Shown: positions 1-64,000 of the stretch, piece after piece | How positions within the stretch are numbered: the stretch's first letter is position 1 | Layout: each line of letters opens with the position of its first letter | NCBI GenBank assembly: GCA_964036195.1 | Contig: OZ038451.1 | Coordinates: 15,380,529-15,444,528, forward strand | Direction of reading: 5' to 3' | DNA from: Sphaerolaimus hirsutus | Lineage: Eukaryota > Nematoda > Chromadorea > Monhysterida > Sphaerolaimidae | Length of the DNA: 64,000 nucleotides | The notes under the pieces: generated by a model | The model's input: only the letters and a program-made list of their open reading frames with translations | Database searches by the model: none | What the model was told of the DNA's origin: nothing | Translations under genes and position numbers: made by a program

Positions 1-686
1 CCGGATTGAAATGCTCCTGCGCCCAGCGTTTGGCACATGTTTGAGTATCCCTCCACTGTTCCGGCCCAACGGATACTGTCACATTTTCGCCCGATGATCG
101 TGGTATTATAATATCATATACATCTGACAATGTAAATGGCTTGAGTATGTATTCTCTTAGCAATTTTTTTTCTTCTGGCCACTGCCTGAATGTTTTGCAA
201 GTTTTTCTTCAATCTCAGGTTGTTAATATTTGTGCGGAAACACATGCCATTGATGCAGAATTCAAATCTTCGAGCCACAATGACTTACTTTTTAACAGAG
301 TGGTGATGTGATAATTACCACAGTAAACTCACTTTGTAAAACATTTATCGATGTTCCTTCTGATCTCGTTCTCATTAAAATGATCCATTCTGTATCCATC
401 ATCAAACGACTGTCCACAGTCATAAAATCTTTGCATACATTTTGTATGTTTCAGTCGTTCAAATTCACAAATTTCTTTCGGTATGGTTTTGTTTAAATCA
501 ATCACAATTGGTGGCTTCTCCTGATTATATTCCTGTGGTGTGAGAAAAGTTGTCTATAAATACAACTTGAATCTATGGTAGTGCCATGCCGAGTATGGCA
601 GAAGAAAAACATCATTTTCACATCACCTGTGCTACCAGCACTGACAGATTGACCAAATTGATGAGCCATTGGAGATATAGTTTCAT
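1..686 (-). pseudogene. Truncated inverted copy of gene A (exons 1, 2 and part of 3)
   Basis: On the minus strand, exon 1 (686-627, 20-codon signal peptide), exon 2 (532-333) and the start of exon 3 (185 to the window edge at 1) match gene A at 4934-5619 in sequence, exon length and splice sites. Reading frames are open as far as they go. The copy runs off the window, so it may be a real divergently oriented paralogue or the other allele placed backwards. I call it a partial copy; loss of function is not shown. Confidence 0.75.
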
Positions 687-2163
687 TTTTGTAAAGTTCC
701 CTCTAGATTCTATTTGAGTTTTTCAGTAGTTCTGATTGAATGACTAGACACCTGGATAGTAACTTGTTTCGGTAAAATGGTGTGAAATTTGTTTAGGGGT
801 TCAGCGTCCACTAATGTATTTACTTTTGTATTTTGTGTATTTACATAAATACAGATGATGTATGCACAGTAGATTATGTATTTACATAAATCACGCCTAC
901 ATACCTGAAAATGCATTCAAAACGCAGAAAGTCATTCATTTCTGTGTTTTTACACAGAAAGATGGAACCTTATATTTGTCATGGTTTCTTAATTGTTATT
1001 TACAAGAGTGCATGGAATGGAGTGTATTTATGATAAAGTAATTATCGCTAAACGTCGTAAATAGTATTTACTATTCTCCCTCTGTACAGTATTTTCTATT
1101 GTCCCCAAATTCTCCCTCTGTGGTCACGGGGAATTTGACCCTTACGGGGATTCAATAGATAGCAAGTCACTTCTCCCAAGGAATAAATTGTTGGAATTCT
1201 TTTTTTCGTGGTGGATGGGGGCACGGTTCGCAGTAGTCCTATATTGGCTTTTTAAGGTGTAGAATTGGATGGCAGAAAAGGGAAAAAAATCAAAAAAGTT
1301 GTAAAAAATAGCTAACAATATGTATACAAAGATGTATATTGCTCAAAATGGTGATTTTGAAGGTGAAAATTGGTTAAAATGTGCCAAAATTAAAGTTGGG
1401 GTTTCGAACTACTAGTTTGAACCATGGAGTGGAGTTTGAAGCTACCATAAATAAAGTACCAATCAGAGCCCATCTTGGAGAAATGCTTGTTTCTCACATA
1501 TCTGTTAGGTACATCAATGTAATGCCTATTTACATTTGAGTGCATGGTTTCTGAATGTGATTTTCCATCAAAGTGAATAGTATCACAGGTAATATTTCTG
1601 CTGTAAGGAGGTTTTTCAAAGGCAATCATCATAGTACAAAATGTTTATTTTTGACACCCATCCATCCATGCATCAACAGACTTGAACGCATGTAATTACA
1701 TGGGTCCAGTAGAGGGGATTCGGTGTTACCCCCCCCCCCCCAAATGCTTCAGCTACTAATTATATTTCTTCCAATAGAAGAGTGGGTCTCTAATTCAAGA
1801 ATAAGGTGCACGTTTTGGCTTTTTTGAGCCACAAAGTAAACAGAAGGTCGGTCTCCAATACGAGGGTTATACTCATAGCAAAAATGCTGGAACTGTGTCA
1901 AATGTGTAAAAAAGTAAAAATGGCAGCATGTGCCTAGGTGTTTATGCATTCATTTTTCATTATTTTTATATTGTGTTAGCTGTTTGACAATCAATGGAAA
2001 CTGTAAGTAACACATTGTAACACTTTAGCAATTCAGGCTATTTCTACAAATTTTCTGTGATTTTTAGCCACTTTCTCGTTTTTACACATTGATATACCTT
2101 TATAGTTTATACTTAACCACCCAACCCCATCCCTCCCTACAGAACATTTTTGTTCCCCTCTGA

Positions 2164-2796
2164 AGGACCACCACAGATTTCCAAATCTACAAGAACCCTG
2201 TGTAAATGTAATCACCCCTTCATGTCATTTAATCTGATAAAAAATGGCTAAAGCCAACAAAAAGTGGACGCTGCACCTAAACATGTGTATGCTTTTGAAT
2301 GCACAAAAGTAATATATCATATACAATGCCATTTTCTGATTGAGCTATCAAAAGATGTATATCAAGGGAAATGTACACAAATGCTAATAATATAGGCTAT
2401 CAACACAGCAAACTGCATCACAAGAAACAATTTCACCAAACTTTGCATGGCAGCGTGAGCTTTTTGTATCTTGAACGTTTGCAGCACTTTGACACAGCTC
2501 ACGCTGCCATGCAAAAGTTTGATGAAATTGTTTCTTGTGATGCAGTTTGCTGTGTTGATAGCCTGTATTATTAGCATTTGTGTACATTTCCCTTGATATA
2601 CATCTTTTGATAGCTCAATCAGAAAATGGCATTGTATATGATATATTACTTTTGTGCATTCAAAAAGCATACACATGTTTAGGTGCAGCGTCCACTTTTT
2701 GTTGGCTTTAGCCATTTTTTATCAGGTTAAATGACATGAAGGGGTGATTACATTTACACAGGGTTCTTGTAGATTTGGAAATCTGTGGTGGTCCTT
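2164..2796. mobile_element. Foldback (palindromic) element, copy in left arm
   Basis: Two arms of about 290 bp (2164-2457 and 2500-2796) are reverse complements around a loop of about 40 bp. Outer ends read AAGGACCACCACAG and its complement. Short open frames on both strands are symmetric shadows. The right end touches the gap, so the far boundary is not seen. Confidence 0.85.
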
Positions 2797-2996
2797 NNNN
2801 NNNNNNNNNNNNNNNNNNNNNNNNNNNNNNNNNNNNNNNNNNNNNNNNNNNNNNNNNNNNNNNNNNNNNNNNNNNNNNNNNNNNNNNNNNNNNNNNNNNN
2901 NNNNNNNNNNNNNNNNNNNNNNNNNNNNNNNNNNNNNNNNNNNNNNNNNNNNNNNNNNNNNNNNNNNNNNNNNNNNNNNNNNNNNNNNNNNNNNNN
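2797..2996. other. Assembly gap (200 N)
   Basis: Run of N at the centre of the inverted duplication. Open frames that span it are artefacts. Confidence 1.
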
Positions 2997-3463
2997 CTGA
3001 TTGAGCTATCAAAAGATGTATATCAAGGGAAATGTACACAAATGCTAATAATACAGGCTATCAACACAGCAAACTGCATCACAAGAAACAATTTCATCAA
3101 ACTTTTGCATGGCAGCGTGAGCTGTGTCAAAGTGCTGCAAACGTTCAAGATACAAAAAGCTCACGCTGCCATGCAAAGTTTGGTGAAATTGTTTCTTGTG
3201 ATGCAGTTTGCTGTGTTGATAGCCTATATTATTTGCATTTGTGTACATTTCCCTTGATATACATCTTTTGATAGCTCAATCAGAAAATGGCATTGTATAT
3301 GATATATTACTTTTGTGCATTCAAAAGCATACACATGTTTAGGTGCAGCGTCCACTTTTTGTTGGCTTTAGCCATTTTTTATCAGATTAAATGACATGAA
3401 GGGGTGGGAATTTACATTTACGCAGGGTTCTTGTAGATTTGGAAATCTGTGGTGGTCCTTCAG
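2997..3463. mobile_element. Foldback element, copy in right arm (left part in gap)
   Basis: Reverse-complement partner of 2164-2796 with the outer part of its left arm missing in the gap; the right end again reads GGTGGTCCTT. Confidence 0.8.
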
Positions 3464-4933
3464 AGGGGAACAAAAAATGTTCTGTAGGGAGGGATGGGGT
3501 TGGGTGGTTAAGTATAAACTATAAAGGTATATCAATGTGTAAAAACGAGAAAGTGGCTAAAAATCACAGAAAATTTGTTGAAATAGCCTGAATTGCCAAA
3601 GTGTTACAATGTGTTACTTACAGTTTCCATTGATTGTCAAACAGCTAACACAATATAAAAATAATGAAAAATGAATGCATAAACACCTAGGCACATGCTG
3701 CCAGTTTTACTTTTTTACACATTTGACACAGTTCCAGCATTTTTGCTATGAGTATAACCCTCGTATTGGTGACCGACCTTCTGTTTACTTTGTGGCTCAA
3801 AAAAGCCAAAACGTGCACCTTATTCTTGAATTAGAGACCCACTCTTCTATTGGAAGAAATATAGTAGCTGAAGCATTTGGGGGGGGGGGGTAACACCGAA
3901 TCCCCTCTACTGGACCCATCTAATTACATGCGTTCAAGTCTGTTGATGCATGGATGGATGGGTGTCAAAAATAAACATTTTGTACTATGATGATTGCCTT
4001 TGAAAAACCTCCTTACAGCAGAAATATTACCTGTGATACTATTCACTTTGATGGAAAATCACATTCAGAAACCATGCACTCAAATGTAAATAGGCATTTA
4101 ATTGATGTACCTAACAGATATGTGAGAAACAAGCATTTCTCCAAGATGGGCTCTGATTGGTACTTTTTTTATGGTAGCTTCAAACTCCACTCCATGGTTC
4201 AAACTAGTAGTTCGAAACCCCAACTTTAATTTTGGCACATTTTAACCAATTTTCACCTTCAAAATCACCATTTTGAGCAATATACATCTTTGTATACATA
4301 TTGTTAGCTATTTTTTACAACTTTTTTGATTTTTTTCCCTTTTCTGCCATCCAATTCTACACCTTAAAAAGCCAATATAGGACTACTGCGAACCGTGCCC
4401 CCATCCACCACAAAAAAAAGAATTCCAACAATTTATTCCTTGGGAGAAGTGACTTGCTATCTATTGAATCCCCGTAAGGGTCAAATTCCCCGTGACCACA
4501 GAGGGAGAATTTGGGGACAATAGAAAATACTGTACAGAGGGAGAATAGTAAATACTATTTACGACGTTTAGCGATAATTACTTTATCATAAATATACTCC
4601 ATTCCATGCACTCTTGTAAATAACAATTAGGAAACCATGACAAATATAAGGTTCCATCTTTCTGTGTAAAAACACAGAAATGAATGACTTTCTGCGTTTT
4701 GAATGCATTTTCAGGTATGTAGGCGTGATTTATGTAAATACATAATCTACTGTGCATACATCATCTGTATTTATGTAAATACACAAAATACAAGAGTAAA
4801 TACATTAGTGGACGCTGAACCCCTAAACAAATTTCACACCATTTTACCCAAACAAGTTACTATCCAGGTGTCTAGTCATTCAATCAGAACTACTGAAAAA
4901 CTCAATTAGAATCTAGAAGGGAACTTTACAAAA

Positions 4934-7900
4934 ATGAAACTATATCTCCAATGGCTCATCAATTTGGTCAATCTGTCAGTGCTGGTAGCACAGGTGATGT
5001 GAAAATGATGTTTTTATTCTGCCATACTCGGCAGGGCACTACCATAGACTCAAGTTGTATTTATAGACAACTTTTCTCACACCACAGGAATATAATCAGG
5101 AGAAGCCACCAATTGTGATTGATTTAAACAAAACCATACCGAAAGAAATTTGTGAATTTGAACGACTGAAACATACAAAATGTATGCAAAGATTTTATGA
5201 CTGTGGACAGTCGTTTGATGATGGATACAGAATGGATCATTTTAATGAGAACGAGATCAGAAGGAACATCGATAAATGTTTTACAAAGTGAGTTTACTGT
5301 GGTAATTATCACATCACCACTCTGTTAAAAAGTAAGTCATTGTGGCTCGAAGATTTGAATTCTGCATCAATGGCATGTGTTTCCGCACAAATATTAACAA
5401 CCTGAGATTGAAGAAAAACTTGCAAAACATTCAGGCAGTGGCCAGAAGAAAAAAAATTGCTAAGAGAATACATACTCAAGCCATTTACATTGTCAGATGT
5501 ATATGATATTATTATACCACGATCATCGGGCGAAAATGTGACAGTATCCATTGGGCCGGAACAGTGGAGGGATACTCAAACATGTGCCAAACGCTGGGCC
5601 CAGGAGCATTTCAATCCGGTTATAGAACTTTGTATGGCACAGAAAGGATATAGTGATTTTGTCTTTCCGAAAGATCAAGGAGGGGCAGAGCTGTTTGAGG
5701 AGCCAATCAACTATGAATTTGAAAGACACAACTACTTTGACAAGCCTCTGAAGAGGGTGGCAAACTTCACTGCAAAAATAAATGAACTGTAAGTATATAA
5801 GACGTCCCTTGTATTCATTCAAAAGCTTTACATGAACACCCCACTATCTCTCAATTCCAGAATTCAGGAATTGCTTCACGAGATCAACAGCGATATGTTT
5901 GTTTATAACTGTCAGACTTGAATTCACTGCAATATCCGCTGCACGAATACATTTTCCAGATATGGTTTTGACAAGGATGATGTGAATAGTGTGTCAACAT
6001 GTCTGATTTCTAATATGAAGCAGGCAGAAGTACTGATTGGCAGTTTTTTTGGACCCAGTGAAGCCATGGTGAAGCATCAGCAGTTTTGTCAAGCATATAG
6101 GAATTGTCCAGAGCGGTGTGTCACCGCCATGCAATTTGATATTAAAAGTAGAATACTATTTTGCCTTTTTCACTTGATATTTATGATTGATAAAAATCTT
6201 AAAGAAAAGCCATCCTAAAAATTGTGAATCACATATAGAGAGTCAAATTGACAAGGCACAAAATTACCCAATGGTAGTGGTCAAGATGGCATTGTTTTAT
6301 TGCAAGACCAGCGGCACTGTCATTGTATGGTATGGTATGGTTTACTAAACATAAGAATATTTGGCAACCATACTTGTTCATGGTAGCTTTTTCCAAAAAT
6401 TCAATGCCTAGTAACTGACCCTGTCTTGGGTCAGCAATTATTGAGCATCTTAACACTTTTTTGACCTCTGGGGGCACTCCCAAACCCCGTAAAAGACCCT
6501 GTAACGTGTAAAAGACCATGTAAAATGTCATGTGTCATGTATAAGACCCTGTAAAATGTCAGGTGTCACGTAAAAGACATTGTAAAGTGTCAAATGTCAT
6601 GTAAAAAACCCTGTAAAGTGTCATGTGCATCCAAATCTTATTTTATCATAGCTAAATCTTATGTTTTGTATCCAAATCTTACTTTGATACAAAAACACGT
6701 TACTCTTTACATATATGCATAGATTGGATGCGATAAAATGAGATTTGGATACCTATGACACTTTACAAGGTCTTTTACATGACATTTGACACTTTACAGG
6801 GTATTTTACATGACACATGACATTTTACAGGGTCTTTTACACTTTGCAGGGTCCTTTACAGAATCTGGAAGTGACACCTGGTATAAATCTTTGTGATAAA
6901 ATATTTACAGAACAGCCTGCATTGAGCACCAAAAGAATATGCCACTATCACTGTGTGAATGTACATCTTGGCTACATAGTCTTTCACCTAGCTCACTTGA
7001 ATCACTTTTCCAGTGCTTGCAGGGAAATGGGATGGATGTAAAGGCTGATGATAGATGGCAAGTTTATCCACAGACTTCAGGTTTCAATAGTGTCTATAAG
7101 TACTGCAAGGTTTCAACAAGCCTCATTTCTACATTTGCTCAACAGAGTGGTCGTTTGCCTGAGTCACATTTTATTCTACTTTCATTGATACAGGAGGCTT
7201 TACTAGTGTTTTTGATGAGCACATTTTCAGAACTCGCAATCAAATTTTTATTTCAAATAATCAGGTATGATCAGTTACAAAGTGACATCGGATCTATCTC
7301 CGATGCCACATTGGGTCAGAAAATCATTGATGCACTTTTGTTTGGTAAGGGTGACATCCATGGGCTGGGTGACAACTGCATGTCCATTGCGCAGGCAGAA
7401 AAATGGCATCCCTGTGATGTCGATTCATTGTGGGAGATACAGGTAGGTTCCTTTACATACAATTCTTCAAGGATTGAGATAATAGTCTATAGAAATATCC
7501 ATACATTGTCTTAGGCCCTGAAAGAACCGCCAGAGCCAGAAAAACCAGTTCCATCATGGCAGGTGTTCAAAGTTCCCACTGATGGTGGTTTTGGTGATGG
7601 AATATTCATCACAATTCCAAATGAAAATTACTTTCGGCCAGAAGTGGTTGAAGAACTACCCCCAATTGACATTGGATCTGGGCAGCCGCCACCAAACCCA
7701 GCAAATGGCAGAGTGAAGCGCGCAGCAGACCAGTGTGGATTGCTGCCAGTACTCAAGGGACTCATTGAGAAAACACACGAACAGTGCAAGACATCAGGTT
7801 GCATCATGAGGCGATTTTTGCTGGCGTTCCAAACCAAGCATTCCAAATACAATGATATATTTACAATTATTTGCCAATTGCAGACAAACCACTGAACTGT

Positions 7901-9894
7901 GAGGTTGGAACAACAGGAGCCAATTTGGCAGATTCAGCATCCAAAGTCACCATTGATCAGCTGTGCCTCGCTGCACAGGGAGGTTCGCTTTACTCCTTCA
8001 ATTTCTGAGCAACAAATGGTTACTGTGTGGAAGGTGGCCACATATTTATATCTAAAGCAGCCTCTATCAGGCACCACAGCATGCCTTCCACTAGCACCAG
8101 AAGACTTTGGGCACAATGTTCTTGATGTACTTCACCTACCATCACAACAAAAAGCATCACATTTCTTTATACCAATAGGTACTAAAAATGAGACTGTGCC
8201 ATGCCATCCCACATCTAAACCCATCGCACATCTAGACGAACTGCACATCTAATTCTACCCATCACACATCTAGGTCCATTGCACATCTAAACCCCCCATA
8301 GATATTGGATGGGGTTATTTAGATGTGTGATGGGCAGGAGATATGGTTGTGTGTCGGAAAACACAAAGACTTCAATTTACCCCCCCCCCAATGCTCCACG
8401 CAACTTTGCATCAAACGCCAGACCCTATTGATGTACATAGTGCACACTACTGATGGAAAAGCACCACAAAAATGGTGCCAGGTGTGAATGGCGCCAGTCA
8501 AAAGAACTGAAGGGTGCCAGGGAAAATGGCACTGGACGCCAATGGTGCCATCTGAAAAAAATGGTGCCAGGCACCAAAGAGCACCAGAAACAATGGCACC
8601 AACAATGGCACCAACAATGACATTCACTTTTTCAGCCTGTAGACTGAAAATTCTTCATCACGGAAGCATTTATAGAAGAGCAATGTTCTCTACCATGTAT
8701 TTCTTAGGGTGATTCAAGCGACAAATCTTATCATGAATACTATTTTATCATATTTACTGGAAATATCCCCAGGGGGTTTATAAATTTGTCACAAAATTTT
8801 CAAAGTGTTGGCTTAAGGGGGCTTATTTGAGGGGGTCTATTATTTTGCCAGAAACTTTTTGAAATTATATTATCTACATATTCATTGCTTGTGACATAGT
8901 CAGACAATCAGATGCATAAAAATTCAACAATAACAGAGATGCATACAAATCCCGAAAATGGTGTGACAGCACAAAAATGAGTTCAGGTATGTGATTAACA
9001 TCCCCCCAAATGTGTCTGCACACATGCATGTTAATCACATAATTGTGCCCCCAAATTGCATGGTGCCACGGCGCCAGCACTGGCGCTGTAATAAGATAAT
9101 TGCACATAACCCGGTTATGGCAGCTGTTTTGTGGCACAGGCTTTGAAGCAGGAGATGAGTGATTACGTTGCACTGCTTGATTTGCAGTGTATAAGTGGCT
9201 TGCTCCTTCGTTAGGTGGGCAGCAAACACATGCATCTGTGTTTGCCACCCACTAGGCAGGTGAAATAACATGCTAATCACTTTACCTGTATTAACAGGCC
9301 ACTAAGCCACAGCCCATCACACGTTTAACCCCATCACACTTCTAAGCCCATCCCACATCTATGGGGGGATTAGATGTGCGATGGGCCTAGATGTGTAATG
9401 GGTAGAATTTGATGTGCGGTCAGTCTAGATGTGCAATAAATTTAGGTGTGGGTGAGGCATGGCTCCTCAAATAGGTCGTGAACCATATAGCGGTATATTA
9501 AGACAGCTCATAATCATCTAGTGGGCAAACACACATTTTGTGCTATGATTTCGGCAGAGTAAAATCTTCAATGTAAAAACTATAGCTCAGTGCATAGAAA
9601 TGAACGCCTTGAATTCCTTAGAACTTTGTCAATTCATTTTGAACATCTAGATGCAAAAATGAATAAATATAAATCAATCCTTTCCCCCACCACTACACAG
9701 GCTTTCTCCCGCCATCAGCAGGTCGATCAATACTGAGATACATTGAGATAGACTCAGTCATTGCAGCTGCAATACAGAGGGCGATACTGCCTGGTTTGAC
9801 CCGGGTGCCCGCGTGCACCAGACTGACCCACTTTGGCTTCCCGCCGTTGGATTTGACTGAAGGTGCCAGTGAAGCGCCTCCACCCCTACCTTAG
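4934..9894 (+). CDS. Gene A: secreted Cys-rich protein of unknown family, 10 exons, about 568 aa
   Basis: Exons: 4934-4993, 5088-5287, 5435-5788, 5861-5896, 5960-6115, 6911-7057, 7265-7442, 7515-7797, 7884-7982, 9701-9894. All phases join, and the model follows paralogue B exon by exon except where B splits exon 3. Exon 1 is a 20-residue hydrophobic signal peptide starting MKLYL. The mature protein is Cys-rich (for example the CLISNM...FCQAY...NC block in exon 5) with N-glycosylation sites NVT and NFT in exon 3. An RVKR furin-type site (about residues 443-446) precedes ADQCGLLPVLKG, so proteolytic processing is likely. The intron after exon 6 has a GC donor (GCAAGT). I do not recognise the family; secretion and cleavage are inferred from sequence only. 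Confidence 0.85.
6468..6877 (-). mobile_element. Introner-type inverted-repeat element, antisense copy inside gene A intron 5
   Basis: On the minus strand it begins GTGTCACTTCCAGA and ends GGAGTGCCCCCAG, the same ends as the copies at 56600 and 57039. The body is palindromic with repeated ACCCTGTAAAA and ATGTCATGT words. It lies in an ordinary intron, antisense to the gene, so its splice sites are unused. Confidence 0.8.
8198..9465. mobile_element. Inverted-repeat element in gene A intron 9
   Basis: Ends are inverted (GCCATGCC...CACATCTA at the left, complement at the right), with arrays of CACATCTA and CCCATCACAC at both ends (8205-8335 and 9295-9460). Between them lie a GCGCC/TGGTGCC-rich relic (8455-8640), a fragment of the CCCC-rich pogo-like family (8755-8860) and unassigned sequence. 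No coding exon is supported here. Confidence 0.5.
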
Positions 9895-12643
9895 CAAGAA
9901 CCCAAGGCACAGAGTTGATTTGTAAAGACATAGCAATTGCTCTCATCCATGTGATATTTTAGTTTAACTATAGACTGATTGGACTGTAGTGCGCGCTATG
10001 CAAAGTATTCTAATGGGCAAATGGTCAGCTCAATTCAGCTGAAAGTTGGTGTGAATGTGGGGTCAACATTTTTATAAATTGTCCTAAAATAGTAAACTTC
10101 AGAACTCTCCCTGTTGGCCATGACAGCATTCTAAAGAAAAATGTTGATTTTTTTCCTGGAAATATAATTGGAAAATTTTGAAATCCCACACAGAATATTG
10201 CTGTGGGAAATCGCTAGCCATTTTTGGCACGATGCCAACACAAGCAATGGATATGCTTGTGCTGGCAGTTTTTTTATTAAAAAAAATTGTCAGATGGCTC
10301 GCTCAGAGCTGAATGTATGTTGCGGGGTTATTTGTACCCCCATTCTGTCAAGCCACTGCTGCCGCCCCAAATCCCCCCAAATGGCAGATCTGGGCCACTA
10401 CATTACATTGAATCATATTGAGAGTTTTCTAAGTGAAAAAAGTTTGATTGTGATTGCAAAAATCACAAATCTACACTTTCTGGGTCTGACCCATTTGAAC
10501 AAGCTCCAGGGAAAATTGCCCATTGTCCCCTATAGGTTTTGAAAAGCTAATTAGTGCCTACATCCAATGGGCACAGGTATTTTTTGATTTGCATCGCGGT
10601 GCTGCGATTGTTGGACATGCTGTCATAGGAATGCAACTTCGCATGGCGGCAGTTTTTCCCATGGCCATAAAACATATTTTGTGCAACAGAGTGGCACATG
10701 AGCAGCCATTTGTTGCTCTTGACATTTAGGAAGCCAATTCTGGCTACCAAGTGCTTCACAAACAGCTTTGGACAATGGATCGTGCACTTTCTCAAACCCT
10801 TTTTTTCTATGTTTGATCTTCAGCAAAATTTTGGTGCGGGGCTTGTGTGGGTTGTGAGGGGGTGGAAAAGTTGCAGGAAGTTACCATCTCCTATGTCAAA
10901 AAAATTAGTGGCCTTTATTGTCCCCAACCACTTTATTAAATAAATCAAGTTCCGGCTTGAACAAAATTTTTGTATGGATTTTCCATTTATATTTTCAGAA
11001 AAAATGTGGAAAAAATTATTATCAGCAACTGAGGGGGTGCCCACTTTGGTTATAAATAGTATATGTACTGTGGGGCACCCTCACATAAGATGAAAGCCTG
11101 ATAGCTTGCATGTGTAATTTTCTGAATTTTTCATTTAAATTTTCCACCAGTTTAATTAATATTAGTACTTTTACTTGTACTATTACATGACTTTTTACAT
11201 TGTAATTACTTTAGTTCATTTCCATTGAAGCAATAGTAAACAGAATCGAACTGTGATTAGTGATGTTAAATGCATAGGGAAGTATCAACCGGCACCTCTG
11301 CCATTCCCTTTGCCTTCGCAGAAAGGGCACCTGGCACCTTTGGCACTGGCAAAAAAAAGGGCACCGGCAACGAGGACATACATAGACCCCCTGGCCATCT
11401 AGGGGTTTTGTAGATTTTGTATTTTTATTTTATATTTGTTTGGATTCTAGCGCTTGAAAATGTTCTTAAAATAAACGTAAAAACAAAACATTTTGTAATC
11501 AAAAGAAATAATCTATTTGAAATAAAAATAACGTATATCCTCGGAATACCCCCTCAAAATGGCCACTATGAATTAATCAACCCCCCCCCCAAAAAAAAAA
11601 AATTGCCACTATATATTCATAACCCCCCTCGAACCCGCGCCCCCCCCCCCAAAAAAAATTTGAGTGTAGAGTATAATACGTAAATGAACTGCAGTTTGTG
11701 ATCCGGGCAATGCAAAACAAGCTGATACTTACTTCAGCGGAAAAGGCCAGCTTTTAGACACACCATAACTTGAGAACTAGCCGAAATACACATGGCCGGT
11801 TGCTACAGGCTCGGTATAATAGGGCAATTTTCACACTGAAAGAGATAAGCCACATTCAGGGGTATCTTGAATTTTGACCCTCCGAGTGGTTGGATAGATA
11901 GCAAATCGCTCCTCCGGAGGGATAGATAGCTGAAAAATTTTCTGGGGGGGGTTGGGGGGGTTTGGGGGGGGTTGTGGTGGTTCGATATATAGGCTTTTTC
12001 GGGGCATAGAAGGAAGAAAAGGTAGAAAAATCGCTAAAAGTAGGTGTAAAATAGCTCAAAATGGGTATACAAGAGCATATAGTACTTAAAATAGGCAGTT
12101 AGACGCATGAACCAGTGATTTTGGAGGTGAAAATCTATATATAGGTATGAAAAATAGCGATTTTGAGCGAAAATTGGGGTATAGTTTCTGAAAAATCGTT
12201 CCAGATAGGTAGATAGCTGAGCGATTTGGGGGGGGGTTTAGGGGGTAGTAGCCCAAAATTTTGCCTCCGGGATAGATAGATAGCTGAGCGGCCTCCGGGA
12301 TAGATAGATAGCTGAGCGGTTTGGGGGGGGGGTAACCCCCCCCCCCAACCCCCCCCATTCGAGACCCCTGGCCACATTGAGTGTAAATACACACAAGCCA
12401 AGTTTCAGACAATTTGTGCCTGTCTCTCATAAGTTATGGACATTTCTAAAAAAATTGACCCGACGTTTTTGCGGCCTGACTGAGCAGCGACAACAGCATC
12501 TTTGAATCAAATCAAATCAAATCAAGTTTACTCGGCTCGGACTTCTAAAGTCAAATGCAAGTAAATATAACACAATAACATTGTACATCCATCGGCTACC
12601 CCTAGTTGCAGTCTTAACAGATGAGTTTTTAAATGCCTACAAC
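9895..12643. repeat. Intergenic transposon region between genes A and B, first part
   Basis: No gene supported. 10140-11160 is a diverged copy of the element at 54940-56100, sharing the ATAAATGAGAATTT-like ends and a GGGGCACCCTCACA tail. 11282-11400 is a relic of GGCACC words. 11540-11690 is a fragment of the CCCC-rich pogo-like family. A complete hAT-like element follows at 11857-12370. Confidence 0.6.
11857..12370. mobile_element. hAT-like MITE, GATAGATAGCTGA family (514 bp)
   Basis: Ends CAGGGGTATCTTG and GAGACCCCTG, with an exact 8-bp target duplication GCCACATT (11849-11856 and 12371-12378). The core has poly-G/poly-C stretches, GGATAGATAGCTGA words and GCGAAAATTGGGGTAT. No transposase frame. 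Complete relatives lie at 32629 and 37676. Confidence 0.9.
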
Positions 12644-14120
12644 CAGGGTTGGCAAAATCTCAGAAAAAAAAATAAAAATAAAATTAAAATAAAATAGAAA
12701 ACTGAAGAATAAAATAAAATAAAATGGAAAATTAATAAAATTAAAATGCAATTTTACTAAAATTCAAATTTTTGTAAAATTTTAGTAAAATTGTACAAAA
12801 ATTCGAATTTTCGTCCAATTTTAATAAAATTTTATGAAAACTCACATGTCTGTAAAATTCTATAAAAAGTTTTCTATCTTGTTGCTTAAGTTTCTAGCTG
12901 CCAATTTGCAGAACTGGTGCCTTGTTGTTGCTTTCATTGTTGTGATTGAAAAATATTTTTGCTCAAAATTGCAAATTTTCACATCTTTTTACCTATATTT
13001 TTTCACTATTTCATGTGATTTTTTACCCATTTTCTTCATCCCATACCTTGAAAAAGCCTATATATTGAATCCCTGCAGCCCCCACCCCCCTAAAATAATT
13101 TTTTTTAGCTATCTGGAGCTTTACCTCTGGAGGAGCAACTACATTTCTTTCCGACCACTGCGAGGGTCAAAATTCAAGATACCTACCTATGTATGTCACA
13201 ACCTGTGTCTAGGGTTGGCCGATGTTTTTTTTAAACGTTTTTTATTAAAAAAAACGTTGTTTTTTTTAAAAACATGACGTCCGAAATGTTTTTTTTATTT
13301 TAAAAACATCGACCGAAATTTTTAGTACTAAGCACTAGGTAGGTATTTTGCAAAATTTTTGCGCGCAAGCGCGCAATTTCACACACAAATTGACATTGGT
13401 TTTGTGGCATTTTTAGTATCAAAGTATCCATTTATATATGCTACCATGGGTTAATAAGCCGTCATATGTCGGTGTAGTATATAATATTGAGGTAATGTGC
13501 TTCCATGTACCTCCACAGTGTGTAACTTCACTCCTAAAGTAACAACCTCCTTTTAAAACCTTGTTTCATCACTATTCTGTGCTAAACTTTACCTGAAGTC
13601 ACGAACATTCGACTACAAGGCGATATACGAACGTATCAACAAAAAATGGATATTTTTGACAGAAATCACCACTTATAATGCTATCCCATGGCTCAACAGC
13701 CATTATATGGTCATATATAACATCACAGAGTATTGCCACTGTCTGATATACCTATATATGTTGACACAAGGTCATATCTGGGAGCTTTAAAAAAAAAAGT
13801 TTTTTATTATAAAAAAACGTTGTTTTTTTAAAAAAAACATCGAGTTAAAAAAAAACGTTTTTTTTCCAACCCTACCTGTGTCACAAGTCTACATTCAAAT
13901 TTTATGGTATTCATCTGCATAGTTCTAGCGTGCACATTTTTTCATGGCCTTGCATGCAAGATTATGATTTTTTGTAAAAAATTTGTAAAATGGTTTCATT
14001 TTATTTTATTAATGACATTTCGGAATAAAATAAAATAAAATGAAACATGAATAAAATACAATTTGAATAAAAATAAAATACAATTTTAGTAAAAAAATTT
14101 TTTTACTAAAACCAACCCTG
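12644..14120. mobile_element. hAT-like MITE, AAAATAAAA-core family, with nested insertion
   Basis: Ends CAGGGTTGGCAAAATCT and AAACCAACCCTG, exact 8-bp target duplication CCTACAAC (12636-12643 and 14121-14128). The core is low-complexity AAAATAAAATT. A second hAT-like element (13210-13874) is inserted inside, and 13030-13195 is a fragment of the GATAGATAGC family. Confidence 0.9.
13210..13874. mobile_element. hAT-like MITE, AAAAACGTTTTTT-core family (665 bp), nested
   Basis: Ends TAGGGTTGGCCGATG and TTCCAACCCTA, exact 8-bp target duplication CCTGTGTC on both sides. Carries the shared GCGCGCAAGCGCGCA module near 13361. Close relative of 44462-45106. Confidence 0.9.
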
Positions 14121-14570
14121 CCTACAACGTATGAACAACAAGCACAGATTATTCGAAACGTGGCATGTGTATGGAATCAAGTAGTATGTATACTTCACTG
14201 CCTTTCCTCACAAACACAGAACCTTTTACTTGAAATATACAGCTTTAAAGAAATTGTTGTCATTACTAATTTTTCACTGTAAACACCGCTTTACATAACT
14301 AAAAACATTTGTAGAGAACCTACTTTGTGACAAAACCAACACCCATTTTGAACAAAACAAACACACGGCATGATGCCTGACATAAATATCACAAATGAAT
14401 TCCCAATTGAATAACATGAACTCTGTGTTATTTTTAGCATGCAATAATGTTATTTTTAGCATGCGATAATGTTCTATAAATAAATAAACGCCTATATGCG
14501 GGAGCGGGCTGTGGGTGTAATGCAAATATTTAAAGACTTCTTTGATCATGCATTTTTTATTTACCAGGCG

Positions 14571-15885
14571 TTAAGCGTTGTAACGGGTGAATCCACTTTG
14601 ACATGTTGTGGAATCTAACATGCCATCATGGGAATATTACATGTTGTGGAAAGTGACATGCCAAAAGGTGAAAGTAACATGTCAAGCGTGAAAGTAACAT
14701 GCCACAGCCCAAAGGTGAATGTAACATGCAAAGCGTGAAAGTAACATGTCATGCACATGCAGTCGCAAGTCGTATCTCGTGTGTGTAAAATAATTATCAG
14801 TGATTGATCATTATCACCATGTTTGTGAAGGTGTGAATTCTATGTGTGTGCACGCGCGCAAATCAAACCCACACCACGTCGATAAATAGGACACAAATTG
14901 TTAACCGATACAATCTGTGGTTTTTTAATCATCTTTGTTTTGCTGTGGTAGCATTTACGATGGCTAATTTCAAAATTTTATTTTACTTTCAGAATTTTTA
15001 TTTAACTCCTAGAAAAATGCCCAATTTTTCTAGAAAAATTCTAAAATGCAAAATTTTGTGAAATGTCATTTTGGAAAATACAGAGAGTTTTTTGTTATGA
15101 TGGAAAATTTTTTGCACAGCTTGCTTTTTTGTTAAAGTTTACTTGTTATTTGCATATTTTGCTTTGAATTTTACATTGAATGTATTGTGAATGTTTGTTG
15201 ATTTTTTTTGTATCTTCTTAGTCATGTGTACTAATATATTTACTAACTCATGTGTGCTGTGCTGTCTAGTGAAAGATATTTTTATATTGATGAATAATAT
15301 TAACAGGCTATGATTTTAACAGTGTCACTTTAATAAAGCTAAAAACCGTTTGCCAAACTAAAAGGCGAGCCAAGCCCATACTTATGGAATAATTAATGCC
15401 AAAACAATATGCGCTAAAAATACACAATGCTGATAACTTATAGCTATACTGAAATATCGCTATAATTAGTCTCTCTCAACAATAGCACTGTGCGGAACAT
15501 GTGTTGCGACCGATGATAAAAAAACAACAGATTGTATCGGTTAACAATTTGTGTCCTATTTATCAACATGGTGTGGGTTTGATTTGCGCGCGTGCACACA
15601 CATAGAATTCACACCTTGACAAACATGGTGATAACGATCAATCACTGATAATTATTTCACACGCACAAGATACGACTTGCGACCGCATGTGCATGACATG
15701 TTACTTTCACGCTTTGCATAATACATTCACCTTTGGGCTGTGGCATGTTACTTTCACGCTTGACATGTTACTTTCATCTTTTGGCATGTCACTTTACACA
15801 ACATGTAATATTCCCATGATGGCATGTTAGATTCCACAACATGTTAAAGTACACAACATGTCAGAATGACCACACTCGTTGTAAC
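14571..15885. mobile_element. 1.3-kb element with terminal inverted repeats of about 350 bp
   Basis: 14571-14925 and 15525-15885 are reverse complements, rich in direct words such as GTGAAAGTAACATG and ending near ACATGTTGTGGAATCTAACA. The interior of about 600 bp is AT-rich with no credible frame. Intergenic, upstream of gene B. Confidence 0.8.
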
Positions 15886-16428
15886 CATGTTGAAACTGTA
15901 GGAGACACAGCAGAAGGTGTAAAAAAACTCAAATAAACAAGACTGTTTGTTTACAAATTGTTTACTGTATATATATAGCATTCCTAAAATCTCTGATGAT
16001 GATGTAGACTTTTTAAATATATGAAAATTATAATAAATCATTTATACAATTTTTTTTATTTTATCCAGGTTTCCAGAGAGGTTTAACTAAAAAAGTATGT
16101 AAGAAATAAATTTAAGATTTTTTGTAAATTAATATATTCAAGAAAATATAAAATATAGCATTTATATTTCTTTATATTTTTCTGACTTTTTAGAGGTTTG
16201 AATATCTGTTATTAGATATTTTCTGAGATCATATTTTTATATATTTTCTCAAAATCACCCATTTTTGGAATGCTAACACTATAAGTCATACTTCTAGTGT
16301 TATTTTTGAATTCCTGTGTACTGATGTCACAGGTTGCATAAACTGTCTGTTGTGTTGATTATTTCTATATTGCATTTATCAGTTACCAAACGAAAATTAT
16401 TATCAATATAAAACCTACAAAATTCAGG
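15886..16428. other. Upstream region of gene B, nothing recognised
   Basis: AT-rich DNA between the foldback element and exon 1 of gene B; no repeat end, exon or clear TATA element could be assigned. Confidence 0.4.
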
Positions 16429-19400
16429 ATGAAAAGTTGTGTATTGACCTTCTATATGACCGTAACTTTGTGCTCCATTGGAATACTGGTAATGAGCTAT
16501 TCTTTGATATATTTTTTACACAGGAAAAACAAATCAATTGATTTGTTAGTTTCTAAGCTTTTAGTTTCCAAGTAGCTAAATTTGATATTCTTATGATGAC
16601 AGATATTACAGTTAACCTTAAGTATCAACGTGTACGTTTCAAACCTTCCTAAAATGGTGCATTTTTGGTTCTGGCATCTTTTTCAAAATACTGTGTATAA
16701 TTTGGTTAAACATGTGCATCCAAAATTAAAATCATGCCAATTCAACAATGTCCAATGGTTCTTTCATCAAATGGTAAAATAAATCCTATAGATGCAATGC
16801 ACACATGATAAATCACATCCTGAATGCATACTGCTTTGGAATCACTGACACCTGTCAATGGATGTATGATATTTGTCCCTAGTCAAAAATCTCACCTGAA
16901 AGTCTGAGAAGCTGAGACTTGGTGAATAGATCTGATGAAAATGCAGTACAATTCATGTTTATATTTAGTAATTGATGTAATCATTTTGAAAAACATAGCA
17001 TGCCCAACGTTTGCAGGCTCAAGATGAGCACTCATCTGCATCCCAATCAACCCAAGATGCCCCCAGTACACAGTGCTCACAAATGTCAGATGACTATGAG
17101 AGCTGTATGAAAAAGCACTATGCATGTGGTGCACTCCATGATGATGGCTACAGGATGGACTACTTCACTGAGAATGGCATAAGAAGAAATTTTGACAAGT
17201 GCCTTCTAAAGTCAGTCAAATCAGATTCTAGTTGGTATCCAATGGAAAACTGTCCTGCAAATCTCAACCCCTATACAGCTATGTGCCTCCAAATTCACAG
17301 CAGCAGATATTTCTGCGAGGTTTGCTAACTGAATACACAATGAAGCCACTGACATTGGCCTATGCTACACCGATTGTCATTCCACAACCAGGTGCCAATC
17401 CAACACCCTGTAAAATATCATGTAGAATGTAAAGTGTCTGGCACAAAATATGCCAAATGCGATTAAAACTTCCCCACAAGCTTAAAATTTGACTGGGCGT
17501 TTTAAAAGTTAGCTGACAATCAACACTTTATCTGACATTTTGCTTTTTACATGTGATGTACAGAGTGCAGGACTGGCCTCAGGTGGTCAAAAGAATGTGA
17601 CAATCACATTCGGTCCAGAGCAGTGGAGTAAGATACAGAAATGCAGCAATGCATGGGTGAAGGAACATTTCAAGCCCATTGTGGAAGTTTGCATGAGGAT
17701 CACAAAACATAACAAAAATTTTGCATTCCCAAATCCTGATATTGGACAAGGAGCAGAGATTTTTGTTGGACCACAATCACTTGATGTGGATCAATATTTC
17801 GACCAACCACTGAAAAGAACAGCAAACTTCACTGCAAAGATGAATGAAGTGTTAGTGAAAATGAAACTGCTAAAAAGGAGTTTTTCAAACAGTTTTCTTC
17901 ATTAAAATAAATTCATCCATATTTGCAGGGTGCAATGGCTTTTCGAAGAAATCGAGAAGTGTGTGCTTTTAACAGAGTGAAAAAGTAATGATGGAATGAA
18001 ACTGTATGACATATGTTTAATTACTCAGGGGTGATTTGGGCGAGGGAGCGATTGAAGCAGTTGAGACATGCCTTCTGGAGCAACTCAAATCTGCAGAGAA
18101 ACTCATAGGGGAGCTGTATGGTCCCAGTGTAGCAATGGAGAAACACAAGAAATTCTGCAAAGGCTACAATAACTGCTCACACATGTGCGTTGTCCCTTAT
18201 TGTATGGATTTGAAGGCCGGTAGGGCTACAGAGTATGTTTAAGCATAATATATTGATCTATATATATTTACAGGCTATATTTTGTGTACAACACTCACAA
18301 AATATAATATATCTATACATATTTACAAGCTTTAAAACTTTTTAACCAAATTTAGTCGATCACATTTCTCCACATGAACCTTAAAATTACTGGCAGTGAC
18401 AATCTGGCAGACATCCACATTACTAAAACACAATGTATAGATACACATTGCCAGATGAGCTAAGTGTTGTCACATTCCAAATTTATCATCTTTATGCCCA
18501 CAACAAAACCACATTTAATCCAGGCAGCGTCCAGAATGCAAAAACCACAGCCAAATCTTATCCCAGAGTCTTTGTGATTGTACACAAAACTGGCTGGACA
18601 GGCTCACTCCTGAAGGACTGGGCAGCATTTTTGAGTGTTTGCAAGATGAAGACATGAACTTGAAATATGATGATAAATGGTGAGTGAATGCAGTAATGCA
18701 CGTGTGTTCTCACAAATTAAGTGATTGTTAAATTACAATCTATCTGTACGTTGAAGGTATCAGTCCCCTGAACATGCATTGGACCTCTCACTTAACACAA
18801 TTGGTGAAGGTGTAGTGCAAATCTTAACAAATGGCTACCTCTATATGGATGGGATTGTGCAGAACTGCAGGAAAATCGCAAGTCACAATGAAGAGAGGCA
18901 ACATCCATGCACAGTAGATTCACTGTGGAAAATACAGGTTTTCAAAATATATACAATTTTTCGTACAAAATACAATAAATCATATAATGAAATAATGTTT
19001 TCAACAACATAGGTGGAGCTATAGTATAGCATTATAAGTGGTGATTTCTATCGAAAAATCCATGTCCAAAGCAGGCTAATGCATATAAAGTGATGTTTCA
19101 CACTTCAGAAGTGGAAGTAATCAGTTGGATTTCATATTTATACTACAACTAAATACACTAGCACATGGTCGCTTATTATTACACAGAATATTAGCATGAA
19201 GAAATCGAAGCTTAAAAACCAAACATACAATAAGAACAATCCCCAAGTTTAATCTGTATGTGAAATTGCGTGATATGGTAAATCAGTACTGAATTCTATT
19301 CAAAGAAAACAGTTTCAATGCTCATGTAAAAAAAGAACGCTGAAGACTCTGGCCACGTCTATTTCAATGTCAACAACATCACCTTCCCACTACCTGCTCA

Positions 19401-20246
19401 GGCATTAAAGGAACCACCAACCCCATACACCAATTGGGAAGTATTCAAAATCCCAACCAGTGACGATAACGATGATGGTATCTTCATAACACTCCCAAAC
19501 TCCCTGTTACTTCAACCACAAGGGGCAACTAGAAGGGTGAAACGTGCGGAAGATCAGTGTTCTCTGCTGCCAGTCTTGAAGGGTCTCATAGAAAAGACCC
19601 ACAGTACATGCACACCCAACGGTTGGCGCAAAATGAATTGAACATGATAAATTCAGCGTGGAAAAATGGAATATTTACAATCGTGCACCCAATTTGTGGC
19701 AGATCCACCAGTTCTGTGCGATGTTGGAGTCGATGCAGCTCAGCTGAACAGTTCTCCTTCGAAGGTTACCATCGACCAGCTGTTTCTGGCTGCACAAGGA
19801 GGTAAATATGATCTGGCGTGCCGCACCTAGTCAAGTGACAGATTTGTAGTGCTATTGTTTGCCTCCCCCAACAAAAGTGAACGTGCGAAAATTGTCAATA
19901 TGTGATTGAATTAGGACTACCTGCACTACTGTACCCAGTGGTACAACGCAAACCGCAAACAGTTATCCGAAATTTATGCGATGCGAATTCCATAGATTTT
20001 CTCAAATTAAACAATATTGTCATCAGCGTGAACGCCACTTAATGGTAAACCTAATCAACATCCCCAGGATTCCTGCCTCAAGGAACAGCTGACCAACTGC
20101 CATATGATGTGGACATGCTAATCGCAGTGGCCATTGAAAGGGCACTGCTGACAGGTATGACTAGAGTGCCACCTTGTACCAGAATCACTACCTACGGGCT
20201 GCCACCAGAGAGCCTGACAGAATCCAGGGGTCAGGATTGGAACTAG
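16429..20246 (+). CDS. Gene B: tandem paralogue of gene A, secreted Cys-rich protein, 11 exons, about 555 aa
   Basis: Exons: 16429-16488, 17017-17210, 17279-17391, 17571-17850, 17929-17958, 18029-18184, 18524-18679, 18757-18937, 19402-19621, 19703-19801, 20068-20246. All phases join. Exon 1 is a 60-nt signal-peptide exon (MKSCVLTF...) as in gene A, and exons 6 and 10 equal gene A exons 5 and 9 in length (156 and 99 nt). Conserved blocks include GPEQW, NFTAK, PSKVTIDQL-FLAAQG and an RVKR site (about residues 435-438) before AEDQC. Gene A's single exon 3 is split here by an extra intron (17392-17570) that looks like an introner. Same strand as gene A, about 6.5 kb downstream: a tandem duplication. 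Function unknown. Confidence 0.85.
17392..17570 (+). mobile_element. Diverged introner-type element forming intron 3 of gene B
   Basis: The whole 179-bp intron is the element. Its first ten bases, GTGCCAATCC, equal the start of the 57039 copy, followed by ACCCTGTAAAA as in the 56600 copy. It ends GACATTTTGCTTTTTACA...AGAGTGCAG, matching the right terminal repeat of the 56600 copy. The two ends are imperfect inverted repeats of each other. The intron is phase 1 and is missing from paralogue A. Confidence 0.7.
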
Positions 20247-20653
20247 TATGCAATTGTGCTGAATTTTTTGCTGCTTGACTGTGACAGTGGATGATTACGT
20301 GGTATTTAGAAAGGTGATTATGTATGTGCGGCATTATTTGCTTAAATTCAAGGTAAACCTGCTAAATTCGATTTTCCACAAACCATTCTTATCGTTCTTC
20401 TTCACTTTTTCACTCACTTCGCTCACTCCAATTTTATAAACAGTAAAGCGGGCAAAAATGAAAACATGAATGTGTATGTACAGACTTGCAGACTAAGCAG
20501 CACCTACATAACATAGTTTTAGCACATTATCAAAAGCCTGATGGCCGGGCTGGCTAATGCTGAGAAAAAGCTCAGTGATAAGAAAACAAACAAAACAAAC
20601 CGGGATGCACTTCAAGTGGCCAATATGCCGCAATCTTCAAAAACGCCACACGC

Positions 20654-23600
20654 TCAACACCGTTCGAACACCGTGTACAATTTGGGCACATCGACCAATG
20701 TCCTGATGATTGCCGAGTGTCCAAAGTGGGCGGGCACGAGCAGTTTCCTTTTGGCTGCCGGCCAGAATACATTGGCCACTAGACAGTGCACATCCACATT
20801 GGGACAGTCGAGCACACTGGCGTAGAACTGAGACAAGCGCCTGTAAAGAAGTCGGCACCTGCTCGCTCACGCTTTGTGGTGGGTAGAATTCGAAACTTCA
20901 CGTTTTATCAATGCCAAGCAGGGGTTTAGTGGGGGGTTGGGGGGGGGGGTAACCCCCCCCCCCCAAATCCGCCAGCTATCTTTCTATCCCGGAGGCAAAA
21001 TTTTGGGCTACTATCCCTAAACCCCACCCAAATCGGCCAGCTATCCATCTATCTGGAGCAAATTTCAAGAAATTTTATCCCATTTTTCGCTCAAAATCGC
21101 TAATTTTCGTACCATTTTATAGTTTTTCACCTTCAAAATTCTAATTCATGTTCCGTATTGCCTATTTTCGCCTATTTTTGTACTAAATGTACTTATATAC
21201 TTATTTTCAGCTGTTTTTCTCCTACTTTTAGCGATTTTTTCCCTTTTCTTCCTTCTATACCTCGGAAAAGCCTATATATTGAACCCCCGCGAACCCCCCC
21301 CCCAAAAAAAATTGTTTTCAGCTATCTATCCCTCCGGGGGAGCGATTTACTATCTACACCCCCGTTCACCATGGTTGGCACCATTGAGATATTTTCAGAA
21401 AACAATTCATAACTTCACTATACAGGATTGTATTTGGTCAAGTGGGGTATCCCTTGTAGGGCAATTCAAGCCCTACAAGTGCATATAGGGCACAACTGAT
21501 TATCTCTTCTCTAGGGCATTTCATGGGCCAGACAAATTCTTTAATTCATTTAAAGCTGATCACCATGGTTGGCACCCTAGCGTTTTTTGGTCTTAAATCC
21601 TGATTTCCAAGGCTGCATTCTGCAACAATAGCCAGATTTGAAGAAGTTTGGCACCAAGCCAGCTCTGAGTGTCAAGGCCCAGCTTGAAATGCATTTTGAT
21701 GACTGTTTTCATTCTATTTTCTGGAACATGGCGGCAGATGATAAAAATAGCTATTTTAGCTATTTTCATTGCTTTTCAGTCGCTGAAAATGCCTTGGTTG
21801 ATGAATATGTCATCCACATGCTGTGGTATGACTTTGTCATGGCTGCATATGTTTTGTAAATGTACTGGAGATGCCCAAGTACTGATGTTGATTTCATCAA
21901 TGGCTGTTTCTCCAGACATATGGCCCTCATGTTCAAGCAGTTTGTAAAGGAAACATATCTGACTGTAAGAGCAATGTTCAAGCTTTAAAATGAGTGCTTT
22001 CATGCATAAATCTGTTCACACAAATGTGAGATATGCTAAAGCGAAATTGTTACTGCCATTATCTTGCCTATTTACTACTGAATTTACAATTTTTGTGATA
22101 ACATGATTTTTGAGATGGCCAATCTCATATTTGTGTGAACAGATTAATGCATGGAGGCACTAATTTTAAAGCTTGAATATTCCTCTTACAGTCAGCATCT
22201 GGGCCTTTACAAACTGCTTGAACATGAGGGCCTTATGTCTAGAGAAACAGCCATTAATGAAATCAACATCAGTACTTGGACATCCCCAGTACATTGACAA
22301 AACATATGCAGCCATGACAAAGTCATAACACATGATGTGGATGACATATTCATCAGCCAAGGCATTTTCAGCAACTGAAAAGCAATGGAAATGGCTAAAA
22401 TAGCTATTTTTATCATCTGCTGCCATGTTCCAGAAAATAGAAGGAAAACAATCATCAAAATGCATTTCAAACTGGGCCTTGACACTCAGAGCTGGCTGGG
22501 TTCCATACTTCTTCAAATCTGCCATTTGTTGCAGAATGCAGCCTTGAAAATCAAGATTTAAGACCAAAAAACACTAGGGTGCCAACCATGGTGATCAGCT
22601 TTAAATGAATAAAAGAATTTATCTGGCCCATGAAATGCCCTAGAGAAGAGATAATCAGTTGTGCCATATATGCACTTGTAGGGCTTGAATTGCCCTACAA
22701 GGGGATACCCCACTTGGCCAAATACAATTCTGTATAGCAAAGTTATGAATTGTTTTCTGAAAATATCTCAATGGTGCCAACCATGGTGAACGGGGGTGTA
22801 TATGAACCCCCGCTGGTGTCCAAACTTACAAAACCCCTGGTGCCCAGTTACTAAAAACGCATGGTATTGTCTTTGTTAGAGGCCGACACATGCTAAATAC
22901 CGTATTTGTTAGAAATACCCCCTCAAAACGGCCACTATGAATAAATACCCCCCCCCTCAAAATGAAAAAATACCCCCCGGGGTATTTTGAAGGAATAGTA
23001 GTTTAGATTTACCATTACAAAATCACGGTGAACTATCATCTTTGATTTTCACCACCCGAAATAAGCAAACATTTTCAACCAGCTCACATGCAAAGCTGCT
23101 CTATGCATTCCTTCTCATCTTGCACACTAGCCAGTACTTCTAAAATGTCATTTATTAACTCTGGCAGAGCGCCAATTGGCAAATCATCCCAATTAGAGAG
23201 TACTTGCGGCAAGGCAGAAATATTCTGACTAGAAATCCGCGTGCTAAAATAGTCGTCCATCATTTCTCCCATCTCGTCTAGAACTGTCGTGTTCAAATCG
23301 CTCACTGTTTGACCTCTCTGCATCGGGTGCAGTGTATTTACATTGTAATAAACGATCAAAATTGACAAAAATTACCATTGCCAAGAGGGCATCAATTTCC
23401 AGCGGTTCCGGTAAGCGGATGGATGCCAGGTTGCCCAGACGGAAAATGAGACTCTGTGAAAAAGAAACGAACTATGAATGACTTTACCAACATAGTGACC
23501 CGACAGGTTTCGATATTGCATTGCACTGCAAGTGTGTAACAAATATCCTATAAAGAAATATCAGGGGTGGTCGGAGTTTCCTTCGACAGTTTTTTGTCAA

Positions 23601-26600
23601 CATTTTTGTGTACGCAACCATTGAATACCTTTTATAAAAAAACGGCAGCTGGAATTTCACTACACCAAAAATTTCACCCAGCCAAACCTGATAGAAAAGT
23701 TGGGCGAGAACGGGCCGCAGCTCAACTAGAAGAAGCTCCAGCTCGTGTTGTACCACTGCAAAGCGAAGCTCCTCTGTGCAACCGATGAATGTTGAACACC
23801 TGCGCGCATTATACAAACGATGACGTTTTGTGTGGAAAACTCACAACGGGTCGGGTTGACCGAACAAATAGTAGTATACCGTATTTCCTCGAAATACTCC
23901 CCTGGATTACCCCCCACCCCTCGAAATCCCCCCAGGGTTTCGAGCTGGGGAAAACATAAACCCCCTCGAAATACCCCCAGTATTCAATGAGGTACATGAT
24001 GTATGCCATGTAAATGATGTAATAATTGGGGCCAAATCGCATCACAGAGTAGAGTAGTTTGTATAGCTATATCAACGTTTTTTATGATCTAATATGTCCT
24101 GTTTTGTGACATTTATTACCAGCCCAGGGTGTGTAAAGCCCATTCTTTATTTCGAACTTAACGAAAATTTCTGGCGAAATAATAACCCCCCCCCTTCGAA
24201 TAAGCCCCCCCTCAAAAAGTCCACTCTGAAAATATAAACACCCTGGAGGTATTTCGAGGAAATACGGCAGTTGAAAATTCCAACGGTCGAGGAAATTATA
24301 AAAACAAACGCCAACACACCTAATTTTCTTGGTCAAACACCGGTCGCTCTTGTCAGCAACATTTTTACGCAGTTTGTCCACCGACGCCAATTGAATGTCA
24401 CGCCACCAAAATGCATCCGATGGCGCCGACTCGTCCAAATCGATCAATCTTATGTCATCATTGGGCTGGAAAAACATTGGAGAAGTGTAAATGTTATGAT
24501 GGCATACAGTGTACATGAATGAATACACCAAAGAGATTGAACGCCGTATTTTGCACCATCCATCAATGGTTCAACGGTACAGTACTATGTAGTTGACACT
24601 TGTGTGTCAACTCAGATTTCGGCTTCACGTACAGCGAGCTGCAAATACACATGCGGTAATGTTGGAAAATATATTCCGGCAGGTGCACCGGAAGATCGCT
24701 CTGCGACAGGTGAAATCTGAGTTGACATAGACCACGGCCGTATCCAGGGGGGGGCGGGGGGGGCTGCAGCCCCCCCCCCCTTCCCGGGGTGAGACCAGAA
24801 AGTGACTGGAAAATGCGACTTTTTCGACGTCAGCGTGAAAAATTTTGACATAAGGTATTATCATCAGATTTGCTCGCTGTGGCCGAAATCTTTATTAATA
24901 CCTATACTCAATTATGTGCTGTTTGCTGTATTTGTATGTATATTTACATACATATACAGCGTTCCATGGCGCTGGCGCCAACGCCAATGGCGCTGCGCCT
25001 ACTAGTGGCGCCAGCGCCATGGCGCCGTTCCGCCACTCTGTACGTAACATTTTAGGGGGGGCTGAGCCCCCCCCCCCGCTCGCCGGCCTCCGTAAACAAG
25101 CAGCCCTCCCCCCCGCTCAAAAATCCTGGATACGTCCCTGACATAGACCAGTTGACACACATGTGTCAACTAGTGCGTAGGCCGCCAATGACCTTGACCA
25201 CCATAGCAATCAACGCCACAACCATATGAGAGACAATCAAAAAGTAACCTGATTTTGTTGCGCAACCTGACCCACGCTTTGGCGCTGTGCAGAAGAATCA
25301 CTGTCGCCTGTAGAAACCGGCATAACGTCACTGGGCTGTTTCCGTTTCAAATTGGAATCTGCCACCTGCGCCAGGTTTTCAGCAACCGCCACCGTAACCG
25401 GTCGACCGGGAGTAGCGCTATCGGTTTTGTGCCCAGAGTGGATGGAAACACTCGCCGCCGTTTTGTGCTTCCAAGATGACAATCTCGAATCCGGTACGCT
25501 AGGCGAGTGCTTGAAGTGAGCTGGAAAAATTTCAAAAACCTGTTATTAGTGTATCTTTTATACGACACAATTATGTATTGATGGGGAAATATTTGGGAGG
25601 CAAAAAATATTCACATAGACAGGTCAGGCAGAGGGAAAGCAGATCACCAGAGGGAAGGCAGATCACCAAATTAGTTTCAATCGCTTCTGCCTTTTATACT
25701 TTTACCACATCAAAAATGCCACGAAAATCAAAATGAGCAAATCTCATCTGAAAATTTGAGTTCAAAAATCGACGCACATAGAAACGCGGGACCTCTGCCG
25801 GGAAGCACGAAATTATCCAATTTGCTCTGTTTCTCGTCGGTGCGGACCAGCCGGGACACGTTCTGTTTCACTCCGCTGCTACTGTTGTCCAATTTGGAAG
25901 TTATAGTGATGTCGGGCGACTGTTTCACATTGAGCGGTCTGCGATGCGATATCGGGTGTTGGATAAGGTATTGGATCCTAGTTTGGACAACTCCGTTTGT
26001 GTTACCCATACAAAAAAACATTGAAGCGACAATTTTTTTGTACTCTAGTGTACCGTATTTCCTTGAAACACCCACACCCCAGGGGCCAGATTTAATACTC
26101 CCTACAGATTTGTAGGGTAGGGCGTACGCCCGACAGATTTTTTAAAGTTTAGCCGCATCGTATGGAACCTCGATATCGATATTCGATATTCGATATTGAA
26201 AAATGGTCGATATTCGATATTTCGATATTTTCGATATTCGATATTGCAATATGCTTTTGGTATAGCAAGGCATATTTCAAGTGGCATATTGTATTTTCAT
26301 GTGGTTGCACACATGTTTAATCATCTCTTTACTGAAATTTGAATGGTGCAAGTGATTTTAATGAGCTTTATATCACTCAATGGTAGAAAATAGAAGAAAA
26401 ACATGATGAATCAAAGTGTATCAGACAAATAACAATTGGTAGACATTGCAGTTCATCCTAACCTAATTGCTTAAGGGCATGTTGCAAAAAAAAGTATATC
26501 AGCGTTTTCTGGCTTCAAATTTAGCACTCCAACAACAATGACATTATAAATACTGTACTTTTACTCATCAAATACAATACTATAAGCACATCAGATCAAC

Positions 26601-29600
26601 CATAAACATCTCAAGATGAAAATGAAAAGTAAATTTGGGGACACAATACAGGTTCGATATATCAAAAAAATGTCGATATTCGATATCGATATTCGATATT
26701 TTTTCAAAATTTTCGATATCGATATTCGATATTCGATATTTTTTCAAAATTTTCGATATCGATATTCGATATTCGATATTAAAAAATGGTTGATATCCGA
26801 TATTCGATACGATATATCGTTTGAACCCTAGTAGGGAGTATTAAATCTGGCCCCAGGCCCCAGATTTAATTGGGCAGATTATCCCTGAGAGGGAGGACAT
26901 AACGGGCGTCTGGCAATTCGAGATTTGATTAGGCAGGCATGCCCGTGCCGCCCGCCCATCATGCCAGGCACCTGATAGCAGCCGCCTGACCGCCAGGCAG
27001 AGCGAGATTTAATTGCGTGCCGGGCGGCAGCTGTCAGGTGCCTGGCAGGATAGGCATGAACAAAAGATTTGGATACACAAACATAAGTTTTGGATACAAA
27101 ACATAATATTTGGATACCAAAAACATAATATTTGGATACATGCAAAATAAGATTTGGATACAAAAATTTTTTTGGATACACTATGGAAAAAGTCAAACTG
27201 AAAACATGAAAAGTTACCTGCCCTGCACCTCCGAGGATGCAGGGCACATTTTTCATGTTCTGTTAAATTTTTGCCAGGCATGCCCTCACAATTGAATCTC
27301 ATTTTGCAATTTTCCGGCAAGTCAGGCACTCGTGAGGGCATGCCTGGCAGGCGCGTCGGGCGTGTCAGGCACCTGGCATACAGGGCGGAATTGAATCTCG
27401 TTTTACAAAATTTTGCCTGGCGTGCATGACGGGCGTGTCAGGTGCCGGGCGCGGAGGGCAGAAATCTGTCTGCCCAATTAACTCTGGGGCCAGGGGTTCA
27501 CGGTTTCTAAGTGTGCACATTTTGAGGGGGTTAAACCAAGAGGGGGTATTTTCAGGGGGCGGGGTTTCAACGATGGGGTATTTCGAGGAAATATGGTATA
27601 TAACAAAGTTACCGCGCATTGGTGTCAGTAGCATCGTTCTGTGCGGCGTCACGTCTCCACTCAAGTAAACTTTGGGCTTGCTTGGTGCTGTCTGGTTGTC
27701 TGGCGCCTGCCTCACGTAGAGCTCTATCGATTGTCTGATAGTTATAGAGAAATATGAATTAGCTTCGAAATGGTAACAAATATGAAATATTTATAATGCA
27801 TTCAAACGAGGTCAACCATATGGCGCTGCATGTATTTATCAGCTGGAATCAGACATGGGAAAAAGGCTATCCCAAAGGCGCATGCCTATTCCGCACATCG
27901 GCCTATTCCGCATTTTGGCTCATCCCGCACATTTAGCTGCCCATTCCGCATTTTGGCCCATCCCGCATCTTGCCGGTGTAATGTGCGAGGTAGGCAGTGT
28001 GCATGATGGGTTTGTGTGCGGGATAGGCCAAAATGCGGGATAGGCCAGTGATCACACATTGCGTGTTGACACCCCCCCCCCCACAGCAGCCGCATCCAGA
28101 CATATGGGAGCCGCACATGCGGAATGAGCCACCGTATTTCATGAGCGGCTTGGCGCGGCAAACTCAAAGGGCACACAACAATGGAAGTTCTGAGTAACAA
28201 TGTTTGCCCTCTGTTTTACTGCCAAAATGTCACTTTTCAAATCGCCCCCCCCCCAAAAGGCAATGAAATACCTAATTGGGTTGTGCATTGCCATTGCTCA
28301 CTTCCGGCTTCAAACGCTGCAGCCGCGCCACACGCAATTTAATTAATCACGCGTGCAGTTCATGGCTGGCGAATGGCCGGACCTGAGCAATTAAGTGATT
28401 ATTGTGTGGGCAGATCACGGCTGACAATATTTTAATTGATCAGCGCCAACCGCGAATTGCCCACACAATAATCACTTAATTGCGCAACACGCAATTAAGT
28501 ATGGGGGGCAACTGTGGGGGGGGGGGGGTAATTGACATGCGCCGCGTGTGATTTGCACGTGTGGTGCACATGGGGAGTTCCATTCCATTCCGAAAATCAT
28601 CATTCAATATCTGAAAAAATTCGCAGCCTGAGCAAAAATTATTCGTCAAAAATCAAACATCATGAAATTTTGCAGTTGAGTTTGAAACCTTTGAGTTTGC
28701 CGTGCCATGCCGCTCATGAAATACGGTGGCTCATTCCGCATGTGCGGCTCCCATATGTCTGGACGCGGCTGCTGCGGGGGGGGGGGGGGGGGGGGTCAAC
28801 ACGCAATGTGTGATCACTGGCCCATCCCGCATTTTGGCCTATCCCGCATTTTGGCCTATCCCGCATTTCGGCCTATCCCGCACACAAACCCATCACGCAC
28901 ACTGCCTATCTCGCACATTACACCGGCAAGATGCAGGATAGGCCAAAATGCGGAATGGGCAGCTAAATGTGCAGGATGAGCCAAAATGCGGAATAGGCCG
29001 ATGTGCGGAATAGTGCACCGTCATCCCAAATAGGGTTGGGAATTTCAAAATTTTCGGTTCCGGTTCTCGGTACCAAAGTTTCGGTTCGGGTATCGGTTCA
29101 CGGTTCCTCAAAATTTTTGGCTCGGATAGGTTCGGGTCCTAACCCCAATCCCAACCCGAAGATAAAAAATCCGCAGATGAAATTGTAACAAACCCTCCCA
29201 ACAAACAGTCTGTATTCTCTCAACGATCTCGTGTTCATGTAGGAATATGACCTCCTCCTTGGCAGGATGCACATTCACATCCAAATTTCGCGGGTCGACT
29301 TTTAAATCGATGTAGACAAAACCTTCCACTGGCCGCCTGTCGCTGTGCGCTGTGACAAATAAATGAATCACAGATTATAATCAGATTATAAGCATTGTCA
29401 AATTATACATGTTTACTTTCAATGTATTTTGGTATTATTTTTCCATCGGCTATGTCAAAAGTCAACTTAAAAAAAGATTCACAACCCAACATTACAAAAA
29501 CAACCAAAAGCATTTTAAATTTTTTATAAAGCGAGGCAGATGCGTCATTTTTCAGACTTTCAAGCTCAAAAAGCGCCAAAAATATCACGCGGGCGCATAT

Positions 29601-32009
29601 TTCCAGCCAACGCAAAAAAACTAAGCAAAACCAATTACCTTCAAAAATCTGTCGAAGACAATTCTTCATCACTTGATGTTCCACTAGTCTGTCGTTGACG
29701 AACAAAATAAACGTGTAGCCTTTGAACGTGTTTTGATCTTGTCTGGTTACAATGCATTTCTCCAATTTATAACCCAACGCTGCCTCGCTGTCGCTGAGCG
29801 TCAGCAGTGTCTGCGATGTTGAAAAAAGTTTTGGATGTGTAAATGTGGAAATAGCAACAAAAAAAGATACATGGGTGTAATCTAGGATTCAAACGGGATC
29901 CCAATCCCGAATCCCGCAAAATTTCGTGATTTTGCAGCCCCGATCCTGATCCCGAAACTCCAATTCCGATCCAGAAAAAAACAATCCCGATCCTGAAACC
30001 TTTGAAAACACAATTTTTATCCCGAAAATTAAAAAAAACCAATCCTGATGCCCAAAAACAATCACGTAAACGTAAGTCGAAAAGTCAATCCCGTTTGAAC
30101 CGTAGTGTCATCCGAAACTTTGAAATTCATTTCCACCACATAAATACGTCACCGGGAAACAAACCTGCGTAAATTTCTGGCCGTATTTGATGCGAAGCAC
30201 GTCGACGGTGTCCCCGTTTGGCTCGGTTTTCACGTCGCAGCCGCTGCCGGACTTGCGCAGCGTGAAGGCCACGGGCGCCTTGTGCAGCGCATAGCGCCAC
30301 ACAACCTGGGGTAGGGAAAGGCGTTTGAGTTGGTTCACTTGTTACACTTTGTTTTAAGTGTGAATTTATTATTGTTTCTTTTTAAATAAGACCACCTTCG
30401 CAGCTGTAAATTCTGATTGTGCGGAGCAGCGTCAACGTCCATGTAGAGGGCGGTAGATTCCATCCACATGGAATTTTCCGTGTTTTCCACATGATATCTA
30501 ATCGCAAATTTTCGAAGTACATTTTATCGATATTCATAGAAACAGGTAGGGTTGGGACGATATGACTTTTCGATAGCGATATTCGATATTTTTTTCTGAA
30601 ACTCGATATTCGATATCGATATGATATGGACCCTCGATATCGATTTTCGATATTCGATATGACAAAATGGTCGATATTCGATATCGATATTTCAATATTT
30701 TCGATATTTCGATATTTTGCTTTTCGTATAGCAGAGCATATCTCATTTGGCATATTGTATTTCCATTTGGTCACAAACCCAATTGTTAATGTCTCCTGAA
30801 AAGTAGATGATACAAATTTAAATGGCTCACAAGGATCAAAATGAGAAAATGATTTTAAAATGTGACAGATGTGGTAATGAAAAGGCCGCCCCCAGCCATG
30901 AAATATACCAGCCCTATTTATAGGTGCCATGCCATGGTGCCATTGCTGTTCCCATGGTGTAATTAGCTATTAAACAAACATATATAAGATTTGTGCATTT
31001 ATACAAGATTTGATGCTGTCGCAAGTGCTGAAACAAAAATACCTGTCATCTGAGAACAAAGTGCGCGCTTGCGCGCAAAATTTGGTAAAATTGCTTATGA
31101 AATCGCCTTCTAAAAGTGCCATTCCTGGCTTATTTGAAGTCAGGCCCAGGGAGGATAGAATATCGAAAATATCGAAAAAATGGTTTTTGAAAAAAAAATT
31201 CAAAATTTTCAATATCGATGTTCAATATTCGATATGAAAAAATAGTCGATATCCGATATTCGATACGATATATCGTCCCAACCCTAGAAACAGGGGTTTT
31301 GTAGATTTGGACCCCCGCGGGGGTTCATATAGATAGCAAATCGCTCCTCCGGAGGGATAGATAGCTGAAAAAATTTGGGGGGGGGGTTGGGGGGGGGTTC
31401 GCGGGGGTTCAATATATAGAGTTTTCCGCAGTATAGAAGGAAGAAAAGGGGAAAAAATCGCTAAAAGTAGGTGAAAAATGGCTAAAAATGAGTACAGAGT
31501 ACATAAACACATATATAAACCCCTACTAAACCCCTGCAAATAAAAAAACTGGGCACATCGCTAGAAATGAGTGTCAAATTGAAACTCAAAATTCCACACT
31601 GAAAACCCTCCCCCAGCAAACAACAACAACTTAAAATACTGCAACCCTCAAGCAACATGAGCAATTCTATTATATTCATCGGCGGGTCTGGCCAGGGCGC
31701 GTCTCCGGGTGGGCACGTTGTGCAGCAAGTCCTCCACCAGAATGGTGGTGCCCACATTGCCCGCCACCGGTTTTGCATCGGCTAACATCTTCCCACCTGT
31801 ATTTTAAAGTGCTGGTTTAGTGAAATGTAAGGAAAACGTGGGGAAGGGGCTTTTATGATGAACTATACAAGCAACATTCTGGACACATTCAAGAACATAG
31901 ACAAAACACCCACAAAACAAATATTGATAGGAATTCATTTGGCAGATCAGTCTCAGTCAGGGTATTCCAGATTTTGATCCCACAAATCGGTAAAATTTCT
32001 CACAAATCC

Positions 32010-32059
<50 letters not shown>

Positions 32060-33518
32060 GAAGGTTCAGGGGCTAGTAGCCAAACAAATTTGCTTCCAGG
32101 ATAGATAGATAGCTGGGCGATTTGGGGGAGTGGTAACCCCCACCCTTTTCCTACCCCTGCTCAGTTGTAACGTAACACTACCGTACACCCAAAAATACTC
32201 AAACACAACAAACCCTGATAATTCGCCCTATAAGCGCACTGCGCCCCCTGCACCCTGGTGGTCAAGGTGACCCTGGCCACATTGCTGACGGCAGCGAGGG
32301 CCTCGCCCCTGAACCCGAACGTGCCGATGGCGCGCAACGCGTCGAAGGTGCGCAGCTTGGACGTGGCGTGGCGGGCGCATACTAGGGGTAGGTCGCTCGA
32401 TGCGATGCCGCACCCGTTGTCCTGAATGTAAAGTGTCAACTGGTTGTCAACTGGCTAGTGTACTGTTAAGACACGAAAATTACAGGTAATACTTGTTTGC
32501 TGGATCGAGTATTTTCGCAGACTTGTATTTTGGTATATATTGTGTATTAATAGACGTGTATTTTGGAATGGGTGAGACAATATTGTATTTACTGCCTACA
32601 AAAAATGCCGATCATTCTGTACTTCTGGCAGGGGTATCTTGAATTTTGACCCCCCGAGTGGTTGGATAGATAGCAAATCGTTCCTCTGGATTGATAGATA
32701 GCTGAAAAATTTTATGGGGGGGGAGGTTTGGGGGGGGGGTTGTGGTGGTTCCATATATAGGCTTTTTCGGGGCATAGAAAGAAGAAAAGGGAGAAAAATC
32801 GCTAAAAATAGGTGTAAAATGGCTCAAAATGGGTATACAAGAGCATATAAATAGTACTAAATATAGCTGAAAATAGGCAAATAGGAACCAGAACCATGAT
32901 TTTGGAAGTGAAAATCTATAAAAAAGGTATGAAAAATAGCGATTTTGAGCGAAAATTGGGGTATAGTTTCGCAAAAATCGCTCCAGATAGCTAGATAGCT
33001 GGGCGATTGGGGTGGGGGGGTTAGGGGGTAGATGCCCATAATTTTGCCTCTGGGATAGATACATAGTTGAGCAGCCTCCGGGATAGATAGATAGCTGGGC
33101 GGTTTGGGGTGGGGTAACCCCCAACCCCCCCCCATTCGAGACCCCTGACTTCTGGGCCACTTTCCAAAGAACCTCAGACAATTTCTGAGAAATGCTAAAC
33201 ATACCTGTATTTGAATAGCCTTTAATCCACCCTCAGAGATCGATATCGATATCTGAGTGGCACCGGCATCCATAGAGTTTTCTAACAGCTCCTTCACGAC
33301 GCTACACGGTCGCTGCACCACCTGAAAAAATTATGTGGCACTGTGCCAAAACAAAAATGTTCGAAATTGAACACACTGCACAACTGCACAGAGTAAGCAA
33401 AGGAAATTGAATATTTAAAAAAACAAGTTACTTCGCCGGCGGCAATCAAATCGATCACATTCTGCGGCAACAAAGCAATCGGACAACGCTCATCGCTACT
33501 AACAGACCCGGTCTCCAT
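20654..33518 (-). CDS. MLH1: DNA mismatch repair protein MLH1, complete, 15 exons, about 766 aa
   Basis: Exons in order: 33518-33432, 33321-33205, 32421-32214, 31796-31657, 30305-30165, 29810-29639, 29349-29207, 27734-27613, 25938-25793, 25520-25249, 24465-24320, 23799-23688, 23453-23376, 23317-23088, 20840-20654. All introns are GT-AG and all phases agree; human MLH1 has 756 residues. The N-terminal GHKL ATPase domain shows [22 protein letters not shown] (catalytic Glu about 40, Mg-binding Asn about 44), DNGCGI (69-74) and GFRGEAL (104-110); [11 protein letters not shown] closes the transducer domain. The linker holds [11 protein letters not shown] and a basic NLKRKQ stretch near 485. The C-terminal dimerisation domain ends in the invariant FERC. 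MLH1 is the shared MutL subunit that pairs with PMS-type partners in nuclear mismatch repair. The exon 9 acceptor has an in-phase alternative 45 nt upstream. Introns are full of transposons, but no exon is damaged. Confidence 0.97.
20919..22839. mobile_element. hAT-like MITE (GATAGATAGC family, reverse) filling MLH1 intron 14, split by a foldback
   Basis: Ends CAGGGGTTTAG and AAACCCCTG with an imperfect 8-bp duplication (ATGCCAAG, GTGCCCAG; 6 of 8). It is the reverse orientation of the 11857, 32629 and 37676 family, interrupted by the 1442-bp foldback at 21357-22798. Confidence 0.8.
21357..22798. mobile_element. 1442-bp foldback element with TA duplication
   Basis: The two arms (about 21357-22030 and 22130-22798) are near-perfect reverse complements with ends CACCCCCGTTCACCATGG. 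It is flanked by TA on both sides, inside a host repeat whose uninterrupted form (31309-31330) reads CTATCTATATGAA. The TA duplication suggests Tc1/mariner-type mobilisation. Frames in the arms are symmetric shadows. Confidence 0.8.
22894..22990. mobile_element. Fragment of CCCC-rich pogo-like family
   Basis: Begins TACCGTATTTGTTAGAAATA and contains the family words CCCCCTCAAAA and GGCCACTATGAA, with a degraded right end. Lies in MLH1 intron 14, just outside the hAT-like element. Confidence 0.5.
23877..24270. mobile_element. Pogo-like MITE in MLH1 intron 11
   Basis: Inverted ends TACCGTATTTCCTCGAAATA and TATTTCGAGGAAATACGGCA, with C-rich inner flanks. The start base TA suggests a TA target site. 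Relatives: 40073, 48061, 53838, 54264. Confidence 0.75.
24733..25140. mobile_element. hAT-like MITE, GGGGGGCTGAGCCCC family, in MLH1 intron 10
   Basis: Right end GGATACGTCCCTG, left end degraded (GTATCCAGGGG). Exact 8-bp duplication ACATAGAC at 24725-24732 and 25141-25148. The core contains GGCGCCAACGCCA arrays and long G/C runs. Confidence 0.85.
26050..27602. mobile_element. Pogo-like element in MLH1 intron 8, heavily interrupted
   Basis: The left end (near 26053, ACCGTATTTCCTTGAAACA) and right end (to 27600, GGTATTTCGAGGAAATATGG) are inverted. Between them sits an inverted pair of CCAGATTTAATACTCCCTAC stretches (26087-26106 and 26829-26858) enclosing a CGATATTCGATAT-rich unit (26160-26825). 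A CAGGCATGCCC/TTTGGATAC-rich foldback follows (26870-27480). Confidence 0.55.
27878..29012. mobile_element. 1.1-kb foldback element with CCTATTCCGCA arrays, in MLH1 intron 7
   Basis: Arms of about 310 bp (27878-28190 and 28680-29012) are reverse complements, built from repeats of CCCGCATTTTGGCC and followed inward by GACATATGGGAGCCGCAC. The middle holds an AATTAAGTGATTATTGTG inverted pair and a long G run (28517-28529). Another run of G lies near 28777-28795. Confidence 0.8.
29033..29135. mobile_element. Fragment of GGTTCGGGTATCGG-core hAT-like family
   Basis: Starts TAGGGTTGGGAATTTCAAAA like the complete element at 51037-52055; the right end is missing. Lies in MLH1 intron 7. Confidence 0.6.
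29883..30104. mobile_element. hAT-like MITE, GATCCCGATCCCGAA-core family, in MLH1 intron 5
   Basis: Ends TAGGATTCAAACGGGATC and GTTTGAACCGTA; 8-bp duplication GTGTAATC versus GTGTCATC (7 of 8). The core is a degenerate array of CAATCCCGATCC. Confidence 0.8.
30547..31286. mobile_element. hAT-like MITE, CGATATTCGATAT-core family, in MLH1 intron 4
   Basis: Ends TAGGGTTGGGACGATAT and ATCGTCCCAACCCTA; exact 8-bp duplication GAAACAGG (30539-30546 and 31287-31294). The outer cores are CGATATTCGATAT arrays; the middle is unique and carries the GCGCGCTTGCGCGCA module near 31063. It is inserted into a GATAGATAGC-family element whose remainder is 31292-31537. Confidence 0.9.
31992..32159. repeat. (GATA)n microsatellite and fragment of GATAGATAGC family, MLH1 intron 3
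   Basis: About 12 GATA units at 32011-32059 grow out of the GGATAGATAGCTG words of the hAT-like family, which continues to the CCTACCCCTG end at 32159. Confidence 0.8.
32629..33147. mobile_element. hAT-like MITE, GATAGATAGCTGA family (519 bp), in MLH1 intron 2
   Basis: Ends CAGGGGTATCTTG and GAGACCCCTG; exact 8-bp duplication ACTTCTGG (32621-32628 and 33148-33155). Close copy of 11857-12370. Confidence 0.9.
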
Positions 33519-34265
33519 TTTTTTCTTTGTTTCACGTTTCGTAATGTTTCCAGTTTCAAAATACGCGCCGAGTTAGCATGTTGCCCAAAAAAATTTCTTT
33601 TCATAGTTTCCGTGCGCGGTTTTTTTTTGTGTATAAATTCGCATTCACGTGTTTTATGCATCACGGTAGGTAATCACGCATTTGGGGACTTTCATTCCAA
33701 AAGTAAACATATCCAGATTTTTCGATTTTTCAAAATCGCATTTTAAAGTTTGGCGCTGGCCCGGCAGCGCCATGTTTGGGCGACAAAGCTTGCCCTGCAC
33801 TTTTCAGATATCTCGGACATTTGTCTACAATTTTTGTGTCCCTAAATTTTGTCAGCCAGTAAATATTTTGGGAGTTATGTCATATTTTGTAAACCACCCA
33901 AAATAAGGAGTAAATTTGAAAATTTGAACTTGAAATGTAAATAACTTCCTAACGGTGCATCGCAGGGCAAAACCAATTACACCACTGAGAAGCCCTTTCC
34001 GAGAAGTAGACAAACCTAAATTTTCAGATCTATATTTATACCCGTACTCGATTTATACAGCAAAATAAATTTGGAAATTCACGTATGCACATTTGGAAAT
34101 GAAACTTTATTTTGTATGGGAAATCCGGCCGGCTCTTCGCGAGCGATCCGGAGCACGCGTGCACTTTTGGAAATGAAACTATTTTTTGGATATGTGCACT
34201 TATGAAATGAAACTCCGGTGGTCCGACATGGATATGTGCACTTACGAAATGAAAGTCCTGTTTTT
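33519..34265. other. MLH1 5' flank followed by an unclassified repeat
   Basis: 33519-33670 is the MLH1 upstream flank; no TATA box or clear promoter motif was identified. 33680-34080 resembles 62830-63360 (shared GGCAAAACC-ATTA and AGCCC-CGA-AAGTA blocks), so it is a repeat. 34080-34265 continues at 39014 beyond a later insertion. No gene supported. Confidence 0.5.
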
Positions 34266-34761
34266 CATAGGCGCTACGCACACTGAAGCCGAAATATTCG
34301 GCATACGCACGTTTTCATCTGCCGAATCCGAACTAAAAAAATGCTGTTCGGACGGTTTTAGACCAGCATTTTTGGGTCCAGACATTCAGCAACCGTACGA
34401 ATTCGGACAAATTCGGACGGATTTAGATGATTTTCCAGCATTTTTGGTCATATGCTGAATTTAACATTTCAGCATCTTGTGAAAAAATTTTATCCAGACA
34501 CTTTCATTTCAGCAAACCAGTTCAGCAATTGGCAGAAAATATACTGCTGTGAAATGATCCAGATCTCATCTAGTTTTTCATACATCTTCATGAAACATTT
34601 TTTATGAACATGTATGAACATGATCTTCAAAAATGAAGACCATAAATTTTTTTTAAAAACTGCTCATTCTTGAGATATTGTAGTTCAGCACAGTTCAACA
34701 TTGTGTAAACAGAAAAAACGTACGAACCATTTTGGGAATTTGGGCAATGTGTGTACATGAG

Positions 34762-35296
34762 TAGGGTTCAAACGGGATTGACTTTTCGGGATCAGGATCG
34801 GGATCGGGATTCACTTTTTGAGATTTCGGGATCGGGATCGGGATTGGTAATTTGAGATTTCGGGATCGGGATTGGCCGGGATTGGGGTCACGGGATCGGG
34901 ATTGGGATAGGCATTTTTCCGGGATCGGGATTGGGTTCTAGGGATAGAAATTTTGGCCATTTTTCTGGCATTCACAGTTGTTCATAAAGGTCTCAAAACA
35001 CTGTTGGATGCCAGAAAAGTGGCATAAAATTGACGCTGGGGGTTTGCATCCACTTTTTTGCATGCAAAAACGTCATTATTTCACTTTTTATAATTTCCAC
35101 TAATTTTTCCGGGATCGGGATCCCGGACTTGGGAGTTTCTCGGGATAGGGATCGGGATTTGAAAACTTTCGGGATCGGGATTGGTATTTTTGAGATTTCG
35201 GGATCGGGATCAGGATTGGGGTTTCAGGATCGGGATCGGGACTGGTAAATCCCGGAATTTCACGGGATCCGGGATCGGGATCCCGTTTGAACCCTA
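34762..35296. mobile_element. hAT-like MITE, CGGGATCGGGAT-core family (535 bp)
   Basis: Ends TAGGGTTCAAACGGGAT and CGTTTGAACCCTA; exact 8-bp duplication TACATGAG. Both flanks are degenerate CGGGATCGGGATTGG arrays around a short unique middle. Confidence 0.9.
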
Positions 35297-35340
35297 TACA
35301 TGAGCGAATAGTAATGATAAACATTGGAACAGCGCGTGCC

Positions 35341-35912
35341 TAGGGTGTCAAAAAAATTTTGTTATGGAAAATGGAAACGGAAATTTTTTTGCACTTGCCA
35401 GAAAACGGAAATAAAATTTCAGCAACAAGGAAAACAAGGCCGGAAAACTGGAAATGGAAAAATGAAATTTTGCCAGAAAACAAAAAAAATTGTGGAAATT
35501 TCCTGGAAATGCTAAAAATTGCTGAAATTTTGATGGAAAATGGAAAAAGTCACATAATTGAAAACCTGCATGCATGTTTACCAGTTTGGCTGAAACAGAA
35601 AACAGACAATTGAGCCAGAAAAGGGGAATATGAGGCTGAAAAACTGAAAATTGAGCCTGAAAACGGGAAAAAGGCGGAAAAACTGAAAATTCAGCCGGAA
35701 AAACTGAAAATTCAGCCGGAAAAAGGCAGAAAAACTGAAAATTTAGCCAGAAAAAGGATAATTAGCCAGAAAAACAGGAACGGAAATGGAAAAAAATTTT
35801 GTAGTCGGAAAACAAAACGGAAAACGGAAAAATTAATTCAATTACCGGAAAACGGAATGGAAAATGGAAAAAATTTGCCTGCAGAAAACGGAAACGGAAA
35901 TTTGTCACTCTA
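35341..35912. mobile_element. hAT-like MITE, GGAAAACGGAAA-core family (572 bp)
   Basis: Ends TAGGGTGTCAAAAAA and TTTGTCACTCTA; 8-bp duplication CGCGTGCC versus AGCATGCC (6 of 8). The core is a degenerate GGAAAATGGAAA array; Lys-rich frames in it are not genes. Related to 46661-47985. Confidence 0.8.
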
Positions 35913-36119
35913 AGCATGCCTGCAAACCAGATTGTTGAAAGTAATCAATGTTTTCAAAGTTAATGTAAAATATTCATTTTTAGTCACTCCTGAGTGCAGA
36001 AAACGTATAGTAGAATTTTTTACTTTTATTTCCATGGGAAAATGTAAAAGTAAGTATTTTTGAAAACGATGACCATAATTTTCACTAGAAGTCACCCTTA
36101 ACCCCAATTTTCATCCTTT

Positions 36120-37310
36120 TTGCCACTGCACACATGAAGTTGTGCACAACGATGGAAAAAACACGGAAATTGAACACAGAAACTCATTGAGTTTCTGTGT
36201 TTTTGTTTTACACAGAAACACGGAAACTCATAAATTTTGAAAAACTCAAAACTCGAATGAGTTTTTTTTTGGAGAACACAGAAACACAGAAACACGGAAA
36301 CACAGAAAAGTTTTTTTGAGTTTTTGTGTTTTTTTTCAGCGAAGCGGTTGAATGCACATTAATTCAGTTAAACTAAACAAGATAAGAATGTATAGTATGT
36401 AAATATGTACATAATGTGTTCATATTTTATAATGGTACAAAAAAGAAATTCAAGATGGCATGCACATCTCATGGTGGATTTGACAATTTAAGTTTCAACA
36501 CTTAAGTATATCTTATTACCTCGAATTACCCCCCCCCCCCTGAATTTACCCCCCTCAAAATGGACTGGTGAAATAATAAGCCCCCCCCCTCGAAATAGCC
36601 CCCTCCGGGATGATGTACATCATGTATCCAATGTACATGATGTATTTATTACTGCTAATTTGCATTGCAGCTACACATAGACTGTACTAGGTTGTGTAGC
36701 TATTTACATGTTTTTTTTCAAATATATCCTGTTTGTATGCATTTATAACATGTTTTGGGTACATAAATGCCTACTATTTTCTATGATCCTTACAAAACTT
36801 TCTGAAGAAATAAAAAATCCCCATGGGGGTATTTCGAGGTAAATGGTAGTTGTAGTTCAAATCAATTCCGTAGTCTTCCATACAGTGCACATCCATTGGA
36901 GAATTTTGGAGTACTGCGTAAATTGTCGTTTGTGGGCATTTTGTTGCTGGTGTTGTGATGTTGATGTCCTCATTGTGGACATTTTTATGGACTTTTTTGA
37001 CACTTGAATGGATACAACAATGTTATGTAGGGTTAAAACATGTGTAAAACCAATATTTTATAAGAAAACCACTGTTTCCAGATCGAAATGCTGTAAATTG
37101 AAATTTTTGGGGGAAAACTCAATTTTTTTGGAAAAACTCAAGTTTTTTAGAAAAAAACTCAAAAAACTCGAGTTTTTACAAAAAAAAACAGAAATAAAAA
37201 CAGAGTTACTCAAGTTTTTTTCGAGAAAAAAAACTCAAAACACAGGTATTCATTTTTGAAAAACTCAAAACACAGAAAGTGTTTTTTTTTTGGAGAACTT
37301 ACCCATCGTT
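36120..37310. repeat. ACACAGAAACTCAA-core element interrupted by pogo-like MITE
   Basis: 36120-36340 and 37040-37300 are arrays of ACACAGAAACACGGAAACTC and AAAAACTCAA in mirror relation, again a low-complexity core. 36515-36850 between them is a CCCC-rich pogo-like copy (TTACCTCGAATTACCCCC to GGGGTATTTCGAGGTAAATGG). Confidence 0.6.
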
Positions 37311-37340
37311 GGTTGTGCATACACTGTAGCGTCTGCCAAG

Positions 37341-37611
37341 CAGGGTTGGTTTTAGTAAAATTATTTTTACTGAAACTGCAGTAAAATTGTAAATAAATTA
37401 TATTTTATTTTTATTTTTTCTTCAATTTTCCATTTTATATTTTTTTTTTATTCTTCAATTTTCCATTTTATTATTATTTTATTATTATTTTATTTTTATT
37501 TTTTATTCTTTGTGACCAGGATTAGTTTTTGTGAAATTCTTTTTACTAAAATTGTAGTAAAATTGTATAAAAATTGTATTTGATTTTTTTTCTGAGATTT
37601 TGCCAACCCTG
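37341..37611. mobile_element. hAT-like MITE, AAAATAAAA-core family (271 bp)
   Basis: Ends CAGGGTTGGTTTTAG and TTTTGCCAACCCTG; exact 8-bp duplication CTGCCAAG (37333-37340 and 37612-37619). Confidence 0.9.
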
Positions 37612-37675
37612 CTGCCAAGTAAAACCAATAATTATCCAAAATTTAGTTGACACAATTTTTGATGTCAACTAGTGT

Positions 37676-38153
37676 CAGGGGTATTCTAGTTTTCGGCCCT
37701 CCTGGGTGTTGGATAGATAGCAAATCACTCCTCCGGAGGGATAGATAGCTGAAAATTTTTCTGGGGAGGGGTTCGCGGGGGCTCAATATATAGGCATAGA
37801 AGGGAGGAAAAGGAGAAAAATTGCTGAAAGTAGGTGAAAAATGGCTAAAAATGGGTATATAAGGACATATAGTACTAAAAATAGCTCAAAATAGGCAGTT
37901 AGATGCACGAACTAGTGATTTTGGAGGTGAAAATCTATATATAGGTATGAAAATAGCGATTTTGAGCGAAAATCAGGGTATAGTTTCCCAAAAATCGCTC
38001 CAGATAGGTAGATAGCTGGCCGATTGGGGGGAGGGGTTTAGGGGATAGTAGCCCAAAATTTTGCCTCCGGGATAGATAGATAGCTGAGCGGCCTCTGGAA
38101 TAGATAGATAGCTGGGCGATTTGGGGGGGGGAACCCCCCCTTTCCTACCCCTG
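37676..38153. mobile_element. hAT-like MITE, GATAGATAGCTGA family (478 bp)
   Basis: Ends CAGGGGTATTCTAG and CCTACCCCTG; exact 8-bp duplication ACTAGTGT (37668-37675 and 38154-38161). Confidence 0.9.
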
Positions 38154-38295
38154 ACTAGTGTGTGTGACAAGATATAATTGATGACAATTTTTGATGTCAA
38201 CTTTATGACAAGATATAATTAGTTACATTCTCTGTACAGCATCAACTTTGGTCAATAGACAATAGTGATTATGTATATTGGATAGGGTTGGCACT

Positions 38296-38775
38296 AGGGT
38301 CAAAACGGAATCCCGATCCCGATCCTAAAACATTTCGGGATTTGGTGGTCCCGATCCCGATCCTGAAACCTCAATCCTGATCCCGATCCCGAAATCTCAA
38401 AAGCCAATCCCGATCCCGATCCAGAAACTTTCAAAATCACAATCCCGATCCCGAAAAAATTTATACAATCCCGATCCCGATCCCAGAAAATTTGGTCAAC
38501 CTCATTAAATGCCCTTTTTGCATTAATAAATTTTAACCAATGTCCACTTTATGCCTCTTTTCTGGCATCCAGACGTGTTTTTGAGCCTGTTTTGTGAAAA
38601 CATTGGCAAAAAACGTGTATATTAGAATGTTTTCAAAAATGCCATTACTGATCCCGAAAAATGCCAATCCCGATCCCGAAAGGTCAATCCCGATCCCGAA
38701 ATCTCAAAAACCAATCCCGATCCTGATACCAAAAGGTCAATCCCGATCCGATCCCGAGATCTCAAAAACCAATCC
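38296..38775. mobile_element. GATCCCGATCCCGAA-core hAT-like element, right end lost
   Basis: Starts TAGGGTCAAAACGGAATCCC; two arrays of GATCCCGATCCCGAA surround a unique middle. The family's normal GAACCCTA end is not found. Confidence 0.7.
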
Positions 38776-39307
38776 TCGTTTATCTTTGCATTTCAGCATT
38801 TGAGATTTTATCCTATTGCTGAATGTTTCCGCATGAAAAAGTGTACGCATCTTTTGAATGCTGAAATACATGCTGAATTGACAAACCGCCTAATTTTCAA
38901 GAGTACGGACGATTTGAGTTCAGCAAGTTTTTTTCTATTCAGCATTTAATTCGGCATTTGTCAAAAACGTGCGTATGCCGAATATTTCGGCTTCAGTGTG
39001 CGTAGCGCCATAGGGGATCTGAGATGGATATGTGCACTTTCGATATGAAAATTGTGATTTTTCTGAAAAACGGTACCACTGTATCTCAGGAACGAAATGG
39101 ACTATAACACTGATTTTTTTACCAAAATGGGCAGAATTATACGTGGATGTCGAATCCACAGCTAACTCGATTTTTCTGGATTTGGCGCTTGTGAACTTTT
39201 GGAACGGAAGTCCCCATTTGAGCCGCAAAACATTCGTCAAAATCAGGAAATCCGCGTAGATATTCAAGTATTTACCTACCTACCTATGACGGTAGCCCAT
39301 AAAGCCG

Positions 39308-39684
39308 AGATTACAGCTCAGCGTGAATTTGACGTAAAAATACGACGTAAAATTATGTCGTAAAATTAACTACATGAGTGTGGATGATGCTACAGGTCTA
39401 CAATTTTTTATGGATAATATTACGATTTCATCCAACCATTGACATGAAATGTAAAATTAGTTCCCTGACGTAAAAGGATGACGAAAAATGAAAAAAATTT
39501 AATTTTTCAATTCGCTCTAGCTGTGGCTGATAACACTCAGTACTGGACACGATCAAGGTATTGATTCATATATTTTCCATAAAAAATTGTAGACCTGTAG
39601 CATCATCCACACTCATGTAATTAATTTCACGACATAATTTTACATCCTCATTTTACGTCAAATTCACGCTCAGTTCTAATCCCA
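39308..39684. mobile_element. Foldback MITE with CTCAGCGTGAATTTGACGT ends
   Basis: The arms are reverse complements (for example GAGTGTGGATGATGCTACAG at the left and its complement at the right). Same family as 53037-53547. Confidence 0.75.
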
Positions 39685-40072
39685 GCTTAAAACATGGCAA
39701 AATTTTCTCTGCTGATGCTGTCCCACGTGAAAACATGACCACGTGATTCGCTGATAAGTGCGCGTGCTGACGTCTCATTACTTATTGCCTACGCCGTTAC
39801 CCTGCCCGACCAGTAAATAAATCATTTTTTGAGTGCCCTCTCATTTGTATTCATTAGTAGGTACATAAGTATAGAAATAGTTACATGTAGTTAAGGTACC
39901 TACTGTAGAATTTACTTTTGTCTTGTTCCAGAACCCATTTATAGCTATTGAATCATTCACAAACAAATGAATTCTCTGAAATTCTACTGATTTAGAATGC
40001 TCGATCTCTGCAGCCAGGAATAGAAATGAAAGCATCTTCTCCGCGGTTAGTCCATTTCACAGTTGTTAAAAT

Positions 40073-40482
40073 CGTACCGTATTTCCTCGAAATACCCCCT
40101 GGGGGTTTATTTTTCCGGGTGAGAATTTTGAGGGGGGGGGGGGGGGGGTATTTCGAGGGGAGGTTTATTATTTCGCCACAACTTTTTTTAAATCCCAGTA
40201 CTAAATTGTCGTTTGAAACGTACGCAGACGTCGAAAAATGCAACAAAAATCGCTATTTGTAAGACTCTAAAGACTTGTAAAAGTGTGTAGACGTATAAAC
40301 ACTGTTCTCACATAACACAGTCATTGTTTTTAACGTGTGTTCTGCATTGCTAAGATGACAAACCGCAGCATTTGTTATTTACGTTCTCTATACACTAAAT
40401 TTGGGGGAGGGGGTACAAGTTCATAGTGTCCATTTTGAGGGGGGGGGGTTCGAGGGGGGTATTTCGAGAAAATACGGTATTT
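40073..40482. mobile_element. Pogo-like MITE, G/C-run family
   Basis: Inverted ends TACCGTATTTCCTCGAAATA and TATTTCGAGAAAATACGGTA, with G runs of about 18 (40132-40149) and 9 inside. Confidence 0.75.
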
Positions 40483-41470
40483 ATTTTTACTCAAAAAGTA
40501 CGCATACTCGAGTAATGAGTAAATACGCATACGCATACGTTGAAAAAAGTATCCGTACTCGCGTATACGCTTACTTTTTCAGAGTACTCGAGTACAGTAG
40601 AGAAATTTTTGCGAGTACAGGAAGAGCACTTTTGCCATTCGAGACCCCTGTTTTTAATAAAGAATACTTATTTATAGAAAGAAAACACCTGTTATTGTCC
40701 AGGCTAAACATTCATAATGCTCCCTTCCATAGTTTCCAGAAAGAAAAGGTAATTTTTATTCGCTTTTACGCTTTCTTTAGAGCAGGGACGTATCCATGAT
40801 TTTTGAGCGGGGGGGGGCTGCTTGTTTACGAGGGTCGGCGAACGGGGGGGGAGGCTCAGCCCCCCCTAAATTTTTTCCCTATATAGGTACGAAAAAGCGG
40901 TTTGGCGCTAGCGCCATACAAAGGCGCCACACCATGGCGCTATTGGCGTTGGCGCCAGCGCCGGCAACCGCTTGATATGTATGTAATTATGCATACATAT
41001 ACAGCGAAAAGTTGTAAAAATGTGTTCATTTCTAAGGATATTGGTTTAAAGGGACCAATCCGCTGAAAATAGAATGCATGGGGACGAAATTGCGCGCTTG
41101 CGCGCAAAATTTTTAAGAAACATCAAAAATTATATGGGATAAGTCGCATTTTCCGGGACTTTTTAGGTTTCACCCCGGGAAGGGGGGGGCTGTAGCCCCC
41201 CCCCCCCCGCCCCCCCCCCTGGATACGTCCTTGCTTTAGAGTAAAATACTCGCATTTACGCTTTCTGTGGAAAAAAAGTTTTTGACTCTCATTTACTCCC
41301 AAGTAAAAGTAAGAAAATTTTACTTTACGCTTTCTGTGTACTTGGGGAGGGGGCGAGTAAAAAAAAATACTTTACTCTTTCTGTGTACTCGAGGAGGGGG
41401 CGAGTAAAAACAAAATACTTTACGCATACGCATACTTTGGAAAAAGTTTGGTACTTTCAACAACTCTGGT
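40483..41470. mobile_element. CGCATACTCGAGTA-core element with nested hAT-like MITE
   Basis: Arrays of TACGCATACTCGAGTA (40490-40630) and their counterpart (41240-41450) surround the hAT-like copy at 40783-41233. The outer boundaries are not certain. Confidence 0.55.
40783..41233. mobile_element. hAT-like MITE, GGGGGGCTGAGCCCC family (451 bp), nested
   Basis: Ends CAGGGACGTATCCATG and GGATACGTCCTTG; exact 8-bp duplication CTTTAGAG. Carries the GCGCGCTTGCGCGC module near 41092. Confidence 0.9.
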
Positions 41471-41741
41471 TCGCGTTCATTTGAATTTGATAATTTGAAA
41501 ACAATCCCCAGGTAGAGCAATTAGTGCCATCTAAACTCATCTCTAATGACCCGTTTTACGCAATCAACCTTTATTGCGATCTAAATCCGTCATTGCTTGT
41601 CTTGTCAAGGACAGTGTCATGTGAGGGCAATTAAAAAGGTGCCGGTCACTTGCGTCCACCCACAAACACTGCCAACAATAGAAAGCTTTCCCCGATACCG
41701 ACTTCCCGTTTGCATTCTTTCGGCAACAAGAGTCTCCAGAG

Positions 41742-41961
41742 TAGTGATGTAAAAAGCGCAAGAACTTTAGCGCCAAGCGCCAAAAGCACCATGGCGCTTT
41801 TCTGACCCCCAGCGCCAAGCACCAATGGCGCCAGAGCAAAATGGCATTAAGCGCCAGAAGCGCTATGGCGCTTTTCGCTTTGGTGCTAGCACAATTTGTT
41901 CCTGGCACCGGTCAAAAATAGCGCCAAGCGCCAAAAGCACCATGGCGCTTTTACATCACTA
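41742..41961. mobile_element. hAT-like MITE, GCGCCAAAAGCGCCATGG-core family (220 bp)
   Basis: Ends TAGTGATGTAAAAAGCGC and GCGCTTTTACATCACTA; 8-bp duplication CTCCAGAG versus CTCTAGAG (7 of 8). Relatives: 42906-43016, 49198-49321, and near 57543 and 58547. Confidence 0.85.
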
Positions 41962-42094
41962 CTCTAGAGGCCGGAAACTCACAACACCTGACTAACTGTC
42001 CCAGAACATTCCAATTGGGATATTGCAATGCATTCCAATTGGTATACAGTGAAGCGCACTGGTACTTTTGGCGATGTTGCAGGCATCACATCGA

Positions 42095-42905
42095 CTAGGG
42101 TTGGAAATCTCAGAATTTTCGGGTTCGGGTATCGGTTCCAAAAAAGTTCCGGTACTGATATCTGTTCCAAAAAGTGTATGGTGCATATTTGGTGCCCTGT
42201 TAAGATGGAATGTTGTAGAGCTCATAGTGACGTGTTTTTAGCGAATGGCTAATATTTACTGATCGGACCGATCTCTGTACAAAGGATGTTAACGTATTTC
42301 CTCAAATTAAGCCCCTTAAATTGACCCCCACGAAATACCCCTGTTGTGAGCAAGCTGAAGAAACATTAAAATTGTACATCATTTATGTATGCAATGTACG
42401 TCATGTATTAATTGCTGCCATATTGCATCACTACAGCTGATAATAAAGTTTGAGTTCCATATCTTGATTATCCATTCCTTGACTTTTTTCACCATTTTAC
42501 ATTTACTCCACTGAGACTTTATCATTATTTCTTTTCTAAAACTGGCTAAAAAGATTACAGGGGGTGCAAAACAATACTCATAAGAAAATCAACCCTTATT
42601 GTATCACAATGTCCAGGCACTCTGACAAGCCATCATAGGGCACCTAACAAATCACTTTGACCAAGTATAACATGCACAATGGGAGCTGACATTTGGGTGA
42701 CTGGCAGAGACACCTTGATGTGGCGCATCTTTTCATACCCCTCCCCCCTCCATGCGGCTCCATCAAAAAATTTTTTTTTGAACAAATGACCAACTTTTTT
42801 CATCCGTAATTTCATTTACTTCCAGCAGAAGCTTGGCCTCAGTAATGCAGTCATGCTGGTTGCAGACCATTAGGACTATGGCTGGTGGCTGATGGGCAAG
42901 AGGAG
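42095..42905. other. Relics only
   Basis: 42095-42170 starts TAGGGTTGGAAATCTCAG (fragment of the 51037 family). 42290-42360 is a degraded CCCC-rich pogo-like end. The rest, to 42905, shows no feature I can support. Confidence 0.4.
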
Positions 42906-43016
42906 TAGTGACGTGAAAGAGGCCAGAACTTTGGCGCCTAGCGCCAAAAGCGCCATGACGCTTTTTGCTTTGGCGCTAGTGCCAGGCGCCAGCGCCATGG
43001 CGCTTTTACATCAGTA
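42906..43016. mobile_element. hAT-like MITE, GCGCC-core family, short copy
   Basis: Ends TAGTGACGTGAAA and GCTTTTACATCAGTA, with 6 of 8 flanking bases alike (AAGAGGAG, AGGGGGAG). Confidence 0.7.
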
Positions 43017-43378
43017 AGGGGGAGTCATGTCGTGTGTATTGTGTCGTGTTTGGGTGCACAGTGTGGCCAGGCTTCTGCTGTAAGAGAATGACATTCCAGA
43101 TGAAAAAAGTTTGTCATTTGTTCAATAATAACTTCTTTGGAGGTGCTGCAGGGAGGAGGGGGGGGGGGAAGTTGTGCCATGTCAAGGTGTATCTGTCATC
43201 CAAATGTAAGCCCCCATCATTTCACTTGGCATTGGGTACTAAACGGAATCATATTCGCATGTCAAAGTGTAGTAGTTAATTGAACATCAATATGTACAAA
43301 AACTTCAATCAACTACTAAAGGGATTTGTTCAGGTGCTCTATGATGGCTTGTAGAGTGCCTGGACAGTGTGATACGTA

Positions 43379-44283
43379 CATGGTCGGGCTGAAAAGTCCC
43401 CGGGCAGTGCTCGCCATTCGCGCTAGGGGTAAGCTACGGTCATAAAATTTTAACACGTTAATATATCAGGTGTTTTGAGTTTTCACCCAAAATTTCACCC
43501 CTCTAGCTCCACCCACTGCGGAATTGTGGGGGTTACAATTTCGGTCATTTTGTACTGATGTACAAATGATGCTCTAGCTCAATGCTGCTTTAAGTTGTGA
43601 TCATGAAACTTTTCCTAGTGTAAGCCACCAGTGTTGGCAATGTGCTGATAGTATTCAACACTTTCATCAACATCATTGCTATTAAGGTAAAATGAATATG
43701 CAGATCAGGGTGGTGTGCAAGAAACGTGGGAACTGTGATGGATGTTTTTGATGATCATCTTAGATCATGTTGTATTGCAGTGATTTTAATGTTGTTTTGA
43801 AATGTGCAGTAAATTATTATGTCAATTAAATTTCATTTGTGTTTCATTACTTATGTGTAGTGGACACATTACCTATGTTCAACAGCAGTGAGTAGACTCC
43901 AAGGGGGACTATTTTGAGAAGGAGAGGCAGAATGATGAATTTGGTAGTGAGAGTAGTGACAGTAATGTCAATATGAACTAGGCTTATGATATCATAGCTA
44001 ATGTTGGTTAGTGCTGGCACATTGCCAACACTGGTGGCTTATACTAGCCAAAGTTTCATGATCACAGCTTAAAGCAGCGTTGAGCTAGAGCACCATTTGT
44101 ACATCAGTACAAAATGACCGAAATTGTAACCCCCACAGTTCCGCAGTCGGTGGAGCTAGAGGAATGAAATTTTGGGTGAAAACTAAAAACACCTGATATA
44201 TTAACGTGTTAAAATTTTATAACCGTAGCTCACCCCTAGCGCGATTGGCGAGCACTGCCCGGGGACTTTTCAGCCCGACCATG
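43379..44283. mobile_element. Mariner-type MITE (905 bp)
   Basis: Terminal inverted repeats of about 220 bp begin CATGGTCGGGCTGAAAAGTC and continue CCCGGGCAGTGCTCGCC. Flanked by TA on both sides. The unique centre of about 430 bp has no transposase frame. TA duplication plus long inverted ends point to the Tc1/mariner group; this is inference. Confidence 0.8.
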
Positions 44284-44461
44284 TACATAAGTGTTGATTT
44301 TCTTATTAAATGATTGTTTTGCACTCCCTGTACCTGTGAACTTTTCGGCCAGTTGCATAAAATCACTGATTCTTTTAAAATTTGTGAAAATCCCATTTGT
44401 ATTGACCAGCGAGAAACTTAAAAATATTTACAGGGAATGCCCCCAGTGACTGCACTGGAAC

Positions 44462-45106
44462 TAGGGTTGGCCGATGTTTTTTTTTAAAACGTTTTTTTTT
44501 AAACATGACGTCCGAAATGTTTTTTTTAAAACATCAGCCGAAATTTTTAGTACTAAGCACTAGGTATTTTGCAAAATTTTTGCGCGCAAGCGCGCAATTT
44601 CACACACAAATTGACATTGGTGGTTGTTTTCGTTCGTTTTGTGGCATTTTTAGTATCAAAGCATCCATTTCTATGTGCTACCATGGGTGAATAAGCCGTC
44701 ATATGTTGCTGTAGTAGATAATATTGAGGTAATGTGCTTCCATGTACCTCCACAGTGTGTAACTTCACTCCCAAAGTAACAACCTCCTTTTATAACCTTG
44801 TTTGTTCATTATTCCATGCCAAACTTCACCTGAAGTCACAAACATTTGACTATAAGGCGATATACAAATATGTTGACAAAAAATGGATATTTTTGACACA
44901 AATCACCACTTATAATGCTATCCCATGGCTCCACAGCCATTATATGGTCATATTTAACATCACAGAGTATTGCCACTGTCTGATATACCAATATATATTG
45001 ACACTAGGTCATATCTGGGAGCTTTTTAAAAAAAAACGTTTTTTATTTAAAAAAAACGTGTTTTTTTTAAACATCAAGTTAAAAAACACGTTTTTTTCCA
45101 ACCCTA
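44462..45106. mobile_element. hAT-like MITE, AAAAACGTTTTTT-core family (645 bp)
   Basis: Ends TAGGGTTGGCCGATG and TTCCAACCCTA; exact 8-bp duplication ACTGGAAC (44454-44461 and 45107-45114). Near-copy of 13210-13874, including the GCGCGCAAGCGCGCA module. Confidence 0.9.
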
Positions 45107-45114
45107 ACTGGAAC

Positions 45115-46660
45115 AGCTACATACATGGGTACAATTATGTGTAAACTTTGGCAACACCTGGGGGTATCTCCACACCAAGTGGCTCAGCCCAACTTGACTT
45201 TGGAGCTGAGTGAAAATCAATTAAAATTAAAAAAATAAGTATCCCATTTGATTTGATTGGCTCTTTACAATCTAAACTTGTGCTTAGTTTGGGTCAACAA
45301 TGAGAAATGATGAGAAAGTCTCAGTGGAGTGTGATCACTCTGAATTACTGTCCCACTTGTTATTGAGAACTGCATCACCTTGTAATCATGAACTGGATCA
45401 CTTGTATGTAGTGGATAATAATAACTGAACAATAGACAATCATTTACATACCAAAAGTAAATTCATGATGAATTTCATTACAAGTGATGGCATTGTTGAT
45501 TAGAACTTTTGATGTGAAGTAAAGCTTTTTTGATTACAAGTGGGGTAGTTGCTGTGGTCACAAGTGAAGCAGGAATCTGATTAGAAGCTTTGATGTGAAG
45601 TGGGGTACTTCTTGATTACAAGTTTGCCTGACGTAAAGTGTGCATGATTAGTCGTGGTCCGCACTGGAAAGTTGCACTGTAAAGCAGCATGTAAACCATA
45701 GTATTTACTTTGCGAGTAGAGTGACACAGGATAGCATGAAACCATGATAATGTAAAACGGATGTGGGGATGAAAAATGGAAAACCCTCCACTGCCCAGGG
45801 CCTGTAGCACTCGTGGCAGCACTGTTCCTTTTGCTGAAAGATTGTATACTCCAGTAGTTTGACAATATGCATTTATGTCTTATATTGGTAGTGTGCCGAT
45901 GACAACTAGTGCATGCAACACCTGTATCATTGTCGTAGTCTTTATCTTGTACCATTTAAGCCAGTTTCAAACAATGTTTTAAAGGATGATAACGTTATGC
46001 CGCAGTTACCGTAATCAATGCTTAAGACTGGCGACAGAGTGGCGCCTGTAGATACCGTTCTGCTATCACGTGTGTGTATAAAAAAATCTTCAGACAGACG
46101 AGCAGATGACTCTGATAATGCTTCGTGCTATCTGTAAACTTTTCACACTTCCGCGTGGAATGTGTTATTGTCATGGAAATCCTTGGGGCGTGATATAGTC
46201 CACAAGATAGTGGAAAAATTATCAATCAGGATCTATACTAAATAATTTGGTACTTACCGTTATTTGGCACATACGGTATTGCCGTTAATCATCCCCCAGG
46301 GAACATTTAAAATGTGGAGTTAATTTCTACCGTAATTTTTTACCCCAAGCCACTTTTGTTCTTGTTCAATACTGTGCGTCTACGTCTAGACAGCATCGCT
46401 CATGTTTTCATTAATTGGTTCATTACTGCCCGATCTGTCCATTCACCCCCACGTAAAACCGAGAAAAATTTTCGATTTTGTACTTAGGAAAACATCAAAA
46501 TGAGTAAAAGGAAAACCTTGAGCCGTTGCTTACCCTATCCATCGTCACTTCTATCATCTTTGCAGTACAATTCGTTTGAGTGATTTTGCTTTTTATTCAC
46601 TCCAAAAATTCTCAATTGCCTACATTTTCTGTACTCGCGTACTTTCAAAAAGCTGAGTAC
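45115..46660. other. Unassigned intergenic DNA
   Basis: No exon, inverted repeat or family member could be assigned, apart from GTACTCGCGT words near 46630 that belong to the CGCATACTCGAGTA family continuing at 47986. Confidence 0.4.
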
Positions 46661-47985
46661 TAGGGTGTCAAATTTCCGTTTCCGTTTTCCGTTTCCGCTT
46701 TTCCGCAGGAAATTTGTTACCTTTCCGTTTTCCGTTTTCCGGCAGCTGAAATTTTTTTACCTTTCCGTTTTCCGGCAGCCAAAATTTTTTTACCTTTCCG
46801 TTTTCTGGCAGCTGAAAATTTTTTACCTTTCCATTTCCGTTTTTCCGGCCCATTTTCCCATTTTCCGGCTGAAAAAAATTTTACCTTTCCGTTTCCATTT
46901 TTCCAGGCAATTTTTCCATTTTCTGTCTAGATTTTCAGTTTTCTGGCATTTTTCCATTATTTTTCCAATCTGTATTTATCTTTTTCCACTATGGTGTATA
47001 TAACTACCAGGTTCTTGTGTCTCTCTCTTATATACTCAGCAGACTGCATGCTATTTTTCTGAAGAAAATGCTCCATTGTCATTGTTTATAGAATCAAAGA
47101 TGTCCCAAAAAAAACATTTCAGGAAATGAACATGATGAACATGGAAATGTTGCGTGTACATACTATGTATTCTCATTTTTAAATATTTTTCTCTTTATGT
47201 GAAACTGCATGCCAAATGGCGCCACACACGCTGGATGTCAACTGACCTCGTGTCAACTAAATTTTTGTGAATTATGTGATTTCAACTTTCCTATATGATA
47301 GAGCATAGTTAATTTTACATAATGACACTTGCTTTGCATTGATTCTGTTATGTGTGCTGCTTTTAGACATCTTTTTGTGTTATTTAGTTGACACTGAGTT
47401 GACACAAATTTGCAATGTCAACTAGCGTGTGTGGGCCCAATACATAAGTAATTTTGGACATACTTTGCAGTCTGCTGAGTATACTTTTTACTGTTCAGTT
47501 ACATCAAAGTTCACTTCTGCTTAATTATTATTGTTGTTGTAGTGTACTTTTGCTACCTTTTGATGATTTTTGTTGGTTCAGTTAAGCTTGAACTACAAGT
47601 GAAGTTACTGGCATGATTCATAGTTGCAGAATGTACAGCTACCACAATCAAAGCCAAACAGGCAAACATGCATGCAGGTTTTTCTTCTGCAAATTTTTCC
47701 ATTTCCATGCAAATTTTGCTCTTTTTTTTGTTTCCGTGAAAATTTTGCTTTATTTTTTCCATTTCCGTGAAAATTTCACTTTCCGTTTTCCGGCATTTCA
47801 TTTTTCCATTTTCCGTTTTCTAGCCGTTAATTTTTTTTTACCTTTCCCTTTTCCGTTTTCCGCTGAGTGAAATTTTTTACCTTTCCGTTTTCCAGCAGAA
47901 AATTTTTTTTACCTTTCCGTTTTCCGTAAAGTGAAAAAAATTTTATTTTTCCGTTTTCCGTAAAAAAAAATTTTTGGACACCCTA
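46661..47985. mobile_element. hAT-like element, TTTCCGTTTTCCG-core family (1325 bp)
   Basis: Ends TAGGGTGTCAAATTTCC and TTGGACACCCTA; exact 8-bp duplication CTGAGTAC (46653-46660 and 47986-47993). Both ends are degenerate CCTTTCCGTTTTCC arrays around about 650 bp of unique DNA. Confidence 0.9.
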
Positions 47986-48060
47986 CTGAGTACTCGTATT
48001 TTTCTGGAAGAAACATAAACGTATTTTCTCAGTACTCGAGTATACGTATTTTCGAGTAAA

Positions 48061-48470
48061 TGTACCGTATTTACTCGAATATTTCCCCCGGGGAATTATT
48101 TTTTCGTCAGACATTTTTGAGGGGGGAACTATTCAAGGGGGGAATTATTCAAGTGGGGGGATTATTATTTCGTCAAAATTTTAGCCATGTTTCTATCACA
48201 CTAAATACACATCCTGTTTCCATTGGTAGTGCACATTACATTGCATTTTTGAACACCGGATGTACTGCATTTGCATTCAGTGAATCAAACCACACAGCTC
48301 TTTTGCTTGAGTTGACTTCGATTGTTTTTTAGTAAATGTGCATCAACTACCCTCCAGCATTAGGGGGGGGGGATTATTCAAGTGGGGGAATTAAATTTTC
48401 CTCACTCGCCTAACAGGGGGGAATTATTCGAGTGGGGGAATTATTCGAGTAAATACGGTAAATACGTTTT
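48061..48470. mobile_element. Pogo-like MITE (TTACTCGAATA subfamily)
   Basis: Inverted ends TACCGTATTTACTCGAATA and TATTCGAGTAAATACGGTA; inside are GGGGGAATTATTCAAG repeats. Confidence 0.8.
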
Positions 48471-49197
48471 AACAACTATGATTATAACCCAGCCTGTCTT
48501 TGCTCTGTTCCTGGCACGGACACCCTACAAAACCCGCCTGGACGTTATTAAGTATTTTATAGTAAAAGCGGCCAGTATGAGGGCAAAGTCAAATATCACA
48601 ATCACAAATAATCAAATTTGAAAATTCACAACTCAGAAATCAAACTCAACACCCGTAGATTTTATATTTCTGCGCTTTGAGTGTTGCTGAATGAAAACAC
48701 TTCAATTGAAACACTTTCTACCTGAGACTTGACTGGCGTTATCCGGATACCGAAGTAAAAGAACAACGAAAGACATATTGAAGTAAGTGACTATCCCCTA
48801 TGACATGACAAAAGGCAGTCTTAAAATCTTATCTCTGCCGCTATCAGTGAGATTTGGCAGTGGGACATTTGTCAGGCGCCAAATATTTGGGAAAGGTAAA
48901 CATTGTGTAAGCAAAACGGCGTAATAATGCGGGAGGAAACTGGCCGCTCCTGTCTGTTCTATAGATGCTGGGACAGCATCCTTTCTGGGCCAATGGTTAA
49001 GCCACAAAAACCTAATTGTAATTTGTATACTTTCTATAGAGATATGGGGCCTTACCTCAGTCGACCCACTTTGACAGCCATTGGCCAAGGCATCGTTGCT
49101 GATTCATGCATTGAATAGCTAAAAATTTCTCCCAAATATTTCTTCAAGGCTAATATAGTGCATTGAACTTGAGTTCATGAAACATGAATATCGTGCA

Positions 49198-49321
49198 TAG
49201 TGATGTGAAAAGCGCCAGAACTTTGGCGCCAAGTACCAAAAGCGCCATGGCGCTTTTCCGACCCCTAGCGCCACAGCAAAATAGCGCCAAGCCCCAAAAC
49301 CGCCGTGGCGCTCGTACATTA
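49198..49321. mobile_element. hAT-like MITE, GCGCC-core family
   Basis: Starts TAGTGATGTGAAAAGCGCC and ends GGCGCTCGTACATTA; the flanks resemble an 8-bp duplication (ATCGTGCA, GTCATGCA). Confidence 0.7.
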
Positions 49322-49519
49322 GTCATGCATCAAACAAAACTGTTCAGTCACTTTTTTCATTGCTGATGTAAAAACACTCATTTCATGAAATGCAAACATG
49401 AAAACGTTATTTTTAGCTTGCTGATCATTATAAAAAATTGCCCACTATTAATTACAGTTGAAAAGTTTAGCGTGTTTACAGTTGAAAAAAGTGTGGACCA
49501 GATTATATTGATCACTATG

Positions 49520-50366
49520 TATTATAAACAGGGGACACGCCAGGTCCGCCACCGAAATTCTGTGTCGGTGCCGGATGCCATATCTCCAGTTCAAGGACGT
49601 AGCCAGGGGGGGGGGCGGGGGGGGCGGCCGCCCCCCCCCCCTTCCCGGGCCGGACCAAAAAATGTGCCAGAAATGACACTTTCAGTAGACGATTTTGTCG
49701 ACAGTTTGAAAAAATTTTGCGCGCAAGCGCGCATTTTCCCTTCACGACATATATTTTCGGTTGACGAGTCTCAGCGCCCTCAACGGCAGTTAAAATGGAC
49801 TCAATTTCTGTCCACATCGCAGTATATGCCTGTAAAATCCGGCTGTATACTGCTGTTTTGGCGCCAATGCCAACGCCAGTGGCGCCATGGCGTGGCGCCA
49901 ACGAATGGCGCAGCGCCATGGCGCCATTCCCCTACTACAGAGGTAAAATTTTAGGGGGGGGGCGCCGCCCCCCCCGTTCGCCGGGCTCCGTATACAATCC
50001 GCCCCCCCCGCTCAAAAATCCTGGCTACGTCCCTGCTCCAGTTGTAGTGGGGGGATTTATTCGAAATTTTGAGGTTATATACTAGATACCCCCCACTACT
50101 ATATACGGGCTGGGGAAGGTCGACGACCCACCTGAGTGTGGGTCGCCGTATACATGAATAGTTTTTTTGAAAAAAATCGCGATTTATGTATACGGCGACC
50201 CACACTCAGGTGGGTCGACGACCTTCCCCAGCCCGTAAATAGTTGTGGAGGGGTTTCGAGTATATTCCCCAAAATTTCTAATAAATCCCCCACTACAACT
50301 GGAGATATGGCATCCGGCACCGGCACAGAATTTGGGTGGCGGACCTGGCGTGTCCCCTGTTTATAT
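49520..50366. mobile_element. Palindromic element with nested hAT-like MITE
   Basis: Outer arms: the left reads TATAAACAGGGGACACGCCA and the right its complement. An inner perfect inverted pair of about 65 bp (50103-50235) contains CGACCCACCTGAGTGTGGGT. A hAT-like copy (49592-50035) sits in the left arm. Confidence 0.8.
49592..50035. mobile_element. hAT-like MITE, GGGGGGCTGAGCCCC family (444 bp), nested
   Basis: Ends CAAGGACGTAGCCAGG and GGCTACGTCCCTG; exact 8-bp duplication CTCCAGTT. Carries the GCGCGCAAGCGCGCA module near 49719. Confidence 0.9.
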
Positions 50367-50399
50367 AGAGTGTATGTGGCCAAAATATTTATTTGATCA

Positions 50400-51028
50400 A
50401 ATAAAAAACATCATTATGAGTGTGATATGTAGGTTCTCATCCCTATAAACATTGGCACCAAAAATCCACTTTCGCAATAAAAACGGAACAGGTACAAGTA
50501 CATTTGAGACAATGTCTCAAAAGCATGTCAATAGGATTAGATAGATAAAGTTAACCACGTGATGTGACTGTCTCATAAATATGAGCTTACACATGCCCAT
50601 CACTGTACAAAAAATATTTATTGTAAAACAAACTTTTTCAGCAAACCGTTGAGTAAAAAATTGATCATAACTGTCATCTCTGTTTTAAATAAAAAAGTGT
50701 TTTGTGCTTTGTAGATATGTGTTTCTTTTAACTAAATCAATATTGTAGAAAAAAATTGAGTATAATAAAAAGGTATGTAGATCTGCATTTATACCGATAC
50801 ACACGACATGCGTGAAAAGCATTTTTTTGTAACATATAAATTCTTAATTTTATTTATCAAAACCTTATCGATATTATTTATCAGAACATTTAGGTGAAAT
50901 AGTTGGAGAGTGGGAGGAGTGGGATGGATAAAAAGCTGAAGATTTCAGTCTCTTTAAAAATATATATCGCGAGAACGCTTTTCAGTAAGATAAATATATA
51001 GCTGAAGAATGGAAGTAAGATAGATAAC
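50400..51028. other. Unassigned AT-rich DNA
   Basis: No exon or repeat boundary recognised. Confidence 0.3.
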
Positions 51029-51036
51029 CCATCAAG

Positions 51037-52055
51037 TAGGGTTGGGAACCCGACCCGAGTCGACCCGAACCCAATACCCGATATCAATGCTCTAACTCGC
51101 ACCCAGTAACTGAAAACACCTGCAAACATTCCCACAGTTAAATATTTCAAACACTGTGGAAGTGTTATGCAAACTCTGACAAAATATGCCCCGGGGGTTA
51201 TTTGTGGAAATACGGTACGTATTTCAGCCTATGCAAGCAATTTTCAGTTAAACAAATGATTCTGGATTCACACATTTTTCAAGTTTCATCGCTTTTACCA
51301 AAATCACCCTGAAACCGTGTTGGCGCCTTTGTGGTGCCCTTTTACTGTGGACTGCGGGCGCCAGGTGCCCAGGGTGCCAAGGCAAAGGGGAGCGAAGTGC
51401 CAATGGCGCCATGTTGCTTTGGGGCCCTAAAATGGCGCCATTCCATCACAAGTTGTGAACACAACTTCCGGTTGTGTGGTGCAGTTGTAATTTGGCCGCT
51501 GTCCTCTAATTGGATTGTTTCAATTAGTTAAGATATTATTCTATCATGTAGTGCATTATCTCATTCATGTTTGAAAAAATCACAGGTGTCTTGCTGTCAA
51601 TTAGCATAAAACCGTATAATGGTTTGGACAGTTATTCATTACCCAAGCTTCTTGAGGTAACATTGTTGACCAATCTGAATCCACCAAAAATGTTTCACTA
51701 TTTTTAGGGGCCTCAGCCACCAGCTATGCTTTATGTCACAATTCAATGGTCATGCTTTTTTCTTGAGCAAAATGATTGTTTTGGAAACACTTTTCACATG
51801 TGTATTTGCACTTAGTGATACACCGTGTGATGGATGGATACACTGCACCATGCTGTATTTTCGTTGTTCAAAGTAATACCAGATGATGTCATTACATGAT
51901 GCCCAACAATTCTATTACCTGATACCCAACATTTCAAACTGAAAACCCAACCCGATACACGCAATTTTTTTGGAACCGATACCGATTACCGATACCCAAA
52001 CAGAACTTTTTTGGACCCGATACCCAAACCCAAAAATTTTGAAATTCCCAACTGA
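51037..52055. mobile_element. hAT-like element, GATACCCAAACCC-core family (1019 bp)
   Basis: Ends TAGGGTTGGGAACCCGACC and TTCCCAACTGA; exact 8-bp duplication CCATCAAG. Inside are a GCGCC-core relic (51320-51450) and a pogo-like end (51190-51225). Confidence 0.85.
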
Positions 52056-52464
52056 CCATCAAGCCAGTGCATTCACAGATCATCATTACAAGCGGAAATA
52101 GGTGATGCCCGTGCGGATGGAAACTGGCGCCCTTCTAGCTACATCCAGTAATGGATGTCTGTAGACTATCATGTTTTTCAAATATTTCATGATATCTGAT
52201 CCGAAATAGAGTTCTAAAAAAATCGTTAAACGGTCATATTTATATAGTTTAGCTGCTCGCTCGCACTGGTTGGTGTCAAAACAAACAAAAATCTGGTTTT
52301 TCCTCGTTGGGAAGCTGCTCTATTCATTAAGCAGTGTTGTATGAGTTCGCATGCAGTCATTGAATGAGTTAACACGTACAGGTATTTACAAGTGCTATGC
52401 TGAGCAAAGAAATCAACAATACTGTATGGGCATATTGTCAAAATTGTTTTGTTTGAGTACACTA

Positions 52465-52735
52465 TTTCCTCGAAATACCCCCATGGGGGTTATTATTTCG
52501 CGATAAAATTTTGAGGGGGGTTATTTAGAGGGGTTGAGCTATTTTATACCTACATCTAGCGATTTTCTTCCCTTTTCCCTTTCTATAGCTTGAAAAAGCC
52601 TATATTTCGAACCCCCGCAGCCCCCTACACTCAAAAAAGTAATCTACATATCCCCTTTCAGCTATCTCTCCCTACAGAGGAACGATTTGCTATCAAAGCA
52701 ACCATCGGAGGGTCAAAATCTAGTCCACGCCTGAT
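52465..52735. mobile_element. Fragments of pogo-like and GATAGATAGC families
   Basis: 52465-52530 begins TATTTCCTCGAAATACCCCC. 52540-52735 carries GCTTGAAAAAGCCTATAT and GGAACGATTTGCTATC, as in the hAT-like GATA family. 52056-52464 shows nothing recognisable. Confidence 0.6.
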
Positions 52736-53036
52736 GCCAATATTCCCCAAATTACAGCTCTAGCTATTTTCAGCTCATTGCAGAAGATAAGGTGTCAGTT
52801 TCAAATTTGTAAACTGCCTGCCGGACTTGTTGCGAACGCAGTTTAGTATGCGGAAAAAATCGCCGCAATATTGATGTTTACGCGTATATTTATAGGTGTT
52901 CGGTTGACTTGCCCACTCAAAATCATGACTTCGGGCACTTCATTAGCATCGGTTCGTCATGTGATACGCAGTAAAATATGTAATTGGCAACTTGTATCAA
53001 GTGAACTGGATATCACCACTATTAAGCGGGAATTAG

Positions 53037-53547
53037 AGCTCAGCGTCGATTCGACGTGAAATGATGACGTGAAATGTTTTCGTGAAATTAATTACACGAG
53101 TGTGGATCATGCTACGGGTCTACAATTTTCTGTGGGTAATATATGAATCAATACCTTAATCGTGTCCAATACTGAGTGTTATCAGCCACAACTAGAGCGA
53201 ATTGAAAAATTCAATTTTTATCATTCCACGTCATCATCATTTCACGTCACAGTGTCAGGGAACAACTCGACATTTCACGTCAGACTATTGCTTGCAATAG
53301 TCTGACGTGAAATGTCAAGTTGTTCCCTGACGTAAAATGATGACGTGGAATGATAAAAATTGAATTTTTCAATTCGCTCTAGTTGTGGCTGATAACACTC
53401 AGTATTGGACACGATTAAGGTATTGATTCATATATTATCCTTAGAAAATTGTAGACCCGTAGCATGATCCACACTCGTGTAATTTATTTCACGAAAACAT
53501 TTCACGTCATCATTTCACGTCGAATCGACGCTGAGCTCTAATTCCGG
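53037..53547. mobile_element. Foldback MITE (511 bp)
   Basis: Near-perfect palindrome with ends GAATTAGAGCTCAGCGTCGA and complement; central point near 53290 (CTATTGCTTGCAATAG). Same family as 39308-39684. Confidence 0.85.
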
Positions 53548-53837
53548 CCTTATAAGGAAATTAAGTGAATGTGGCCGCGCGGCAGTTCGTTTCCCGCACA
53601 TTCCCATCGCGGTCAACATATTGCAGGTTCAAATATAATATAAAATACCTACATATTAGCAATATTTACCTTTATTTCATTTGTAATAAAAAATTGCTGA
53701 AATTCCGATCATGCGATACTTTTGAATAACACCCGATAATAAAATACTTCATGAAAACTTGTTATGGTACTTTTTCACATGCTTGTACAGATTTAGTTGT
53801 GTCCATTAATTGCACTGTTTACAAAAGTAAATATCGT

Positions 53838-54697
53838 ATATACCGTAAATCCTCGAATAAGTCCCCAGGGGAGTTATTTTTTCCTCAGATTTTTTTGAGG
53901 GGGGACTTATTCGAGGGGAAGAGTTATTCGAGAGGGGGGGGGGGAGTTGTTTTTTCGTCGGAATATTGCGTAAAAAGCATGAACAATATATCATCTGAAT
54001 GGGGTTGAGTAGGTTGCATAAACGTGTAAGCCAGAATTGAAATCCCTTACTTCATGGAATGAAATCAATGATAGTGTGCATCAACTGCAAAAAGTGTATA
54101 CTTTTAATGAACATACCTATACATACATACGTTTTTTTATACGTGGACTTTTTCCAACACATAAAAGAGGGGGGAGTTATTCTGGGGGGGGGAGTTATTT
54201 TTTCCTCAGTCAGTTTACAGGGGGAGTTATTCGAGGGGGGGGGGCTTATTCGAGGATTTACGGTACTCGAATAATCCCCCCAAGGAATTATTTTTTCGTC
54301 AAACTTTTTTGAGGGGGGGGGGGTATTCGAACGAGGAATTATTTAAGGGGGGATTATAATTTCGTCAAAATGTTTGAGCATTTTTCTATGAACTGATTAA
54401 CGCTTTATGAAATACGCTTTATTTACTATTTTATTTACTATTAACATGTCATTTTTGTTCAAATTGGATGCAAGAACTTTAACGCCTAAGGGGGGGGGGA
54501 ATTATCTTATCACACATCCTTTTCCTCACTCGTTTAAGAGGGGGGAATTATTTTTTCCCCACGCACCTAAGAGGGAATTATTTTTTCTTCACTCATTTAA
54601 AGGGGGGGATTTATTTTTTCCTCACTCGTCTAAAAGGGGGAAATAATTCAAGGGGGGAATTACTCAATGCGGGGAATTATTCGAGTATATACGGTAG
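53838..54697. mobile_element. Two adjoining pogo-like MITEs
   Basis: First copy 53838-54263 (TACCGTAAATCCTCGAATAA to TTATTCGAGGATTTACGGTA). The second starts immediately at 54264 (CTCGAATAATCCCC) and ends near 54697 (TTCGAGTATATACGGTA). Both hold GGGGGGAGTTATT repeats and long G runs. Confidence 0.75.
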
Positions 54698-54939
54698 AAA
54701 ATTAAGTAGTTAACACAGTGAAACCCACAATACAGTGTATCCATGCTTGAAATTGAATCAGTTCATCTAATGGGACCACGTGCTTAACGCACAGCTTTTA
54801 ATGATGTGCGTCAAGCTTGAAACAAACTATCCTCTCAGAATGATGTCAATATGTATACCTATCTCAAATGCCATGACCCAAAGGAACACATTTAAGCCAG
54901 TTGATCGTAAACTGGTGGCACATATAAATGAGAAACCAG

Positions 54940-56100
54940 GTACCTCGTTTTTCACAACAACCTCACAGGGAAACGTGCAGCCCAATATGGCTGCCATTTT
55001 TTCTGGGGGTGCCCACAACATTTGTCTACATATATGCCAAGTGGCACCCCATGGCACCCCCCTGTTCTTCTGCTACAGATTGATGAAGTTTTTTTGCCAA
55101 TTTTTTCCCGGAAAATATAAATGAGAATTTTCAAAAAATATAGCTGCGGTAAAGTGTGCAGCAATTTTTTGGTGTGCTGACAACACAAGGGATGATTACA
55201 CTTGTGTTGGTGCTTTTTCAAAAAAATAAAAATTCCTTGTGGCTTGCCAAAAGCCATATTTTGACCGGCTGGTCATTTGTGGGTATATTTTGACCCCCAT
55301 TCCACTACCCCCAATTAAAAATGGCCCCAATAAGCCATCTCAACAACTATTTTGAACTTTGTCCTAATCCAAATTGTGATTGTAATTGGAAAACCATGAT
55401 TTTCAACTTTCTGGACATGACATAGTTTTTTGTCTGGCCCATTAAAACTAGATACATAGCACCTTGCCCATTGGCCCCAATAGATTTTTTACAGATAATT
55501 AGTGCCCACATTGAATGGGCACAATTATTTTGTGATTTGTGCTGTGACATTGCAGGCGTCGGACACGCTGTCACGCAAGTGCCCTCTTTACACAGGGCCA
55601 TTTTTATCATTTGCTATAAAAAATATTTGAGTGCAAAAACGGGGCCCAGGAGCAGCCATATGTTGCCCCTGACACTGAACAAGCCAATTCTGGCCCCCAT
55701 GTGCTCCATGAATAGCTTGGGATAGTGGATTGTCCACTTTCTAAAACCTATGTTTTTCTCAAAAAAAATGTTTCAGTTTGATCAACAACGCCATCATTGT
55801 GTGGGGGTTCTGTGTACTCTGAGGGGGTAAAAAAGTTGTACATACTTTGAATCTACCAATGTTAAAAAAACTTTTTGGTCTCAAATGTCCAGAAAAAAAT
55901 TATTGAAAATTTAAATTTCATTGGGAACAAAAATTTGTATGGAATTCTCATTTATATTTTCCAGAAAAAATGTGAAAATTTTTTTTTCCTGCACCATAGG
56001 TGGCCTGAGGGAGGTGCCCCCTAGGGTATATATACTAAATACTTGGGGGCACCCTCACACAAGATGAAAGCCTAACAGCTTGCATGTGGGAGTTGTAAAA
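54940..56100. mobile_element. Element with ATAAATGAGAATTTTC inverted ends, relative of 10140-11160
   Basis: Inverted TTCCCGGAAAATATAAATGAG (from about 55105) and CTCATTTATATTTTCCAG (about 55950). A GGGGCACCCTCACACAAGAT tail is shared with 11070-11100. No transposase recognised; short frames are not conserved between the copies. Confidence 0.6.
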
Positions 56101-56524
56101 TACAATTAAGTGATTTTCTCATTTATATTTTCCACCAGTTTACTATAAAACTGACTCATAATTACATACAGACACCTCTAAATATTTACATACCTTGTTT
56201 GTAACAAAAACGCTGCCACCTACCATACCGTAATGTACAGTGCATTTATGTCAAACGAACAATATTTATGATAGCAAGCAATTATTTCATAGCACTTTTG
56301 ACAGACAGCGCATAAGTCTTGTAGACAGTGCTTATCATTTGAAATCACATCGCATCTTATCACATTTTCTATTAAATGTGACAAACAAAACACACATAGT
56401 CACGTTTTAAAACTGCTAGCCAAGTTAAAAAGTAATTAAAACGCCATTTCATAAATATCAACAGAACAATACACACTGCACAGCATCTAACTACTATCAA
56501 CAACATTGTCCTACCCAATCAAAA

Positions 56525-58029
56525 ATGCTGCTCCAAAAATCACCGGCATTCATACTGACATTCAGTCTAACTTTTCTAGTTGGCATCGAAATTGGCCAGG
56601 TGACAATCCCAGACCCTGTAAAAAGCCCTTTTAAATGTCAAATGTCATGCAAAGTGTCAAAAGTCATGGAAAATGCCCTGCAAAATGGCAACCTGGTTGC
56701 CATTTTGCAGGGCATTTTCTATGACTTTTGAAACTTTGCATGACATTTTACATTTTACAGGGCTTTTTACAGGGTCTGAGAGTGCCCCCAGGCACTGAAT
56801 CCCAACAGACATGCGCATCAAACTGGAAACAGGGCACGCAGGTCATTAGGTCAAAATGAACCTGCAGATTTCTGTGCGCTGAGGCCGTTCAACACGACTG
56901 CAGAGCTGGTGGATGATGATGGCTACTTGTGCCGCGGGCCTATCACAGTGATGGCTTGTTTCGGATATTGTACTACCAGTGAGGTGTGTGCTGTGATTTG
57001 GCTATTCTGTTCACTCCAATGAACAAAAATAAATACAGGTGCCAATCCCAGACAATTTAAAGTGTCAAGTGTCATATGAATGTCACGCGTAGTGTCAATT
57101 CATGTGACAAATGTAAAACAAAGTGTCAATTGTCACGCTAAGTTCAGTAATAAAATCTGTTGTTGTTGTTTTGTTTTGATTGACATTTTATATGACATTC
57201 AACACTTTACTTTATACTTTAGAGGGTTTGGAACTGCCCCCAGGGGGTAGTTCAGCACCCTATAAACTGTAAAGTAAAGTCATGCAAACCGGCACGCACC
57301 CCCCAACCCTACCCCCCACCCCCCGCAGCACGGCACGGACACGTTCCCGGGGATCAGCGGCGACTACGACCAGTGCATGATCACCAGCACGCGCACCAAG
57401 CACATCAAGCTGAGCCACTGCGACCCCGAAGCGGCCGACTACATCAGGCACGTGGCTGTAGACGAGGCCGCTAGTTGCGCGTGCAAAAAGTGAGCTGGTG
57501 TTTTGGTGTGAGCCTGGCAAAGGTGGCCTGCAGGCGGACCGATTAGTGGTGTGAAAAGCGTCAGTACCTTGGCGCCACTGTCTGACCCACAGCGCCAGAG
57601 TGAAATAGCGCCAGGTGCCAGCACCTTAATGGCGCTTTTTACTTTGGCACTGGCGCCCGGTGCCAGTAAAGTACTGTACCGTACCGGTACTGTAAAAGTA
57701 ACGCTACAGCGAATTCTCTGCAACGAATTAACTGTGCAACAACGTTCCGTAGATAACGCTAATATCTTATACTGTCGGATCCTTTTTCCCCTACCACCAT
57801 TTTGAGGACGCGGTAATTCCACGGAAATCATTTCAAAACAAGTTTCAACATTTAGATGGAACATACCTACCTAACTGTGACTCGACCGCACAGGTGCGAC
57901 CCCCTGACAGCCAAATGCGTCTCGAAACGCCCCTCCCCATCAGAGGGGTCATTCGCACCAACAAGGCGACAACACGGCCACACTGCAAAGAGACGTCTGG
58001 CGCGCTTGAGGCAAATGTTTCGAAAGTGA
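56525..58029 (+). CDS. GPA2: Cystine-knot glycoprotein hormone, alpha-2-like (GPA2), 4 exons, 187 aa
   Basis: Exons: 56525-56599, 56792-56983, 57329-57489, 57894-58029; phases 0, 0 and 2 all join. Residues 1-25 form a hydrophobic signal peptide (MLLQKSPAFILTF...). An RARR site follows at about 39-42. The knot begins with C53 then LRPFNTT (sequon at N59). C72 and C81 are spaced as in vertebrate GPA2, C81-C85 form the CxGxC motif (CFGYC), then come C105 and C120 fifteen residues apart, and a terminal CACKKC (139-144). These features match the thyrostimulin alpha subunit. Two oddities: the usual adjacent Cys pair at 105-106 has a single Cys, and a basic tail of about 40 residues with C151 extends past the normal end. 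Intron 1 is exactly an introner-type element. Bursicon or another cystine-knot ligand is the alternative. Confidence 0.75.
56600..56791 (+). mobile_element. Introner-type element forming intron 1 of the hormone gene
   Basis: The 192-bp intron is a near-perfect palindrome. Left arm: GTGACAATCCCAGACCCTGT. Right arm: ACAGGGTCTGAGAGTGCCCC followed by CAG. Centre: GCAACCTGGTTGC. The donor (CAG|GTGACA) is in one terminal repeat and the acceptor (GTGCCCCCAG|GCA) in the other, and removing exactly this segment keeps the frame (phase 0). Confidence 0.85.
57039..57243 (+). mobile_element. Introner-type element inside intron 2 of the hormone gene
   Basis: Begins ACAG|GTGCCAATCCCAGAC and ends GGAACTGCCCCCAG|G; arms are rich in AGTGTCAAGTGTCAT and its complement. 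Sense orientation, but enclosed in a larger intron (56984-57328), so it could be spliced as an intron within an intron. Confidence 0.8.
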
Positions 58030-58223
58030 GACTTATGTCCTAATTATGTTAAATATAAAGTTACATTCCATCAATACATATCAAGGAGGGCCCACTGGGA
58101 GATGGGAGATTATTGTGTACAGATGTATCATAAATAATTATATGGAGTGTTAGAAATCGATTAAGCTGCAGCACATATGAAGCAGAAGTGGGTAAAGTTG
58201 TGTAGACATACGGCAATAACAAC

Positions 58224-58229
58224 AATAAA
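58224..58229 (+). promoter_or_regulatory. Candidate polyadenylation signal of the hormone gene
   Basis: AATAAA about 195 bases after the stop codon at 58027-58029. The motif is common in AT-rich DNA, so this is tentative. Confidence 0.4.
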
Positions 58230-59103
58230 ATGAAGTGAACGTATGGTGTGCCAATTTTTTTTCGTAAATCTGTTTTCGTATTATGTTTGCGAAGCGCTAA
58301 ACATTGAAAACTGACCGGGTCGCATACTTTGCGCTGAATATTGCAATATTTTGATGAAAAATGTCAAATGAAATAAAAAATTACATTGCAATTGGCCGGT
58401 AACATTAAGAAAAGGAGACTGGGGTATTCGTCTATGGATTTTTCGCCCAGATTACATCAAAATTTACATATCAGTATTATAACAGATTTTCTCTCGCTTC
58501 GATTCGCTATTGATCTCCCACTTTTTGTGGTTAAAAGATTATACTATAGAAGTGATGGAAGCGCGTCAGGTAAAATGGCGTTAAGCGCGCCAAAAAATGA
58601 CATAACATAAATGGCGCAGTAAATAAAACCAAAATGGCGCCAAGTGTTCTGGCACCATTTTGAAACGGCGCCGGACCAGGAAACAGGGCTACCTTCAAAA
58701 AATGATGAAGCGCCATCGCTACTCTATAGGTAGTTAAACGTGTTATGTAAATTTATGTATTTATTGTGATGATTTGTAGGCCATCGAAGACTTGTCTTTC
58801 AAGTCATGTCTTGTCTTCTTGTATAGAAACAATCATGAGACATTTTAGAATGTAATAATACATATTTTTAGTTTACATGTACGCGAACTTTCATATTTTT
58901 CTGCGGTAAAACTCTTAACTTATTTTATTTAAAAAGTTTGCACCAATTATACAATAAATGAAAATTGAGCGTTTGTCAAAGTGAACATGGACTGGCCGTC
59001 TTTCAAAATAAAACAGAAAACACACACATTCATTATGTATGTAGGTATATAAATTCTCCTATTCAAGTCCTACCAGCAATATTTGGCAAAAAGGCAACTG
59101 GAA
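58230..59103. other. Spacer between the hormone gene and the TACO1 3' end
   Basis: Contains a degraded GCGCC-core MITE (about 58547-58723); otherwise nothing recognised. Confidence 0.5.
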
Positions 59104-62100
59104 TCATTCAGATGGCCAGTCAATATTGTCAAAAACTCTGTCAATTTCATCAAGCCTCTCGAGTAGTTCATAGAACTTTGACACAACTTGCAATTCGGGA
59201 TCAGATAATGATATCGGATACAGCGGCCTGCGCACAAAATCCATAAATGTGGAAAGTGGGATGTTGTTAGGGTTCAAACGGGATCCCGATCCCGAATCCC
59301 AAGAAATTTCTGGATTTTGTGGTTCCGATCCCGATCCCGAAACCTCAATCTTAATCCCGATCCCAATACCGAAGTTTGAAAAAGCCAATCCCGATCCCGA
59401 AACTTTGAAAAACCCAATCCCGATCCTGAAAAAAATACCCCAATCCCGATCTCGGAAAAATTCACAGGTACAATAGGTGCCAGAAATGGCACTTTTAAAG
59501 GACCATTTTGTATGCAGTTTGCGAAAATTTTGCGTGCAAGCGCGCATGTCTCCACCTCCCTCTATATCTCTATTGCCTGGGCATGGACACCACTACAAAT
59601 GAAGGGTGTGCTTCTAAAAGTACCGATCTACAAAAAATCGACTTTGAGATAATCGCAATTGAAAGTTTGGAGTATGCAATACCCATACATGGGTATTGGG
59701 TATGGGTATTTCGGCCATATTGTTGGGTATCCACATGCATGGGTACATGTTTATACACATAACACTAGCTAGGTATATAACATTTAGTGAATCGTATGTT
59801 TTGTAGTACAGTACCTTTTTAAGGAACAAATTGGTAATAGCATGTAGATCGGTACATTTTAAAGCACAAAATCAGATAGATGTAGATCGGTACTTTTACC
59901 CATAGTAAAAAAGCACAAATTTAGTTTTTGCTGCTGGTGATGCCGAGCTGACATCGGTACTTTTAGAAGCACAAAAAATAAAGTGCAGATCGGTACATTT
60001 AGAAGTACAATTTTTAAAAATGTGTGTAGATCGGTACGTACTTTTAAAAATACAAAAGCTGAAAAGGCTTGTAGATCGGTACTTTTAAAATTTCAAAAAC
60101 TGTATTTTGCGATTTTTTTGCTTTTTTCCGACTCCCCATATCTCAAAATTGAATTTTGCACCCCCCCACATATTATATATTTTTTGAAGCGCATTTTTAT
60201 GGGAAAAATGGTCCTAACTCAAATTTGAAAAATTTGTAGATCGGTACCTTTAGAAGCACACCCTTCAAATGGACTCACTACAGTGTCCATTACGATAGTT
60301 TAAGGTTTATACACATGCATATATTTATAATAGACAGTGCTGTGAATGACAATGTCAGGCAGCCCATTGCGCAGTACATAAATGAATCTATAGCATTGTT
60401 TTGGATGCCAATTTTATCCAACATTTCTGGCATCCATTGTTTTTGGTGTTTTGGGACATTTTGTGAAATGTCAGGAAACCCCCCCCCTAAAAACCAAATT
60501 TTTGGGCCTAAATCCCAATCCCGAAAAACGCCAATCACGATCGTGAAAGGTCAATCCCGATCCGAATCCTGAAATCTAAAAAGCCAATCCCGATCTCGAA
60601 AGGCCAATCCCGATCCCGATCCCGAAATATCGAAAAACCAATCCCGATCCCGATCCCGAAAAGTCAATCCCGTTTGAACCCTAGATGTTGTATATGAAAT
60701 AACTGGGGATAGTGGGATTGTATGAAAAGTCATTCTACAAAAGCATGTGAATAACAAGTAAATGTGGGAAAATTACATTATTATCCGCAAAGCTATTAAG
60801 AATTTGACACTCGGTGACATGCATTGACAATTAGAATTCAATGACACACTTCGCAAACTGCAAAAAGTCAAAAGTGAAGCGTTCGAGATAGGGATGGCCA
60901 GCGCTTTTTTTCAAGCGCTTTTTTTAAACGCCGCTTTTTTAGTACTTATGTACTAGGTATTTTGCTATTTTTTGTGCGCAAGCGCGAAATTTCACATGTA
61001 AATTACCACTGGTGGCTGTTTTCATTGGTTTTGTGGCATTTTTAGTCTCATTGCTTCTATTCCTGCATGCTATCATGTAATCAGGGACGTAGCCAGGATT
61101 TTTGAGCGGGGGGGGGGCGGATTGTATACGGAGCCCGGCGAACGGGGGGGGCGGCGCCCCCCCCCTAAAATTTTACCCCTGTTGTAGGGGAATGGCGCAT
61201 GGCGCTGGCGCCATTCGTAGGCGCCACGCCACGGCGCCACTGGCGTTGGCATTGGCGCCAAAACAGCAGTATACGTCTGTATTTTACAGGCATATACAGC
61301 GACATGGACCGAAATTGAGTCCATTTTCACTGGCTTTTAGGCCGCGGAGACTGGTCAGCCAAAAAAATATGTTGTGAAGGGAGAATGCGCGCTTGCGCGC
61401 AAAAATTTTTCAAACTGTCGACAAAATCGTCGTCTGAAAGTGCCATTTCTGGCACATTTTTTTGGTCCGGCCCGGGAAGGGGGGGCGGCCGCCCCCCCCG
61501 CCCCCCCCCTGTCTACGTCCTTGCATGTAATAAAAAGTTATGATATGTTAGTGTAGTATAGAATATTCAACCAATGTGCTCCCACATAATTTTACAGTGG
61601 GAAACATTAGTCTCAATGTATTAGCCTTCTCTTATAACCTTATTTATAAGCACTATTTCATGCCTAACTTCACTTGAAGTCACGAAACATTCACAAACAG
61701 CGATATACATAATGAGTCAACATAAAAAGTATTTTTTGGCAGAAATGACTACTTATCATGTCATCCCATGACTACACAGCCATTCTATGGCTATATATCA
61801 TCACAAGTACTGCCACTTGTCTGATATACCTGTATAAATTGATACAGAACCATATTTGGGAGCTTTTTAGGGAACGTCACGACAAACTTGAAAAAAAGCG
61901 GGGCAGTTAAAAAACACGCTTTTTCCATCCCTAGTTCGAAAGCTCCGAGAAAGAAAAGAACAAACTAACCTAAAAATGACTTGGGCATCTAGCACGTTTT
62001 GTCCGTGTTTAATGAGCGCCTTCTGCAATTGAACCAAATCTCTCGCTTCACTGATGAACTGCAAAAAAGTTTCGAAAGTTTTATTTTGCATTATAAAAAT

Positions 62101-62592
62101 ATTTAATAGGTGCTGCTACAAGACAAGTTCGATGGTGCCGATCAAACTGAAAGCTTGAGAAAAGAACAGTTGTGAATTTTTGTTGTTTAAATAGTATTCG
62201 ATAGGAAAGTGCCGCTCTGAATTTTAACCTATGTCGACTCTTTGACATCAACCTTTGACATCGTTTCCCCCAAAATGTTGACTTTCAACATAAATGCTCG
62301 AAATCAGCAGACGATAAAGATACAACCAGAAAGAGCACTTGGAGCACTTATGAACTCACAAGCAGGGCACCGTTCTGGCACCTTACAAAAATTGGCATTC
62401 TTTAAGCGCAGACAAAAAACCACCTCATAAACAGATTTGCCATCATCATTTACATTATCTTCCACTTCCTCAGCTTCAATTTCTATTGCTAAATTTTCCG
62501 CCGCTTCCAAATCGTCTAAATCTTCCGTCGATGTCGCAATGACCGCTTTCTCTTCGAATGAATTCAGTATGGACTCGCCAGCTACCCGGAAG
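59104..62592 (-). CDS. TACO1: TACO1/YebC-family protein, last three exons (about 126 aa seen)
   Basis: Minus-strand exons 62592-62424, 62058-61970 and 59227-59104 join in phase (1, 0, 2) and end at TGA. The protein reads FEEKAVIATSTED..., an acidic LAIEIEAEEVED segment, SVYE|FISEARDLVQLQKAL, LDAQVIF|RPLYPISLSDPEL, then FYELLERLDEIDRVFDNID. This follows the second half of YebC family proteins (EAGAEDV-like acidic helix, DL-VQ-AL, and the final DDV-NVY-N-like helix). TACO1 is a mitochondrial translational activator (of COX1 in mammals). The N-terminal domain and targeting sequence must lie right of 64000 or in exons I could not find. The last intron (59228-61969) is packed with hAT-like elements. 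Confidence 0.85.
59268..60683. mobile_element. hAT-like element, GATCCCGATCCCGAA-core family (1416 bp), in TACO1 intron
   Basis: Ends TAGGGTTCAAACGGGATC and CGTTTGAACCCTA; exact 8-bp duplication GATGTTGT (59260-59267 and 60684-60691). The unique middle includes the GCGTGCAAGCGCGCA module near 59532 and a GTAGATCGGTACTTTTA tandem array (about 59620-60250). Confidence 0.9.
60889..61933. mobile_element. hAT-like element related to the AAAAACGTTTTTT family, with nested MITE
   Basis: Ends TAGGGATGGCCAGCGC and TTTTTCCATCCCTA; 8-bp duplication GTTCGAGA versus GTTCGAAA (7 of 8). The interior aligns with 13210-13874 (TTTTGTGGCATTTTTAGT and CATATTTGGGAGCTTTTTA). Contains 61082-61523. Confidence 0.85.
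61082..61523. mobile_element. hAT-like MITE, GGGGGGCTGAGCCCC family (442 bp), nested
   Basis: Ends CAGGGACGTAGCCAGG and GTCTACGTCCTTG; exact 8-bp duplication CATGTAAT. Near-copy of 49592-50035 in reverse, with the GCGCGCTTGCGCGCA module near 61387. Confidence 0.9.
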
Positions 62593-62749
62593 CTGCAAAA
62601 ATGGGAAATGAGCTTTAAAAATCGCCAAAAATAAGGGAAAGTAGCTAATTAAGCACATCTATTTATGGCCAAAAAGCTCGAAATAACAGACAAGGCCTCG
62701 TGATTGAACTACTTAAATTGAGTGATTGAACGATTTTGAAAGCGAAAAT

Positions 62750-63370
62750 GGGCAAAATTAGTGTTACATGAAAATTAGCGATTTTCAGCAAACACTGCGG
62801 CAAAAATTCTCAAAAATCGCTCCAGACAGATATCGGGTGGGCGCGCCAGCGCCATCCCTCGCAAGCGACCCACCCATAATATGGTCAGACACACCAAAAT
62901 GCGGAAATCGCAAAATATAAATCGCAATAACTTCGAAACGCGACAAGCTACGGCAAAACCGATTATACCATTGAATAGCCCGTGTCGAAAAGTACCCCCA
63001 TGCAAATTTTCAAATCAAATGGTTGAGTTGGGAGAAAGTTATTACAGATTTTCTTTTCTAGGCAGTGTTGTTGTTGTTGTTGTTGTTGTTGTTCTTCTTC
63101 TTCATCTTGTTCTCCCGACAATCTTCAAGCTGCAATAACTTCCTTGAAACACGACCGATTTTCATGGTTGATGGCTCATATGAAAGAGCATATGATGCCA
63201 TTTCTTATTTTCGGGAATTTTATACACAGGCTCCGCCCACTTTGGGACGGTATCTGTTTGAAATTTCAAACCTCAATAAATTTAAAATTTGAATACAAAT
63301 GCGGCAATAAAAAAAATTTGTTGATGTGCGCCATGACTAGAGCTTTCAAATGAGCCCATTTTTGGCAATT
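62750..63370. repeat. Unclassified repeat related to 33680-34080, with GTT/CTT microsatellite
   Basis: 62750-62830 is a fragment of the GATAGATAGC family (AGCGATTTTCAGC, TCGCTCCAGA). 62920-63010 shares the GGCAAAACCGATTA and AGCCCGTGTCGAAAAGTA blocks with 33960-34010. A (GTT)n then (CTT)n tract lies at 63066-63105. It is upstream of the visible TACO1 exons; no exon recognised. Confidence 0.5.
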
Positions 63371-63474
63371 TTGGTACAGATTTACAAAAGTTATTCAAGT
63401 TTGCTTATTTTGTGTAAAATGCGCAAACATGCCTGAACTACTGCTTGATGTGATACTGAGCATGTGACCTTGCA

Positions 63475-64000
63475 TGGTGATTACTATCAGGTCATAAATG
63501 TCTAGTGGTTAATGTCAAGTCAAATGTCAAGTTATAAATGTCAAGTCAAATGTCAAGAAATAAATGTCAGGCCAAATGTCAAGTGATAAATGTCAAGTGA
63601 TAAAATATTAAGTGATAAAATATCAAGTCAAATATCAAGTGATAAATGTCAAGTGGTAGATTTCAAGTGAAATGTCAAGCAATAAATGTCAGGCCAAATG
63701 TCAAGTGATAAATGTCAAGTGATAAAATATTAAGTGATAAAATATCAAGTCAAATATCAAGTGATAAATGTCAAGTGGTAGATTTCAAGTGAAATGTCAA
63801 GTGATAGATGTCAAGTGATAGATGTCAAGTGATCATGTCAAGTGATAAATTTCAAGTGAATAGTCAAGTCAAACGTCAAGTAACAAATTTCAAGTGAAAT
63901 GTCAAGTGACAAATTTCAAGTGAAATGTCAAGTTTAATGTCAACTCATAAATGTCAAGTCAAATATCAAGTCATATGTCAAGTCAAATTTCAAGTGATAA
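63475..64000. repeat. Minisatellite of AAATGTCAAGTGAT units
   Basis: Degenerate 13-19 bp units (AAATGTCAAGT, GATAAATGTCAAGT) run to the window edge. A 122-bp higher-order block starting GTCAGGCCAAATG at 63566 repeats at 63688. Confidence 0.9.

Follow-up and report, generated by a model that had tools for sequence, protein, structure and literature searches.

Introners are by now well established, and the part of the 2022 survey by Gozashti et al. that was available to us reports them from only two animal groups (PMC9860276). The survey describes them as families of similar introns derived from non-autonomous DNA elements, many with terminal inverted repeats (TIRs) and/or target site duplications (TSDs), and the family of this study shares these features. 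In one of its types, the 5' splice site is part of the element and the 3' splice site is co-opted, with a 4-bp TSD and no TIR according to the legend of its Figure 2C (PMC9860276). Unlike the introners in the available part of that survey, the elements described here occur in an animal, form a hairpin over their full length with TIRs at the ends, use a 3-bp CWG target and also occupy coding junctions in CTG targets that lack an AG. Comparable features are also known from the introner elements of Amoebophrya, which form hairpins from inverted repeats and show direct repeats of 3–5 nt over the exon/intron edges (PMC7789003). In the sections of that paper accessible to us, however, the inverted repeats measure 8–20 nt and the elements, from a dinoflagellate, are defined within a set of non-canonical introns whose ends vary, whereas here a single family displays GT-AG in most of its coding-class copies.

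Animals with common non-GT/AG introns are known from the larvacean tunicates, in which 95% of introns escape GT/AG according to the accessible part of the report (PMC13326754), while the donor here is GT. Introners are also mentioned for the tunicate Oikopleura dioica in the available portion of a further paper (PMC10597677). Human TG 3' splice sites likewise give GT-TG ends at U2 introns, but as far as the excerpt at hand describes them, TG serves there only as an alternative within 28 nt of an AG (PMC2374985), whereas here a TG would keep the frame of a CHGN gene. A search by title and opening of the abstract found no published account of this element family; its reach was partial, with subscription papers mostly outside it, so that we do not claim the family as undescribed. 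Based on the analyses below, the first intron of a glycoprotein hormone-like gene of Sphaerolaimus hirsutus is very probably an introner, namely a non-autonomous, palindromic, MITE-like DNA element that entered a CWG site and duplicated 3 bp.

The hormone gene and its first intron

The window, i.e., the whole 64-kb stretch of DNA analysed, harbors on its forward strand a gene that is called GPA2-like based on the match of residues 58–142 of its predicted product to the cystine-knot chain 8enb_B of the PDB (E 5.8e-12); Pfam Cys_knot matched at E 0.021, under the cut-off of the family. Exon 1 (56525..56599) consists of 25 codons and is signal-peptide-like (MLLQKSPAFILTFSLTFLVGIEIGQ), the hydrophobic run at the N-terminus having been judged by eye. 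Exon 2 (56792..56983) contributes 64 codons with the first part of the cystine-knot region and is separated by intron 2 (56984-57328) from exon 3 (57329..57493). The first-pass annotation had proposed that exact excision of intron 1 joins a signal-peptide exon in frame to a 64-codon exon, and indeed the joined coding sequence (56525-56599, 56792-56983 and 57329-57493) is open over 143 amino acids. If intron 1 were kept in the mRNA, translation would stop after 68 residues.

Intron 1 (56600..56791, forward strand) is 192 nt long and would correspond to one element plus the right copy of its target, with GTGACA as donor and CCCCCAG as acceptor. Based on a CWG target duplication, the left CAG copy (56597..56599) is exonic and predicted to be retained in the mRNA, while the right CAG copy (56789..56791) provides the acceptor AG. 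In between, the 5' TIR (56600..56615) bears the GT donor, and the outer end of the 3' TIR (56773..56788) has diverged into a C-rich tract. The earlier description of this intron as one near-perfect palindrome proved correct: its arms (56595-56693 and 56695-56793) measure 99 nt each and are 90% complementary. The predicted RNA fold reached -132 kcal/mol with a z-score of -21.3, which was equalled by none of 200 shuffled sequences.

Three further copies lie within the window, as had also been noted at first, and exact-intron status was demonstrated for none of the three. A second, diverged copy (57036..57243, forward strand) is located inside intron 2 of the hormone gene and is not an exact intron. 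Another diverged copy (17389..17582, forward strand) has a coding-looking right flank; its interpretation as an exact intron is doubtful, and a reading with an older intron on the left breaks the frame. The third is a diverged, longer relative (6468..6880, reverse strand) with apparently non-coding flanks. At locus L006 (about 1200-1800, reverse strand), a copy stands directly behind TTATCTTACAG, a possible older acceptor, and the right end of the element itself supplies another CACAG there. At the settings used, 48 inverted-repeat pairs were detected in the window, including long ones with arms of 218–500 nt and 92–100% complementarity at 21451-22703, 2213-3406, 1761-3863, 14595-15850, 43373-44289 and 53020-53554.

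The element family and its target duplication

A search of 348,482,957 bases on 762 contigs with the 17-base 5' end, allowing at most one mismatch, resulted in 2,219 + 2,135 matches genome-wide, compared to 0 + 1 for the reversed control. The consensus ends of the element are GTGCCAATCCCAGACC on the 5' side and GGTCTGGGACTGCCCC, followed by CWG, on the 3' side. For closer analysis, 74 anchor loci were sampled, all of them on contig C1, comprising the first 50 of 100 listed exact AGGTG-form sites (L009-L058) and the first 24 exact CTGGTG-form sites (L059-L082). Since selection required a perfect 5'-end match and followed the order of the copies along the contig, the sample favours young copies. 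The 3' end was found in 41 of the 50 AGGTG-form and 18 of the 24 CTGGTG-form anchors, and the coding counts do not include the remaining 15. The commonest length was 192 nt (5 of 41 AGGTG-form copies), and the 28 copies of 180–200 nt, the window copy included, revealed a mean mutual identity of 80% with a maximum of 94%. Similarity among copies in different genes extends to both splice edges, as these edges would be placed by the coding frames. Hallmarks of DNA transposition are present in the form of TIRs and a CWG target duplication.

Some loci showed additional peculiarities. Seven element 5' ends (four CTGGTG, three CTAGTG) are found within 1.3 kb on the reverse strand (G000, C1:31369466-31370767), spaced about 150–370 bases as if in a tandem array. 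The anchor pairs L016/L017 (C1:3682480 and C1:3992436), L023/L056 and L019/L020 have near-identical flanks and resemble duplicated segments or copies inside another repeat. Locus L084 on contig C762 belongs to a mitochondrial piece of 4,335 bases (81% A+T) with a repeated sequence behind a cox1-atp6-like part, and genes on this contig appear to lie on both strands. The frame after cox1 is one that we take to be atp6-like, and the contig reads well with AGA as Ser, judged against conserved COX1 positions; in this it is unlike tunicate mitochondria.

An end rule without AG preference was applied to 73 anchors, 11 of which remained without an end. Left and right triplets were CAG-CAG in 26 copies, CAG-CTG in 4, CTG-CAG in 3 and CTG-CTG in 12 (p 2e-5); in the other 17 copies, the left triplet was TAG, the right one was CCG or CGG, or a CNG was missing at the expected position. 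The agreement was also found among copies without a coding score (12, 4, 0 and 6 in the same order; p 0.003) and, after addition of L059 (CAG), L082 (CAG) and L074 (CTG), in the resulting non-coding counts of 12, 4, 2 and 7 (p 0.017); here, the right triplets of L082 and L074 were read by eye, and L059, mis-anchored by the neutral rule, reads CAG. This association between left and right triplets points to a 3-bp CWG target duplication. The acceptor AG is therefore best read as part of that duplication and not of the terminal repeat. The first-pass annotation had assigned asymmetric splice sites to the two terminal repeats, and this holds for the GT donor and the C-tract, which come from the element ends, but probably not for the acceptor AG. 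A CAG belonging to the terminal repeat itself was rejected as an explanation, because the right end is either CAG or CTG and the triplets agree even without a coding score.

Genome-wide, the 5' flank was balanced with 527 CAG to 506 CTG (p 0.53), as predicted for a strand-symmetric target, while the 3' flank displayed 989 CAG to 732 CTG (p 6e-10), and the two ratios differ (p 0.001). Selection for AG would be predicted to produce just such an excess of CAG, restricted to the acceptor side. Among sampled copies with CAG on the left, the right triplet was CAG in 14 of 15 coding-class copies and in 12 of 24 others (p 0.006). No CNG was in place in one of the former and eight of the latter, and without these rows the contrast is weak (14 of 14 versus 12 of 16, p 0.10). 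The single coding-class exception, L016, was mis-anchored and also reads CAG, so that ends other than GT-AG, the mark of the Amoebophrya type, were not found among these 15 copies. Exact pairs of 5' and 3' ends on contig C1 numbered 13 among the matches listed (7, 1, 2 and 3; p 0.22), which is too few. As for the donor, GTGACA or GTGCCA is weak past GTG, and the 5' GT of the sampled copies is fixed by the way in which they were picked.

Coding frames and protein matches across the junctions

In 59 readable copies, the element was removed exactly and the codons on both sides were scored with a small codon model, for which ten junctions supported by homology (697 codons) served as the training set. 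Of the 49 untrained copies, 16 scored above zero at the junction, compared to 1 of 49 at each of two control points 300 nt away (16 versus 1, p 7e-5). Sliding of the right edge in 58 copies, with L017 dropped as it shares its flanks with L016, revealed a periodicity of three bases: the exact edge scored above zero in 24, in-frame offsets in 22–24 and out-of-frame offsets in 5–8, the 24 at the exact edge including nine of the ten training copies. Without the training copies (n = 48), the corresponding values were 15, 13–14 and 5–6 (15 versus 6, p 0.047). Enrichment at exact intron edges, as anticipated by the first-pass annotation, was thus recovered in this sample with coding frames in place of an annotation. 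A total of 34 of the 58 sampled copies had no coding score at the junction, so that by this measure only a minority of the sample would qualify as introns. Antisense scores were above zero in 9 of the 49 untrained copies and exceeded the sense score in five (L041, L044, L070, L076 and L079), so that the codon score alone leaves the strand unfixed. The sole clear antisense copy is L079 (C1:12102770; 22.8 versus 8.7 in sense), whose reverse strand reads CAG/GTGGCAG...CACCAG/ and thus offers a GT as well. The lengths of the 25 coding-class copies left remainders of 0, 1 and 2 on division by three in 10, 6 and 9 cases, respectively; thus, 15 of the 25 would cause a frameshift if retained.

A Pfam search with 30 peptides, among them the hormone and one peptide not used, revealed families above the curated cut-off in seven. 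The junction is crossed by ABC_tran (L049), Filament (L057) and CHGN (L064) and, by few residues, CBS (L066), while LRR (L012) and a FAT4-type cadherin (L028) are confined to one of its sides, and in L036 it is flanked by two calpain domains. No Pfam family was detected at E up to 0.1 in 13 of the 30 peptides. The remaining matches were below the cut-off, e.g., C2H2 fingers that span the junction in L026 and L071 and a cadherin in L027, and those to nec1, RIFIN and Vpu were taken as chance. Comparison with the PDB resulted in alignments that are gap-free at the junction for AMPK-gamma (E 7.1e-29), an ABC-F ATPase (E 1.9e-38), vimentin (E 2.6e-11) and FBXL2 (E 2.3e-34); the L078 peptide hit SETD3 chains at E 0.6 only. 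The Pfam alignment of CHGN spans the junction (E 2.2e-11). All protein-confirmed junctions (L012, L049, L057, L064 and L066) are in sense orientation.

An intron is absent at the matching site in one AMPK-gamma paralogue, located on contig C2, in which query residues 1–62 run uninterrupted with 85% identity. This empty site reads AAG TTG GTC, compared to AAG CTG (element) GTC in the C1 gene that carries the insertion, and the AMPK-gamma frame is restored when exactly one CTG remains.

Proposed origin and removal of the introns

Overall, the introner interpretation of the first-pass annotation is supported at the sequence level by a family of thousands of matches, in-frame junctions, protein alignments and the target duplication. 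We propose that the element, presumably driven by a transposase, inserts at CWG and duplicates 3 bp. With GTG as its first bases and a C-tract as its last, an insertion into a CAG on the sense strand would give CAG/GTG...CCCC-CAG/, i.e., a GT-AG intron, and its removal by the spliceosome would restore the original coding sequence. The arms would pair along nearly the whole intron, and the stem may both conceal false acceptors and draw the true ends together. In predicted folds of the 25 coding-class copies, the paired fraction was 0.91 for AGs in the last 60 nt, 0.64 for the donor and 0.58 for the acceptor end (0.80, 0.69 and 0.60 in 29 other copies). AGs are thus more paired than the ends, which suggests that the stem may hide false acceptors. 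Fold energies averaged -0.59 kcal/mol/nt for the coding-class copies, -0.41 for the others and -0.21 for random 190-mers.

In vertebrate GPA2 genes, an intron is located close to where the signal peptide ends, and the hormone gene might accordingly have possessed an ancestral intron at this place, into which the element landed before a deletion trimmed the rest, so that here, unlike at other sites of the family, an intron would have been replaced and not gained. Such a history would fit the Aedes GPA2 gene, which has at least two exons in the part of its description available, and also intron 2, which contains a second copy without that copy being the intron. It seems unlikely to us, since both edges of intron 1 correspond exactly to the element and its 3-bp duplication, which is the pattern that a fresh insertion should leave, and no remnant of an older intron was seen on either side of it. 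A more general objection is that the element could be an ordinary MITE that inserts anywhere and has no advantage in splicing, exact introns being chance survivors. The 34 of 58 sampled copies without a coding score would agree with this, as would the strand symmetry of CWG in the 5' flank. Against it, coding scores at the exact ends are far above those of the shifted controls, GT and C-tract are supplied by the element, and the 3' flank shows more CAG than CTG; moreover, every protein-confirmed junction is in sense orientation, and the single clear copy in antisense has a GT on that strand. We thus regard the ordinary MITE as very improbable, and to us the element looks like a source of new introns.

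Unexpectedly, exact coding junctions were also found at copies in CTG targets, e.g., in the AMPK-gamma (L066, C1:5.7736 Mb) and CHGN (L064, C1:5.4211 Mb) genes. For both, no GT-AG choice was seen that leaves the conserved sequence unchanged, and the intron that restores it would be GT...TG. CHGN was represented by a single locus in the genome search at E up to 0.001. In the nine sense coding-class copies with CTG on the left, the right CTG is retained in five and an AG is missing in six, the right end of L081 being CCG. By codon score, L060 (sense 14.3, antisense 5.8) resembles L066 and L064, while L070 and L076 are doubtful (sense 0.1 and 3.9, antisense 2.7 and 4.9). Three further coding-class copies (L062, L071 and L078) pair a left CTG with a right CAG, which looks like a change of the intronic copy to an AG.

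Possibly, then, the stem and not the AG guides removal, and copies in CTG targets are spliced as GT-TG or otherwise independently of AG, with L066 and L064, by score L060, and less surely L070 and L076 as candidates. Excision up to the CTG restores conserved sequence (gap-free in AMPK-gamma, aligned across in CHGN), and the five copies that keep the right CTG point in the same direction. On balance, we hold this to be rather doubtful. The antisense scores of L070 and L076 are slightly above their sense scores, and the right CAG in three of the nine copies, together with the genome-wide 3' CAG excess, indicates that AG is preferred. Human TG acceptors, in the available part of their description, occur only beside a nearby AG (PMC2374985). 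The stem contains an AG 18–19 nt upstream, whose use would lengthen the L066 frame by six codons but disrupt that of L064, and in L066 an AG 18 nt downstream would lose six codons in frame; another AG may thus be the one used. Finally, the alleles or genes concerned may be losing their function. Tentatively, and with the same reserve, a non-tunicate animal may process many transposon-born introns ending in TG or CG, with a hairpin that presents the ends and hides internal AGs, and GT-TG may pass into GT-AG through a change in the intronic target copy alone. If this were true, the successive steps of intron birth could be observed within a single genome.

The origin of new introns is an old open question. 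A family with readable target duplications and at least one paralogous empty site would allow the path from transposon to intron to be tested, while its two target classes, of which CAG would provide an AG at once and CTG would not, may serve to test how selection mends an acceptor.
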